Assembly (NCBI GenBank): GCA_030710605.1
Contig: CP092869.1
Location: 7,211,866 to 7,275,865 of the forward strand
DNA length: 64,000 nt
Source: Cordylochernes scorpioides
Taxonomy: Eukaryota > Arthropoda > Arachnida > Pseudoscorpiones > Chernetidae
Direction of reading: 5' to 3'
Part shown: positions 1 to 64,000 of the stretch, one piece after another
How positions within the stretch are numbered: the stretch's first letter is position 1
Layout of the letters: each line of letters opens with the position of its first letter
Program-made: the position numbers and the translations under genes
Notes under the pieces: model-generated
The model's input: only the letters and a program-made list of their open reading frames with translations
Database searches by the model: none
Told to the model about the DNA's origin: nothing

Positions 1-1290
1 AGAGACAAGATATGAGGACAGAATTTATTTATCCATAACCCAACACAAAGAGCTTCAAAATATTGGTAGATAATATAATACATGGCAGCTTATATAACAC
101 ATGAGGTAACTTGTCTCTTGGAGGCCTTGTCTCTTGTATTAGATCACAATCCTTGCTCAATGTGGCGCCCTTCATTCTCAAACACCACCTGCAGACGATA
201 GATGACAGAATGGACAGCATTAAATAACATATCTGTTGAAATTGATGAAACGTGCCGTCTGATAGAAGCCTTCAACATGACCAATGTGGTAGGCCGGCAT
301 CGATAAACACGCGACTTAATGTACCCCATAGCCAAAAATCGCAAGGCGTCAAGTCTGGTGATCTTGAAGGCCACTGGTGTATAAAGTGGCGACTTATCAA
401 ACGATCTTCACCGAACGTATCCTTCAGCAATTGTTTGGCACCGCGGGAGATATGAGGAGGTCCTCCATCTTGCATGAATGTTATTTCGCTCAGTGCTTGT
501 CTGTCCTGCAATATGGGGATAACCTTTTCTCTCAAAAGTTGAACATAACGTTCACCAGTTACAGAAACGGTTTTAAAAGTTCTTCCATTTATTTCTTCAA
601 AGAAAAATGGCCCAATAATAAAAGAAGAAGTGAACCCACACCAAACTGTAACTCTGGGCTGATGAAGTGGCATTTCTGTAAATATCCTAGGGTTTTCTGT
701 TGCCCAAATGCGGCTGTTTTGAGTGTTGACTTCTCCATTTAGAGAAAAGTGAGCTTCATCTGTCCACAGAACATTCGACAGCCAGTTTTCATCAATATCA
801 ATTTGCCGGAAAACCCATGCAGCAAATTCTTGACGCTTCTCAAAATCGCCGACCTTTAGCTCCTGAAATCTTAGAATTTTGTACGGGTATTTTTAAAGAA
901 AAATTCTTAGAGCTCTCCAAACTGTTCCATACGAAATCCCCGTTTGTCGAGAAACTTGTCGAGCACTTACTTCTCCATACGTGGATAACGTTTCAATAGC
1001 TTCAACATTCTGCGAAACCGTAACAGCCACTGACTTGCGTGTCGATGGTCTTCCACTCCGAGGTTTTGCTTCCAGAGATCCAGTCTTCTCAAAAATTTTT
1101 ATCATTCTCCTTAGAGAGTAGCAACTCATGGGTCCTTTACCTCTTCGAATACCTTTAAAGTTACGAAACGCTCCTAAAGCTTCAGTGGAAGATTCTGAAT
1201 TGCAATAATAAAATTTCACCAAGAGTACTTTATCCTGTAGTGACGGCATCCCAGAGTAAAATAAATGATCAGGGATAGTTGAATTTTTCA
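1..1290 (-). mobile_element. IS630/Tc1/mariner-superfamily element, copy 1 (decayed)
   Basis: About 1.25 kb on the minus strand that matches, nearly base for base, the element at 11165-12420 on the plus strand. The shared block runs from a conserved start near 1285 to a 3' end that sits at the window edge (ATATCTTGTCTCT on the minus strand), so the 3' boundary may lie outside the window. No clear terminal inverted repeats are visible at either copy. The two copies differ by scattered substitutions and small indels, so they are independent insertions of one family. Confidence 0.75.
144..1249 (-). pseudogene. Transposase pseudogene, HTH plus DDD (mariner superfamily)
   Basis: The likely start is the ATG at 1249 (MPSLQDK). 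Residues 1-110 form the helix-turn-helix region (FYYCNSESSTEALGAF, then SLEAKPRSGRPST and a second HTH around TYGEVSARQVSRQTGIS), resembling the DUF4817-type N-terminus seen in arthropod transposases. After a frameshift near 890 the DDD catalytic core follows: WTDEAHFSLNG near 760, FMQDGGPPH near 470, and SPDLTPCDFWLWG near 330. A second frameshift near 330 moves the C-terminus (SRVYRCRPTTLVML) into another frame. The second and third aspartates are 42 residues apart by hand count, wider than mariner (34). Inactive copy. Confidence 0.8.
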
Positions 1291-1385
1291 AATGAATTAA
1301 ATAAAGCATAATCGATATATGGCTTCTGAAGCCAACTGTGCGGAGGTGTTTGGCATCGCTTGTCTCGTACCGCGAATGGGATTTA

Positions 1386-1762
1386 ACTCTGCATATCACA
1401 ATATAGTATTAAAAGTTACTACTAAAGTTTACCAAATTTTAAGAAAAATGGGTAATGAGATATACACCGATTTTGAGCGATGTTCTACACAAGACAGAAT
1501 ATTTGTAAGACAATGCCAAAATTGTTTTGAATTTAATCCGAACCATAAAACAAAAGACTGCCAAAACATTAAAATATGTAAAATATGCGGTGTACAGGGT
1601 AGCCACAACTGTATTGAAGCGCCAAATCGTCACAATTTCTCTAAGCACCCTAAATTTAAAAACCTTTCTACAAACCATAAATCAAATTCAAGTGAATGCC
1701 CGATTTACAAATCACAAATAGACAAAATTATCCAAAGGACACAATATTCACAAATATACTAG
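1386..1762 (+). pseudogene. LINE ORF1 (gag-like) fragment
   Basis: An open stretch ending at a stop at 1762. It carries two zinc-knuckle-like motifs, CQNCFEFNPNHKTKDC (C-x2-C-x6-H-x4-C) and CKICGVQGSHNC, separated by three residues. Paired knuckles of this kind bind the element RNA in ORF1 proteins of the I, R1 and jockey groups. The N-terminal part of ORF1 is missing. The first about 20 codons of the open frame, from 1319, look unrelated and lie in the junction with the upstream transposon, so I start the fragment near 1386. Confidence 0.55.
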
Positions 1763-1896
1763 GAAAATGATGTAGCAAATACAATTTAAAGCTTAATCTT
1801 AAATAGATTAATATCCTATATGATTGAAAATGTGAGATGTATTCAACAAAATGTAAGAAAAAGTTTTACTGCGATAAGTAAACTACAGGCCAGCAC

Positions 1897-1990
1897 TAGA
1901 GATGACCCACCTGACAAGGACGAGTGGGTAACACCCTCGTTTCCAGACAGTCATGAACCGGGATCGAATCCCGCGTTAACATTTTGTTTG
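1897..1990 (+). repeat. tRNA-like insert (possible SINE head) inside the LINE endonuclease
   Basis: About 90 bases split the endonuclease reading between SKL and EYPSPDILLIQEP. The insert contains a good Pol III B-box (GATCGAATCC inside GGGATCGAATCCC, 1962-1974) and an A-box-like GAGTGGGTAAC about 35 bases upstream. It has no obvious A-rich tail, and I could not find a clean target duplication, so its ends are approximate. It keeps the reading frame open by chance. Confidence 0.4.
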
Positions 1991-2251
1991 ATATGTGAAT
2001 ATCCTTCACCTGACATTCTTTTGATTCAAGAACCATATGTTTTACATGAAAATGTTATTTATGATATGGACTCTCAAATTATATGTTCGAATAAAACTGG
2101 GGAAAAATATACGGCAACTATAATTTTAAATAAAAATATAAAGTTCAGCAAAGAGGAAAAATTCACAAATTATTTTTGTACAACAATATCTATTTCTACA
2201 GTTAAAGCAAAATTAATTATTTCTAATTTATACATTCATCCGAATACTTAT

Positions 2252-2385
2252 TATTATTATTTTTTTTTTGCTTATCCCTAGTACACGTGGTACAGGCCAT
2301 GATAATCATGGTGGGTAGTTAGCGACTGCTTTTACTGTAAGTGCACCACATGTCTACACATGTGAAAAGCAGTTCGACTTTGCAC
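2252..2385 (-). mobile_element. SINE-like retroposon with 12-bp target site duplication
   Basis: A 134-bp insertion in the LINE endonuclease, flanked by identical copies of CCGAATACTTAT at 2240-2251 and 2386-2397. Read on the minus strand it ends in an A-run followed by (TAA)n, which is the tail of a retroposed copy. Longer relatives occur at 37392-37570 and 55327-55505, sharing ACACGTGG, CATGATAATCATGG and GCACCACATGT. No protein motif is visible. The copy is 5' truncated compared with those two. Confidence 0.75.
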
Positions 2386-3319
2386 CCGAATACTTATAAA
2401 CCTGTTCATCAAACATTCATTAGAGATCTGCTCAAAACGTATATAAATCAACCTGTAATCCTTTGCGGTGATTTTAATTCACGACATACTATATGGTTTG
2501 ACAATGTTATAAACTCTAATGGATATAGATTACAACCTATTATAGACGAATGTAACCTCTTTATACATAACCTGAAAAAACACCCACCTGCCGCGGAGAG
2601 TAAGTATAATTGATCTCACAATCTCGAATAAACACTCACTAAGTTTAATAAACAACTGGCATACCTCTGATTTGACTAATATTTCCGACCATTTTGCTGT
2701 TAAATTTGATATCAGGTTAAAGAATGGTCATTTATTCAATAATCAAATTTCCACTTTGAAAAAAATGCGAATTGGGCAAATTTTTCTAATAACATATCAT
2801 TACAAGATACAAAAAACTGGGAATTGATATAAGCAGAGTGAAAGATGAGGAAGACATTGATGGGATATTGAACGCACTCATGAATTTATTGAGAGAAGCA
2901 GCATATAAATCTTCGAAGGTTAAATCCCCCATTAATAAACATGTTTCCAGAATTGACTGGTGGACTAATGAACAGGAAATAATAAAAAATCATTTTCATT
3001 ATATTAGAAACTAGTATTATCGTCATAAAACAATCAGTTACAATACATTCAAGTTGGCAAGAAACAAATACACCAATGCAACTGGCGAAACGTTATTGAA
3101 GAAAATTACACAGATAATCCACTTGGTAATGCTTATAAGTTCTTCAATAAATTAAGATCCTCAAATGTAAAGAATGGAATTCCCATAATTGACAATTCAC
3201 CAGAATATCTAAAAGAGCAAACAATGACCATATTAATGGACGATTTAATTCCTGAAGACGATCCTAATTGGACAATTTTCAACAACAAATAATTAGAACT
3301 TTTAAGCCACGAATGAATA

Positions 3320-3949
3320 ATCCAAGCATAATTTTTATTGAAGTAGAAGAAATAATGAATATCATTTCTAATTCTGATGTTTAAAAAGCTCCAGGTTTAG
3401 ACAACATAAGTAACAATATTGTAGCGTAGAAATCAAGCCTTGAAATATCCTAAGATATAAAATAATTTATTGATGACGTCACAACGACGAATCGACAATT
3501 ATTAACAAGTCAGCAAAACTATCTACAGCTAGGGTATCTTAAGCAAGCAAGCAAAGAAATATTTTAAAGATGATTTCACAAATACAGAGTAATATATTTT
3601 TTTATAATCTGTTGAGTATTTTCATTGAATTATATTAAATTAAATAATAAAATATTTCTTCGCCACAATATGATCAAATGTGCTTACCCAAAAATTAAGC
3701 ATATGTTATGCAAACTATTTTATAAATGTATTCAAAAAGGGGTATTATCAGGAGAAATGGAAAATAGCAGCTCTAAAGATAATTCCTAAACCACATAAAT
3801 CTAATTTAGAATCAACAAAAAGTTATCGACCTATCTCATTGATTTCAAATCTTTCAAAAATTTTCGAAAAAATTTTGAAAAATCGAATTTATGAATTTTA
3901 TGAAAGTAATAATCTTTTGAGCTCCAGACAACATGGATTTGTCAAATAA
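3320..3949 (+). pseudogene. LINE reverse transcriptase N-terminal fragments
   Basis: The residues APGLDNISNNI (3385-3419) are the start of a LINE RT domain (the conserved APG-D motif). The reading is then interrupted by a solo LTR and resumes at 3672 with KCAYPKIKHMLCKLF and WKIAALKIIPKPHKSN, followed by SYRPISLISNLSKIFEKIL and NNLLSSRQHGFVK (to 3949). These match RT blocks 1 to 2a. The catalytic blocks with the YADD or FADD motif are missing; the next coding piece is the extreme C-terminus. Confidence 0.75.
3420..3667. mobile_element. Solo LTR (gypsy-like) inserted in the LINE RT
   Basis: A 248-bp block starting TGTAGCGTAG and ending CGCCACA, flanked by ATAT on both sides (3416-3419 and 3668-3671). 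Removing it rejoins the RT reading from SNNI to KCAYPK. The termini resemble those of the LTRs of the gypsy element at 28125-33779 (TGTAGCG...CGCTACA), but the body differs, so this is a related LTR family left by recombination between two LTRs. Confidence 0.7.
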
Positions 3950-3967
3950 AAATCAACGACAACGTGC

Positions 3968-4302
3968 TTGAATAAAATAATTATCGATCGAGGATCAAAA
4001 GCGATACGCGACTTGGATATTCCAGATATAATTGAAAATTTGATTAAATATAAAATTACACTATTGAAGAAAAATACTAACCAAACATTTCAAAGTTTCT
4101 TTCCCGCTAATATTCCGAATTATTTTCGGGCAAATTTCCACAACTCTCAATTTATTACAAATCACGGGAATTTTAGAAGCTTTTTAAAATTCATCAAAGC
4201 AGTGCAGGATTCAAGATGCTTCTGTGGATGTGAGGAACAAATTTCTATTCATCTGCTGCTAAATTGCCCCGTCTTCCAAGAATATAGAGAGAGAAATAAG
4301 GA
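3968..4302 (+). pseudogene. LINE ORF2 C-terminal fragment
   Basis: The plus-strand reading ends in RCFCGCEEQISIHLLLNCPVFQEYRER, a cysteine-histidine tail (C-x-C-x-C...H-x4-C) of the kind found after the RT in LINE ORF2 proteins. The upstream part (IENLIKYKITLLKK, NIPNYFRANFHNSQFITNHGNF) is the linker before it. The frame runs past 4302 only into the neighbouring element, so the LINE is taken to end near 4302. Confidence 0.65.
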
Positions 4303-4386
4303 TAACCCAGGCCCCTGGAGCGCAAGAAACGCCAACTGCCCGGGCTGTCAAGCTAACTAGTAGAAACCAGTTACTCTAGATTATAT

Positions 4387-5541
4387 TTATATAGAGCCAA
4401 TTGCAGAGCCGAACCAGCTGGTCAAGAAGTTCCATGCCTGCAGAGAACCCGGGAGTCCAGCCAACGAGACTGGGTCGAAGGAGGTCTTCCCAAGCAGCAG
4501 AGCTGTCTTCATTCTGTGTTGCATGAAAGCAGGGCATCTGAATAGAAGGTGGTCCACAGTCTGTTGTTCCTCCATACAATGTGGGCAAGATGGGTCTTCC
4601 CCAGGACGCCAGAGAACCAAGTCTGCCCGAACATGGCCATGTCCTGTAAGTAAGGTGGTGGTGACTTCTCCAGGACAGACCTTAGGGAGGAATTGGAGCA
4701 GCCGGTCTGGAGTATGGGCTATTCTCCTCAGATGTCTGTTGTAGTGGTCCTGGCAATAAACCTCCGTCCATGCGTCTAGGGCTGCCGCGCGTGAGTGGTT
4801 ACGGGCCAGGCTTCTAGGCAGAATGGAAAATGATGGCTCTAAGATCAAAACGGCCGCGTTCTTAGCAGCTCTGTCTGCTCTTTCCTTTCCGTCGATGCCG
4901 CAGTGTCCCGGCACCCAACACAGATTTACGTTTTGGTTGGTGTTCAGTACGAGAATAATCTTAGCTACTAATGTCGATCGAACTGGACCTGACGTACATA
5001 TGGCTGACAGAGCTGATCTGCAATCCGACGCGATAGTGATCGCATTTCTTGCATAACCTTCCTTCACCAGACGGACCGCCCAGCGGATTGCCAGAAGTTC
5101 AGCCTGGAAGGCTGTGCAGTCGGGATGGAGCCGTAAGAGAACGGGCTGCTGATCTTCTGATGAGGGAACAATTGCAGCGCCCACCCCAGCCTCATTTTTT
5201 GATCTGTCTGTAAATATTATAGGTGTTGTTATCTCCTCGATGTTTAGACTGAAAGACAATTGACGTCTATCTGGAGGGTATGGCAAAGAAGCAGGGCCTG
5301 GTCTAGATTCAAAATTTCCTTCATTGATTTCCTTCAGGAACGCCGTACGAGACCTAAAAATAATATCGAAAGGAGGGCTGCCGGTGATGGAGATGGCTGA
5401 GACTGTAGGTGTGTAAGGACCTCCTCTCAGTACACGTTTCGCAAAATTGCAGTAAAGGCTCCTAAGTTGCCTAATGCCTTCGCTGGAGAGAGCACGACCT
5501 CCCCATGCTGACGCTCCGTCCAGCTGAAAAGAAGATTCCAA
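4387..5541 (-). pseudogene. LINE RT C-terminus plus RNase H plus cysteine tail
   Basis: An open frame of 384 codons. The first about 100 residues are the thumb/linker region after the RT (ASAWGGRALSSEGIRQLRSL). An RNase H domain follows: FTDRSKNEAGVGAAI with the first catalytic aspartate (usual form TDGS, here TDRS), AFQAELLAIRWAV with the glutamate, ASDCRSALSAI with the second aspartate, and WVPGHCGIDGKERADRAAK with the histidine and last aspartate. The C-terminus carries CPHCMEEQQTVDHLLFRCP, a CCHC-like tail. RNase H removes template RNA during reverse transcription. The frame continues the RT of 6343-5471 through a small frameshift near 5500. Confidence 0.85.
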
Positions 5542-6660
5542 ATTTACCCTGTATGGTGTGGGTTAGTCGTGGGATTATTGATCTGCATCTACGTGTGATC
5601 TTGCGTAGGTGGGCGACAAATCCGCGGGTCTGGTAAAACTCCACTCCTAAGATTGTGACGGTCTTCTTGATGTTTAAAGGTTGACCAAGGACTCTAAGCC
5701 CTGTCTCGGAGTTGGGGTGGACATTACGCCATTGGAACAGGCAAGCTTGAGTCTTAATGGGGTTTATATTAAGACCATTTATCGTGCACCAAGATGTCAA
5801 CCTCTCCAAGAAGGTGTTAGTGGCAGAGACCGGCAGGCGACTACGAACCTGAGTCATAAGGGTGAAGTCGTCCGCGTAAGCTATTAATCGGCTATCTATG
5901 ATGGAGGGAAGGGTGAAGATGGTCCGAGCAACTATGTTCCACAGGAAAGGACTTAGCGCTGAACCCTGGGGAGTGCCGAGTTGGGAGGACGTACATTCTG
6001 TTGCTGTCCAAACTGAGTAAGAAACCGTCCGGTCTTCCAAAAAGCTTTTTACTAAACAGGACTCTGAACAATTTAGACGTTCAAGATTTTGTATGATTGC
6101 CGGCCTCCAAACAGTGTCGAAGGCCTTACTGATGTCCGAGCTGATGACAAGAGTTTTCCTCCAGTGAGCTTGTCTTTCTTCAATTAATTGAGTGATACTA
6201 GCCAGTGCATCTTCCGCTGAACGACCATTCACGGTACCCAATACGGTTTTGTATTGATCTTCAAAGAACCATCCATGACGATCCGCGAGCCTCTGAAATC
6301 GGGCCAGGATACATCTCTCAAATACTTTGGCCATAGTGTTCAATAAAGTAATAGGTCTGTATTTCTCCAGCTGACTGGTGGCTGAATTGGAGGATTTAGA
6401 CAGAAGTATGAGGCGGCCTTATTTCCATTGACGGGGGAAGTGGCCCCTACGAAGGCATTTGGTGAACAATTCGGCCAGCAGGAATTGCAAGGAAGGGCCG
6501 CCCAGGTCTAGGCATTTTGAACCAAGACCGTCAGGGCCCGGGGCTTTCCTTTTTCCACAGCGATGAATGGCTCGCAAAACTTCCCAGGGTTTGAATTCAG
6601 GTTCGTCTGGGTGAGCAGAAATTGCATTCCTTTGCGGGTGAGGTCTGGTGTCAGGTAGGA
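5471..6660 (-). pseudogene. LINE reverse transcriptase domain
   Basis: Minus-strand RT with its blocks in order: KRKAPGPDGLGSKCLDL (near 6530), RPITLLNTMAKVFERC (6360-6310), SDISKAFDTVWRPA with the first catalytic aspartate (near 6130), GTPQGSALSPFLWN (near 5960) and AYADDF with the catalytic aspartate pair (near 5880). An in-frame stop sits near 6420, just before RLILLSKSSNS. The frame is open from there to 5471, where it shifts into the RNase H frame. The catalytic residues are intact but the gene is broken. Confidence 0.85.
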
Positions 6661-6669
6661 AAAAGTGAT

Positions 6670-7101
6670 TTAACAGGGTCTGGCAAGTCTCATGAGGATT
6701 GTAAAGAGAGCCGTTATCATGTTTGAGAAGTGGCGGACCTCGGGGGAGCCGCGGCCCCGGGCGATAAATCGATGTATGTCACTCCAGTATGCGGAAGACA
6801 CCTCCTTGCAGAGATTAAACCAGGATTTACTTTTAGCTTTCCGTATAGCCGCCTTCAGTCGATTATGGCACGCTCGGTATAAACCGCGGAAGAAATTCCT
6901 AATAGAACACCGGACTTTCTGACTATAACGGCAGGGGGAGATAACCAACCTTCTGATCCGACTCAGTTCGGGGGTCCACCACGGCTTTGACGGTCTTGTA
7001 GTATTGGAGCGTCTCCCCATGGAAGAGTCACAAGCTGATTGCAGGATGGAAGTCAGAAGGAGGACCACCCTGTCAATATCTTCTGGGCTAGAGGCCTCGT
7101 T
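6670..7101 (-). pseudogene. LINE ORF2 linker between endonuclease and RT
   Basis: Minus-strand coding remnant carrying KPWWTPELSRIRRLV and FFRGLYRACHNRLKAAIRKAKSKSWFNLC, the basic spacer typical of I and R1 type LINEs (WWTPEL is a frequent landmark). It connects to the endonuclease across the inserted LINE at 7117-9080: the two sides rejoin at a duplicated 15-base target. A frameshift precedes the RT near 6665. Confidence 0.75.
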
Positions 7102-7116
7102 TAATAAGGTAGTTAC

Positions 7117-8965
7117 ACCATCAAATTATAGGGGCATTGCCCTTATAAGCAACTTGTCAAAACATTTTTACATCCATTTTAAAAAATAGACTAAGTAATT
7201 GGATTGAAAATAGAAAACTCATAGCGGAAAACCAGGCAGGATTCAGAAAGGGCTACTCGTGCAAAGACCATATCTTCACGCTTACGTCACTAATTCAAAT
7301 GACATTAAACCGCAAAAGGAGGAAACTTTACACATTCTTTGTTGATCTTAAAAAGCGTTTGATACAGTTCCACATCTACTATTATTGAGAAAGCTTGCGC
7401 TTGTTGGTTTAAGTGGGCGATTTATCAAACTTATACAGAACTGTATAACGAATCTAAAGTTTTACGAAGGAGCCTCTTTTATAAAAGAGGCTCCTTCGTA
7501 AAACTTTAGATTCGTTATACAATTATACTTTTTATACGGAGTTTACCTGTAGAAACAGAACTACTATGCTCAAATGATGGCAGCGGTCAGATGGAGCGGC
7601 TCTTTTACAGAATTTATCAAAATACAATCAGGTGTTCTTCAGGGTGAACCTCTTTCACCGTATTTATTTATTATTTTCAATAACAATCTGGTTGCTACGC
7701 TGGATGATTCTGACCTGCCAGGTATATACTTACCGGGCCATGGAACTATACACCTGCTCCTGTTCGCGGATGATATAGTCTTCCGTGGTGAATACAAGAT
7801 AAATATCCAAATAAAGATTAATTTAATAAAAAATATTTTGAGGAAAATAGTTTAACTCTGAACCAATTCCAGTCTAAAATCGTAGCGTTTCGAAATGGAG
7901 GCCGCTTGGCTAGATCTGACGTTTGGTTTTGGGGCCAACAACCTTTGACAGTTACCTCAAAATATACGTATCTTGGCTACCCCTTAACAATCAAGAATCC
8001 AACTCCTTACGTGGCGCAGCACTTTAAAAGCAAAGCATTGATTGCTACAAACGCAGTATGGAGAATACTATCTAAGTCAAGATCATATCGTTCGGAGCAG
8101 TGATGAAATTACTTGACTCCATAGTTTTATCCACGTTATTATACTCGGCCCCACTGTGGGCGACGAATCAGATAGGAGTTGTAAACCAGATCCAGGATAT
8201 TTTTCTTACGGCGATTTCTTGACCTTCGCAAATTTACACTCCGGGCTATATCTTACGAACAGAAACCGAAAGGATGTCCCTTGAATTAAACATTACGAAA
8301 TTGATTCTAAAGTTCTAGATACGGATTTTAAAAATGGACAGGACAAGATTACCTTATGTTTGCTTGTTCCAGCTCTAGGAAGTTTCAATTTTGGGAAAAG
8401 CGGGCAACAACTTTATTTATACCCTGAATAACATCATTGACTCTTGGGGTTTTTCTTTTCTTAAGAACTGTGAAGATTATATGGTTTTGCGAGGAGAAAT
8501 GCCTAGAATAGTTCAAACCACAGTGGACCAGCTACTCCAATTTGACCGAGCTAAGATACAAAACTCAAATCATTGTATTCACTATCAATCTCTAAGTAGC
8601 TCCTTTATGACGGAGGACTACTTACTATCAAACCTCTCTTTGAAAATAGCCCGTCAAAGGATTATATGGCTATTTTCCCCCGAGGATATCACGGGATTTT
8701 GGAACAGCGACCCTTTAAATTTCTACTTCTGCAATGCTGGCATCCAAAAAATTTGGTTCATTATCTATTCCATTGCCCATTCCTACAGGAAAAGAGACTG
8801 GAAATTCGCGAAATTTCGGGGCTAACTCACTATAATGAACAACATGTATATACAATTTTTACTACTCTCCAGCTGGATAAAACATTTGTTTATAAATATT
8901 TAAAATTTTTCAAGGCGATTGACAAAATGAGGGAAGAAGTGCTCAACTCCCCAGACAACGGCTGA
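7117..8965 (+). pseudogene. RT and C-terminal region of the inserted LINE
   Basis: Plus-strand reading starts at RT block 1 (SNYRGIALISNLSK), continues with NQAGFRKGYSCKDHIFTL and FVDLKK (one base lost in the AFDTVPH motif near 7355), then meets an 80-base perfect palindrome (7442-7521). It resumes with GVLQGEPLSPYLFIIF (7640-7690) and the FADDIV catalytic motif (near 7765). Further C-terminal pieces follow at 7906-8103, 8391-8825 and 8666-8965 (YLFHCPFLQEKRLEI). Several frameshifts are present. No RNase H domain is seen. Confidence 0.8.
7442..7521. repeat. 80-bp perfect palindrome
   Basis: The 40 bases at 7442-7481 are followed directly by their exact reverse complement at 7482-7521, with no spacer. 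It sits inside the RT of the inserted LINE, between the motif for the first catalytic aspartate and the GVLQGE block. The next base on either side does not pair, so the arms end sharply. Confidence 0.95.
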
Positions 8966-9095
8966 TTGCTCTACCTCCCCTCTAAATTGCTTTTCCTCCT
9001 CACTCATGTACATATATAACCTCTTAGGGGAATCCCCTTGTAAGACAATAGTGTCTCAATAAAGGTTTTTGTTGTTGTTGTAATAAGGTAGTTAC

Positions 9096-9833
9096 CTGGT
9101 GGAGAGAAGAGTTGAGGAAGGATTTAAAGGTCTGTTCTTTACATGAGGATTCAACCCAGGAGCAGTTTGTCTCGTTATTGACCATGTCTAGGAATGTAGT
9201 CCAGATAGGTATATGGTCAGTGAAGGCCATCTCATCTAATAAACCTCTAGTGACATGGATAGCCAGTGAGCTGGATGCCAGAGTTACATCTATAGAAGAA
9301 GATAAAGGCCCATTTGACCAGGTCGAGTCCACAGGAGGTTCCAAGAAATGAAGATCATTGAAGCTGGCGAACTCTTCAAGATTAGCACCCCGGAAGTCCA
9401 ACCTCGCACCGATGCCCCAGGTAGGAGAGTGGGCGTTAGTGTCCATACCCAGGATCACTGGAAGAGAGGCCCGTCTTATCGTATCTTCCAGAAGAGGGAT
9501 GAAATCATCGGCAGCTCTAAGGCCGTGCCAGTAGGCCGAGTGCACCACGATGATGCTCTGCTCTAGACATATGGCTATGGAGGTTATGGCGGTGTCTGGG
9601 GAGGTTAGAGGGATGGGATGAAGGTTGCTAAGTGCCACAATTCCCGAGGGGATGTAGGCGCCTGGGACAAAAAAAAATGCCTGAAACCCACGTGTGGGCC
9701 AGAAGAAGTTATTTGAGAGTTCTTGCAGGAGCACGATGTCGGCCTGGGTCGAATTTGCCAAATTTGCAATTTCAAGAATGACAGTTGGTGATTTTCTAGC
9801 TTTCACCTGCAGGACACGCAATGGCCTAGACAT
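9096..9833 (-). pseudogene. LINE APE-type endonuclease domain (5' part of ORF2)
   Basis: Starts with ATG at 9833 (MSRPLRVLQVKARKS). Endonuclease motifs follow in order: ADIVLLQEL near residue 35 (metal-binding glutamate), IVVHSAYWH near 95, VILGMDTNAHSPTWG near 126 with the catalytic aspartate and asparagine, SSSIDVTLAS near 180, and FTDHIPIWTTF near 205 (catalytic D-H pair). The reading is intact up to the insertion at 9080/7117, then continues on the other side at 7101. The start overlaps the end of ORF1, as is common in this LINE group. Confidence 0.85.
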
Positions 9834-10977
9834 TGTTTCTTGTTTGGGCTATTCTCTCTTTTACAAAGGGACAGGTAGATAATGTGGCAAAGTGGTTGAT
9901 GGGAGCTCCAGATTTTTTTTTTGCAGCGGCAGCAGCGGCTTTGGCTTGGCTCGACCGAGCATCGGATGCCTTCATGCTCTGCAGAGCCGCAGCGATAGCA
10001 GATTGGATGGGCAGCTGGACAGGCAGAAGCGCGGTGGCCGAAGTCACAGCAACGGAAGCATTGCTTTAAAGTATGACTGCGCTCATACCTGTGCACTAGA
10101 CCCGCCACAGGAATACGTCCATGTTGACCGAGGATTTCGGCGACTTGGTTGTCCACTTCGATGAACACTGTACTAGTGCTGTGTGCCGCATTATTCGATC
10201 GATGGACTACCCTGATTTCACGCTTTTCCAGGAGTGACTGCACGGAGTGGTTGGAGCGGAAGCTCTCGCATATCTCATCGTCCCGCACCTCCCCGTCCAC
10301 TCTGAAGAGGCAGTATCTTGGTAGGATAACCGGGCACTCGGGGCAGCTTAGGCCCGTTGGCAGGGAGGTCAGCCCAGTGGCCAGCTACTTTGCCATTTGG
10401 GTTGTTTTGGGGTGGAAAACCACCTCGCCGCTGGTGTTGATGGACGCTACCACGTGTTTTGATGACGCTAGGGAAGGATGAATCTTTTGAATTTCCCTTA
10501 AAAATTCCCTTGGGTTGCTTTGGGGTTAGCCGACCTGACGACGACATGCGATTCGAAGGAAGGAGCCAGATTCACAAATGTGGATTTCGCTTTGGGTTTC
10601 GGAGGTGCAGGCTTTACCGGCTTGTCTTTCTCTGCCACTACCGAGGCGAAAGAGGTGGAGGGAATCGGGACGTTGGCTGTGGGATTGGGTTTTCCTAGAC
10701 TGGCTTCCTTGAAGGCGTCCTTAAGAAGAAGTTCTGCCTCTTGGACGAGAGTCAGTATCAGTTCTTTGGTGGCCATCTGTATTTTTTCGGGGGAGTCCAG
10801 GTTGGTGTCGGCAATGATCGCTTCGAAGGTTTGGCACTCAAAGTTGAACAAGTTCGCCGTGCTGTTGAATTTAAATTGGTGATGGGAAGACGGGAGGAGG
10901 TCTTCGTCCTCAGAACGCGGCCGCTTGTTGGCCTGCTGACTTCCTCCACCACCGCCATCATACTGGTTCAGCTCCAT
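9803..10977 (-). pseudogene. LINE ORF1 (gag-like, CCHC knuckles), frameshifted
   Basis: Starts with ATG at 10977 (MELNQYDGGGGGSQQANKRPRSEDEDLL). The N-terminal half is a low-complexity, proline- and lysine-rich region. The C-terminal half carries three knuckles: CFRCCDFGHRASAC, CYRCGSAEHEGIRC and a shorter CCRCK. Two frameshifts (near 10510 and 10290) move the reading between frames. ORF1 proteins coat the element RNA. The end of ORF1 overlaps the endonuclease start at 9833 by about 30 bases. Confidence 0.8.
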
Positions 10978-11164
10978 AAATAAAAACTATCAAAAAACAA
11001 ATCTACTCCAAAGAGAGTAAAAAAAGGCAGACCAGACAAAGAACATTATTCCGTTAACGAGATGAGGTGTGTATGGTTATTGGTTCGGCCAACAACAAAT
11101 ATCCAATTTATATACACATATATTTTTACATAATGAGGTTTTGAAAAATTCAAATAATCTTCAT

Positions 11165-12420
11165 CTATTTACATGCACAACAATTTATTTTACCATCACT
11201 ACAGCATAAATCACTCTTGGTGAAATATTTTTATTGCAATTCAGAATCTGCCACTGAAGCTTTACAAGCGTTTCGTACCTTTAAAGGTATTCGAAGCGGT
11301 AAAGGACCCATGAGTTGCTACTCTCTAAGGCGAATGATAAAAACTTTGGAGAAGACTGGATCTCTGGAAGCAAAATCTCGGAGTGGAAGACCATCGACAT
11401 GCAAGTCAGGGGTTGCTACGGTTTCGCAGAATGTTGAAGCTATTGAAACGTTATCCACGTATGGAGAAGTAAGTGCTCGACAAACGGGGATTTGGTATGG
11501 AACAGTTTGGAGAGCACTAAGAATTTGTCTTAAAAAATACCCGTAAAAAAAATTCAAAGACTTCACGAGCTAAAAGTCGGCGATTTTGAGAAGCGTCAAG
11601 AATTCGCTTCATGGGTTTTCCGGCAAATTGATATTGATGAAAACTGGCTGTTGAATGTTCTGTGGACAGATGAAGCTCAATTTACTCTGAACGGAGAAGT
11701 TAACACTCAAAACAGCCGCATTTGGGCAACAGAAAACCCTAGGAATTTTAAAGAAATGCCACTTCATCAGCCCAGAGTTATAGTTTGGTGTGGGTTCACT
11801 TCTTCTTTTATTATTGGGCCATTTTTCTTTGAAGAAATAAATGGAAGAACATTTAAAACCGTTTCTGTAACTGGTGAACGTTATGTTCAACTTTTGAGAG
11901 AAAAGGTTATCCCCATATTGCAGGACAGACAAGCACTGAGCGAAATAACATTCATGCAAGATGGAGGACCTCCTCATATCTCCCGCGGTGCCAAACAATT
12001 GCTGAAGGATACGTTCGGTGAAGATCGTGTGATAAGTCGCCACTTTATACACCAGTGGCCTTCAAGATCACCAGACTTGACGCCTTGCGATTTTTGGATA
12101 TGGGGGTACATTAAGTCGCGTGTTTATCGATGCCGGCCTACCACATTGGTCATGTTGAAGGCTTCTATCAGACGGCACGTTTCATCAATTTCATCAGATA
12201 TTTTATTTAATGCTGTCCATTCTGTCATCTATCGTCTGCAGGCGGTGTTTGAGAATGAATGTCGCCACATTGAACAAGGATTCTGACCTAATACAAGAGA
12301 GAAGGCAGTTACCTCATGTGTTATAAAAGCTTCCATGTATTATATTATCTACCAATGTTTTGCAGCTCTTTGTGTTGGGTTATGGGTAAATAAATTCTCT
12401 CCTCATATCTTGTCTCTTTT
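11165..12420 (+). mobile_element. IS630/Tc1/mariner-superfamily element, copy 2
   Basis: Plus-strand copy of the element at 1-1290. Shared sequence begins near 11190 (ATTTATTTTAC, then CACTACAG) and runs to ATATCTTGTCTCT at about 12420. No terminal inverted repeats are visible. The start codon seen in copy 1 is damaged here. Confidence 0.75.
11217..12286 (+). pseudogene. Transposase pseudogene, HTH plus DDD, copy 2
   Basis: The N-terminal HTH block (FYCNSESATEALQAF, SLEAKSRSGRPST, TYGEVSARQTGI) is open to a stop at 11546 after LKKYP. The reading resumes in another frame and is open from about 11600 to 12286: WTDEAQFTLNGEVNTQ near 11670, PRVIVWCGF near 11775, FMQDGGPPH near 11955, SPDLTPCDFWIWG near 12070, C-terminus ECRHIEQGF. 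Three aspartates fit a DDD core with 42 residues between the last two. It is better preserved than copy 1, with one frameshift near 11550 separating the two halves. Confidence 0.82.
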
Positions 12421-12449
12421 TTTATTTGTGAAAAGTAATTTTTGTTTGT

Positions 12450-13438
12450 TTGTCATTTGCTCACATCTTATATTATGTCGTGCAGACCAAAGTGTTATAA
12501 CTTCTCGAATAACACTGGTGCACACAATTTTACCCCTTATGTTTAATTTATCGCTTTTCGCTCATTAAAAGAAATAGCATAAGGAATATTCTCTGTAACC
12601 CCCCACCTTTAGAAATTTTGGGCAAAAAAAAATAATACAAAATGATTTTACTACCACGTTTTTCAACGCAAATGGTTGATTCAAAAATTATATTTATTTG
12701 AGGGGATACATTTTTAAAAATCGTGTACAGTATAATAAACAATGATAACATTTGACAAGCCCATAGGATATTCGGGATAAAGTACGACAAATGTATTTTG
12801 TCACTCCCATCTATATTTCATTTGTTGGATCATGACAAATTTCCAGTTAAATAGTCGAGTGTCGCCAATTATTCAAGAAATTACACATTCCTTATAGCAA
12901 GAAATCCTATTAGTAGTACCATTATAATTTTTGGTACTATATTAACATTTCAAAAAATCGTGTATTGAATTCAGCTATGTTTTTCAAACATTCAATATAT
13001 TTGACAAAACTCTATCAAAAATATAAATATTTTTTGCTACATGTTTTAATTTGCATATACCTATTTTACATATCTCAGATTGTATTTAAAAATCGTTAAC
13101 CATTTCTTCTAACTTTTGGCGAAATGGTGCTTTATTAATTAACGATTTGATATTATTAGGATTCTTTCCTGGTATACAAAAATGAAAAATACGTGTAGAT
13201 CAGTTATACTTTTCAATTAATCAAACAATTTGGCCGCTGAATTTCTGATTCTGGTACAGCGCCATCTAGGGAATGAAATTGTAACTAAAATCAATTTCGA
13301 AATTTTCAATATTTGCCATAAAAAATCCCATTGCATTCTGAACACAATGGTGTTTACCGCATTGCTCTAGCGCAAATATTCGCGGAGTTATTAATTTTTA
13401 AAGTTGTGCGGGACTTTTGGATCACCCTGTATATAGAT
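12450..13438. other. AT-rich stretch without genes; possible DNA transposon end at 13410-13438
   Basis: No convincing coding sequence. Short open frames are AT-rich and lack motifs. At 13410-13438 the sequence reads GCGGGACTTTTGGATCACCC followed by TGTATA. This resembles the outward end of many arthropod DNA transposons, which often start TACAGGGTG, but I found no matching opposite end. Confidence 0.5.
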
Positions 13439-13576
13439 GGAAATTTTGCCGCGAGGATATTGATTTAAAGAGACAAAGGTCGCCTCTCCCGTCAAAATAG
13501 ATGTCAAAACTAAACGCCATCTATTGACCGTCACCACAAACTAGCGGTCTCGGGTCGGTGACAAAGCCACAACATA
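13439..13576. repeat. Dispersed repeat R1 (GCCATCTATTGACCGTC family)
   Basis: Shares TCTCCCGTCAAAATAGA, GACGCCATCTATTGACCGTC-type sequence and a TCGGGTCGGTGACAAAGCC-type end with copies at 20385-20526, 38755-38875 and 43731-43925, and a half copy at 24738-24783. Two copies (here and at 43731) share the same leader ending GAGGATATTGATTTAAAG. No coding capacity. Confidence 0.7.
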
Positions 13577-13599
13577 TATATGTATATTTCTATGTTCTT

Positions 13600-13944
13600 A
13601 AATATAATATATGCATATATGAATATAATGTATTGTTATTGGAATGATAAAAGATTGGAGGTGTAGTCGTGATAATAGGAAAGTAGAAAAATAATAATTT
13701 ACTTATCAAGTAGATTTTATTTTCAGTTACTTGAAGCAAATTACACATTAAATATTTATCACAGTAATATAGAATTTATAAAATGAATCCTATATTAATG
13801 AATTAAAAAAGGATAACTATACATATTTACAACAATTATCAAAATGGTATATTAAAAAGTTATAAAAAAAATGTAGAACAGTCAATAAATGGAAACAAAA
13901 TATGTCTAAAAAAAAAAATATTTGAATTTTAGATTATATAATAT
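13600..13944. repeat. Dispersed AT-rich repeat, copy also at 58400-58735
   Basis: About 340 bases that match 58400-58735 with indels (shared blocks include GTGCAGTCGTG or its variant, GAATTTATAAAATGAATCC and CATATTTACAACAAT). The gypsy element at 13945 inserted at its end, in TTTTAGATTATATAATAT. Confidence 0.6.
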
Positions 13945-14418
13945 TGTGGCATGCATGGCGTTAGAAAATAGTTCTAAAAGTGGCCAATAGGTGGCGCCAT
14001 GGATTTATGCGGCGTTTCTCTGCTCTGACTCTGTTGTTGGTCCTGTTCCTTCGTCATCCCCTGTAATAAATGGTTCTGTGCATGATTCCTCCTCCGGCCT
14101 CATCCTGCCACCTGTATTATGTAAAGTACTTGTTATATGATATTGCGACCACTTATAATGTAGATAAAGTGTTTTAATAAATTCCCTTTGTTCTTCGGCG
14201 TTGTGCGGTCGTGACTCTCTTTCCGACAACACATCGCTGCGCCTCTGGTCAGTCCTGACTGTCCCCCCCCCCCACCCGTGGTAAGGCTGACGGATACTGC
14301 TAGAGGTTAGGGGAGTTTCACGTGGTGGCGTGGCTCTCAAGTGGTAGTGTAGGGAAGGCCAACGGTCCAAAGGGTCAGCCACAGTAAGGAAGCGTTAAGA
14401 GGGGTAGAGCACGCAACA
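13945..14418 (+). repeat. 5' LTR of the gypsy element at 13945-19927
   Basis: 474 bp starting TGTGGCATGC and ending CACGCAACA. It contains AATAAA at 14176-14181, a likely polyadenylation signal. It has an 11-base C-run where the 3' LTR has 9, and CGTGGTGGCG where the 3' LTR has CGTGTTGGCG. Confidence 0.95.
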
Positions 14419-14420
14419 TT

Positions 14421-14439
14421 TGGTGTCAGAAGTGGGATC
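14421..14439 (+). promoter_or_regulatory. tRNA primer binding site
   Basis: TGGTGTCAGAAGTGGGATC lies two bases after the 5' LTR. Its start with TGG pairs with the CCA end of a tRNA, and the remainder is complementary to the 3' end of a leucine tRNA (acceptor ending ..CTGACA, as in animal tRNA-Leu of the CAG/CAA kind). The tRNA-Leu assignment is from memory of tRNA ends. Confidence 0.75.
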
Positions 14440-14524
14440 CTTATTAGTGGACTGACCGGCAGTATCTGGTGGAGAGTCGGGGTTGAGGCTCTGGAAGGAA
14501 CCAGATAGTTGCCACCTTGTTTGT

Positions 14525-15853
14525 ATGCCTGTGGAGACCAGAGGACAGAAAATGGCCTCAGAGGAACTTCTGAAGCAGTTCATGGGCCTTATGAGGCAAG
14601 AAAAGGAGGAGGAAGAGCGGAGACGAGAGCAAGAAAAGGAGGAGGAAGAGCGGAGACGAGAGCAAGAAAAGGAGGAGGAAGAGCGGAGACGAGAGCAAGG
14701 AAAGGAGGAGGAAGAGCGGAGACGAGAGCAAGAAAAGGAGGAGGAAGAACGGAGACGAGAACAAGAAAAGGAAGAGAAGCTGAAGCGAAGAGAAGAAAAA
14801 GAGGAGAAGCTGAAGCGTGAAAAGGAGGAGGAAGAGCGGAGACGAGAGCAAGAAAAGGAGGAGGAAGAGCGGAGACGAGAACAAGAAAAGGAAGAGAAGC
14901 TGAAGCGAAGAGAGGAAAAAGAGGAGAAATGGGCCAAAATGCTGTCGGGGATAAGGGTGGAGCTCAAGGAGGAACTGGCTGCCCTGGACAGCAAGATGGG
15001 AGAGATAAATATCGCTTTGGAGAGCGAAGTAGATGAGAGGAGGGGAGAGTTTAAGAGGCTTGAGGATGAGCTGGCTCGTCTAAAGAGTAATGGAGGGTTT
15101 GTGGCTGGGACTGCCTCTGCAGTATTAAAAATTACTCCACCAACCTTCGACGGACAGAGTTCTTCCGGGAATTACATGAGACAATTTGAGGCAGTTTCCC
15201 TCAACAATGGATGGGGAGAGGCCGAAAGGGCAATAAATCTCATTGTGGCTCTACGGGGACCAGCATTGGACCTGCTTCAGACAATCCCAGAGCAGGACCA
15301 ACGGAGTTACGTAAGTTTGGTAAGTGCTCTAGAATTGAGATTTGGGGATCAGCACTCAAGACACGTATTCCAATCTCAACTAAAGCTGAGAAGGCAGAAG
15401 ATGGGGGAAAGCCTACAGGAATTCGAGGCCGACCTGAAGAGACTTTGTCTGATGGCATACCCCAGCGCTCCGATAGATTTCATCGATCAATGGGTGGCTC
15501 AGACTTTTATCGAGGGTATTCGGAATGTCGAGGTGCAGAAGACATTGAGACTGACCTCCTTCAACACGTCAAGGGAGGCGCTGATTCGCGCGCTAGAAAT
15601 AGACGCGGCATTTAAGATCAGCGACTCAGGGCCACCCAGGGTCCGTAAATCTGAGTTGACAGAGGAAGAAGGTGCCGTTGGGGGCTCTAGAGATTCTGGG
15701 ATTGAAGAAATAATCAAAAGATTGGACAAGTTGGAAGAAGCTGTTAAACATCGCAGAAGACCGGTTGGACCTTGTTTCCGCTGTGGTAAAATGGGCCACC
15801 TGAAAAGTCAATGCACTTCCAGGTTGTCCACCGAACAGCAGCAGGAAAACTAA
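14525..15853 (+). CDS. gag: Gypsy gag polyprotein
   Basis: The frame is open from 14483, but that start would be TTG; the first ATG is at 14525 (MPVETRGQKMASEELLKQFM), giving 442 codons. Residues about 25-140 are an extremely charged helix built from 10-residue repeats of the type EEERRREQEK, encoded by near-identical 30-base units (14595-14780 and 14820-14900). A capsid-like region follows (ITPPTFDGQSS, YMRQFEAVS, LKLRRQKMGESLQEFEADLKRL). One zinc knuckle, CFRCGKMGHLKSQC (C-x2-C-x4-H-x4-C), ends the protein. Gag forms the particle and binds element RNA. It overlaps pol by 43 bases, and pol lies in the minus-one frame, so pol is probably made by frameshifting. Confidence 0.9.
   Translation: MPVETRGQKMASEELLKQFMGLMRQEKEEEERRREQEKEEEERRREQEKEEEERRREQGKEEEERRREQEKEEEERRREQEKEEKLKRREEKEEKLKREKEEEERRREQEKEEEERRREQEKEEKLKRREEKEEKWAKMLSGIRVELKEELAALDSKMGEINIALESEVDERRGEFKRLEDELARLKSNGGFVAGTASAVLKITPPTFDGQSSSGNYMRQFEAVSLNNGWGEAERAINLIVALRGPALDLLQTIPEQDQRSYVSLVSALELRFGDQHSRHVFQSQLKLRRQKMGESLQEFEADLKRLCLMAYPSAPIDFIDQWVAQTFIEGIRNVEVQKTLRLTSFNTSREALIRALEIDAAFKISDSGPPRVRKSELTEEEGAVGGSRDSGIEEIIKRLDKLEEAVKHRRRPVGPCFRCGKMGHLKSQCTSRLSTEQQQEN
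14595..14925 (+). repeat. 30-bp coding minisatellite inside gag
   Basis: Tandem units of GAGGAGGAAGAGCGGAGACG plus GAGAGCAAGAAAAG, each 30 bases, about five in a row from 14605, then a variant block (GAGAAGCTGAAGCG) and two more copies after 14820. The larger pattern is itself duplicated. It encodes EEERRREQEK repeats predicted to form a long single helix or coiled coil. The antisense open frames here are by-products of the repeat. Confidence 0.9.
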
Positions 15854-18800
15854 AATCTGCCAGCGCTAAGGGGCGACCGTTGGCAGGAGTGGACGCAGTC
15901 CCTAAGATCGTCTCTATCCAAAGAATGAGGAGGGCGTGGGACACGCTGATGATAGAGATTATGGTAAACTCAAAAAAAATTAAAGCAACTGTTGACACCG
16001 GAGCGATGGTCTCCTTGATAAGAAAGGATGCGCTGAGAACTGCGCCGAGGCCGTTGCATCGAAAAATGATGCTGAGGACCGTCACGGGGGATACTGCACC
16101 AATTGAAGAAGAGCTTGATGTGGATATCCGTTTGGGGGGGACCCGTTTCGATCATAGAGTACTGGTGGCAGATATCGAGGATGAGTTTATTCTTGGCATG
16201 GACATCATCCGGGAGCATGGCTTCACGTTCGACCCAACACAGGGTATCCTAAGGTTAGGCGACGAAAGCTTCGTGTTGTCAACAGAGGGTGAGAAGTGTG
16301 AAGGCGTCCGACTCTTCGCCTGTGAAAATGGGTGTGTCAGTGGAAACTGCGAAGGGGTTATCATGACGGTTGCCGAGGCACCCCTTGGGAGTGGTGTTGG
16401 CTTGATTGAGCCAACTTGTGACGCAAGGCAGAACCTTTTGGTGGCCAGGGCTATTGTCAAGACCGCCGACAAGAAAGTTCCAGTTAGACTGGCCAACGTT
16501 TTTCCGAGTGGAATCAGCATCAGGAAGGGAGACTTTCTGGCAGTTTGCTCGCCAATCTCGAGGATCGCCACGACAGAAGGAACTAACTGCCAAAGTGGAG
16601 TAAACAGGGTGGGGCAGACAAAATTGGAGATAGACCTGAAAGACCTGACAGAGGATGAAGCTCGGATGGCTCGTGCATTTATAAAGAAAAATCAGGATGC
16701 CTTTTCTACTGGTAATGGGAAGTTGGGAAGGACAGACTTGGTCCAACACAAGATTTATACCGGAAATGCTCGGCCAGTCCGGCAACCTCCTAGACGGGTG
16801 CCAATGGCAAAACGAGACGAGGTAGTAGGGCTGTTGCATAAATTGGGGCAGGATGGAGTTATAGAAGAATCCAACAGTCCGTGGTCTTCACCCGTGGTTC
16901 TGGTAACAAAAAAAGATGGGTCTACAAGATTTTGTGTGGATTATCGAAAGCTGAACGAGGTTACCAAGAAGGACAGTTACCCTCTACCCCGGATCGATGA
17001 CACTCTGACAACATTGGCGGGGTCATCTTGGTTCTCTACATTGGATCTAAAGAGTGGATACTGGCAGGTAGGCGTACATCCGGCTGACAGGGAGAAAACG
17101 GCATTCAGTACCGGGAATGGGCTCTATCAATTCACAGTGATGCCTTTCGGGTTGTGTAACGCGCCGGCTACTTTTGAAAGGCTGATGGAGCTCGTACTTA
17201 GGGGACTAACCTGGAAAACTTGCTTGGTCTACCTCGATGATGTAATGGTTATGGGCAGGACGTTCGGGGAACATCTTAAAAATTTGCAAGAGATCTTCAA
17301 TAGATTCAAGGCGGCGAATTTGGGGTTGAATCCTAGGAAGTGCCAGCTGTTCCAGAAGAAGGTAGAGTTTTTGGGCCATACAGTGTCTGCGAAGGGGATC
17401 CAGACAAGCGAGAGCAAGATCCTTGCTATCAGGGATTGGCCCAAACCAAAGGACAAGCACGAACTGCGAAGTTTCCTTGGACTCTGCACATACTACAGAC
17501 GGTTCGTAGAGGGATTTGCAGACATTGCTGCCCCGTTGCACAGATTGACAGAGGCGAAATCGACCTTTCACTGGAATCAGGATTGTGAGAGCGCATTCGT
17601 GACCTTGAAAGGCGGCCTATGCTCCAGTCCAGTTCTGGTGTATCCCCAACCTGGGATGAGATTTGTACTGGACACAGATGCCAGTAACAGCGGTATTGGA
17701 GCCGTTCTGTCTCAGGTTCAAGATGGAGAAGAGCGAGTGATCGAATATTACAGCAAAATCCTAACCAAACCTGAGCGAAACTACTGCGCTACAAGAAGGG
17801 AGCTCTTGGCCATAGTCAGATCAGTGGAACATTTCCACAGGTATCTATATGGGCAAGATTTCTTGGTTAGGACCGATCATGCCGCACTCACATGGCTACT
17901 ACAGATGAAAAATCCTGAAGGCCAGGTGGCGAGATGGTTGGAAAAGCTGCAGCAATACCATTTTCAAATTAGACATCGGCCTGGGAAAAGACATCACAAT
18001 GCGGATGCGCTGTCCAGAAGACCTTGCGGAAGTTGCAAGCATTGCGAAAAAATTGATAAAAATGAGAGCGAGGCGACATCGAGAGGGACGACTGTGGTAC
18101 CGAGCGACGAGTGGACCCCTGCAAGCTGCAGAGCCAGCCAGCAACAAGACTTGAATATCGGTCCAATTTTGGAATTAAAGGAAAACGGAAACCTAAGACC
18201 TAGCTGGGAGATCATATCGGATAAGAGCCCAGCACTTAAGGCATTATGGGCACAGTGGGACTCCTTGAGGGTTGAGAACGGACTGCTGAAGAGAGTGTGG
18301 GAAAGTGCTGATGGGAGGAGCACAAAAATGCAGCTAGTGGTCCCGGAGGTTAAAATTCCTTGTGTCCTGCGGGAGGTGCACAGCGGAGCCTCGGGATCTC
18401 ACTTTGGCGTGACGAAAACCTTGAGAAAGGTTAGAGAGAGGTTCTACTGGGTATATTGCCGGGAGGACGTGGAAAATTGGTGCAGGCGATGTACCACATG
18501 TGCTGCCAGCAAAGGCCCACAAACTAGGTCCAGAGGAAAAATGAGAGAATACAACGTGGGAGCGCCTTTCGAAAGGATCGCGATTGATGTGGCTGGCCCA
18601 TTTCCAGTCACAGAGGATGGAAACAAATACCTCTTGGTCGCTATGGACTACTTTACGAAGTGGCCCGAGGTCTACGCGATTCCTAATCAGGAGGCTGCTA
18701 CGGTCGCAAGGGTTCTTGTAGACAACCTTATCTGCCGATTTGGTGTGCCATTAGAACTGCACTCAGATCAGGGGCGGAACTTTGAATCGGGAGTATTCCG

Positions 18801-19425
18801 AGAATTGTGCCAGGTATTGGGAATCTGGAAAACAAGGACTACTCCCCTGCATCCACAGTCGGATGGAATGGTGGAAAGGTTCAACAAGACCATGGTGGAG
18901 CACCTATCCAAGGTTGTGGAGCAGAATCAAAGGGACTGGGACCGTAGACTGCCACTGTTCCTCATGGCGTACCGAGCGGCCATTCACGAAACAACGGGTC
19001 AAACACCGGCCAAGGTTATGTTCGGACGAGAGCTACGACTCCCTTGTGACTTAGAATTTGGCACCCCTGGAGGACCACCAGTAGAGGTGACCAGTTATGT
19101 GGGCGAACTGAGAGGTGTGCTGTCGGAAACTCATAAATTGGTTAGGGAAAAAATCCAGCTAGCAAGTCACCGGATGAAGACTCACTACGATCTAAAAGCA
19201 AACCATGAAGGATTCAAAGAGAATGATCTGGTATGGATGTTTAATCCAAAGAGAAAGAGAGGGCTCTCCCCAAAGTTAACACCAATGTGGGAAGGACCCT
19301 ACAAGGTCGTCAAGAGAATCAACGACTTGGTTTACCGCATCCAGCGAAGTTCGAAAGCAAAACCAAGGGTCGTCCATTTGAGCCGGTTGGCACTCTTCCA
19401 GGGAGAGCAATCAGAGTGGACCTGA
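15811..19425 (+). CDS. pol: Gypsy pol polyprotein (protease, RT, RNase H, integrase)
   Basis: One frame of 1204 codons. Protease VDTGAMVSLI with D62-T63-G64. RT at about 315-480 with [39 protein letters not shown] and the catalytic YLDD at 474-477. RNase H begins FVLDTDASNSG (D621). The integrase zinc finger has H857, H864, C894, C897. Its catalytic triad is D926 (AIDVAGPF), D986 (HSDQGRNF) and E1022 (SDGMVERFN); the last two are 35 residues apart, the standard D,D35E spacing. The C-terminus (GPYKVVKRINDLVYRIQ) is the GPY-type end of gypsy integrases; no chromodomain is evident. All catalytic residues are present. The ATG at 15811 lies within gag in another frame, so initiation is probably by minus-one frameshift rather than at this codon. 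Confidence 0.95.
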   Translation: MHFQVVHRTAAGKLKSASAKGRPLAGVDAVPKIVSIQRMRRAWDTLMIEIMVNSKKIKATVDTGAMVSLIRKDALRTAPRPLHRKMMLRTVTGDTAPIEEELDVDIRLGGTRFDHRVLVADIEDEFILGMDIIREHGFTFDPTQGILRLGDESFVLSTEGEKCEGVRLFACENGCVSGNCEGVIMTVAEAPLGSGVGLIEPTCDARQNLLVARAIVKTADKKVPVRLANVFPSGISIRKGDFLAVCSPISRIATTEGTNCQSGVNRVGQTKLEIDLKDLTEDEARMARAFIKKNQDAFSTGNGKLGRTDLVQHKIYTGNARPVRQPPRRVPMAKRDEVVGLLHKLGQDGVIEESNSPWSSPVVLVTKKDGSTRFCVDYRKLNEVTKKDSYPLPRIDDTLTTLAGSSWFSTLDLKSGYWQVGVHPADREKTAFSTGNGLYQFTVMPFGLCNAPATFERLMELVLRGLTWKTCLVYLDDVMVMGRTFGEHLKNLQEIFNRFKAANLGLNPRKCQLFQKKVEFLGHTVSAKGIQTSESKILAIRDWPKPKDKHELRSFLGLCTYYRRFVEGFADIAAPLHRLTEAKSTFHWNQDCESAFVTLKGGLCSSPVLVYPQPGMRFVLDTDASNSGIGAVLSQVQDGEERVIEYYSKILTKPERNYCATRRELLAIVRSVEHFHRYLYGQDFLVRTDHAALTWLLQMKNPEGQVARWLEKLQQYHFQIRHRPGKRHHNADALSRRPCGSCKHCEKIDKNESEATSRGTTVVPSDEWTPASCRASQQQDLNIGPILELKENGNLRPSWEIISDKSPALKALWAQWDSLRVENGLLKRVWESADGRSTKMQLVVPEVKIPCVLREVHSGASGSHFGVTKTLRKVRERFYWVYCREDVENWCRRCTTCAASKGPQTRSRGKMREYNVGAPFERIAIDVAGPFPVTEDGNKYLLVAMDYFTKWPEVYAIPNQEAATVARVLVDNLICRFGVPLELHSDQGRNFESGVFRELCQVLGIWKTRTTPLHPQSDGMVERFNKTMVEHLSKVVEQNQRDWDRRLPLFLMAYRAAIHETTGQTPAKVMFGRELRLPCDLEFGTPGGPPVEVTSYVGELRGVLSETHKLVREKIQLASHRMKTHYDLKANHEGFKENDLVWMFNPKRKRGLSPKLTPMWEGPYKVVKRINDLVYRIQRSSKAKPRVVHLSRLALFQGEQSEWT

Positions 19426-19440
19426 TCGGGACGATCAGGT

Positions 19441-19455
19441 TTGATTGGGGGGCAG
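19441..19455 (+). promoter_or_regulatory. Polypurine tract before the 3' LTR
   Basis: TTGATTGGGGGGCAG directly precedes the TG of the 3' LTR. Purine-rich runs at this site prime plus-strand synthesis in LTR elements. Confidence 0.7.
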
Positions 19456-19927
19456 TGTGGCATGCATGGCGTTAGAAAATAGTTCTAAAAGTGGCCAATA
19501 GGTGGCGCCATGGATTTATGCGGCGTTTCTCTGCTCTGACTCTGTTGTTGGTCCTGTTCCTTCGTCATCCCCTGTAATAAATGGTTCTGTGCATGATTCC
19601 TCCTCCGGCCTCATCCTGCCACCTGTATTATGTAAAGTACTTGTTATATGATATTGCGACCACTTATAATGTAGATAAAGTGTTTTAATAAATTCCCTTT
19701 GTTCTTCGGCGTTGTGCGGTCGTGACTCTCTTTCCGACAACACATCGCTGCGCCTCTGGTCAGTCCTGACTGTCCCCCCCCCACCCGTGGTAAGGCTGAC
19801 GGATACTGCTAGAGGTTAGGGGAGTTTCACGTGTTGGCGTGGCTCTCAAGTGGTAGTGTAGGGAAGGCCAACGGTCCAAAGGGTCAGCCACAGTAAGGAA
19901 GCGTTAAGAGGGGTAGAGCACGCAACA
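19456..19927 (+). repeat. 3' LTR of the gypsy element
   Basis: 472 bp, nearly identical to 13945-14418. It ends CACGCAACA and is followed by ATAT, the 4-bp target duplication. AATAAA lies at 19687-19692. Confidence 0.95.
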
Positions 19928-20089
19928 ATATATATGTATATATGAATCGAAATGTTTATATATTTGTGTGTTATAGGGCAATAAATAAAAGCTATTATAT
20001 GTGTAAAAATAAATTGTTATTATTTTTAACATTTATATATATATAAAAAAATAATAATAAAAGATAAGTGGGTCAGGTGTTGATATTAA

Positions 20090-20290
20090 AATGAAGAAGG
20101 CATCGCCTGACCACGAGCACATGTGGTTTTTAGATGGCAGAGCGCCATCTAGTGGAGCAAAAATAAACTAAACGTTTATTTAACTTTCTCCGTGATATTT
20201 GACCAACCCTATCTCTTGATAAATCAAGAAAAGCCATCCACGAACGCGTTTCGCGCTGTTGACGCTCGTCAGCGTGGAGTAGGCTATATT
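20090..20290 (-). repeat. Repeat B copy carrying a hammerhead ribozyme
   Basis: Family marked on the plus strand by CCTGACCACGAGCACATGTG, AGATGGCAGAGCGCCATCT (a 7-bp hairpin), AACTAAACGTTTATTTAAC and CTTGATAAATCAAGAAAAGC. Copies or pieces lie at 22520-22770, 27240-27480, 42931-43470 (three in tandem), 45620-45815 and 46026-46075. Here the minus strand begins with a hammerhead fold and runs about 150 bases into the body. No protein is encoded, so this is a non-autonomous element. Confidence 0.75.
20232..20285 (-). ncRNA. Type I hammerhead ribozyme
   Basis: Read on the minus strand the parts are in order: AGCC (stem I outer), UAC internal loop, UCCACG (stem I inner), core CUGACGA (20272-20266), stem II GCGU-CAACA-GCGC, core GAAA (20252-20249), CGCG, UU, then CGUGGA (stem I inner), U, GGCU (stem I outer). 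Inner stem I has 6 pairs, outer 4, stem II 4 including one U-G. Stem III is only A-U and C-G, but ACGCGU is self-complementary, so two copies could form a continuous 6-bp stem III. Cleavage is expected after U17, between 20243 and 20242. Every invariant core base I checked is present. Short stem III hammerheads acting as dimers are known from Penelope-like elements and animal retrozymes. Confidence 0.85.
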
Positions 20291-20384
20291 TATATATAAA
20301 GTAGGTTGAAATCCTCTGAAGAATATAAGTAATAGAATCCTCGCATGCTTTGATTCTATTACTTATATTTATATATAGAGATGA

Positions 20385-20526
20385 AAATCTTGCCGTGAGA
20401 TAGATAGGAATATGATCTATAAAAACAAAAAACACCTCTCCCGTCAAAATAAACGTTAAAACTAGACGCCATCTATTGACCGTTGCTACAAACTAGCGGC
20501 CTCGGTTCGGTGAAAAATTCACAACA
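20385..20526. repeat. Dispersed repeat R1, copy 2
   Basis: Carries TCTCCCGTCAAAATAAACG, GACGCCATCTATTGACCG and CAAACTAGCGGCCTCGG, matching the copies at 13439, 38755 and 43731, with more substitutions. Confidence 0.65.
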
Positions 20527-20779
20527 CCAACTTTGTCACACACAAACTGAGAAGCGTCCATTTATAAAATACGATAATGTAAAACAACGCCAATTTTATA
20601 AATCAGCTTTGAGTTTAGCATATATGGCTATCTAAAAGTAACAAAAAGGAAGTGAAATAAAATGTTTTTGCTTTAGAACTAATATAGTAAATGGTTCCTT
20701 TCTGAGATTCCATCCTTCAGTGCTGCGTATATAAGCAGAATCGTCCAATACAGTATTAGAACTCTGAGAAGCGGTCTGG
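20527..20779. other. Non-coding AT-rich stretch
   Basis: No gene, RNA or clear repeat recognised; it lies between copies of repeats R1 and A. Confidence 0.5.
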
Positions 20780-20950
20780 TGGATTAAATTGGCGAAACCG
20801 CTGGGAGGGTTCACTACTGATGAGCCAAGCCCTCCCAATATATTTTTCATCGCAGTAAGGGCAGTAGAAGTTTGTATTATGTATAAAAGAAACATTCGTG
20901 CTTTTAAATCCTTTCATTTTATATGTATAGATGGCGCGTTATTGATTAGT
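20780..20950. repeat. Repeat A copy 1
   Basis: Family marked by GGCGAAACCGCTGGGAGGGT, CACTGATGAGCCAGGCCCTC and GCAGTAAGGGCAGTAGAA, with a downstream AACAGATGGCGCGCTAATG block in several copies. Other copies: 34905-35040, 38930-39090, 40561-40815 (two), 46752-47038, 51480-52170 (rearranged), 53121-53275 and 61166-61448. Full-length copies are about 285 bases. No coding capacity. Confidence 0.7.
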
Positions 20951-21102
20951 GTTAAATGGTTCCTTTGTAACACTCACACTGATTTATTTTATTTCTGAGA
21001 GAGTTAATCATTCAACATAACTATTTTTTGATATTACGCGGTTATTATTCTTCGACAATTTATATCCGAAGAACAAATGATTTAATTGAAATTCAGCCAG
21101 AA

Positions 21103-21440
21103 TATACCAGGTCTATTAGTATGAAACGCGAAAATTTTCAGTGAATTCAAAAGTTCACCAATTCCATACAACAAAACATTTTTTATTCAAAGTAATTGCC
21201 CTGATTAGCTATACACTTGGACCACCTTTCAGGCAATTTTCGAATATCTTGTCTGAAAAATTCAATTCCTTTTGAGTCGAACCAGTCAACAAGCCATTTT
21301 CGGAGTATGTCTGAGTTCGAAAATTCCTGTTTTTTTAGGGCGTGTTCTAAAGATGTGAAAAGGTGGTAGTCCGACGGCGCTAAGTCTGGTGAGTACGGCG
21401 GGTGGGTTAAGAGTTCCTAGCCCAAGTCTTTTATGGTGTT
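21103..21440 (-). pseudogene. Mariner transposase C-terminal fragment
   Basis: Minus-strand reading shows THPPYSPDLAPSDYHLFTSLE (21415-21350), the third catalytic aspartate region of a mariner transposase, followed by KKQEFSNSDILRKWLVDWFD and FFRQDIRKLPERWSKCIANQG, ending near 21185. The rest of the gene upstream is missing. It belongs to another lineage than the mariner at 44060-45354 (YHLF against FFLF after the catalytic aspartate). Confidence 0.7.
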
Positions 21441-21734
21441 TTTGAATTACAAGAAAATTGTTGGGATATTTGAACTCATCTGGTTTTTCATGATCTTCAG
21501 AAAGATATCGTAGGTCAGATATCTTTTTTTAAATGAATATTTGTCCTTCATATTTAAGTGATGTTTTGATGTGAAAAGGGTCGTTTTAGGTCTTTTTTCT
21601 CATACAAGGTTCGGTCAATAAATAATGTATATTCGGTAATAACCTTTTATTGACAAACAATGAAACTCTGTATAAAAGAACTTGTAACAGTCCTCTATAT
21701 ATATCTTATATAAAAAAAAGAGATTTGATTTTCT

Positions 21735-22065
21735 GCTTGAATTTTAGAATTGTTGTGATTATCCTGATTTTGGTTATCTTGAGGATTAAGCTATGGTGGT
21801 GCAGTCGTGGTTGAATAATAATCTTGAAAGAATAATAATAAAAATGATTTTGATAAGTATTTGCTTTAATTGAGTTAAAGGAATATAATAAAAACATATT
21901 TTGATAAAAGTAATGGCTGGCTTAAGGCAAGTAGAATAAGGAAAACAAAAGCTTATTTACATAATGTACAAAAGTTTTGAGCCGGCCATCGGGGAAGAAC
22001 AACAGCGAGTTTTTATAGGGAAAGCGTGACCTCTGGCGGTCGATTTAGTAGAGTATTTGTATCTA
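21735..22065. repeat. Repeat C copy 1
   Basis: About 330 bases sharing CTTAAGGC, GTACAAAAGTTTTGAGCCGG and GACCTCTGGCGGTCGATTTA with inverted copies at 36560-36795 and 62840-63130. No coding capacity or terminal repeats recognised. Confidence 0.6.
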
Positions 22066-22519
22066 TGAAATATATTTTTAAATAAAATAATATTTTAATA
22101 TAACATTTTTAATAATACCTTTATATAACATATATATATATATTAGAATCATTCAATGTATCCTCTTTCCTTCTGTACATATTTGATCCAGCGTTGTTGA
22201 CAACTCACAAAAGCACTTTAGTAAAACGCCTTATCCAATTATTTAAACCACACTCTAACAGCTTGAAGTGAAAGTGTATCCTTTTACATTTATAAAACAT
22301 TTATATTAACATCGACGCTTTTTTAGGATTGTTAATATTCCTCAAATCTCTAGTCACACTTTCTTGTACTACAAAGAGAAAATAAACCTAATATCAAAAT
22401 AGTTCAGTAATATAGCTTTAAATAAATTTAATTTCAAAAATTATAATTAGAATGACACACACACACAAAATAAAATTAAAAAAAAATATATGGTTACAAG
22501 TTGAAAACATGATTAGTTA
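22066..22519. other. Non-coding AT-rich stretch
   Basis: No gene or RNA recognised. Contains a short (CA)n run near 22455. Confidence 0.5.
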
Positions 22520-22770
22520 ATTTTTGTTCTACTAGATGGCGCTCTGCCATCTAAAAATGCCCATGGTGAGCGATCAGGATATGCCTTTTTTGTTTTTTGA
22601 TAAATATATAATATTAAAAATAAAGAAAGCATATCCTGACCACGAGCACATATGCTTTTTAGATGGCAGAGCGCCATCTAGTGAAACAAAAATGAACTAA
22701 ACGTTTATTTAACTTGCTCCGTGATATTTGGCCAACCTAATTTCTTGATAAATCAATAAAAGCCATCCAC
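22520..22770. repeat. Inverted pair of repeat B copies
   Basis: One copy reads inward from the left (CTAGATGGCGCTCTGCCATC, then GATCAGGATATGCC) and a second from the right (CATATCCTGACCACGAGCAC to AAAGCCATCCAC). The right copy stops at CCATCCAC, exactly where the hammerhead would begin in the copy at 20090. Confidence 0.7.
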
Positions 22771-23391
22771 TACACTATATTACTATTAAAAAAGTTAACT
22801 TATTATAATTGAACCCACGATCTTATATGCAATATAAAGACCAAAAAGGTATACGTTGAATATGAAACAACAAATAATATAATTTTATAATAGTGTAGTC
22901 ATAGATTGAATAAAAAAAAAGATACAGAGTAAATTCAAAAAGAATAAATTTCTGAAAAGTTCGTTTGATAAATAAACCACTTATTAGTTTTAATTGGTGA
23001 TAATTGGTATAATTACTGAACAAATTAGATTATTTTGTTAATTTTTTTAAAATTCTCTCACTGATTGCATTTAGGGAATTAGTATTTTGAATAAATCTTA
23101 TCAAACACTAGAATGAATTTTTTAAAGATTTTAAAATGATAAATATATTGTTTTCACACAAATATTAAGCTTTAACAAAATATTGTGGAATATATTTTAG
23201 AAACTTATATATTAATTTATCAACAGATTTGTATTTTTATATTTTGCTGTTTTGTAAACTTCGCTCATTTTCTTTAATATTCTATAAATATTAATGTGTT
23301 GTGTATTATAATAAATTGGCGTGTCATTTTGATATTTTTCTCTTTTCAATTTTATTTTTTCTCTCTCTCTCGGCCGTGCGGCCACGCGGCG
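22771..23391. other. Non-coding AT-rich stretch
   Basis: No coding or RNA signal recognised. It ends in a CT-run followed by a GC-rich patch (GGCCGTGCGGCCACGCGGCG) that leads into the retroelement-like segment at 23392. Confidence 0.5.
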
Positions 23392-24316
23392 CGCGTGCTC
23401 CGGGTTTTTCAATCAGGAGATGGAAAACTTCAAGTTTTCCAATCCATATGCAGTACTGGCGGTGAGCCAGGATAAAGATCTACACGACGGTATGATTCCG
23501 TTCGAGGTAGCTGAAATGGAAGTCGATTTATCGACGATAAAAGATTCGACGAAGAATTGTTTGAATTCAGTTGTGAGCGACGGACATGCAAATTTGTTCG
23601 GGAAAAACGGCGGATATGTAAATCCGGCGGCGGAAAAAGTGAAAATTGGGCGGAGCAAGTTGAAGCCGCGGTAAAGGACAATAACAACACTGAATCTTTT
23701 CAATCTGTACACCGGAAAAAAAAAGGAAACGGTTTGACTCTAAAGGTCAGCGGGCCCAGATTGTGAGGCCAGACGCTAGCTCTCCAAAACCACCTTAACA
23801 GCTTAGAAGGACAACGAGGGAGTCCGTGACCCTTGTCAGGAACACCAGACAGCAGCAGACGCTAAACAAAGCTAGATCAGCAGCAGCATCGTTCGACCAA
23901 TGCTGCTATTTCGAGCCTATTTCAGAGAAGGTTGAGGATCTGTTTAAGGTACTAGACGCTGACTCCTTCCTGGAACCCCTATATAGGGATTATTACAGGA
24001 GCGAAATATAGAAGGCTGTTGTATGCCTAACTAAGAAGGAGGACATCCTCGCGTTTCTCTCGCCTGACCAGAACTCTGCTCTAAATAAATTCCTTGACAT
24101 ATCTTCACATTCCTTGACAATCGCCCATGTCGGGGACTCCGACCTAGGCAAGATGCTGTCCGACTTCAGGGCAGAATGCGACATTGAACGAGACGACACC
24201 CAGTGGTATTCGTCTCATACAAATAATTAGAAATTTTGAATTTTATTTTTTTTGTTATATTTTGTTTATATAATTTTAAACTGTTGACTAGAAGTCAATA
24301 AACCTTTTTCATTGTC
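23392..24316 (+). pseudogene. Uncharacterised retroelement-like segment with broken ORFs
   Basis: GC content and codon-like structure stand out from the surroundings. Plus-strand frames read MENFKFSNPYAVLAVSQDKD (from 23420), then in another frame EQVEAAVKDNNNTESFQSVH and RKKKGNGLTL (to 23766). A third open stretch follows (23826-24011, TLNKARSAAASFDQ and EDLFKVLDADSF) and resumes as KKEDILAFLSPDQNSALNKF to about 24230. The segment ends with AATAAACC and a (CATTGT)n-like tail at 24297-24320, which suggests a retroposed RNA. No zinc knuckle or RT is present, and I do not recognise the protein. It could be a non-LTR ORF1 or a retroposed host transcript. Confidence 0.45.
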
Positions 24317-24347
24317 ATTGTCTTTCTCTCTGCAATGTAAATATATA

Positions 24348-24531
24348 CAGTAGAACCTTTTTTTTTACTTTAGAGGACACCCCGCTAGCGGATACCTCTC
24401 TACAAAGGACAGTTTACATTTGTAAAATTATCATTTTTACTATTTACCACTCTCCTGTAAGAGGACACCTCTACCTAAAGGACATTTTGTCTCTGCAATT
24501 AGGTGTTGTCCTTTATAGAGAGGTTCTACTG
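24348..24531. mobile_element. MITE with CAGTAGAACC termini (pogo/Tigger-like)
   Basis: 184 bp starting CAGTAGAACC and ending GGTTCTACTG, flanked by TA. Internally it repeats GAGGACACC and AAAGGACA motifs in both orientations. A second copy is at 39143-39320. TA targets and CAGT termini are typical of pogo-type elements. Confidence 0.75.
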
Positions 24532-24703
24532 TAAATATATATTTATATTAGCATCTATTTATTCCTATATTTATCAATATAAACTCCTTTTTATCCATTT
24601 ATCCTATATTTTGTATTTAACCTTTTATATAACCTTATTTGGAAATTGTAATAAAGCAGTTTCTCTCGAATTCTTTATACATTACAATATATTCCACAAT
24701 AAT

Positions 24704-24783
24704 CTAATTGGAAATTTCGAGAAATATATTCTTCGTCAGTTTTTGACGTTTATTTTGACGAGAGAGGCGCCCTATGTTTCTAT
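24704..24783 (-). repeat. R1 half copy joined to a CTGACGA-hairpin-GAAA segment
   Basis: Plus-strand 24738-24783 matches one arm of repeat R1 (TTGACG, TATTTTGACG, GAGAGGCG). Immediately left of it the minus strand reads CTGACGA, AGAATATATTTCT, CGAAA (24736-24712), a core plus hairpin resembling the hammerhead-like tails elsewhere, but with imperfect pairing next to GAAA. Confidence 0.4.
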
Positions 24784-25315
24784 GGATTAATTTCCTCCCG
24801 GGAAATTTGCCATTTATATATATATATCTAAACTTGTATATTAATTTGGCGTGAAGTCGTACTTCAGGATTTCCGTGTTGAAGAGCATGTTATCCTGAAA
24901 GCTCGAGAAATAAAAGGATTAGAAAAAGAAACGAAACATTTAATTCCTCATTGATTATATAAAAAAATAATGGATTTGAGAAATATATATCCGAAAGTTC
25001 ATTCTAAAATGTTGAAATTATTTCATAATTGGTTTCGCATTACAGTAGAGGGGAGTTATCACGTGATTTGACTCGACCAATAGGGAGAGTTCCAGCTGTT
25101 AGGAGTCTCTTAGACACATTTTGTCGATCCGTCTCAAAAGAAAATAATGAAAGAAGTTGCCCCCTCTTCTTCCACCCCCATATTTTCCCTTTTTTTTATT
25201 TTCAGGCTGCATTAGCGCCGTTATATAGGGGCGGGGAATGAACCATCAGCACCAAAACTGGTCTTGTTACTCATTTTTTATCATCACTGGTAAAGTTTAT
25301 CATCATTAGTAAAGT
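24784..25315. other. Non-coding stretch
   Basis: AT-rich; no gene recognised. The open frame at 25029-25241 has no recognisable motif and no support. Confidence 0.5.
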
Positions 25316-25690
25316 TGAACTCCACATTTGCCGGTCCCAAGCCCGGATGAAAAAAGGAGGAGGGGGAACAGTAACAAGCTCACTAAAAAACCTGGGCTGA
25401 GCTGTCCATGCTGATAGTACCCTGTAAGGGCTCATAATCCAGGGATACAGGATAAGCAGCGTTTGTACTCCATGTTAGGAGCAGCTGCACATGGCGTCTG
25501 TTCATGTTAGAGGCGGCCATTTCTTTTGGAGCTAAGTCGGCCTGCCACTGAGTAGTGCTTACAGTCTTAATGACAAAGGCAGACGCATTCTACTTCACCC
25601 ACACCATTAAAACTCTCAAGCTTTACAAGCTTGATACCCTAATATAATTGAGTGGAGATAAGAAAGAAGAAGACCAGTAAAGTTTTCTAC
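25316..25690 (+). repeat. Retroposon-like repeat, inverted copy at 50060-50430
   Basis: About 370 bases sharing CCGGTCCCAAGCCCGGATGA, CTGTTC, GGCGGCCATTTCTTTTGGAG and GGCCTGCCACTGAGTAGTGC with the reverse complement of 50060-50430. Both end in GAGTGGAGATAAGAAA followed by (GAA)n-like sequence, which looks like a retroposon tail. No protein motif found; it may be the 3' end or 5' UTR of a LINE, or a SINE. Confidence 0.6.
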
Positions 25691-26127
25691 TAAGGTAATA
25701 CACAGTGCTATTCATTCTGAAGAACAATTAGAGGTAGTGGTGTCTCTTTTAATACACAGATACGCGTAAGCCATCAGAAACCTTCATTTACTTGATAAGT
25801 AGATGCATATTTCATAATTTATTCACCTTATCCCAGTACAATATCACATTTTTACTATTCTTTCATATCTAATAATATATTTATCAAAGTCATCAAACAA
25901 TTCTGTCACCGTTTGCTTTTGTGAATGGAATGCTTCTACGTAATATACGTAAAATACGTAACTTATATGACTGAAATTTGAGCAGTATGTATAGTAGAAT
26001 CTGGAAAAACTTATATCCGGAAAAATTCCAAAAAGCAGAGATCACGGGTGAAGCCATTTTTTAGTATGCAGGAACAAAATTCTAACAGAAAAACATTCAT
26101 TCGAACAGAAGACAAAAAACCAGATCA

Positions 26128-26147
26128 TCTATATATATAAAAATGAA

Positions 26148-26178
<31 letters not shown>

Positions 26179-27043
26179 GTGTGTGTGTGTGTGTCCTCTA
26201 TGGATTCAAAAACCATACATCCAATCGCCGTGAAATTTTGGGATATTATGAGGTGTATCCCCGGAAAGGTTTACGAAAAAAATTTTCTTGAATATCTTGA
26301 ATATCCTTAGAGTTATTTGCAGATTTGTATATTTAACTCGCAAGCAGCCCTACCATTGAGACGGAGATAGGCTTAGTTTGCTGCTCCTGATGACCTTGGG
26401 TCATCGTGTGAGTCACAGCATGATGCTACAAAAACACTCTCTCTGGGGATTTTACAGCGTCGACAACCTGTAAGATTGCCTCTCTCATATATTATACTTT
26501 AAACATCTGCTTAATTAAAGCATTTTTCATTTGAAAGAGACTGCTCTCTTAACCCCCTTTAGACAACATTAAATGATATCCCGTGTCGATGATTTTGTAA
26601 TGTATAGAATTAGGAAAGACAAAATTCAGGATGACACGGCTCACAGGGAACGGTAAAAAATGTTCACTTTATCGAGGAAATACAAAATTCGGGATGACAC
26701 GGCACACAGGGACCGGGAAAAAATGATCACCTTATCGAGAAATTCACGACCATGATTTTATTCAACTTATCGAGTATTTTTCAAGGGACCGGGAAAATAT
26801 GTTCACTAGATAAAACGATTATTTTGTAATATAGAAAATTAGGAAATACAAAATTCAGGATGACACGGCACAAGGGACCGGGAAAGAATGATCACTTTAT
26901 CGAGAGATTCAAATTTACGAGTTTCAAATCATCAAAATATATCTTTCTTTTTTTATATGTTTATAGAGAATTGTTTTAACAAATGTTCGTTATACAAACC
27001 TTTACTCGGGTAAAACCCGGGCGAAGCCGGGCACATCCGCTAG
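26128..27043 (+). mobile_element. Non-autonomous Helitron
   Basis: Starts TCTATATATATAAAAATGAA after an A and ends CCGCTAG before a T, the A/T insertion site of Helitrons. A GC hairpin (CCCGG-GCGAAG-CCGGG, 27017-27032) lies about 8 bases before the CTAG end. Near the 5' end are (TCTG)n and (GT)n runs (26147-26192). The interior repeats AAATTCAGGATGACACGGC-type blocks several times, and they are also found in the Helitron at 41029. No Rep/helicase is encoded. Confidence 0.8.
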
Positions 27044-27049
27044 TCTCTT

Positions 27050-27201
27050 GATAAAAATATCGCTTCTCAGACACAAAGTTTGGAGCGGGACGTTTCACAA
27101 GAATGACATCCACGGCGCCAATTTATAATTGTAACGAATAGTATTTGAATAAAATCATTTAATCGGGTAAAACCCGGGCGTTGCCCGGGTCATTCGGTTA
27201 G
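27050..27201 (+). mobile_element. Helitron 3' end fragment
   Basis: Carries GGCGCCAATTTATAATTGTA, then ACCCGGGCGTTGCCCGGGT (hairpin with 7-bp stem) and ends GGTTAG before T. The same 3' segment, with CTAG, occurs at 40130-40269. Confidence 0.6.
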
Positions 27202-27239
27202 TATAAAATATCATGGAACATGTTAAATCATCGTTTAAT

Positions 27240-27435
27240 TGATATTAGGTCCACTAGATGGCACTCTGCCATCTAAAAAGCACATGTGCTCCTGGTCAGG
27301 ATATACCTTCTTTATTTTTAATATCAACACCTGACCTTTTTATTTTTCTATTATTTTTTCAAAAAATATATATTAAAAATAAAAGACGCATATCCTGACC
27401 AGGCTCACCTGAAAATATCTATCATTTGAATCTGC
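27240..27435. repeat. Inverted pair of repeat B pieces
   Basis: Left piece: CCACTAGATGGCACTCTGCC and GCACATGTGCTCCTGGTCAG; right piece: CATATCCTGACCAGGCTCAC at 27389. The hammerhead-related copy follows directly at 27434. Confidence 0.6.
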
Positions 27436-27478
27436 ACCACGCTAAGGAAGGCAAACAGCCCGAAACGCGTTAATGGTT
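27434..27478 (+). ncRNA. Degenerate hammerhead ribozyme
   Basis: Plus strand: ACCACG, core CTAAGGA, 13-base stem II region AGGC-AAACA-GCCC, core GAAA, CGCG, TT, then AATGGT. The spacing equals the intact copy at 20232. The core has an A in place of the invariant G5, and two stem I pairs are lost, while GAAACGCGTT is unchanged. Probably inactive. Confidence 0.6.
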
Positions 27479-27661
27479 GACTTTTCTTAATATATATATG
27501 TTATGAATGTTTTGTATTTAGATTCGATAGTGCAGAGAGAGTTTAATTAAAAAAAAAAACTGAAAAAAAATAAGTATTAATACTTATTATCAAGTAGTGT
27601 TTATTTTTAAATAATTGAGAGAAAAAGTCACAATAAAATAGAGAAGAGTAGAATTTCTCAG

Positions 27662-28012
27662 TTATAAATTTCTTCCAATGCCCTCTCTTAACAGAAAAAC
27701 GTACTGAAATTTTCCCAAGCCCTAACTTTGGTCAATTTAGATACCAACACATATGTCAACTTCTCTCTTCAGCTCTGGATGATGAATTACTGATTGTTAG
27801 ATACTTTAAGTTCTGCACAGAAGCTGGGCGCATAAGAAAGAATGCAGGGCAAAGGATACTGGAGGATGACCTATCTGTAAATAGGTAACTGAATGGGAGA
27901 CAAACTTTATTTTGTTGTAAATGTTTCCTCTTCCCTCTCCTCTTGTTTATGTGTAAATACGGCGAATCCTGTGTGGGGCGGAATGCCCTAAATAAAGGCT
28001 TTTGTTGTTGTT
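27662..28012 (+). mobile_element. 5'-truncated LINE 3' end with 11-bp TSD
   Basis: Flanked by GAATTTCTCAG at 27651-27661 and 28013-28023. Reading the plus strand gives the end of an ORF2 (CPLLTEKRTEIFPSPNF, then LLSSALDDELLIVRYFKFC, TEAGRIRKNAG), a 3' UTR, AATAAAGG and a (TTG)n tail. It matches the clade of the LINE at 7117-9080. Confidence 0.85.
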
Positions 28013-28124
28013 GAATTTCTCAGGTATATAAGATATATGTAATTAATCCTATATTTAGTTAATCATAAAATAGGTTAACAAAGAAAAATAAAACATATAT
28101 TTACAAAAATAATTAATACAATAT

Positions 28125-28402
28125 TGTAGCGTAGCAGAAAGGTAGAGTCGGTGATCCACAAACGAAGAACGTTATTTTATTAATCAAACAAACCGAGGTC
28201 AAAAGAAGAACAAACGAGAAATATGAATGAATTAATTAATTATAATTGAGTGATATCTAGAAATAGCTATATTTAAAATAGTAAACAAAGGAGAGAGTGC
28301 AAAGAACAAAAGTCTCGTGGCCACGCGGCCTCGCAGGGGTAACCTCCACAGGAAGTGACGTCAGCTCCAGGGTTGCTGTGCCAGCAATTTCACTTCGCTA
28401 AA
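28125..28402 (-). repeat. 3' LTR of the minus-strand gypsy element
   Basis: Plus-strand sequence starts TGTAGCGTAGCAGAAAGG and ends CACTTCGCTAAA, where the other LTR has CGCTACA, so the inner terminal dinucleotide is mutated. TTTATT at 28176-28181 is an AATAAA signal on the coding strand. Confidence 0.9.
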
Positions 28403-28435
28403 TAGCCCCCCTCTCAAAGGACATCGACCCGATGC

Positions 28436-31093
28436 TCAGCAGGAGACCTGCGCCTCAAGTCTACGAGCTCGCGACCGCGTAATAGGGCCAGGGATATCCA
28501 GGTCTCCTGGTCTGGGGACCTCCTCCTGGGCCAAGGGTGGTTGCCTCCCTTCCGCTGGAACTTCTTCCTTTTGAGGACTTGATAAGTCGTCTTCCATGTC
28601 CTCCTCCAGGTGGTCCTCCCGCTTCTCTGGATCTAAATAGGGCTTCATCCTGCAGATGTGAACTATGTCCTTTGTTTTACGACGACCAGGCTGGTCTCCG
28701 AATGTCTCCACTTCATATGTCACATCGGATATTTTTCTTGTTACTTTATACGGGCCGAAATAACGTCGCATTAGTTTTTCAGACAAGCCCACCTTGCGCA
28801 CAGGGATATAGATTCAAACGAGAACTCCGGGCTGATAGATTATGTTTCTGTGATGGGCGTCGTAACGGAGTTTATTTCCTCCCTGGGACCTCATAGTGTG
28901 AATGCGTGCCAGCTGTCGCGCTTCTTCGGCCCTTGATCCTAGAGTCTGGATGAAGTCATCTTCATCCTCTGAAGGAAATTTGGGGAATAGCAAGTCTAGT
29001 GGGGTCTCCGCCTCACGCCCGTGCACAAGGTAGAATGGACTAAACCTCGTGGACTCCTGCTTCGCCGTGTTGTATGCGAACGTCACGAATGGGAGAATCT
29101 CATCCCAATCTTTCTGGTTGACGTCCACATACATGGACAGCATGTCTGCTATTGTCTTATTCAACCTTTCAGTGAGTCCATTGGTCTGAGGGTGGTAGGC
29201 GGTTGTTGTCCGATGAGTTATTCGGCAGTGTTTGTTCAGATCACGAATCATTGAAGATGTAAAATTTCGTCCTCGGTCTGTGATAACTTCCCTCGGCGCA
29301 CCGTGCTTCAGAATTACATCTTTAATGAAGAATTTCGCTACTTCCACTGATTCACTTGTCGGTAGAGCTTTCGTGATCGCAAACTTGGTGAGGTAATCCG
29401 TACAGACAATGATCCAGCGATTCCCGCACATAGATGTTGGAAACCTTCCAAGGAGATCCATTCCCACTTTTTCGAAGGCAGCTATAGGCACAGGTATCGG
29501 CTGCAAAAGTCCTGGAGGGAGTTGGGGCTGGCGTTTGCGTCGCTGACAATCTGGACAGTGAGCCACATACTTCCTAACATTTCTATACATTCCGGGCCAG
29601 TAGAATTTTTTTCTTATTCGATCATATGTCTTAGTAAATCCAAGATGTCCTGAAGTGGGAGAATCGTGTAAGTTTCTCAGTATTTCAGGCTTCAAGTGGC
29701 GGGGGACCACCAGAAGCCATTCCCTTCCCATTGGATCGTAATTTTTTTTATGGAGAGTATCGTTTATTTTTATAAAGGACTTGTTAGATGTTTCCTGTTG
29801 GATTTTGTCGGCTATCATCGTGAGGTCCGGGTCTTTCATTTGTTCCCGTCCAAAATTCTGTAAGGCAACTATGCAAGGAATATCTTCTTCTATATCTTCA
29901 TTACAATTTAGGGGACTTCTTGATAAACAGTCAGCGTCCTGATGTTTTCTTCCGCTCTTGTGCACAACAGTAACATCAAACTCCTGCAGCCGAAGAGCCC
30001 ATCTTGCTAACCTCCCACATGGGTCCTTGAGGTTGGTCAGCCAGCACAAGGAGTGATGGTCAGTTACGATAGTGAATGGACGTCCAAAAACATACGGCCG
30101 GAATTTGCCAATGGCCCAAATAATAGCAAGACATTCTCTCTCAGTCGTCGAATAATTTCTTTCCGCCTTATTGAGCGTTCTCGATGCATAGGCAATGGCT
30201 CTTTCCTTTCCCTTTTGAATTTGCGCTAAAACTGCTCCTATTCCATAGTTGCTCGCATCAGTATGTATTTCTGTTGGGGATGAATGATCAAAATGTCCCA
30301 AGACAGGCTCAGAAATTAGGGCTGACTTGAGAGCTTCAAATGCGTGCCGCTCTTCTATGTTCCAACTAAACACTGAATCTTTCTTTAAAAGAGCGTTTAA
30401 TGGTTGGGCTATATGGGCATAATTGGGTATGAAACGGCGGTAGTAGGAAGATAGCCCTAGGCAACTTCTAACTTCTTTTAGCGACTTTGGTCTGGGGAAG
30501 TCACGGACTGCTCTAATTTTTTCTGGATCGAGACATATTCCATCTCCACTCACCTCATATCCAAGAACTGTTATAGTTTTCGCACCAAACCTGCATTTCC
30601 CCGAATTGAGGCACAAGCCAGCCTTCCTCAAACAGCCTAATACCAGCTGAAGGCGTCTCAGATGTTCCTCAAAATCATCGGAAAAAACGACTATGTCATC
30701 AAGGTAACAGAGACAGATTGTCCACTTAAGACCCTTCAAGAGGCCGTCCATCATTCGTTCGAATGTAGCTGGAGCGTTGCATAACCCAAATGGCATCACT
30801 TTGAACTCATACAATCCATCTGGGGTTATGAATGCAGTCTTCTCACGGTCCGCTTCCTCCACGTCGATCTGCCAGTATCCAGATTGGAGATCCATAGAGG
30901 AATAAAATCGTGCTCCCTGTAGACAGTCCAAAGTGTCGTCGATCCTTGGGAGCGGGTAAACATCCTTTTCTGTTATCTTATTAAGGCGGCGGTAATCGAC
31001 GCAGAATCTCCAGCTGCCATCTTTTTTCCTGACCAAAACGACCGGTGAGGCCCATGGGCTCGCAGAGGGCTGAATAATATCAATTTCCTCCAT
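28436..31093 (-). pseudogene. pol: Gypsy pol: RT, RNase H, integrase
   Basis: Minus strand from 31093. [47 protein letters not shown], and the catalytic YLDD near residue 125. RNase [16 protein letters not shown] and [15 protein letters not shown]. Integrase: zinc finger [18 protein letters not shown] with HCPDCQRRK, then [19 protein letters not shown] and [13 protein letters not shown] (the D, D, E triad). The frame stops at 28814 after QPGVLV; the same protein continues after one stop with RKVGLSEKLMRRYFGPYKVT to 28436, ending in an acidic tail. Another stop separates 31093 from the upstream protease. Otherwise well preserved. Confidence 0.9.
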
Positions 31094-31270
31094 TTAATTT
31101 ACCTCCTCTTGAATAATTTGACGTTCCGCTGGTGCTACTCGGTACGGTCGTTGTTTGGTGGGAAGGTGGTCTCCAGTGCTAATTCGATGCTTAACATTAT
31201 CGGTCTTGGACGCTTCTTTTTTTCTGAAATCAAAAATATCTCTATAGTTTCTCAATAAATTTCTTAATTT

Positions 31271-32026
31271 TTATTTTTGAAAATCGTCAAGTGAATCATC
31301 TATATTTAAAATTTCTGCAATTTTTGAATCCTCGGAATGGCCTATATCTGTTCCTACGTGGTTGCCCTCAGCAAGTACACAAAGCTGGCTATCCTCGATG
31401 ACGACATCATCGGCCACGTGCATCCCCTGGGGAATTATCTTCGGATATGGGCTCCAATTTGCCACCCACAGTTTTCCCCTGTTACTGGTAAGTGAGATGA
31501 TAGAGGAGGGAGCCATTAGTTCTCTTTCCAGCGACAGACCTTTTTGACTTTCTGCCACCACAGCTGCATTATCTGAGATGTCTCTGCTTAATACCTCTAT
31601 CAGCTGACAAGATGCGGGCTCTATTCTGTATTCCCGTTCCGCGTAGAGAGGTGAGTTGTTCTTGGGTGTGTCCTCGACTAGGAATTCCTCTAAAAAAAGT
31701 GTATCTTCTGCAGAATCAATTACCGCCCTGGATAACTTCAAAAAGTCCCATCCGAGGATCACATCGTGACTACAGTCCTCCAGAACAATAAATTCGAAAT
31801 TTTCCTGCAGACCATTTAAGTCCAATTTTAAAGAGCAGCGTCCTTTCGGTTTTATAATTTTACCGTTGGCCACTCTTAAGCTCACGTCAGTTTCGGCAAA
31901 CATTATTTTCTTCAATTTGAGTCTGAACCTCTCGGACACGACAGAATAAGAAGCCCCAGAATCAACAAGAGCACTGGTTATATTTCCTTCTATATTAATA
32001 TTTATATAATTTCCTTTCATATCCAC
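31271..32026 (-). pseudogene. Gypsy aspartic protease region
   Basis: 251 codons with SALVDSGASYSVVSERF near residue 20 (the D-S/T-G active site, here DSG) and a second strand DVILGWDFLKLSR near residue 90, matching retropepsin structure. The rest is a linker to the RT. One in-frame stop (TAA just before 31093) separates it from the RT, and the upstream part of the linker is frameshifted near 31260. Protease cuts the gag-pol polyprotein. Confidence 0.8.
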
Positions 32027-32088
32027 TGTAGTCGATGAGGGAGGGTTTCCAAATTTTGCGGCCCCACCTCTAAAATAGGTCGCAACCT

Positions 32089-33014
32089 CTAGTTTTCCTG
32101 GCGGGAACGGCGAGGTGACCGACTGGACCCTCTAATAGGCGACGAATGTTGTCCGTTTCGGCCAGGGTATGGGGAAGGGCTTCGGTAACGTCTAAAATTA
32201 TCTCTTGGCTCGTCGTCATTGAGCGCAGGGAATTTGGAACGATGTCCATAGAAGAACATTGGTTCTTGCCTCCTTTGGGAATATCCGTTTTCTCTTTCGT
32301 CATTCTGTCTCCTTCTGTCACGGCAGTAACGGGCGACATGGCCAGGGCGTCCGCAATGGAAGCAAATTGGTCTTCCCTCAGTGGTCCGCCATTCATGTGT
32401 GTCCAGTCTTTCTCCCTGTTTCGGGTACCGAGCTCTGGGACGGGGAGTTTGGGGTGCGGCCGTCTCTCTTCTAGCGATTGGTGACGGCGTATAAGTTCGA
32501 TATTGAGGGGAGCCTCTAGAAGGATTTGATATTGGAGCGAGGGTTTTATCAATTTCTTCCCTCACCATATCTTCAATGGTGGCGATTCTTGGTTCTTCAC
32601 GAGGAGCGGCCAAGGCCCGTTGCACCTCCTTGCGGACAATTTGTCTAATCATGGATGACAAATCTGTATTATCATCGCAGACATCAAGGGATGCTACATT
32701 GGGCAAGCGTTCGTACTTGGCGGGGGTCACACGCCGACGATGAAGCGCTTCAATGCGGCGGCACTCAGACACAAATTGATCCGTATTGTTTATGTCTCTT
32801 GGAAGAAGCGCCTGATAAAGTTCTTCCACTATTCCTTTCATGAGGTGGGAGATTTTATCCCCCTCGCTCATTTGGAGATCCACCTCTTTGCAGAGTCGTA
32901 GGACGTCTTGTATATAGAACTCGGTGCTTTCACCCTTTAGCTGAGCCCGGATTTTAAGTTTTTTTCTCGGCAAGCAGCCGCAGACTCTCACTTTTCCCAA
33001 ATACACTCTCCAAT
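32089..33014 (-). pseudogene. gag: Gypsy gag, C-terminal part with zinc knuckle
   Basis: Resumes after the inserted retroposon with KKLKIRAQLKGESTEFYIQD, VLRLCKEVDLQMSEGDKISH and CRRIEALHRRR (capsid C-terminal part), then PICFHCGRPGHVARYC (C-x2-C-x4-H-x4-C near residue 230) and an arginine/serine-rich tail. The open frame starts at 33051 inside the insertion; the true gag reading begins near 33014. Confidence 0.8.
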
Positions 33015-33025
33015 TGAGTAGTAAA

Positions 33026-33144
33026 TACGTTTGTACGTTTTTACTATCCACGCCCGTTGAAGAACGTTTTGTTCGAAAGCTTGCGGTAATAAAGAAATTT
33101 ACACAAGAAGCTCCTCTTAAAAAAAATGTTTATTATTGTTTTAA
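33026..33144 (+). mobile_element. Short retroposon in gag, 11-bp TSD
   Basis: Flanked by TGAGTAGTAAA at 33015-33025 and 33145-33155. The insert contains GTTGAAGAACGTTTTGTTCG, AAAGCTTGCGG and TAATAAAG, followed by an A-rich end. A similar segment is at 48325-48375. The short hairpin GAAC-GTTTT-GTTC before GAAAGC resembles Penelope-type 3' tails. Confidence 0.7.
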
Positions 33145-33155
33145 TGAGTAGTAAA

Positions 33156-33404
33156 CTCTTCCCAATTCCGGATGGTCTCCTCATTATTCTCAAACCATTT
33201 GAGGGCAGTTCCATTCAGGTAAAAGCAGACATTGGCAAGACAGAGGGTTTCGTCCCAATGATTATGCTTTGCCACACGTTTGTAACCTTTTAACCAGGTA
33301 AGGGGATCCTCACCATCCTCCCCGGAGAACATGGAAGGATTCCTTGGTAGGTGCTGAACAAAATAATTGCCCACCTGGGTAGCTTCCTCTATATTCACGG
33401 TCAT
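33156..33404 (-). pseudogene. gag: Gypsy gag, N-terminal part
   Basis: Open on the minus strand with a plausible start ATG at 33404 (MTVNIEEATQVGNYFVQHLP). Capsid-like residues follow: SMFSGEDGEDPLTWLKGYKR, NHWDETLCLANVCFYLNGTA and LKWFENNEETIRNWEEF, the usual W-rich gypsy capsid signature. It is cut by the retroposon at 33026-33155 and continues downstream of it. Confidence 0.8.
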
Positions 33405-33501
33405 CTCCTTGAGCTCTACACTATATTCTTGTTTAACAGTTTCAGTCCTTCTTTTATGTCTGAAGGGATATCGGTCTTGACGATCCAGCGTCTCCACCAG
33501 T

Positions 33502-33779
33502 TGTAGCGTAGCAGAAAGGTAGAGTCGGTGATCCACAAACGAAGAACGTTATTTTATTAACCAAACAAACCGAGGTCAAAAGAAGAACAAACGAGAAATA
33601 TGAATGAATTAATTAATTATAATTGAGCGATATCTAGAAATAGCTATATTTAAAATAGTAAACAAAGGAGAGAGAGCAAAGAACAAAAGTCTCGTGGCCA
33701 CGCGGCCTCGCAGGGGTAACCTCCACAGGAAGTGACGTCAGCTCCAGGGTTGCTGAGCCAGCAATTTCACTTCGCTACA
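33502..33779 (-). repeat. 5' LTR of the minus-strand gypsy element
   Basis: Plus strand starts TGTAGCGTAGCAG and ends CTTCGCTACA, followed by ATAT. On the coding strand the interior begins AC, then TGGTGGAGACGCTGG, a primer-binding-site position starting with TGG; I could not name the tRNA. Confidence 0.9.
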
Positions 33780-33796
33780 ATATAATGCGGTTTATG

Positions 33797-33998
33797 ATTG
33801 TAGAACGAAGTTTGAAAATTATACCGCTAATGTTTCTTTTGAACAAAAAGTCAAATTTTATTTTAAGGAGAAATAACGATTATTTCTAACCTTAAGGATG
33901 AAGTATGAAAGGATGAATTGTGAAGGGTAATGATAAACGGAAAAATAAAAGTGTCCAGGGATGGGAATCGATATAATTTTCAAACTTCGTTCTACAAT
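33797..33998. mobile_element. MITE with perfect 27-bp terminal inverted repeats
   Basis: Left end ATTGTAGAACGAAGTTTGAA (33797 onward, 27 bases) is the exact reverse complement of 33972-33998. The element is 202 bp. Next to the right arm lies GTCCAGGGATGGGAATCGA (33953-33971), the 3' half of a tRNA-like sequence matching the tRNA-like locus at 39871-39943. Confidence 0.75.
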
Positions 33999-34110
33999 TA
34001 TAATTAAATGGTCTTATATTATGTGTGCCGTGTGTGTGATCAAACAAATTCATAATAATCAATGAATGAAAATATAATATATTTCTTAAATATTATATAA
34101 TATATATGTA

Positions 34111-34285
34111 CAGTTAAATCTATCTATAGCGCCCCCTCTAAATAGCGCCTCCTCTCTATAGCGCCCGATTTTAAATACGTAGTACGATGCGATTTACATT
34201 AAAAGTGACCTGTCTATAGCACCTCCTCTCTATAGCACCTATTTTGGTGAGTCCCAAAAGGGAGCGCCATAGACAGGTTCAACTG
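34111..34285. mobile_element. MITE with CAGTTAAA termini (GCCCCCTC family)
   Basis: Starts CAGTTAAATCTATCTATAGC and ends GACAGGTTCAACTG between TA dinucleotides. The arms are long imperfect inverted repeats with CTATAGCGCC motifs. Copies at 54550-54727 and 56218-56377. Likely pogo/Tigger-type. Confidence 0.75.
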
Positions 34286-34324
34286 TATATATGCTATAAT
34301 GATGAATATATTTATTTATTTTAT

Positions 34325-34715
34325 TTCAACACTCAAAACACGATATCCAGGCTAGAGATAATTGCGTCGATTTACATTTTTTTTAAACAGAAACAGTTAT
34401 AAACATATTATACAAGAGAAAGTAATCGAAAAAAGAGAGAAACAATAATATATATTAGGAACCTGAACCTTTCAATTCAGAAAGATAATCATAAATATAT
34501 TTACAAAAATATTTAAACCTTTTGATAATTCTCTCTGCTATTTACAAATTGATATAGATCTACAACATTATTTATTGTCTGTTGTCTAGCGGTGAAGAAG
34601 AGTGGACATTCCAGCAGTAGGTGTCTCGAGTCCTGGAATTCGTTGCCACAGTGACAGCTAGAGTCTTCAATCGCGCCAATTTTTGATAAATGATGAATAT
34701 ATGATACATAATCAA
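34325..34715 (-). mobile_element. LINE 3' fragment
   Basis: Minus strand encodes SSCHCGNEFQDSRHLLLECP and LFFTARQQTINNVVDLYQFV (ORF2 C-terminus with a C-x-C...H-x4-C tail), then a 3' UTR ending in AAATAAAATAAATAAATA. A closely similar copy is at 50650-51045, and the tail resembles that of the LINE at 1386-4302. Confidence 0.75.
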
Positions 34716-34904
34716 ATACAGGATTGATGGCAAGTTAGAATACGGTACCTATGTCCTATATAGACTTGTTAAATAATTCAACAGATGTTGCTGGAGATGA
34801 GTGTCTTGCTATATAGTCTTGTCACAATAGATCTGTCGACATCTTGACTAAAGACTGAGCGCATTGCTTGTCAAAATGTCGTTAATTAGAGATAATGGTT
34901 TTAC

Positions 34905-35040
34905 GGGCTACTAACCTGGCGAAACCGCTGGGAGGGTTCACCACTGATGAGCCAGGCCCTCCCATTAATTTTTACATTGCAGTAAGGGCAGTAGAACTTG
35001 TTTATTTTCAAAAAGAATCTTACGCCTTTAAAATAATTTC
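34905..35040. repeat. Repeat A copy
   Basis: CCTGGCGAAACCGCTGGGAG, then CACCACTGATGAGCCAGGCC and GCAGTAAGGGCAGTAGAA. CCTGGC and GCCAGG around the core pair perfectly over 6 bp. Confidence 0.7.
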
Positions 35041-36559
35041 GAATTTTGATAACCAAAGTGTATGTTTTTTGAGTTCAAAAATAAATATAGGAAACAGACA
35101 ATCCGCAATACACTATATCAAAGTATCAAGGTGCTGCAGGCAAGCAATGTTATTCAAAAAGGTTAGATTCCCCAGGCCATGGAAGATAAAAGAAAGACAG
35201 GTGTTATTTAGATAAGAAGATTAGATAAAGCGGGAATGATTCAGCAAGTACTGGAAATAGCTACGACTGCAATGTCAATGTCGACAATTTAATATTACAT
35301 CTAGAATCCAACTTACGTCTTTTATAAGAAAATATATTTTGAAATGGGTGGAAAATCATAAATGTTATGTGGGCAGTTTGAAACTCAATACCATCTGTAA
35401 TTCTAGCTAATTAAATTTATTTGGATTGTGATTTTCTCGCGTCAGGAATTTGAAACCATTTCTGTTTCAAATTAACTCAGGTTAATCTCAGTTTTTTTTT
35501 AATTAATCTCTCTCTTTAATTAATTTAGGATTTATCGATTTTCTATACACGATAAATGGTTAGGTACTTTGTGTTTACAACATAGGGTATTGTTGTGAAA
35601 TACTTGATAGATACATTGATGGTAAATATTCTTTTGCTTGGAATGTGGACAACTCTCCATTGAAAGAGAGTTCCAGAAGAGATTATATATATGTAGTAAT
35701 GTAGATTGTTATGTTGTAGGATGACTGTAGTGTGGCATGTTGGTTGTAGTTGTGGTGGCCACAATGTACAGAGTGGGTTCAGACGTGATTGGGATTACAC
35801 AAAAGAACGAGGCATGTTGGATGTCACCATAGAGATGGCGAGAGAGTAAGTGAAGCCGACACCGGTCAGAAAAGATTTGTAGAGAGGGATCTGTCATTCA
35901 TCGTGTCTCAAAGCGGACTGATCTGTTTGAGCAAGAAGGGGACACACCTGGTACCCCGACATATTTTTCGAACCGTTTTCCTCTCCTGGCGTCGGCTGTC
36001 ACTCAATCGAATTTTATTTTTGTCGTTTTGGTAATTACACTATAACTATATAGCCCATGGGGATAAAGTATATGTTGGAATATATTACAACAGTATATGT
36101 AGTAATATATCTCAATATACACTGGATTTTCATATATACCATAATAATAAATAGTATAACAGCTCCAAAATGTAGATAGAATTCAACACGCCATCTTGAC
36201 GATCAAATAAGACAATAAAGTTAAAAGAGATTTAGCCACGACCCAGGCGAGGTGTAGTTCGTCGAGATTACGCAAGAAATGAATATTTCCTTCCGTGGAA
36301 CCTAGTCATTAGTGAGTTTTACGGCCGGCCTCTGGGCAATTAACAGCTCATTCAGACTCTCCTGGACCTCTCCCGTATAAGCTCCGCTGGCCTCCCTTAG
36401 GCGCCATCCAACCTGCCTTATATTTTATGTAGAAACTCTAGACTCCTGAAACCACTGGGCCCCATGACTGCTGTTGCTTGTGGTATGACACACACGTATA
36501 TATATGTTATATAAAGGTATTATTTAAAATGTTATATAAAAATATTATTATATTTCAAA
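35041..36559. other. No gene recognised
   Basis: About 1.5 kb of mixed sequence. Moderately GC-rich patches at 35700-36030 and 36220-36480 may be remnants of unrecognised elements. No conserved protein motif in any frame, no tRNA, no clear repeat termini. Confidence 0.5.
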
Positions 36560-36795
36560 TTATAATTTCATAGATTCAAATACTCTGCTAAATCGACCGC
36601 CAGAGGTCATTCTTCCCCTATAAACACTTTTTGTTTTTTCCCGATGGCCGGCTCAAAATCTTTTGTACGTTATGTAAATAATCTTTCGTTTTTCCTTGTT
36701 CTATTCGCCTTAAGCCTGGTGGTACTTTTACATATTCCTCAGCTCAATTGAAGAAATCTCTGATCAAAACTATTTTATCATTCCCACGACTGCAG
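36560..36795. repeat. Repeat C copy 2
   Basis: Inverted relative to 21735-22065: AAATCGACCGCCAGAGGTCA, GATGGCCGGCTCAAAA and CGCCTTAAGCC, followed by AAATCTCTGATCAAAACTAT, which is shared with 63050. Confidence 0.6.
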
Positions 36796-37391
36796 AAAAT
36801 ATCGTAAAATACTCATGTATACCAAAATCAAGCAACAAATAATAATTCTAAATAACAATCAAAATACAACAGAAATTTCTTTCATTTTTATATAATATTA
36901 TATATATAAAACGTGTATGTGGTTGAGTTTTCTTGATTTATTTGGAAATATTAAAGGTATTTCTGTATTTGATTTGTATTTAAGTAATTTTATACGGCTA
37001 ATAAACATCAACATATGTGCGTTAAAATGTCTGACATATTTTCTAAGGTACCACGGAAATCGTTTAAAGTTACAGATAAGTAGGAGACAAAATGATAATA
37101 TCATTTGTATTTTACAAAATTATAAAATAAATGCCAGAAAATATTTGAGCACTACCATAATATGGACTAAGCAATGCGTAGCCTTTTTAAAGATATAAAC
37201 GATCTAACTTTCGAAGGTATAAAAGGCTCTTTGATTGGATTTGAACGCTAAATCGAGAATAATGAAAGATTAGTGAGTTTAGGTTCTAAATTCAAGTCAA
37301 ACAGCCGTTTATTGTCTCAAAATATCTCTCGTTTTCAAAATCTTTTAATAAAGATACGTGTTAATAGTCCATGTTGTGTTATCAGGAAGAT
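36796..37391. other. No gene recognised
   Basis: AT-rich. The open frames here have no recognisable motifs and biased composition. Confidence 0.5.
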
Positions 37392-37570
37392 ATCCCAAAT
37401 ACACGTGGCATAGGCCATGATAATCATGGTAGGTAGTTAGCGATTGATTTTAATCTGAGTGTACCACATGTCTAGACATGTAGAAATTAGTTAGACTTTT
37501 GCATTTACAAGTAGGCCACATCCCTATTTGGCTACTTGTATTCACTTGTAAGGTTGGAATTCTTTAAAAA
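37392..37570 (-). repeat. SINE-like repeat copy 2
   Basis: ACACGTGGCATAGGCCATGA, AATCATGGTAGGTAGTTAGC and ACCACATGTCTAGACATGT match the inserted copy at 2252-2385. The match to 55327-55505 continues longer, through GTTGGAATTCTT. Confidence 0.6.
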
Positions 37571-37652
37571 TCGAGTGTTGCTGAAGAAATTTCTTTCTTT
37601 AGAAAAATTTATTTTAATGTCCATGCTGTAATATTAGAAAACGTTTCTTTTA

Positions 37653-38408
37653 CACTAATGGACAAACCTTAAGAAGTTGTACCTTTTAGCATGTATATCA
37701 GGATTCAGACAATAACTCTGAAAGATACACTCATGGACAAAACTTAAAGAAGTTATACCTTTTAGCATGTATATCGGAATTCAGACAATAACTCTGAAAG
37801 ATACACTCATGGACAAAACTTAAAGAAGTTATACCTTTTAGCATGTATATCGGAATTCAGACAATAACTCTGAAAGATACACTCATGGACAAAACTTAAA
37901 GAAGTTATACCTTTTAGCATGTATATCGGAATTCAGACAATAACTCTAAAAGATATATTCATGGACAATACTTAAAGAAGTTGTACCTTTTATCATGTAT
38001 ATCGGGATTCAGACAATAACTCTGAAAGATATATTCATGGACAATACTTAAAGAATTTGTACCTTTTATCATGTATATCGGGATTCAGACAATAACTCTG
38101 AAAGATACACTCATGGACAAAACTTAAAGAAGTTGTACCTTTTAGCAGGGAATATCGGGATTCAGACAATAACTTTGAAAGATGCACTCATGGACAAAAC
38201 TTAAAGAAGTTGTACCATCTAGCATGTATATCGGGATTCAGACAATAACTCTGAAATATATTTAATACGCAGGGACCTTCATTGAAGATACACGAGTTAA
38301 CCAAGTGTGAACAAAATTGCCTTGTCTCTTTCAAAAAATAAAACAAAAACAAAAAAACCCACACGAACGACAAAAAATTTAAACTTCCATATATTTTGTC
38401 CATGAGTG
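37653..38408. mobile_element. TIR element with eight internal 76-bp tandem units
   Basis: Starts CACTAATGGACAAACCTTAA after TA and ends GTCCATGAGTG before TA. Units start near 37653, 37728, 37804, 37880, 37956, 38032, 38108 and 38185, so the period is 76. Each unit begins with the TIR-like CACTCATGGACAAAACTTAA and ends AATAACTCTGAAAGATA. Tc1-type elements have ends of this kind. The 3' third is non-repetitive. Confidence 0.8.
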
Positions 38409-38410
38409 TA

Positions 38411-38754
38411 TTTTAAAAAAAAACAATGTATTGAAGATGATGTATCATCGGTTTATCAGGGTAAATATTATTTGAAGATAACGTATGGTAAGTAGCTGGC
38501 GTTCACTCACTTGTGTGTGAATTATTTCTCTCTGAAGTAAATAGAGAAACAGCTGGAGACATCCCCATACAAGTGAGGGCCATTCAGACGTCTGATTGGC
38601 TGCTCGCCGGCAGCTATTGCGTGAGGATGACACGTGGAAGGTATTGATTGGTCGTCTGTGTAGCTCAACGGACACGACTTCTACTGGGGCTCTCGCTACT
38701 GTTTACATTGCTCACTTCAACACTCGCTTCTATGAATATTCGAAACTATTATAG
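38411..38754. other. No gene recognised
   Basis: A moderately GC-rich patch (38500-38710) without recognisable coding or repeat features. Confidence 0.5.
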
Positions 38755-38875
38755 ACACTAAAGAGACAAGGATCGCCTCTCCCGTCAAAATAGACATCAA
38801 AACTAGACGCCATCTATTGACCGTCGCCGCAAACTAGCGCTCTTGGGTCGGTGACAAAGCCACAACACCAGCTTT
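38755..38875. repeat. Dispersed repeat R1, copy 3
   Basis: AAGAGACAAGGATCGCCTCT, GACGCCATCTATTGACCGTC and GGGTCGGTGACAAAGCCACA match the other R1 copies. Confidence 0.7.
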
Positions 38876-38929
38876 GGCAAACATAAGCTTTGATGACAGC
38901 AGAATTACATACAATTATAAATATATAAA

Positions 38930-39090
38930 CTGGTGAAACTGCTGGAAGGGTTCACCACTGATGAGCCAGGCCCTCCCTTTAGATTTTCCATTGCAGTAAG
39001 GGCAGTATAAATTGTTTAATTTTCAAAAAGAATCATACACGTCTATAAGAGTTTCGAATATACATAACAGATGGCGCGCTAATGCATCAT
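38930..39090. repeat. Repeat A copy
   Basis: GGTGAAACTGCTGGAAGGGT, CACCACTGATGAGCCAGGCC and AACAGATGGCGCGCTAATGC. Confidence 0.7.
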
Positions 39091-39142
39091 AATATAACTC
39101 TTTTCTTTAATTTACACCATGATCCAGAAATTTCTATATATA

Positions 39143-39320
39143 CAGTAGAACCTCCCTTTAGCGGACACCACGCTAGAGGACACCTCTCTACAAAGGACAG
39201 TGTTCATTTGCAAAATTCCAATTTTTACTATATAGCAACTCTCCGGTAATAGGACACTCCTCCCTAAAGGACACTTTGGCTCTGCAATTAGATGTTGTCC
39301 TTTACAGAGAGGTTCTACTG
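39143..39320. mobile_element. MITE with CAGTAGAACC termini, copy 2
   Basis: Starts CAGTAGAACCTCCC and ends GAGAGGTTCTACTG between TA dinucleotides. Homologous along its length to 24348-24531. Confidence 0.8.
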
Positions 39321-39673
39321 TATATGCTATTTACAAGCTCACCGAATAGATTTATTAGGCTTATAAAATTGCTAGTTGAAATATTTATTGTGGAAATTTG
39401 TTGCAGAATATTTTCCGTTCATATGCCGGTAGTCTGTTTTTTTTTTTTTTTGAAGGAGACAGAGGAAATATTTTGTTTATTCTTTGGTTATCTCGTTTTT
39501 TTCAATAAAGGTCACTGTAATATCTTTCAGAGTTATTGTCTGAATCCCGATATACATGATATATAATTGTCTTATTCTGTCTGTGTGAAGTTCACTGTCT
39601 GAAGTTCACGGATAGATTTTGGTCAGTCATCAATTCTGTCATCGTTTTAAAAAATTGAAATATTAAAAAAAGA

Positions 39674-39746
39674 TGCCGAAACCCGGGATCGAACCAGGGA
39701 CCTTTAGAACTTCAGTCTAACGCTCTCCCAACTGAGCTATTTTGGC
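39674..39746 (-). tRNA. trnF-GAA: tRNA-Phe (GAA)
   Basis: Minus strand folds as a full cloverleaf: acceptor GCCAAAA/TTTCGGC with one A-C mismatch at the fourth pair, D-arm GCTC...GAGC, anticodon stem TTAGA/TCTAA with loop CTGAAGT (anticodon GAA), T-arm CCTGG-TTCGATC-CCGGG, discriminator A. A T-run (TCTTTTTTT) follows directly as Pol III terminator. Eukaryotic tRNA-Phe normally has G at position 4, so this copy carries one stem mutation and may be weaker. Confidence 0.85.
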
Positions 39747-39870
39747 TTATTTTAGTTATTTCTATAGAAGCTTCTATCTTTATAATTATGCATATTATAT
39801 AATTGCCTTATTCTGTCTGTGTGAAATTCACGGATAGATTTTGGTCAGAATGGATAAAATAAAAAAAAGT

Positions 39871-39943
39871 GTCAAGGGATGGGAATCGAACCCACGACCT
39901 TCCGCTTACCGGGCAGATGCCATGAACACTAGGCTACCCTGGA
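39871..39943 (-). pseudogene. tRNA-like sequence, nominal anticodon GGT
   Basis: Minus strand forms a cloverleaf: acceptor TCCAGGG/CCCTTGA (one mismatch), D-stem GCC/GGC, anticodon stem TCTGC/GCGGA, loop CCGGTAA (anticodon GGT if read normally), T-arm GTGGG-TTCGATT-CCCAT, followed by a T-run. Position 33 is C instead of the near-universal U, and GGT is rare in eukaryotic threonine tRNAs. A 3'-half copy lies in the MITE at 33797-33998. Likely a tRNA-derived repeat or pseudogene. Confidence 0.6.
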
Positions 39944-40129
39944 CATATTTTTCCGTTCATAAAGTACAATACTTAAATGAAAATATGTTTCTTATACAAT
40001 CAAAAATTAGAAAATAAACTTTTAAATTGGTAACATCAAGGAGATAGCCATTATAAAGCACTAATATTTGAATAAAAATAAATTTGTATTAACGAATAGT
40101 ATTTTAATTAAAACATTTTAAAAACACAC

Positions 40130-40269
40130 AGTTTGGAACGGGACGTTTCACAAGAGTGACATCCATGGCGCCAATTTATAATTGTAACGAATAGTATTTG
40201 AATTAAAACGTTTTTAAAATATATACGCACTCGGGTAAAACCCGGGCGTTGCCCGGGCCATTCGTCTAG
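40130..40269 (+). mobile_element. Helitron 3' end
   Basis: GGAACGGGACGTTTCACAAG and GGCGCCAATTTATAATTGTA, then CCCGGGC-GTT-GCCCGGG (40241-40257), ending GTCTAG before T at 40270. It closely matches 27050-27201. No 5' end of TC type is obvious. Confidence 0.65.
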
Positions 40270-40560
40270 TATACATGATAAAAGGTACAACTTTCTTAAG
40301 TTTTGTCAATGAGTGTATATTGGTTATCTCGTGTGTCTTCAATAAAGATCACTGTAATATCTTTCAGAGTTATTGTCTAAATCCCGTTATAAATGTTAAA
40401 AGATACAACTTCCTTAAGTTTTGTCATTGAGTGTAACTTTCAGAGTTATTGTCTGAATCCTGATATACATGCTAAAAATTAAAACTTCCTTAAGTTTTGT
40501 CCATGAGTGTATCTTTAGAGAGTATTGTCTGAATCCCGAAAATTGGAGTGTTCAAACATT

Positions 40561-40815
40561 AAATACTTAGTTTAGTTTTAGTGAAAATTCGAAACTATTA
40601 TAAACGCGTATGATTCTTTTTTTTTTAATTAAGCAAATTTCTACTGCCCTTATTGCAATTAAAAATTAATGAGAGGGCCTGTCTCATCAGTGGGGAACCC
40701 TCCCAGCGGTTTCACCAGTTTAATCTACCATTTAGTAGGGTATAATAAACTGGCGACCATTAGGAGGGTTGACCACTGATTAACCAAGCCCTCCCATTAA
40801 TATTTCATTGCAGTC
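40561..40815. repeat. Two repeat A copies in opposite orientation
   Basis: The first (40561-40730) is inverted: TCAGTGGGGAACCCTCCCAG and CGGTTTCACCAG. The second (40736-40815) is forward: AACTGGCGACCATTAGGAGG with GATTAACC in place of GATGAGCC. Confidence 0.65.
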
Positions 40816-40839
40816 AAAGCAATAAAGAAAATTATAAAA

Positions 40840-41028
40840 TAAATAAAGCTTCCAGGGCTATGATTCTTGTACAACTTTTATTTTCAAGGTTTCAGAGAGA
40901 CTTGTCAATCCTTCAACAAGATTATCATGTTGACAAATTAATAATAAATACAATTTTTAAATACAAATTATTATATACATATTTTAAATATTTATGATAT
41001 TGAAAGGGAGATAAAAAATATTCCTATA
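40840..41028. repeat. Repeat E copy 1
   Basis: ATAAATAAAGCTTCCAGGGC, TTGTACAACTTTTATTTTCA, and ACTTGTCAATCCTTCAACA. Copies at 42035-42230 and 45468-45580 (same strand) and 45828-45925 (inverted). Confidence 0.65.
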
Positions 41029-41724
41029 TCTATATATATAAAAATGAATGTATGTGTGTCTGTTTGTTTGTTTGTCCTTTATGCCTGACCAAACCACTCA
41101 TTGGATCGCCATGAAACTTTGGGAAGTTATTTAGTATAGTACTGGGAAGGTTTCTAGCAAATAAAAATTTTGAAATAACTTTTCGCCTGGAAATAATCAA
41201 GATAAATATTCTAATTTATCTGTTATAATTCAACAATCTGCTCTAAATATTATCATGATGATACGATGATTTTGTAATGTAGAAAATTAGGAAAGACAAA
41301 ATTCAGGATGACACGGCAATTTATTTGAGACAAGAATAATGATACAATTCAAAGGCAAGATACTATTCCTTTAACTTCCAATTACCGAGGGAACCAATTA
41401 ATATTGATTTTATTCAACTTATCGAGTATTTTTCAAGGGACCGGGAAAAAATGTTCACTTTATCGAGAGATTCGTTAAACAAACCTTTACTCGGGTAAAA
41501 CCCGGGCGAAGCCGGGTACATCCATACAAGAATAATGATACAATTCCAAGGCAAGATACTATTCCTTTAACTTCCAATTACCGAGGGAACCAATTAATAT
41601 TGATTTTATTCAACTAATCGAGTATTTTTCAAGGGACCGGGAAAAAATGTTCACTTTATCGAGAGATTCGTTAGACAAACTTTTACTCGGGTAAAACCCG
41701 GGCGAAGCCGGGTACGTCCGCTAG
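41029..41724 (+). mobile_element. Non-autonomous Helitron with internal duplication
   Basis: Starts TCTATATATATAAAAATGAA and ends CCGCTAG. The 3' half (including the CCCGGGCGAAGCCGGGT hairpin) is duplicated in tandem: 41326-41522 and 41523-41720 are almost identical, so the element has two 3' hairpins but only the second is followed by CTAG. Confidence 0.75.
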
Positions 41725-42030
41725 TCTATAAAATCAATGTTTGTATGTTTGTTTGTATGTCCGGTATACAAATTCGCAGTAGTTCACTAATTCAAACCAA
41801 AATTTCCATACATAGGTAAATAAATCAATTATTAAAACTATATATTCAAATTATTCTACTTAGCTCACGAACAGCGCCCTCTATCAAAGATTAGATTAAA
41901 TTATGCTGATGCAAACAAATAGATAATGCTAATAACAAACAATTATAAAAAAATCTTATCTAAATATATATCACCCGGGTAGATATGCACACGGGTCAAT
42001 CCCGGGGCGAAGCCCGGGTCACCCGTCTAG
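41725..42030 (+). mobile_element. Second Helitron, directly abutting the first
   Basis: Starts TCTATAAAATCAATGTTTGT immediately after the CTAG of the previous element and ends CCGTCTAG before T. The 3' hairpin is CCCGGG-GCGAAG-CCCGGG (42001-42018). The body differs from the Helitron at 41029, so it is another subfamily. Confidence 0.7.
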
Positions 42031-42034
42031 TATT

Positions 42035-42230
42035 AAATAAATAAAGCTTCCAGAGCTAAGTTTCTTGTACAACCTTTTATTTTCAAGTATTTAGACTTGT
42101 CAGTCCTTCAACAGTAGTATCACGTTGATAAATTGATGATATATACTATTTAATATACATATTATTATTTACATATTTTAAATATTTATGATATTGAAAG
42201 GGAGTAAAATATATTCCTATATTATATATA
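42035..42230. repeat. Repeat E copy 2
   Basis: AAATAAATAAAGCTTCCAGA, CTTTTATTTTCAAG and ATATTGAAAGGGAG match 40840-41028. Confidence 0.6.
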
Positions 42231-42596
42231 GTATAGAAAATTGTTTAATTAAAATAAAGAAATCATAAACGTCTATAATAGTTCCGAATTTTGTTAACAG
42301 ATGGCGCGCTAATGTACCATGTTATAGCGTTAGTGGGAGAGCTGCCCGACACAATGTCTGTAAGTACAGTAAGAGACAACCATTCCAAGGAGATCCACAG
42401 ATGTGGTGCCATAAACTCCGCATATAACAAATGACTTGGTGAGAGGAAAGAGCATTTTGCCACCCATTACCAACGTTTTAGGGTCCTATGGAGCCCTAAT
42501 CTATGGGACAGTTTCAATATAGGATTTCACTCTCTATTCCTCCTTTTTTCCCATTTCTTATCTACATTTGTTATAAATATAATATAAAATTAAGTT
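42231..42596. other. No gene recognised
   Basis: A short minus-strand open frame (42463-42263) has no recognisable motif. An AACAGATGGCGCGCTAATG block at 42296 is the end of a repeat A copy. Confidence 0.5.
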
Positions 42597-42790
42597 ATGA
42601 AAAATACATCTCCTTAAGTGCAATTGAAAGTTACTGATGGCTTGCGCCATCTATCAGAATAAATATCAACTATTCTCGTTGATTTTTAATCAGTAACTTT
42701 CAGTTGCACGATAAGGAGATGCCCTTTTCATAATTTATGCACCTTATCCCAGTACAATATCACATTTGTACTATTTTTCATAAAATTAAG
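42597..42790. repeat. Repeat D copy with internal inverted repeat
   Basis: AAGTTACTGATGGC...CGCCATCTATCAG and CTCCTTA...TAAGGAG form an imperfect hairpin. The end CACCTTATCCCAGTACAATA is shared with 25820-25860 and 46187-46230. Confidence 0.6.
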
Positions 42791-42930
42791 TGTTATATTA
42801 TCTAGAAAAATGTGACTTACAAAGAAAATTTTTCTAATGTTTGAAAGCTAGTTTGTGGATCCTTATCAATATATCAAAAAGAAGTCTAAAAATATATTTA
42901 AATTCCTCTGAAAAAAATTGTTATTAATTT

Positions 42931-43470
42931 TACCTTTTTAAGACTCGTTTAAGATATTATTTTATTGAGAATTAAAAACAAAGAAGGGGCATATCCTGAC
43001 CAAGGGCACATGTGCTTTTTAGATGGTGGATCACCATCTGGTGGAACAGAAATAAACTAAATGTAGATTGACTTATCTACATTGGCTATTCATTTTACCT
43101 TTTTAAGACTCGTTTAAGACATTATTTTATTGATAATTAAAAACAAAGAAGGCATATCCTGACCAAGAGCACATGTGCTTTTTTTAGATGGCAGAGCGCC
43201 ATCTAGTGGAACAGAAATAAACTAAATGTAGAATGGCTTATCTACATTGGCTATTAATTTTAACTTTTTAAGACTCGTTTAAGACATTATTTTATTGAGA
43301 ATTAAAAACAAAGAAAGCATATCCTGACCAAGAGCACATGTGATTTTTTAGATGGTGGAGCGCCATCTGGTGTAACAGAAATCAACCAAACGTTGATTTA
43401 ACCTGTTCCCTGTAGCCGATGAATGGTTTTTCTTGATTTATCAAGAAAATGGGTTGACCATTGCATACCA
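42931..43470. repeat. Three tandem repeat B units of about 165 bp
   Basis: Units begin TTTTTAAGACTCGTTTAAGA and include CATATCCTGACCAAG at 42989, 43152 and 43319, so spacing is 163-167 bases. Each carries the GCACATGTG and AGATGG(N)GCGCCATCT hairpin features. The last unit continues into CTTGATTTATCAAG. No hammerhead core is visible in these units. Confidence 0.75.
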
Positions 43471-43730
43471 ACCCTTTATACATATATCAATTGTGTTGAT
43501 ATATATTTATATTTTCATCTAACTAACTTGCATACTAATTCTGTACATATTTAAAATATATTTATTTTCTTTCAAAATTTTAGTTTATCTTTAATGTGCA
43601 AGTGTCCCTAGCGCTCTAAGTCGAAATAAAGAAAGGGTTGACCAAATATCAGGGATCAGGGAAGTGCGAGTGTCCGCTCATGGAGGTTTTATTGTAAATA
43701 TTTATCAAATTTTTTTACATATTTACATTT

Positions 43731-43925
43731 AGATGGAAATTTTGCCAGGAGGATATTGATTTAAAGAAACAAAGGTCGCCTCTCCCGTCAAAATAGACGT
43801 CAAAACTAGACGCCATCTATTGACCGTCAAAGACCCGAGACCGCTAGTTTGCGGTGACGGTCAATAGATGGCGTCTAGTTTTGACGTCTATTTTGACGGG
43901 AGAGGCGACCTATGTCTCTTTATAT
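43731..43925. repeat. Dispersed repeat R1 as a long inverted repeat
   Basis: Arms of about 66 bases (43764-43829 and 43855-43920) are nearly perfect reverse complements around a 25-base spacer. The left half matches the single R1 copies, so this is a fold-back version. Confidence 0.85.
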
Positions 43926-44059
43926 TTACATCTATTCATTCATATATTTATTATTATATTTAACTTGTATATTTAACCTTATATAACCTTTAATAAACGG
44001 CGTAATAAAATAGTTTGAATCTCAATCTCTCTCTCCATTAGACCGAGAACAAACACATA

Positions 44060-45354
44060 CGAGTTGTGTTCAAAAAGTATCGCGACTTTTGTGTTTTTTA
44101 AAAAATTATTTATTTATTCATGAATATCTATTTTGTCCCCTTCAAAGTAATCCCCATGAGATATTATACACTTCTACCAACGATTTTTCCAATCTTCGAA
44201 GCACTTCAAAAAATCATTTTTAAAAATATTTTTCAGCTCCTCCTTCGATGCCGTCTTTATCTCGTCAAGCGTAGCGTAACGTCGTCCTTTCATGGGCCTC
44301 TTCAGTTTAGGGAACAAGAAAAAGTCACAGGGGGCCAGTTCTGGGGAATACGGTGGCTGCGGCGTTGTTTTTGGCCAAAAAGTCGCGCACAAGCAACGAT
44401 GTGTGAGCAGGGGCGTTATCGTGGTGCAAAAGCCAATTTTTGTTCTTCCACAAATCCGGGCGTTTCTGGCGGATTGCTTCGCGCAAATTGCGCATAACTT
44501 GCAGGTAATATTCCTTATTGACCGTTCTACCCTGTGGCAAGAACTCATGATGCACCACGCCCCTGCAATCGAAGAAAACTGTCAGCAAAACTTTCACATT
44601 CGACCGAACTTGGTGCGCTTTTTTCGGTCTTGGTTCGTGCGGCAGCTTCCATTGAGATGATTGAGCTTTGGTTTCCACGTCATAATCATAAACCCATGCT
44701 TCGTCACCAGTTATGACCCTCTGGAGCAAATTTGGGTCGTCGCGGTCAGAGTCCAACATCTCATTAGCAATGTTCATGCGATGCTGTTTTTGGTCGCAAT
44801 TAAGCAATTTTGGTACGAATTTCGCGGCGACCCGTCTCATGCCCAAATCATTGATAAAAATCGAATGGCACGAGCCAATCGATATGTTTAGGTCCTCAGC
44901 AACTTCTCTAACGGTGATTCGACGATTGGCCAATATCATTTTCTCCACTTCATTAATTTTTTCGTCTGTTGTTGAAGTGCTCGGGCGTCCGTTCACATCT
45001 TCTCGGCCTTCTGAGAACATTTTGTACCACCGATAAACGTTGCTTCGGTCCAAGGTAGCTTCTCCGTAGCCACAGTAAACATTCGGAATACATCCGCGCA
45101 CTTAATTTCGTTTTTCACACAAAATTTGATACAGGTTCTTTGATCCATTTTTTTTAATAGGTAAAAATCGAAGACGATCCAAAACATCTGCAAGCAAAGC
45201 AGCTGTCAACAATTAAGTGAACATTCAAAATGGCCGAGCTTTTCGGCATAAGTGAGAGACATGAGTACCAACATAAAGCCACAAAAAGATCGAAATTCGA
45301 ATAAACGTAACCCGCGGAAATTCAAAAGTCGCGATACTTTTTGAACACACCTCG
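44060..45354 (-). mobile_element. Mariner element, near full length
   Basis: 1295 bp between TA dinucleotides. Termini CGAGTTGTGTTCAAAAAGTA at the left and the inverted CGAGGTGTGTTCAAAAAGTA at the right, continuing to CGCGACTTTTG, form about 31-bp inverted repeats with one mismatch. Length, TA target and end sequence are typical of mariner. Confidence 0.95.
44174..45148 (-). pseudogene. Mariner transposase, two frameshifts
   Basis: ATG at 45148 (MDQRTCIKFCVKNEIKCADV). The N-terminal HTH is frameshifted near 45070, after which NVYRWYKMFSEGREDVNGRP, VREVAEDLNISIGSCHSI and RVAAKFVPKLLN are open. Catalytic motifs: TGDEAWVYDYD (first D), LLHHDNAPAH (second D) and YSPELAPCDFFLF (third D, 34 residues later once the second frameshift near 44380 is allowed for), giving the mariner DD34D pattern. 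It ends FEDWKNRW at 44174. All three aspartates are present but the gene is inactive. Confidence 0.92.
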
Positions 45355-45467
45355 TATATAAACTATGAGAGAGAGCACAGCATAGAATAGGATATTATGT
45401 AACTATGTAAATATTAATTACATATCCACCATTCGTTATGTAACACATGATTATATTGTTATAAAAT

Positions 45468-45925
45468 AAATAAAGCCTCCAGGACTAAGTTTCTTGTTCA
45501 ATTTTTTTATTTTCAAGCTTTCAGACTTGTCAGTCTTTCAACAGGAGTATCACGTTAATATATTGATGATAAATACTATTTTTATATAGATATATATTTA
45601 AATATAGATATATATATTAAAAATAAAGAAGGCATCTCCTGACCACGAGCACATGTGCTTTTTAGATGGCAGAGCGCCATCTGGTGGAACAGAAATCAAC
45701 TATTTATTGATTTTTGGTCAACCCAATTCCTTGATAAATCAAGAAAAGCCATCCACGAACGCGTTTCGCGCAGTTGGAGTTCGTCAGCGTGGAGTAGGCT
45801 GTACCACTGCGACCAAAAATAGTATATATCATCAATTTATTAACGTGATACTCCTATTGAAGGACTGACAAGTCCGAAAGCTTGAAAATAAAAAGTTGAA
45901 CAAGAAACTTAACCCTGGAAACTAT
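45468..45925. repeat. Composite: repeat E inverted pair flanking a hammerhead-bearing repeat B copy
   Basis: Left arm 45468-45580 and right arm 45828-45925 are inverted copies of repeat E (TTCTTGTTCAA and TTGAACAAGAA, GACTTGTCAGTC and GACTGACAAGTC). Between them lies repeat B (CATCTCCTGACCACGAGCAC to AAAGCCATCCACGAACGCG) with a degenerate hammerhead on the minus strand. Confidence 0.65.
45747..45800 (-). ncRNA. Hammerhead ribozyme copy with damaged stem II
   Basis: Minus strand: AGCC, UAC, UCCACG, CUGACGA, 13 bases ACUCCAACUGCGC, GAAA, CGCG, UU, CGUGGA, U, GGCU. Stem I, both cores and the cleavage-site UU are identical to 20232-20285. Stem II has lost its pairing (ACUC against GCGC), so activity is doubtful. 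Confidence 0.75.
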
Positions 45926-46061
45926 ATATTTGATAATGATTAAATTGTGTCCTTGTGTGGATGTTTCCACAATTTTAAACACATTTATTATGAGTTAAAA
46001 GTAGACAGTATAATTTATTTTAAAAAAAGGCGTCCGTGGTTAGCTTTTCTTGATTAATCAA

Positions 46062-46235
46062 GAATGGGTATTTGGCCAATATTGGAAAAATAAAAAAATC
46101 AACGAGAATAGTTGATATTTATTCCGATAGATGGCGAAAGCCATCACCAACTTTCAGTTGCACTATAAGAAGATGCCTTTTTACATAATTATACACCTTA
46201 TCCCAGTACAATATCACATTTGTACTATTTTTTTC
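46062..46235. repeat. Repeat D copy
   Basis: ATCAACGAGAATAGTTGATA, AGATGGCGAAAGCCATC and CACCTTATCCCAGTACAATA match 42597-42790. Confidence 0.6.
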
Positions 46236-46670
46236 ATATAGTATAATTTGATACAATGTATATCTGAATGGAAATTAGAATACTATTCCTAAAGCCCTTT
46301 ATTCTATTAAATTTAAACAAAAACAAAACATATATATGTTCTTTATTGATTTTTTAAATGATAAAAAACAATAATCTCGTGTTATAATGTGAAACATTCA
46401 ATTTCTCTAACATTTAAACCTACGCCATTATAGATAAACATCGCCTTGAAACAAAAGTTCAATCAGAAATAAGAGAGAAAAAGAGAATTAAAATTAAACG
46501 GTTAATTCCTGGGAGAGAGATTTAAATAGTGAATTAGGATGGAGCATAATTAGATAATTATTTAATGAGAGAGAGTTTCGAGTTAGAAAAAAAAAACTAA
46601 ATAATTAATAGGTAATTTAGTTTTGTATGTGTATGTGTGTTGGTTACGCAAAGACGCTTCTTTTTCATGA
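46236..46670. other. No gene recognised
   Basis: Strongly AT-rich, without coding, RNA or repeat signals that I can identify. Confidence 0.5.
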
Positions 46671-47235
46671 AGAGATGTCCCTAAACAGGGACCTATATTT
46701 TCAACTATATTGGACAAAATCTGTTAATTATTAGTAAAGCCATTGTATCAATGTAAATTCGAAACTATTATAGACGCGTAAGATTCTTTTTGAAATTAAA
46801 CAATTTCTATTGACCTTACTGCAATGTAAAAATAAATGGGAGGGCCTGGCTCATCAGTGGTGAACCCTCCCAGCGGTTTCGCCAGTTTAATCTACCATAC
46901 CGCTGATATATTGCATTGTTCGATATTCCTTTTATAATGATAATGTTGCTAGACTCTTGGAATGGGTATTTTAGATGAACTATGGACATAAGCTTTTAGA
47001 ACAGTAGAATTACATACAATTATAAATATATAATATGCCTCGAGCAATTCCGCAAATATCAAATTGGGTCTTTTATTAGAACATTTATATTGTATCAATA
47101 TTGGAATTATAAATAATTTCTTTTAATCTTTTTCATAAGAAATTTTCACATGGAGAGATGTCCCCAAACAGGGACCTATATTTTTCAACTATATTGGATA
47201 AAATCTGTTATTTTATAGTAAAGCTAGTGTATCAT
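46671..47235. repeat. Repeat A copy between two direct repeats
   Basis: An 80-bp block (AGAGATGTCC, AAACAGGGACCTATATTTT, CAACTATATTGGA) occurs at 46671-46755 and again at 47154-47235. A full-length inverted repeat A copy (46752-47038) lies between, with GGCTCATCAGTGGTGAACCC and CGGTTTCGCCAG. Confidence 0.6.
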
Positions 47236-47417
47236 TGCGTAAGTTGGAATTCTAAAGAATTTCATTTAATCTTTTTTTTTCACAAATGTGCATATATAAT
47301 TAAAGGGAATTCACTAATTAGACCTAAAAGGAATAACTAGATATTTAAATAGAAGGAATATATTAATAGTAAATGAGATATTTTAAGAAATAGTGGTTGA
47401 ATAGAATGTATTAAAGT

Positions 47418-47720
47418 TGTATGATAAATGGTGATGTCTTGTCCTCCATGGAAAGGAGAGGTACCTTTGCCTCGTTAGTCAGCCATATTTCAGAGTTCTC
47501 TGTTCACGGTTACCGTAGCGGCTCGGGGCTCTCGACACCGTACTTCGCCCTTACAGGGCAGTGTGTGATAAATGGTAGTGTCTTGTCCATTGCTCCATGG
47601 AAAGGAGAGGTACCATTGCCCAGTTAGTCAGCCACATTTCAGAGTTCCCTGTTCACGGTTACCGTAGCGGTCGGGGCTCACGACACCGTACTACAGGGCA
47701 GTGTGTGATAAATGGAGTTT
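47418..47720. repeat. Tandem repeat, two units of about 145 bp
   Basis: Units begin GATAAATGG at 47422, 47568 and 47709. They share TCCATGGAAAGGAGAGGTAC, TTCACGGTTACCGTAGCGG and ACAGGGCAGTGTGT. Higher in GC than its surroundings; no product recognised. Confidence 0.75.
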
Positions 47721-47854
47721 GGCATGTATATATATCAGATTGAGGAGGTTTGTGCGAATTGGAACGAGGGTGAAGTCAAAGCTATTATAAGCAAATTGGG
47801 ACGAATATTAAGTTATAGGCTAAAATGTAAAATATGATAGTTTTCTTTATTTTT

Positions 47855-48140
47855 TGGAAATAGAGCAATCCATAAATAAATCTTTAATTAAAAAAAGCAT
47901 ATATTGGATCAAAATATCATTTATTTTACCAATATTATAATATAAATATATTTATATCAAATTTTTTTCTCCCCATTGAATATAACAAAATATTTTTAAA
48001 ACTTATTTTGTTGACGTTATGCGGCGCTGAGTTTGTTGTTGACACACATTAAATATGTTATAATACCTTGATAAAGGTTGGCGTTCAGCCAACCGAAATA
48101 TTGATAAAATAAATTATATTTTGATCCAATATATGTATTT
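47855..48140. repeat. Inverted pair with Penelope-like tail motif
   Basis: Left AGAGCAATCCATAAATAAAT to GGATCAAAATATCATTTATT; right TAATACCTTGATAAAGGTTG, then GCGTTCAGCCAACCGAAATA. The hairpin GGTTGGC-GTTCA-GCCAACC is followed by GAAA. Copies of both parts are at 63190-63505. Confidence 0.55.
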
Positions 48141-48324
48141 TTAATTAAAATTCTGTTTATATGGCAGAATAGAACTTATTAATAAAGACAGTAAACAAAT
48201 ATGGATATTTGAAAAAAAAAAGAATAAAATTCAGATAAAAGGTTTCTTTTAATTTTGCCAATATCACATTTTTTTCAACTATTTTTGTATAAAAATAATC
48301 TTGATTTTGTACATAGAAGTATTA

Positions 48325-48410
48325 GCCCGTTGAAGAACATAATATTTGCTCGAAAGCTTGCAAACCGAAATTAAAAGAAACGTGTTACCTGAATTTTATT
48401 CTTATTTTTC
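48325..48410 (+). repeat. Retroposon tail motif
   Basis: CCCGTTGAAGAACATAATAT, GCTCGAAAGCTTGC, then AAATTAAAAG. It resembles the insert at 33026-33144. Confidence 0.5.
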
Positions 48411-48644
48411 AAATAAATTCTGTGCAACTATTGGTCGCATAAATATGAACATTCTTTTAGACATCTTGTCAATACATGCAAAGTGCACAGTCTTCACTAT
48501 TTAAAAAATATAATTATATATATGGTAATTTAAACCAACTATCCTATATTGTATAATACTTATAACAAGATTGTCATGTTGTATATAGAAACACATCTAT
48601 AAATAATTATACGCATGATTGACATGTGTCATTGCATCACCATA

Positions 48645-49283
48645 TGTAATGTACTTTGTACAAACCGAAGATGAATAAATAAAACTATGTAATAGATTAA
48701 GAGCTGAGCTAAAGCAAGATTAAGAAGAAATCCAACAATCCTAAAGAGGAATTTGCTAGGTCGTTCCATCAAGGTCATTGGGTGTAGAATATCGCAGACG
48801 CCCCACGCCTTTTTCACCCGCTCAAAGTCCATTCTCCCGCATACCACCCCCCTCGGCAAAGATATATAAGACCTCTGCCCTAGCCGAAAAGTAGCCATTT
48901 CACCATCAGCGTGAGCCCTCTTCGGTTGTACCCAGGTCCACCTCATCGACCATGTAGAACGGTAAGAACTCTTCTATCTCCATCTTGCTCTTATCTCGAA
49001 TCCTATCTGTTCACGGAACTTTCCTACTACAACTGTGTCTCTTCGTTTTTTTTTTGTGTGGACATTCCCAAGCTTTCCACTCTGCCTCGACCACGACTGC
49101 CTGTACTCTGTGAGAACTGTTAAAGGTCTTCCAAAGTGCAGAGAGGTACTGGAAAACTCTCCACGCCCTGACTGTCCCTCTCGGTTACTACACCACAGCG
49201 AGAGACCCTCGGTTATCACAACTATAGCGAGAGCGGACAGGATACCTCATCACATATATACATGATACTATGTACAAAGAACA
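48645..49283 (+). repeat. Probable LTR followed by a primer-binding-site-like sequence
   Basis: Starts TGTAATGTACTTTGTACAAA and ends ACTATGTACAAAGAACA. TGGCGCCTCTACCACCGCTG, a possible primer binding site, follows immediately. The central block (48960-49170) has an inverted relative at 63800-64000. About 100 bases of coding-like sequence follow the end (ATG at 49283, MAPLPPLQSLVENHQRVSSD, stop near 49396), so it could also be a promoter and first exon. I favour an LTR because of the second copy. Confidence 0.45.
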
Positions 49284-50059
49284 TGGCGCCTCTACCACCG
49301 CTGCAGAGTTTGGTGGAGAATCACCAGCGGGTCTCCAGCGACACCACGTATTTCACGGTCTACGAAGAAAACTTAGATCGCGTGCTTCACCGCTAAGGAG
49401 ATGGTGATGACGACATTCTTTCAGGTGTGGTCTCTTATTGGAGGTTGAGGTCTATCAGTAAGGTCATTGTTTGACTTAAAAAAAATGGAAGCCACAGTTT
49501 TATTTTCTCACGAAAATCCCTAATGAATAAGCCCTAGCAATTTGTAAGAAAGTATTATCTTAAAGATAAGTCTTGAAACTGATTCGCTTTAAGAAAAAAA
49601 GAAGAAAATTTGCACACAATGAGATTCTCTGCATTCAATATTCAATTTAAAAATTCAAAACCAAGATATTTGGGTTACAAGATCAATTATATTGCCACGT
49701 TGAAAATTAGGGAAGACAAAAAACTTCGGGATGAGACAACAATTTATTTCGGGCAAGAACAATCTATGAATGATAAACAAATGATAAGCCACGAGGAAAA
49801 TTTAGAGAGTAGCAAAATATAAACATAAAAATGACCACTCTGTTAATAAAATTATAAAATTAATAAATACTTTGTTACAATATATTTTTAAATGATCATA
49901 GGTAAGACTAAAGTATGTGCTTATTTTTAATTAGTTCATCCGCACACATTTGTATTAGATATAAAATTTTATATATTCGCTTTTATATATCAATTTATTA
50001 TTGAATATATTGTCCATATCATTTCGCTAACTCAAAGGGTTGAAGAGAAGATACTTCTT
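49284..50059. other. No complete gene; Helitron-related block at 49690-49770
   Basis: The short open frame 49610-49822 reads LKIREDKKLRDETTIYFGQE. Its DNA resembles the interior of the Helitrons (GAAAATTAGG, GACAAAATTC, GGATGACACG, then CAATTTATTT at 41280-41330), so it may preserve an older coding version of that segment. Nothing else recognised. Confidence 0.45.
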
Positions 50060-50430
50060 CTTATTATTTCTTATCTCCACTCAATCATATTAGGGTATCA
50101 AGTTGTGACCCTTGATGGTGTCTGTTTGACAACCATCATGACTGGGTGAAGTAGAATGCGTCTGCTTTTGTCATTAAGACTGGGAGCACTACTCAGTGGC
50201 AGGCCGACTTAGCTCCAAAAGAAATGGCCGCCTCTGACATGAGGAACAGACGCCATGTACAGCCGCTCCTAACATGGAGTACAAATGCTGCTCATCCTGT
50301 ATTCCTGGATTAGGAGTCCTTACAGGGTACTATCAGCCGGGCCAGCTGAACCCAGGTATTTTAGCGAGCTTGTTACTGCTCCCCCTCCTCTTTTTTCATC
50401 CGGGCTTGGGACCGGCAAAGGCGGAGTTAG
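50060..50430 (-). repeat. Retroposon-like repeat, copy 2
   Basis: Inverted relative to 25316-25690: TTATCTCCACTCAATCATAT, GCACTACTCAGTGGCAGGCC, CCCGGCT-type and CATCCGGGCTTGGGACCGGC. Confidence 0.6.
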
Positions 50431-50649
50431 AATAGATACTAAAACTTGGTGACGAATTCTGACTCAATTTTTCAAGTCAACGATGACACTAGATAATTAT
50501 TATGATGATAAAAAGTGGGTCCGATGACACAGTTTGGTCTTAAATCTAGAAATTTTACTACACTAGCTATGATAAAATTGGATTTACTAAACAGGACCTT
50601 TGGGAGAGGCCGCTGTTTATCAAAAAACAGCTCGAAGAGAGCATGGACT

Positions 50650-51060
50650 CATTTATTTAAACACACAAAAAGCAATATCCCGGCTACGGATAATTGCGTC
50701 GATTTAAAATTTTGAACAGAAACAGTTATAAACATATTATACAAGAAAAGGTAATCAAAATAAAAAGAGAAACAATAATATATATTAGGAACCTGAACCT
50801 TTCAGGTTTGAAAGATAATCATAAATATATTTACAAAAATAGTTAAACCTATGATAATTCTCTCTGGTATTTACAAATTGATATAGATCTACAACATTAT
50901 TTACTGTCTGTTGTCTAGCGCTAAAGAAGAGTGGACATTCGAGCAGTAGGTGTCTCGAGTCCTGGAATTCCTTGCCACAATGACAGCTAGAGTTCTTAAC
51001 CGCTCCAATTTTTGACAAAAATCCCTTAAAATTCCCATGGCTCATTGTAAACTGGGTATA
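50650..51060 (-). mobile_element. LINE 3' fragment, copy 2
   Basis: Minus strand encodes MSHGNFKGFLSKIGAVKNSS, CHCGKEFQDSRHLLLECPLF and NRVD-type remainder LYQFVNTRENYHRFNYFCKY, then the 3' UTR. It matches 34325-34715. The sequence right of it (51090-51145) ends GGGGATAAGAAACAACAACA, the tail of another retroposon, like 59690-59716. Confidence 0.75.
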
Positions 51061-51149
51061 ATAAAAATTTGCACGGAAAAATCTTGGAATTCAAAACTCA
51101 TGGAATTCGTGTAATCTTTAAACAAGGGGATAAGAAACAACAACAATGA

Positions 51150-51479
51150 TAAAAATCGGAAAATATTTTCTTAAAATGTTGTTTTTTTTATCTTTATCTC
51201 ATAGCTATTTGCATAGAAAACCCAACAAAAAAGTATTTTTACAGCAATCTTTTTATCTATTATTGAATTAGAATAAAAGGTAGTATTAGATCGGTGTTGG
51301 GGGAAAAGAAATAGCAGACGGTTTTATTTACAACTCACTGAATTATTTTGAGAAATTTTACTCTGTGGAATATTTTATTCCATTTACTTTGGATTTGGGT
51401 TTTACTAACATTCTACAAAATAGGTAAATTATTCTTGAAAATTATAAATATTATTTAAAAAGAACAACACACATTGTCA
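51150..51479. other. No gene recognised
   Basis: AT-rich sequence without recognisable features. Confidence 0.5.
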
Positions 51480-52170
51480 AAATTCGAAACTATTTTAAAC
51501 GCGTAAAATTCTTTTTGAAATTAAACAATTTCTACTGCCCTTACTGCATATTATATATTTATAATTGTATGTAATTCTACTGTCCTCAAAGCTTATGTCC
51601 ATAGTTCTTCTAAAATACCCATGTAGTAAGGGCAGTAGAAATTGTTTAATTTCAATGCAGTAAGGGCAGTAGAAATTGTTTAATTTCAAAAAGAATCTTA
51701 CGCGTTTAAAATAGTTTCGAATTTTGATAACAGATGGCGCGCTAGTGCATCATATTATAAACTTACATGTCTTTAGAACTATTTTTCAATTTTTAAATAG
51801 ATATTATGATACATTAGCGGCCATCTGTTATGAAAATTCGAAACTATTATAGACGGGTATGATTCGTTTTAAAAATTAAACAATTTCTACTGTCCTTACT
51901 GCAATGAAAAAATTAATGGCCTTCTACTGTCTTCAAAGCTTATGTCCATAGTTAATCTAAAATACCCATTCCAAGAGTCTAGCAACATTATCACTATAAA
52001 AGGAATATCGAAAAATGCAATATAACAACGGTATGGTAGATTAAACTGGCGAAACCGCTGGGAGGGTTCACAACTGATGAGCCAGGCCCTCCCATTAATA
52101 TTTCCATTACAGTAAGGACAGTAGAAATTGTTTAATTTTTTAAACGAATCATACGCGTCTATTATAGTTT
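51480..52170. repeat. Rearranged cluster of repeat A pieces
   Basis: At least four partial copies in both orientations: 51480-51560 (inverted), 51601-51760 (with a local duplication of GCAGTAAGGGCAGTAGAA), 51835-51930 and 52035-52170 (AAACTGGCGAAACCGCTGGG). It suggests repeated insertion or template switching. Confidence 0.6.
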
Positions 52171-52179
52171 CAAATATAT

Positions 52180-53120
52180 ATTATGTTTAAAGTTTAGATA
52201 AATATTTAACGCTAACTTCTATAATAAAAGATTATTTCTAGCAATCTTAAACATCACACACACAATAAGAAAATTGAATTATTAGGGTATAGTATACCAA
52301 TGGTGAACCGTCCCAGTATTTTCACCAGTTTGATCTGCATATCGCTTTACTATTATATTTTGCTAATTTTCTAATGTACCATGCATTTGTTAGGGAATAG
52401 AGGGTAGAAATGTTTAATGAACTATGGACAAAACGTTTAAAGAGATCGTAGAAAAATATATTTAAAGAATATAACTCTGTAACGCATTAAGCAAGGCTTC
52501 TCTGAAAAAAACATAAAACAAATTGTATAGCTACCTATATTTAAAAATTATTATTATTATATTTCTACAGTCCTAGAAGAAAATGATCATTTTTCCTTTA
52601 ACAACTTTTACACTGTGCAGGGTTGAGGAAAATGTATTCATGATTACATTTTGCATAAATAAATCCACAAATAAAAATGTTTTTTTTTCTATATAAAAAT
52701 CTCTAATTATATAATAATGTGATGAAAAGCTATATAAATAAATTTCTATAATGATATAAAAGGTGTTATATTTTAGTAAAGAAGAAGGATGTATAAGGTG
52801 ACGCGAACATGAAAGATAGAATCTTGTTGAGGCATATTCTGATGGATTAGGTTGGATCTGACGTGAGATTAGGATTTGTGTTAGAGGAGAATGACGAAAA
52901 AATGGGAATTGAGCGTTCGCTTGAATCATTGAAGATTGAATTTTAACTTTATAATTGATCATCTGACCTTCTTTATGGTATTATCAAAAGACAAAATATT
53001 GTATATAACAAAGACACTTATGTAAAATTTAATAATATTTGTAAATTCATTTTAGATTTTCTTTTCTGAGAAAACAAACCTTACAGTTTTAATTTTGTTT
53101 ATCATTTTTGCTTATAATTA
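52180..53120. other. No gene recognised
   Basis: AT-rich; the minus-strand open frame 52962-52573 has no motif and low-complexity composition. A diverged repeat A end lies at 52290-52340. Confidence 0.5.
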
Positions 53121-53275
53121 TGCAATATAACAGCGGTATGGTGGATTAAACTGGCGAAACCTCTTGGAGGGTTCACCACTGATGAGCCAGGCCCTCCTAT
53201 TAATTTTTCTATTACAGTAAGAACAGTAGAAATTGTTTTATTTTAAAAAGAATCTTACGCGTCTATAATAGTTGT
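53121..53275. repeat. Repeat A copy
   Basis: AAACTGGCGAAACCTCTTGG, AGGGTTCACCACTGATGAGC, then GTAAGAACAGTAGAAATTG. Confidence 0.65.
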
Positions 53276-54212
53276 CCATGTCAATTAGTGTATACACACT
53301 TAGTTAACTCGTGTGTCTTCAATAAAGGTCGCTGTAATATCTTTCAGAGTTATTGTCTGAATACCGATATACATGCTGAAAGGTACAACTTCCTTAAGTT
53401 TTGTCTATGAGTGTATATTGGTTATCTCGTGTGTCTTCAATAAAGGTCACTGTAATATATTTCAGAGTTATTGTCTGAATACCGATATACATGCTGAAAG
53501 GTACAACTTCCTTAAGTTTTGTCCATGAGTGTATATTGGTTACTCGTGTGTCTTCAATAAAGGTCACTGTAATATCTTTCAGAGTTATTGTCTGAATACC
53601 GATATACATGCTGAAAGGTACAACTTCCTTAAGTTTTGTCTATGAGTGTATATTGGTTATCTCGTGTGTCTTCAATAAAGGTCACTGTAATATCTTTCAG
53701 AGTTATTGTCTGAATACCGATATACATGCTGAAAGGTACAACTTCCTTAAGTTTTGTCTATGAGTGTATATTGGTTATCTCGTGTGTCTTCAATAAAGGT
53801 CACTGTAATATCTTTCAGCGTTATTGTCTGAATACCGATATACATGCTGAAAGGTACAACTTCCTTAAGTTTTGTCCATGAGTATATATTGGTTATCTCG
53901 TGTGTCTTCAATAAAGGTCACTGTAATATCTTTCAGAGTTATTGTCTGAATACCGATATACATGCTGAAAGGTACAACTTCCTTAAGTTTTGTCTATGAG
54001 TGAATATTGGTTATCTCGTGTGTCTTCAATAAAGGTCACTGTAATATCTTTCAGAGTTATTGTCTGAATACCGATATGCATGCTGAAAGGTACAGCTTCC
54101 TTAAGTTTTGTCCATGAGTGTATATTGGTTATCTCGTGTGTCTTCAATAAAGGTCACTGTAATATCTTTCAGAGTTATTGTCTGAATACCGATATGCATG
54201 CTGAAAGGTATA
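53276..54212. repeat. Tandem array of 120-bp units
   Basis: About 7.6 copies of a 120-bp unit: TATTGGTTATCTCGTGTGTC, TTCAATAAAGGTCACTGTAA, CTTTCAGAGTTATTGTCTGA, GATATACATGCTGAAAGGTA, CAACTTCCTTAAGTTTTGTC. Read on the other strand each unit is the 76-bp unit of 37653-38408 plus 44 extra bases, so both arrays come from one element. Open frames here are artefacts of the repeat. Confidence 0.9.
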
Positions 54213-54549
54213 ACATTCTTTGCCTATCTTCAGAGCGGGAACTGTGTATCATACTTCCAGACAGAAAAACATCGTTTTTTATATAATAAGAGGGATAGGA
54301 GAAATTCATATGAGAAATAGTATTAAAAACCTTGTGCTTGTTTCTATAATACATCAATACCTTTATTAAGACATTCAGTTTTATATTCATATATACTCGC
54401 GAGAGATACAGTAAATGAGTGGAAAGAAGAGGAAGAAAGAAATTCGAATATACAAAATTACTTTTTTCTATACAGGTTTTCGTAAGTAATAGGAGAGGGT
54501 AGAGAAACACTGAACTCAACAACAGAAACATAAATTATATATATACATA
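54213..54549. other. No gene recognised
   Basis: AT-rich, no recognised coding or repeat features. Confidence 0.5.
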
Positions 54550-54727
54550 CAGTTAAACCTGTCTATAGCGCCCTTTCTTGGAACTCACTAAAATAGGGTG
54601 CTATAGAGAGGGGGTGCTATAGATAGGTCACTTTTAATGTAAAGCGCATCGTACTACGTATTTAAAAATCAGGCGCTATAGAGAGGGAGACGCTATTTAG
54701 AGGGGCCGCTATAGACAGGTTCAATTG
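54550..54727. mobile_element. MITE with CAGTTAAACC termini
   Basis: Starts CAGTTAAACCTGTCTATAGC and ends GACAGGTTCAATTG, flanked by TA. Strong inverted arms. Same family as 34111-34285 and 56218-56377. Confidence 0.8.
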
Positions 54728-55326
54728 TATATACGTATGTGTATATACAACTGTTTTTAAAATATCAATGTAAAAATAAATGAAGAAATAAATAATATTT
54801 TTTCACATAGAGCTCTGAATACCGGGTAAAAAAAAATTCCACCTGATAAATTCTAATTTTCTCAAAACACACGACAAATAAATTATTTCCTATTTTTTTT
54901 ACAAACTAGGTTTATCTCGAGAGGGGATTTCACTAATAATTACTTTTCCATTTCATTAGAAAAAAACAAGGACGAAGCCTCGGGGCATTTTTCTTATTAA
55001 TTTTAAATTCTGATCGCAGGATTGATTTATAGAAGAAAGGAGCCAATAAAATTTCCCATCTGGAGTTGGGACTTGGAGTGGTTGAGAGTCAAATACCTTA
55101 AACTACTGACTTGGGGAGATTTTTCAATCCTTCGATATATATTTCTTCATGCAGTAATCTCATGAGTGTATCTTTTGATGAGTGATCATTTCTCTTAAGC
55201 AATCACATCTTTGTAAAATCGAAAATTATGCTGTTATTATTTGTTTGTATATTACAAATACATTTTAATTCAAACGTTTTAACGCATCACTATCGTGTTT
55301 TTCCATGTTTATTTTGCTCATCTATA
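54728..55326. other. No gene recognised
   Basis: AT-rich sequence without a recognisable gene, RNA or repeat. Confidence 0.5.
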
Positions 55327-55505
55327 TTACACGTGGTACAGGCCATGATAATCATGGTGGGTAGAAGTAGGCGACTGCTTTTATTGCAAGTGCACCACAT
55401 GTATACACACGTTAAAAAGTTCGACTTTGCACTTAAAAATGCGCCAGAGTCCCGTTTTGTTACTTGCACTTGCTAGTAGGGTTGGACTTTTGCAAGAATC
55501 GGGGA
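55327..55505 (-). repeat. SINE-like repeat copy 3
   Basis: ACACGTGGTACAGGCCATGA, GCAAGTGCACCACATGTATA and GTTCGACTTTGCACTT match 2252-2385; it extends further to TAGTAGGGTTGGACTTTTGC, as in 37392-37570. Confidence 0.65.
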
Positions 55506-55539
55506 CCATTGGAGCATTTTTTTAATCAGAAAAAAAGTA

Positions 55540-55612
55540 TCCAATTCGGGAATCGAACCCGGGTCGTACGGTCGAAAACCAACGGTTTACACCAGCCTTC
55601 CATGTAAAATGC
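55540..55612 (-). pseudogene. tRNA-Glu-like pseudogene (TTC)
   Basis: Minus strand has a good T-arm (CCGGG-TTCGATT-CCCGA) followed by a T-run, and an anticodon loop TTTTCGA giving anticodon TTC. The anticodon stem keeps only three pairs, and acceptor and D-arm do not fold. Probably a decayed tRNA-Glu or tRNA-derived repeat. Confidence 0.5.
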
Positions 55613-56217
55613 TATAATGAACCGCTCTTCGCGCCGCAAGAAAAAGGACGTAAAGGTACTAGGGACAAAGTTCCAAGACTTCGATGGAATCCTTGGCAGA
55701 AGTACGTCAGATCCATATCAGTAACTACAATAATTGCAAGCTGTGGGTTACAGCTCCCATAGGGAAGGAGCTATGTAAAAAATTATTTATCATTTTATTA
55801 ACATATTATCATTTTTGATACTTGTATTTATATTTTGATATACTCTGTAACCTTCCCTCTCTCTCTCTCTCTCTCTCATTGCTTATCTTATATTTTATCG
55901 AATATAGTTTGTTCTTGACTTAAGTAAATTGCAGTGTCATCCTGAATTTTGTCTTTCTTAGTTTACTACGTGGTAATATAAGCTGCTTTAAGTTGGTTGC
56001 ATTCTTTCTTAAGGCAACTATGAACATATATAGAGTATACATATATATATTAAAGTTTTTTGTTCATTTACTGAAGCGCATATTGGACCTAGACGAAATT
56101 TCGTTTTTAGAAAAATTTAACGCTCGACTTTTTCTTATTAAGGAAACTATTGCATGTGGGAATGTTAAGTGTGTGTTTGTGGATTGCAATATTTCATATA
56201 AATCCTTTTTATAATAC
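55613..56217. other. No gene recognised
   Basis: Contains a (CT)n run at 55856-55878. The open frame 55993-56214 has no recognisable motif. Confidence 0.5.
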
Positions 56218-56377
56218 ATTTAAACCTGTCTATAGCGCCCCCTCTAAATATCGCCCGATTTTAAATACGTAGTACGGTGCGATTTACATTAAAAGTGACT
56301 TGTCTATAGCACCCCCTCTCTATAGCATCCTATTTTGGTGAGTCCCAAGTGGGGGCGCTATAGACAGGTTTAACATT
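56218..56377. mobile_element. MITE of the CTATAGCGCCC family, copy 3
   Basis: TTTAAACCTGTCTATAGCGC on the left and GCGCTATAGACAGGTTTAAC on the right form inverted arms. Ends are slightly diverged. Confidence 0.7.
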
Positions 56378-56579
56378 ATATATATACTCTCTCTCTCCCC
56401 AATAGTAGATTCTGTGGCCACTGGACATGCGTCGGATCTGGAGGCTGTTGGGCTCTGCGCTACCTTGAATATAGGAGATCCATCTATACTTCCTTCCTAT
56501 GTTGAATCTGTATAAGACCGGTGTTCTTAATAAAGCTAGGTGTAATGTAAGTAAATAATTCAGAATTTTATAACTTTGA

Positions 56580-56585
56580 TTTATT
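56580..56585 (-). terminator. Polyadenylation signal of the SHCBP1-like gene
   Basis: AATAAA on the minus strand about 100 bases after the stop codon at 56687, a normal distance for a short 3' UTR. Confidence 0.6.
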
Positions 56586-56686
56586 GAAAATAAACTTGCA
56601 AACCTTCTATTAAAACATATTTCACATTAGAAAATTCATGAAACAATAAATATAATGGGAACAGGACACACACAAATTATCTAGTG

Positions 56687-58228
56687 CTATTTCTCTATAA
56701 ACCAACCGTACTTATGATAGGAATTATTTTCCTTCATTTCATCAATCACGGAATCTTTTTCCACCACGATATTGCAGCGTGTTTTGATAAAAGAAACAGA
56801 CATCAGGGAAATACCGCAACGATTGGGGTAGATATCAGATAAACCGATTCCAATGTCGCATTCGTTGAAGATACAGTCCTGCAGAAAAAGCTCGCAAGAT
56901 CCTTCAACCTTCAATCCGTAGACTTTAGCATACATAATCTCACAATTTACAAACATTATCGTCCTTCCTTTAACGATATGAATTCCATTTTTACAATCCC
57001 TTGCATCAATCTTACAATTCCGTATTTTAAGACTTCCTCGATGATTCACAATCAAATCTTGAAGATCTTGATTTCCAGTGATATATAAATCATTTATAGA
57101 GACCTTACTAAGTGTGTTAAGATTGATAAAGATATCGCCTTGAATGTTTGCTATCAGAAATGAACGATTTTCATAATCAAGACCTGATAAAATAACTTCT
57201 TCTTCAATCCATATTGAAGACTTTGCTTCATATACTGAAGATGATATAAATACACATCCTTTATTGCTAACTCTACCCAGAGCTTTACCAAGATCCTTGC
57301 AGAATCCCAACGGCTCATCATCATTTACTGGAACATTTTTGATCTGTCCTAAAGTGATCGGATTTCCAACGATATAATATTTATAGCCATCTTTAATTTC
57401 ATTCTTCTTTACATCGATCTCACACATACGAAATTGTGGATTTTCCATAACAATAAATTTATTTTTCAACGTTTCATATTTACTTCTAAGTTCTAAATAT
57501 TTGATATATTCTGGGATATCTGGGTTATCTTCATTGTCGATGTAATCTTGAAATTTTTCCATTTTCACTTGAATCATTCGACTCTCTTGAATCATTTTTT
57601 GATATTTTTGTGATAGACTTCCAGAGAGATTATGTTTCTTGTATTCGATGTAAAGGCGATAGCGTTTTTCGAATTTATCAATGTCAAAGGCCTCGATATC
57701 TTCATGATCCTCTTCATCCCATGGTCGCCATAAATGATGATAGAAAATCCGCAGTTGAGAGATAAGATTAGCGGTGCGGAGAAAATTTTTCTCAGGATCA
57801 ACTAATGGATAAAGGTCTGTCAATGGAACATCAATAACCTCAGATGGAAGACGAAGAGACTGTGGGCACAAAGCTTTTTTGCAATCAACTGTGGCATTTA
57901 AAACAAGCTGGGATACATCTCTGACTTCAACAAGAACACAGGCTTCCATTTCAAGATACGACCAAGCTTCAGCCTTCCATAAAGCCTTCCATCCCACAGG
58001 CTCAATCTCGGAAACAATCTTTTCAACCCAGTGAGCTTTTACTGCAATGGTCGATATGGATGCATTCAGGATCTCCTTCGACAATTCCCAGAAGTTCTCT
58101 AATGCCTCATCGTCTAGATCATCCGAATACACTTCAGGCATTTTAAATTTTTCGGAATCTTCAAGTTCTTCATCCAAATCTTCAATAATTTCTTCCTTTG
58201 AAGTTTCTTTAACCTGACTTTCTGCCAT
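56687..58228 (-). CDS. SHCBP1/nessun dorma family protein
   Basis: Frame of 513 codons from the ATG at 58228 (MAESQVKETSKEE), stop at 56687; an upstream TTG at 58234 is unlikely to be used. The acidic N-terminus is followed by a helical region (WVEKIVSEIEPVGWKALWKA) and the block IFYHHLWRPWDEEDHEDIEA near residue 165, which closely resembles the W-x-x-WDEE signature of SHCBP1. A coiled segment follows (KYQKMIQESRMIQVKMEKFQ). The C-terminal 200 residues show right-handed beta-helix repeats (GSLKIRNCKIDARDC, GIHIVKGRTIMFVNCEI, GLKVEGSCELFLQDCIF). In animals these proteins work with centralspindlin in cytokinesis and spermatogenesis. The reading frame is open upstream (EEYSENEFEDILKM) to a TAACAG-like acceptor near 58296, so an upstream exon is possible. 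No introns within 1.5 kb. Confidence 0.85.
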   Translation of the reverse strand: MAESQVKETSKEEIIEDLDEELEDSEKFKMPEVYSDDLDDEALENFWELSKEILNASISTIAVKAHWVEKIVSEIEPVGWKALWKAEAWSYLEMEACVLVEVRDVSQLVLNATVDCKKALCPQSLRLPSEVIDVPLTDLYPLVDPEKNFLRTANLISQLRIFYHHLWRPWDEEDHEDIEAFDIDKFEKRYRLYIEYKKHNLSGSLSQKYQKMIQESRMIQVKMEKFQDYIDNEDNPDIPEYIKYLELRSKYETLKNKFIVMENPQFRMCEIDVKKNEIKDGYKYYIVGNPITLGQIKNVPVNDDEPLGFCKDLGKALGRVSNKGCVFISSSVYEAKSSIWIEEEVILSGLDYENRSFLIANIQGDIFINLNTLSKVSINDLYITGNQDLQDLIVNHRGSLKIRNCKIDARDCKNGIHIVKGRTIMFVNCEIMYAKVYGLKVEGSCELFLQDCIFNECDIGIGLSDIYPNRCGISLMSVSFIKTRCNIVVEKDSVIDEMKENNSYHKYGWFIEK

Positions 58229-58399
58229 TTTCAAGATATCTTCAAACTCGTTTTCACTATATTCTTCCTTCTTTATTTTCCTTCTCTTAAACTGTTAGAA
58301 CACTATTATCCTTTCCTAACATATTTACATATGTTCATTCTTTCAATCGATATATATAATATATAAATTTGCATATATTTGTATCTTTTACACATATAT

Positions 58400-58735
58400 G
58401 TTATAAATATAATGTTTTTTTCAAAAAATAGAGAATTGAAGGTGCAGTCGTGAAAATAGGAAAGATAATTATTTACTTATCGAGTAGTTTTTATTTTCAA
58501 TTACTTGAAAAAATTTACACATCAAATATTTTTTTGTAGTAATATAGAATTTATAAAATGAATCCTATATTCGTTAATTAAAAAATAGGTAGGTTAAATA
58601 TACATATTTACAACAATATTCAAAGTGCTATATTCTAAAACTATGGTCAAAAAATGTAAAACAGTCAATGAATGGAAATAAAATATATATATTTTTCAAA
58701 TAAAAATATTTACATTTTAGATTATATATATTATA
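58400..58735. repeat. Dispersed AT-rich repeat, copy of 13600-13944
   Basis: Shares GTGCAGTCGTG, GAATTTATAAAATGAATCCT, ACATATTTACAACAAT and AAACAGTCAATGAATGGAAA. Confidence 0.6.
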
Positions 58736-58794
58736 TATTTATAAAATAGAAATTTACATTTGCTATATATTTTATTCCGATTATAATTTATTCA

Positions 58795-59045
58795 AATTCT
58801 AGCAAAAAAAAAACTGATCTTCACCTTATCTATGACTGTCCGAACTTTACAGAATTGAGACATCGTTTGTTCCCTGATCTAAATGATTTAACTCTCTTAC
58901 ATCAGCCACTTTGTCTATATACATTTATGAACTCTGTCGATTAATACATGTAAATTTGTGAATATTTAATTCTAAGTTCTAATTTGTTTGTTGTTCTATT
59001 GTTTCTTCTGCAATAAACGCAAATATTTCAATATCGCGCTTGTTT
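58795..59045 (+). mobile_element. LINE 3' fragment
   Basis: Plus strand encodes DLHLIYDCPNFTELRHRLFP and DLNDLTLLHQPLCLYTFMNS before a stop, the C-terminal tail of a LINE ORF2 (HLIYDCP motif). AATAAACG and an AT-rich tail follow at 59010-59035. Everything 5' is missing. Confidence 0.65.
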
Positions 59046-59308
59046 GATTAGTGAAATAAAAAAAGATAAATACCAGCAAAAATATTATTCAACTATATTT
59101 TCTAAAATAATATATAGAATATATTTGAATAAATAAAAACATTTATTAATATTATCCTATAAAAATTCAAGCATTTTGACATCTACAGTTAAATCAATCA
59201 AAAAAAGCAAATAAAATCTTAAATATAAATGCAAATATAAGTTTAGAATGCGTATATATATATATCTTTTTCTATATAATGTATGAATATAAAGCTTTTC
59301 CCTCGGAA

Positions 59309-59716
59309 GAGCTGACTGCTACAGGGCGCGTCACCAGTTGGCGGATAGGGGAATGGCCTTCAGATATGAAGACCAGCTGTGAAACAAGCAGAATAACTTA
59401 CAAATAAGCAGTCGCGGACCAACAGCAGCATTGTTAGAAGAAGAGAAAGACCTCTTTAAAAATCCCGAGTTAAACTGACCTGGTTGATAGACCTCAGCAA
59501 GGGTCCCTCTCCAGGGATACAGAGGTCTGTACTGATGTTAGAGTCAGCAGCAAAGGTTTCCATGCTAGGAATGGCCCCAAATTACAGGCAAAGTCAGACT
59601 TTCACCAAAGTGTGCCTGGATCATGGTGCCATGATCAATGAAAGCTGTACCCCTACACCCCATTCCATCGGAATTTGTGTAATCTTTACACATGGGGATA
59701 AGAAACAACAACAACA
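59309..59716 (+). repeat. Retroposon with (CAA)n tail
   Basis: GC-rich block (GGGCGCGTCACCAGTTGGCG, GGTTGATAGACCTCAGCAAG, AGGCAAAGTCAGACTTTCAC) ending GTGTAATCTTTACACATGGG, GATAAGAAACAACAACAACA. The tail matches 51099-51145. No conserved protein motif was found; either a LINE 3' end or a SINE. Confidence 0.55.
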
Positions 59717-59989
59717 TATAAAGCTTTTGAAAACTGTCGTTTAAATTTTCAATAAATTCTTTTTTTGCAACGTTTCCAATTAAATAGGAATTCCTGACAC
59801 TTGTGCATTATTATATTAAGTATGAAATATATTTATCCTTTTTCTTATTCAACCCTTTGTTGAAATAAAAACGTCATTTTATATAAATCATATTAAATAT
59901 TTATTTCAACTACCTCTCTTCAAAACATAATGCCCCGCAAGACACATAACGTCTAGTAAAACATGAGTTTTTTTAATTACAAAATATTT

Positions 59990-60241
59990 TCTCACAATGA
60001 GTTTATTTTTTATTTCAAATGTTAGCTTTCATGCCAATTTTCTGTTGTTATTGTCATGTCCAATGAAGAGCCTCAGATGTCTCCATGCATCTCAATCACA
60101 GCGGTTTCAATGTTTTTTTATCTTGGGTGTGTAAAGTTCTGGTTCCATGTCAATTTTCTGTAAGGCTGCGGCCATTGCTGGGCATGAGAATATGTGAGTA
60201 GGTTCTACACCAGGACAGTTGTTGCATGTCCTGTAGGTTCT
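59990..60241 (-). mobile_element. LINE ORF2 C-terminal fragment
   Basis: Minus strand encodes DGTRTYRTCNNCPGVEPTHI and FSCPAMAAALQKIDMEPELY, a cysteine-histidine tail after RNase H in R1-type LINEs. The upstream part is absent. Confidence 0.65.
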
Positions 60242-60614
60242 TGTGCCATCTGGATGTATTGTTATTCCTTTATAGTGTTTTGTTATAACTCTTGTTATAG
60301 TTTTTGTGTGTCAGGTTTCTCTCAGAGTTTATTTGGCATATTTGATATTTTATTATTTTTTGTAGAATTATATTGTAATTTCCCAGAGCATCAGCGTCAA
60401 ATACTGACATTCTACAATTCTACTGTCTTAGAGGTTTATATTCCTATAGTTAACTTTGAATACCATAATTGATATTCCACCTATATATAATATATATATA
60501 TATATATAAGACACAGGTATTAATGGTTGTTTTAAAGCACATAGGGTCATAAGTACAAACTGCTGACATGTTCCACAGCTTTACCAAATACAGTAATATA
60601 GCGCTAGAGTTGTT

Positions 60615-60714
60615 NNNNNNNNNNNNNNNNNNNNNNNNNNNNNNNNNNNNNNNNNNNNNNNNNNNNNNNNNNNNNNNNNNNNNNNNNNNNNNNNNNNNNN
60701 NNNNNNNNNNNNNN
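60615..60714. other. Assembly gap (100 N)
   Basis: Exactly 100 N, the conventional length for a gap of unknown size. Any open frame spanning it is meaningless. Confidence 0.98.
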
Positions 60715-61165
60715 TTCGCTTTTCAACGGGAAAAAAATATCGAAAACTTAAATTTTATTTAATAAACAAACACATTGAGAAAAAGGTGTTCAAAATTTTA
60801 ATAAATTTATTTTATAAAATTGAACCTAAGGAAAGTTTATACACAGAGTAAATGGTGTCAAATGTGAATATATCAAATATTTTAGGAAAATATCGAATGA
60901 GCTGTCAAATAGGTATACTTCATTAAATCAACTTCCATCATTGCTTAACATATTGTAAATAACTACCTTGAGATTTCTTCTATCTGCTTATGTTGTTGCT
61001 TATTTGTTTGATGTATATGTTTATTCAATGCTCTTTTTTCTTAATTGTTTATTTTCTTTTTGATAATTCTGTTACCTACTCTACTACAATTATTGTAAAT
61101 AGTTACACGCGCAATTATCCAGATCGGATATAGCGTGTCTTGTTTGCAACTGGTAATAAATAAAT
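60715..61165. other. No gene recognised
   Basis: AT-rich. The segment 61090-61165 (TGTAAATAGTTACACGCGCA, then CAACTGGTAATAAATAAATG) looks like a retroposon 3' end. Confidence 0.45.
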
Positions 61166-61448
61166 GAATCAAAATTCGAAACTATTTTAAAGGCGTGTGT
61201 GTGTGTGTGTAAGATTCTTTTTGAAATTAAACAATTTCTACTGCCCTTACTGCAATGGAAAAATTAAAGGGAGGGCCTGGCTCATCAGTGGTGAACCCTC
61301 CCAGCGGTTTCGCCAGTTTAATCTACCATACCGCTGTTATATTGTATTTTTGGAACTTCCTTTTATAGTGATACTGTTGCTAGACTCTTTGAATGGGTAT
61401 TTTAGATTAACTATGGACATAAGCTTTGAGGACAGTAGAATTTCATAT
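61166..61448. repeat. Repeat A, full-length inverted copy
   Basis: AAATTCGAAACTATTTTAAA to GAGGACAGTAGAATTTCATA, including GGCCTGGCTCATCAGTGGTG and CCTCCCAGCGGTTTCGCCAG. A (TG)n run lies at 61196-61209. It parallels 46752-47038 over its whole length. Confidence 0.75.
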
Positions 61449-62365
61449 ATTTATTATACCTTTTCTTGATATCCTAATTTTTAAAACAGAACAGAAATTC
61501 CACTCCACAGTCTACTATAACCCCGGCATAGAATCTTCGTATTTAAATTTTAAATCATACAGCCCAATAAGACACAAAATATCTATAGTGAAAACGTTAA
61601 CTAAACGAATATGGACACATTGTTCTCTGCCGATTTTCAAGAAAATTGAAAAACGAAATATCATCCAAAATCTAAGAAATAATGGATTTCCAATAGATTT
61701 TATATATAAACATTTCTACAACCAATCCCTCACTATAAAACAAACAATATACCGGGCAAATAGTTATCTACAATATTCACCTGCTAATGAAAGATTATCC
61801 CATGAATAGAGGAAATATGGCATAAAATGCTTATTTAGAAATTCCCGAACCATAGGCCAGAGAAACCCCATAACCAAAGCCAATAATAATACAGAGTCGA
61901 GAAACAAGCAGAACGCCATATGCTCCATCTCCTGCCGTCTCTTACATAGGAGAGACCAGCAGATCAATAGACATAAGAGTTAAAGAACATAGCCGTAATA
62001 TCAGAAACCAAGATAACAAATCCTTAATATTCCAGCAGGAAAATTCTACAGGTCATCAATTCAACCTACAAGATGTCACATATCACTTCCATAGCATATT
62101 CTCCAAATACAATAGACTCATTCTAGAATCTTTAATCTCTAAAGACAATAAAAGCATAAACAGAAGATCTATCCCAACAGTTCCAGCATATTCAACACAG
62201 ATAATGCCAACCCCCATTGGAACTGTACCCTCTACAACTGCCACTATTTTTATTTTTGATTTTTCAAATGTATTTCTCTGAATCTCTATTGTATCTGTTG
62301 CACGGAGCCAGTGGCCTGATGAAGCGCGACCGCGTGAAAGCTCACCTCCCGATACCTTAATAAAG
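61449..62365 (+). mobile_element. Penelope-like element fragment (RT end, GIY-YIG, tail)
   Basis: Plus strand from about 61460 encodes PFLDILIFKTEQKFHSTVYY, SPIRHKISIVKTLTKRIWTH and IIQNLRNNGFPIDFIYKHFY, the end of a Penelope-type RT. After decayed sequence a second frame reads YIGETSRSIDIRVKEHSRNI (61943 onward) and NSTGHQFNLQDV, the YIG half of a GIY-YIG endonuclease. Penelope-like elements are defined by RT plus GIY-YIG. The tail holds CCTGATGAAG, a GC hairpin, GTGAAAGCTC and TTAATAAAG. Stops and frameshifts show it is dead, and the RT catalytic part is missing. Confidence 0.85.
62300..62345 (+). ncRNA. Hammerhead-like tail of the Penelope-like element
   Basis: CTGATGA (62314 region), 13 bases AGCGCGACCGCGT, GAAA, then AGCT palindrome and C. 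Both cores and the spacing fit a hammerhead, but stem II pairs only in a shifted register (GCGC with GCGT) and stem I is weak. It may be a decayed ribozyme. Confidence 0.4.
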
Positions 62366-62839
62366 AAACTCTGCAAATATTTTAAATTTATTTAACTCAA
62401 TCATTTATAAATATATAAGTTGCATCATATTAAAATAAATGTATATAGGTATCGTTCGTTTTGTTCCGTGGTGGGTGAGTTTGGACCAAGCACCAGCAAG
62501 GTAGACGAACAAAGGCAAACTAAGTTTAGGACGAGTTAATTCTTCCCGGTCTTCCTGAAAGAACTGCCACAAGAAAAAGAAGAAGAAAAAAAGAGGAAGA
62601 AGGGAGGAAAAAAAGAAGAAAATACTTTTCAAACTAAATCGTCGGTGGTTGGAATAATTTCCTTTGGGAGGGGGCGCTCAGTGTAGTTTGAAATTCTCAG
62701 AATTGCCTCATATTGAACCATAGAGACTGGGGGGTAAACATTCTTCTTTTGTAAACTTATTGAATATATGCCAGCGTTTTGTAATAGATACATGTGCCTT
62801 CCTATATATATATGTTGTTTTAAAATATTATTTTACTCA
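62366..62839. other. No gene recognised
   Basis: A purine-rich run (AAGAAGAAGAAAAAAAGAGG) lies at 62570-62620. No coding or RNA feature recognised. Confidence 0.5.
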
Positions 62840-63130
62840 AAACTATATTATATAGATTAAATACTCTGCTAAATCGACCGCCAGAGGTCACGCTTCACAT
62901 ATAAAAATAATTGTTGTTGTTTCCCGATGGCCGGCTAAAACTTTTGTATATTATGTAAATAATATTTTGTTTTCCTTATTCTACTCGCCTTAAGCCAGGC
63001 ATTACTTTAATCAAATTATGTTTTTCATATATATTCCTTAGCTCAAATAAAGAAATCTCTCTGATCAAAACTATTTTCTTTAATATCATTATGTTACCAC
63101 GACTGCATTACACTAATCCTCAACATGATC
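62840..63130. repeat. Repeat C copy 3
   Basis: AAATCGACCGCCAGAGGTCA, GATGGCCGGCTAAAACTTTT and CGCCTTAAGCCAGGC, same orientation as 36560-36795. Confidence 0.6.
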
Positions 63131-63189
63131 AAGAATTCAACAGAAAATCTCATTCATTTTTTATTTATAACATGTATATATATATATTT

Positions 63190-63505
63190 TTGACACTTTA
63201 AAATGTTATAATACCTTGATAAAGGTTGGCGTTCAGCCATCTGAAATATTGGTAAAATAAATGATATTTTGATCCAATATATGCCTTTTTAATTAAAGAT
63301 TTATCTATGGATTGCTCTATTTTCAAAATAATATGCATATATGAATCGAAATGTTTATATATTTCTGTTAGGACAAGAAATAAAAACAATTATATAAGTA
63401 ATGTTTTTATAACCAACATGTATATTCATTTTTTCTTTTTAAATAGAGCAATCCATAAATAAATCTTTGAATAAAAAGGCATATATTGGATCAAATTATC
63501 ATGGG
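63190..63505. repeat. Inverted pair with Penelope-like tail motif, copy 2
   Basis: TAATACCTTGATAAAGGTTG, GCGTTCAGCCATCTGAAATA on the left and AGAGCAATCCATAAATAAAT, GGCATATATTGGATCAAATT on the right: the same two blocks as 47855-48140, in the reverse arrangement. Confidence 0.55.
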
Positions 63506-63589
63506 GAATAAATGGTCGAAGTTGGGATATGTAAACTCGTCTCGCTTGTTCTTTGTCTTTCGGAGATATCATAGGTTACGTAAGATATA

Positions 63590-64000
63590 TATATATGTGA
63601 TGATGAGTTGCTGTCGACTTATCTGTGATGAGATCCTGTCGACTCATGTAATGATTTGTTGAGTTTGATGTCGCTTTTGTAGAGATCCTGTCGACTACTG
63701 AAATAATGTGAGATCCTGTTGACTCTTGTAGAATCCTGTCGACTACTGAAATAATGTTGAAGTCCTGGTAGCTCTTGTTGTACTGTGTTGACCAAGAGGA
63801 GCAGTCAGGATGTAGAGTTTTCCAGTACCTCTCTGCACCTTGGAAGACCTTTAAAAGTTCTCACAAAATACAGGCAGTCGTGGTCGAGGTAGAGTGGAAA
63901 AACTTGGGGATATCCACACAAAAAACGAAGACACAGTTGCACTAAGAAAGTTCCGTAACAGATAAAAGTTGAGCCAGGAGCGAAAGATGGAGATAGACGA
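63590..64000 (-). repeat. LTR fragment with internal GTCGAC minisatellite
   Basis: 63800-64000 is the inverted relative of 48960-49170 (CAGTACCTCTCTGCA, CAGGCAGTCGTGGTCGAGGT, AAACGAAGACACAGTTGC). Between 63600 and 63790 a GAGATCCTGTCGACT motif recurs about six times, which the other copy lacks. The element runs off the window end. Confidence 0.5.

Follow-up and report, generated by a model that had tools for sequence, protein, structure and literature searches.

A truncated retrozyme-like repeat with a type I hammerhead motif in the pseudoscorpion Cordylochernes scorpioides and its probable insertion by a Penelope-type enzyme

A stretch of 64,000 nucleotides from the genome of Cordylochernes scorpioides (contig CP092869.1, positions 7,211,866 to 7,275,865; hereafter the window) carries a hammerhead-like motif on its minus strand, within a dispersed repeat. 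This raises the question of what kind of element the repeat represents and which enzyme could have inserted its copies into the genome.

The hammerhead motif and its helices

A reading of the DNA made from the sequence alone (the sequence-only reading) had described the motif as a complete type I hammerhead ribozyme, and a check of the core and the pairs bore out its structural details. The minus strand contains the core CUGACGA and GAAA, followed by ACGCGU and U17. Stem I consists of four outer pairs (AGCC/GGCU) and six inner pairs (UCCACG/CGUGGA) with the internal loop UAC/U between them, and the four pairs of stem II (GCGU/GCGC) are capped by a CAACA loop; all 14 pairs of the motif were verified. 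The predicted cut site lies between 20243 and 20242 on the minus strand, which agrees with the position proposed earlier. As had also been proposed, stem III is nearly absent from the monomer, where a single A-U pair closes CGCG, whereas the palindrome ACGCGU could form a 6-bp stem III between two molecules (-7.5 kcal/mol). The word "complete" needed qualification: all the elements are present, but in energies that leave out tertiary contacts the hammerhead fold lies above the predicted minimum both for the monomer (-17.1 vs -21.2 kcal/mol) and for the dimer (-41.5 vs -52.6 kcal/mol).

A strict descriptor (five stem I pairs, the core, three stem II pairs and UH) matched the 64-kb window once, at this hammerhead, and matched neither strand of 60 first-order Markov sequences of 64 kb each. 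When the whole window was searched with Rfam at the gathering level, the hammerhead was not found and the matches were two tRNAs. The HH9 model (RF02275) scored the motif at 24.7 bits (E 0.0036 for the 2,501 bases searched), compared to a gathering score of 52 bits. Across the genome this model gave at least 18 matches (58 scored of 178,716 candidates), the best at 41.8 bits and none of the 18 among the matches listed above the cut-off, and it gave no matches in any of 14 control genomes.

We then evaluated the conservation of the helices among genomic copies. In an alignment of 13 copies, which were picked to include diverged ones and were not fitted to a model, 94% of the cells paired; double-sided changes occurred in 5 of the 14 pairs (a number reached by 5 of 500 shuffles), and the covariation score was reached by none of 500 shuffles. 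A covariance model built from these 13 copies (R1), searched at E up to 0.5, gave 117 matches in 56 sources, with 64 distinct sequences. In the alignment of the latter, which was fitted to R1 and hence is biased towards it, double-sided changes were found in 9 of the 14 pairs, and no shuffle out of 500 reached any of five measures. The core was intact in 102 of the 117 matches and ACGCGT in 96, with both present in 89. The compensatory changes among the copies support the predicted hammerhead helices. The sequence-only reading had named a covariance score below threshold together with a lack of cleavage, or else a lack of compensatory changes in stem I, as evidence that would speak against it; the Rfam score indeed stayed below threshold, yet compensatory changes were present in stems I and II. 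We are nearly certain that the hammerhead motif is real, and it would presumably cleave itself.

Non-coding tandem units and their place among retrozymes

The copy described here survives as a single-arm remnant about 240 nt long and shares 85% identity with unit A of the family (referred to as A/B) across unit positions 1-241. Its BLAST alignment extends to 20026 into a TA repeat, and the boundary given in Table 1 was trimmed by eye. At least 45 genome matches to a 251-base query (40 scored of 3,510 first-look candidates) confirmed the earlier claim that the repeat is dispersed. Elsewhere in the genome, units of 349-351 bp, or in some cases 343 bp, follow one another head-to-tail in arrays of this family. 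In one insertion (L027), about 4.9 units lie on one strand and about 6.8 on the opposite one, meeting head-to-head; each stretch is at least 99% identical to unit A, and the two end at unit positions 252 and 205. Both here and in a further array, L028, unit follows directly after unit and a coding body is absent. The repeat had been called non-coding, and around the circle units A and B contain no stop-free stretch above 105 amino acids and no region coding for a reverse transcriptase (RT) and a GIY-YIG domain. Their GC contents are 39% and 40%.

Table 1. Positions, within the window, of features related to the two hammerhead repeat families
Feature	Position	Strand	Remark
Truncated retrozyme arm, family A/B	~20045-20288	minus	unit ~347 to ~251, tailed T 3' end
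Type I hammerhead motif	20231-20285	minus	HH9 match, pair check, model R1, strict descriptor
Stem III palindrome ACGCGU	20244-20249	minus	
TA repeat after the 3' end of the arm, presumed target	20034-20045	none	read from sequence
TA-rich flank at the 5' end of the arm	20286-20301	none	possible low-complexity target duplication with the other side
Second A/B copy	45614-45819	minus	ends at unit 203 (S); hammerhead 45746-45800 with broken stem II
Diverged family member, 71% identity	27206-27495	plus	hammerhead remnant 27429-27483, core broken
Truncated unit C arm	20379-20560	minus	unit 52 to 219, hammerhead core absent; adjoins the A/B arm
Truncated unit C arm	13433-13574	minus	
Truncated unit C arm	24734-24817	plus	
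Truncated unit C arm	38762-38882	minus	
Unit C arms	43730-43948	both strands	head-to-head, one intermediate end

The tandem units, together with their hammerhead and GC content, are retrozyme-like, as the sequence-only reading had suggested, and the A/B repeat very probably belongs to the retrozyme class. According to the available text of PMC7229834, the animal non-LTR retrozymes of coral, mussel and axolotl are likewise non-coding tandem units of about 170-400 bp with a GC content below 50% and a type I hammerhead. In size, GC content, tandem form and palindromic stem III the present repeat comes closest to the newt/axolotl type as described there, and its near-absent monomer stem III corresponds to the amphibian-type exception of that account. 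As far as the text of PMC3088659 is available, a palindromic, dimer-forming stem III has been described for newts and proposed for a repeat of Aedes aegypti, in which dimerisation would involve stem III/loop III; the Aedes dimeric stem has 10 bp compared to 6 bp here, and the Aedes RNA showed no cleavage in the assay. In the same text the way in which copies are inserted is not dealt with. The satellite pDo500 of Dolichopoda cave crickets also combines a hammerhead in tandem units with compensatory mutations, but in the available part of its description it is stems I and II that pair between the two molecules, whereas stem III folds intramolecularly, unlike here (PMC2837043). The earlier proposal of a new family is accordingly narrowed to a new member of the retrozyme class, as animal retrozymes and palindromic, dimer-forming stems III are already on record in the available texts of PMC7229834 and PMC3088659.

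In addition, we found a second hammerhead tandem family, with a 320-bp unit (unit C; L035 1000-1801) unrelated in sequence to A/B. Its hammerhead follows the same plan, with 6 + 4 stem I pairs, 4 stem II pairs and the palindrome ACCAUGGU, and was assigned by reading the core and helices and by a score of 27.8 bits with R1; Rfam did not detect it at loose E-values. Between the adjoining A/B and C arms of the window there is a perfect 18-bp inverted repeat with a 12-nt loop (20322-20369), flanked by TA-rich sequence.

Insertion anatomy of the copies and of resident Penelope-like elements

A comparison of units from L014 and L004 with 55 loci and the window yielded 121 arms, 90 of which passed a filter of 85% identity and 60 bp. 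L001, L012, L014, L019 and L025 had been excluded from this count as duplicates or overlaps, and L061-L066 lie outside it. The loci were chosen by similarity to the hammerhead half of the window copy or by the HH9 model; the 5' ends of the seed arms are therefore biased, whereas the 3' ends are unselected. The 5' ends were scattered across the unit. The 3' ends, in contrast to a uniform spread, which would place 5.7 arms in both zones together, fell largely into two zones, with 41 arms ending at unit 198-208 (S), 32 at unit 247-257 (T, tailed) and 17 elsewhere, several of the latter within a few bases of the zones. L057 and L058, which are segmental duplicates of L056, were included in the 90 arms and contributed no head-to-head pair; 86 arms (39 S, 32 T) are left when they are omitted. 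The near-identical flanks of L056, L057 and L058 (G000:C1, 154.6-154.9 Mb) reveal a segmental duplication that carries retrozyme copies.

Arms met head-to-head at 29 places and tail-to-tail at 3. Both ends were strictly classifiable in 19 of the head-to-head pairs, and 18 of these joined an S to a T end while one was S+S (P 3e-5 for at least 18 of 19 under random assortment); in the other 10 pairs an end lay beyond the zones. Widening the zones gave 20 S+T, one S+S, one T+T and seven pairs with an unclassified end among the 29. The AT content of the 20 nt past the ends was 83% (S) and 87% (T) vs 65%, and TATATA lay no more than 12 nt from the end of 20 of 41 S arms and 18 of 32 T arms, compared to a background of 2.3%. 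Target duplications, although clear by eye at L027 and L046, were dropped as proof: G/C-containing matches of at least 11 nt were found in 5 of the 29 pairs and in 98 of 1,774 mismatched control pairs, a frequency too high for the duplications to be more than suggestive.

Family C showed two end zones as well, its 29 matches ending at unit 185-191 (9), at 217-222 (15) or elsewhere (5, one of them at a locus edge). Among its five head-to-head pairs, judged by eye, two were clean (L020, L035), one was cut by a locus edge (L036), and the remaining two, in L018 and in the window, had an intermediate end.

We compared this anatomy with that of Penelope-like elements. An optional 31-bp tail on one of the two inverted pseudo-LTRs (pLTRs) of Penelope is reported in the available text of PMC3846280, and in vitro Penelope uses two RT start sites that match this tail (PMC11167929). 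In that study the use of start sites showed no strand difference, so that a rule of one site of each kind per insertion is not predicted from it. GIY-YIG domains are frequent in the C. scorpioides genome (at least 146 matches at E up to 0.001; 150 scored of 17,015 candidates). One Penelope-like element (L063 1-5501, G000:C14:2434700-2440200) has head-to-head arms that are identical over 2,402 bp, and thus its insertion appears to be very recent. RT and GIY-YIG domains lie within a 784-aa frame; one arm ends at S, the other is about 33 nt longer, and an 11-bp duplication flanks the pair. The same S+T pattern, with a duplication of about 11 bp, was read by eye at L065/L066. In a search for Penelope 3' ends, which was ranked by score and so favours tailed arms, 38 of 43 matches ended at query 191-197 (T) and three at 160-162 (S), with one at 203 and one being the query itself; all three S arms stood head-to-head with a T arm. 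Altogether, five of the six Penelope pairs examined were S+T (L063, L065/L066 and three more). The exception is L030, which has a T end on one arm, a stop within the 3' part on the other, and no S end. A further locus, L064 (G000:C1:8987000-8992000), is a large head-to-head Penelope-like palindrome with arms about 99.4% identical, whose outer ends lie beyond the fetched stretch.

The likeness extends to the Penelope/Poseidon clade, for which tandem and inverted head-to-head arms, an AT-rich target and a hammerhead in the pLTR are likewise reported (PMC11167929 and the available text of PMC3846280). The optional tail of that clade, on one arm, measures 30-40 nt in the same sources; in the A/B retrozyme the tail is about 48 nt and in family C 36 nt long. 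A relationship in sequence between these two tails and that of Penelope was considered and dropped as too weak, being a likeness by eye. Unlike Penelope, the retrozyme lacks an RT and an endonuclease, and its hammerhead has a longer stem I with an internal loop. The predicted cut of a hammerhead-like motif, recognised in L063 by reading its core and helices, precedes S by 49 nt and T by 82 nt, compared to about 160 and 208 nt in the retrozyme; this motif was detected neither by Rfam at loose E-values nor by R1.

Animal retrozymes, their circles and a proposed mobilisation by Penelope have been published (PMC7229834, 2020; PMC7761336), and in the text available to us the mobilising enzyme is left open, with Penelope elements named as a strong candidate (PMC7229834). 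In contrast to the present copies, two 3' ends and head-to-head arms are not described in the available text of that account, and our searches of the open-licence literature gave no report of this two-end pattern for retrozymes. Within that literature, what the present analysis adds is the insertion anatomy of retrozyme copies. Since retrozymes and the Penelope proposal were known and the two-end pattern was unreported in these sources, the repeat is a new retrozyme member whose anatomy makes the partnership testable. The anatomy bears on the mobilising enzyme through sequence data only, and any genome with both retrozymes and Penelope elements lends itself to the check. For Penelope integration itself, the anatomy points to a rule by which each start site gives rise to one arm, a rule that could be put to the published in vitro assay.

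Template, mechanism and competing explanations

The insertion anatomy that the repeat shares with the resident Penelope-like elements suggests, in agreement with the earlier proposal of a non-autonomous, Penelope-associated family, that the copies are mobilised in trans. We consider insertion by a Penelope-type enzyme likely, with good confidence, and we give a probability of about 0.75 to the reading of the window copy as a truncated member of the animal non-LTR retrozymes, with the copies of its family inserted by such an enzyme, presumably in trans and possibly from circular RNA. Tandem units are directly observed, as are the hammerhead motif and the covariation of its helices; in the proposed scheme a unit of about 350 nt would be transcribed from such arrays, and hammerheads acting as dimers through the palindromic stem III would release single units from the transcript, for a host ligase to close into circles by analogy with published animal retrozymes. 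A Penelope-type reverse transcriptase/endonuclease would then cut TA-rich DNA in trans and prime on both target strands, one cDNA beginning at about unit 203 and the other at about 251. Each cDNA would extend over a fraction of a unit or over several units of the template before the two cDNA ends are joined head-to-head. On this side the TA-rich flanks, the two 3' end zones, the opposite-end pairs and the resident Penelope-like elements with the same end pattern are direct observations. Against the scheme stand the 17 of 90 arm ends outside the strict zones, the 10 of 29 pairs with an unclassified end and the Penelope pair L030 without an S end. The weak support for target duplications, the lack of a strand difference in vitro and a hammerhead fold above the predicted minimum also count against it, as do the Anolis hammerhead mutants and the deletion of L028 treated below.

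We lean towards a circular template. Of the non-seed arms, 41 have a recognised start; 20 of these pass the hammerhead cut, 20 stop before it and one stops within 3 nt of it, and 10 of the 41 are longer than one unit. With a single arm stopping near the cut, cDNA ends do not pile up there, unlike what would be expected for a linear cut monomer. The 12 units of L027 differ at 11 columns, 8 of which are private to one unit and 3 common to several. The private variants fit repeated copying of one monomer, although a homogeneous array would look alike. At L028, two adjacent units have an 8-nt deletion in common, so the template there was not simply one monomer circle; this fits a multimeric template or a later exchange. 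These common variants also favour the possibility, which we hold at clearly less than even odds, that the template is an uncut multimeric array transcript, with no circle involved and the hammerhead dispensable for insertion. The normal insertion in vitro of hammerhead mutants of an Anolis Penelope element (PMC11167929) points the same way, whereas the compensatory change that keeps the helices, as well as the private columns of L027 with the reservation just given, argue against an uncut template.

The shared anatomy could also be accounted for if an autonomous Penelope-like element had the unit as its pLTR, solo or tandem copies of which would then make up the arrays, the more so as hammerheads and tandem arrangement are known for Penelope pLTRs (PMC11167929). 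However, BLAST of units A, B and C against the Penelope-like loci L063 and L064 (two loci, compared to at least 146 GIY-YIG matches in the genome) gave no match, and L027 and L028 consist of units only. We regard this explanation as unlikely. A LINE-type enzyme, with head-to-head pairs arising from twin priming, is very improbable: LINEs are known for twin priming and remnants with endonuclease and RT are present in the window, but the TA-rich flanks and the pair of fixed internal 3' ends, of which each arm has one, are common to the Penelope-like elements, and poly(A) tails were not seen in the junctions displayed. That the repeat is an ordinary satellite spread by DNA recombination, its hammerhead having no role, is scarcely credible, as the tandem arrays it would explain are accompanied by dispersed copies, two fixed ends in TA-rich sites, opposite-end pairing and compensatory changes.

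Insertion by a Penelope-type enzyme being the preferred reading, we give roughly an even chance to its broader form, in which animal retrozymes in general would be passengers of Penelope, with one RNA site used per strand, a circular template and each insertion arising by double rolling-circle copying. In this genome the Penelope-like two-site signal is carried by two retrozyme families that are unrelated to each other; if this reading is true, the genome directly records the mobilising machinery, until now a proposal.

The window contains several other features. The two tRNA matches, above the gathering score, are located at 39674-39746 and 39871-39943 on the minus strand, their starts 197 bases apart. 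LTR retrotransposons with gag-like, protease, RT, RNase H and integrase domains occupy 14456-19425 (plus strand) and 28814-33548 (minus strand). A match to DUF4817 and a mariner-type transposase were also detected, and a 535-aa frame with an SHCBP N-terminal domain at 56687-58294 (minus strand) is probably a host gene.
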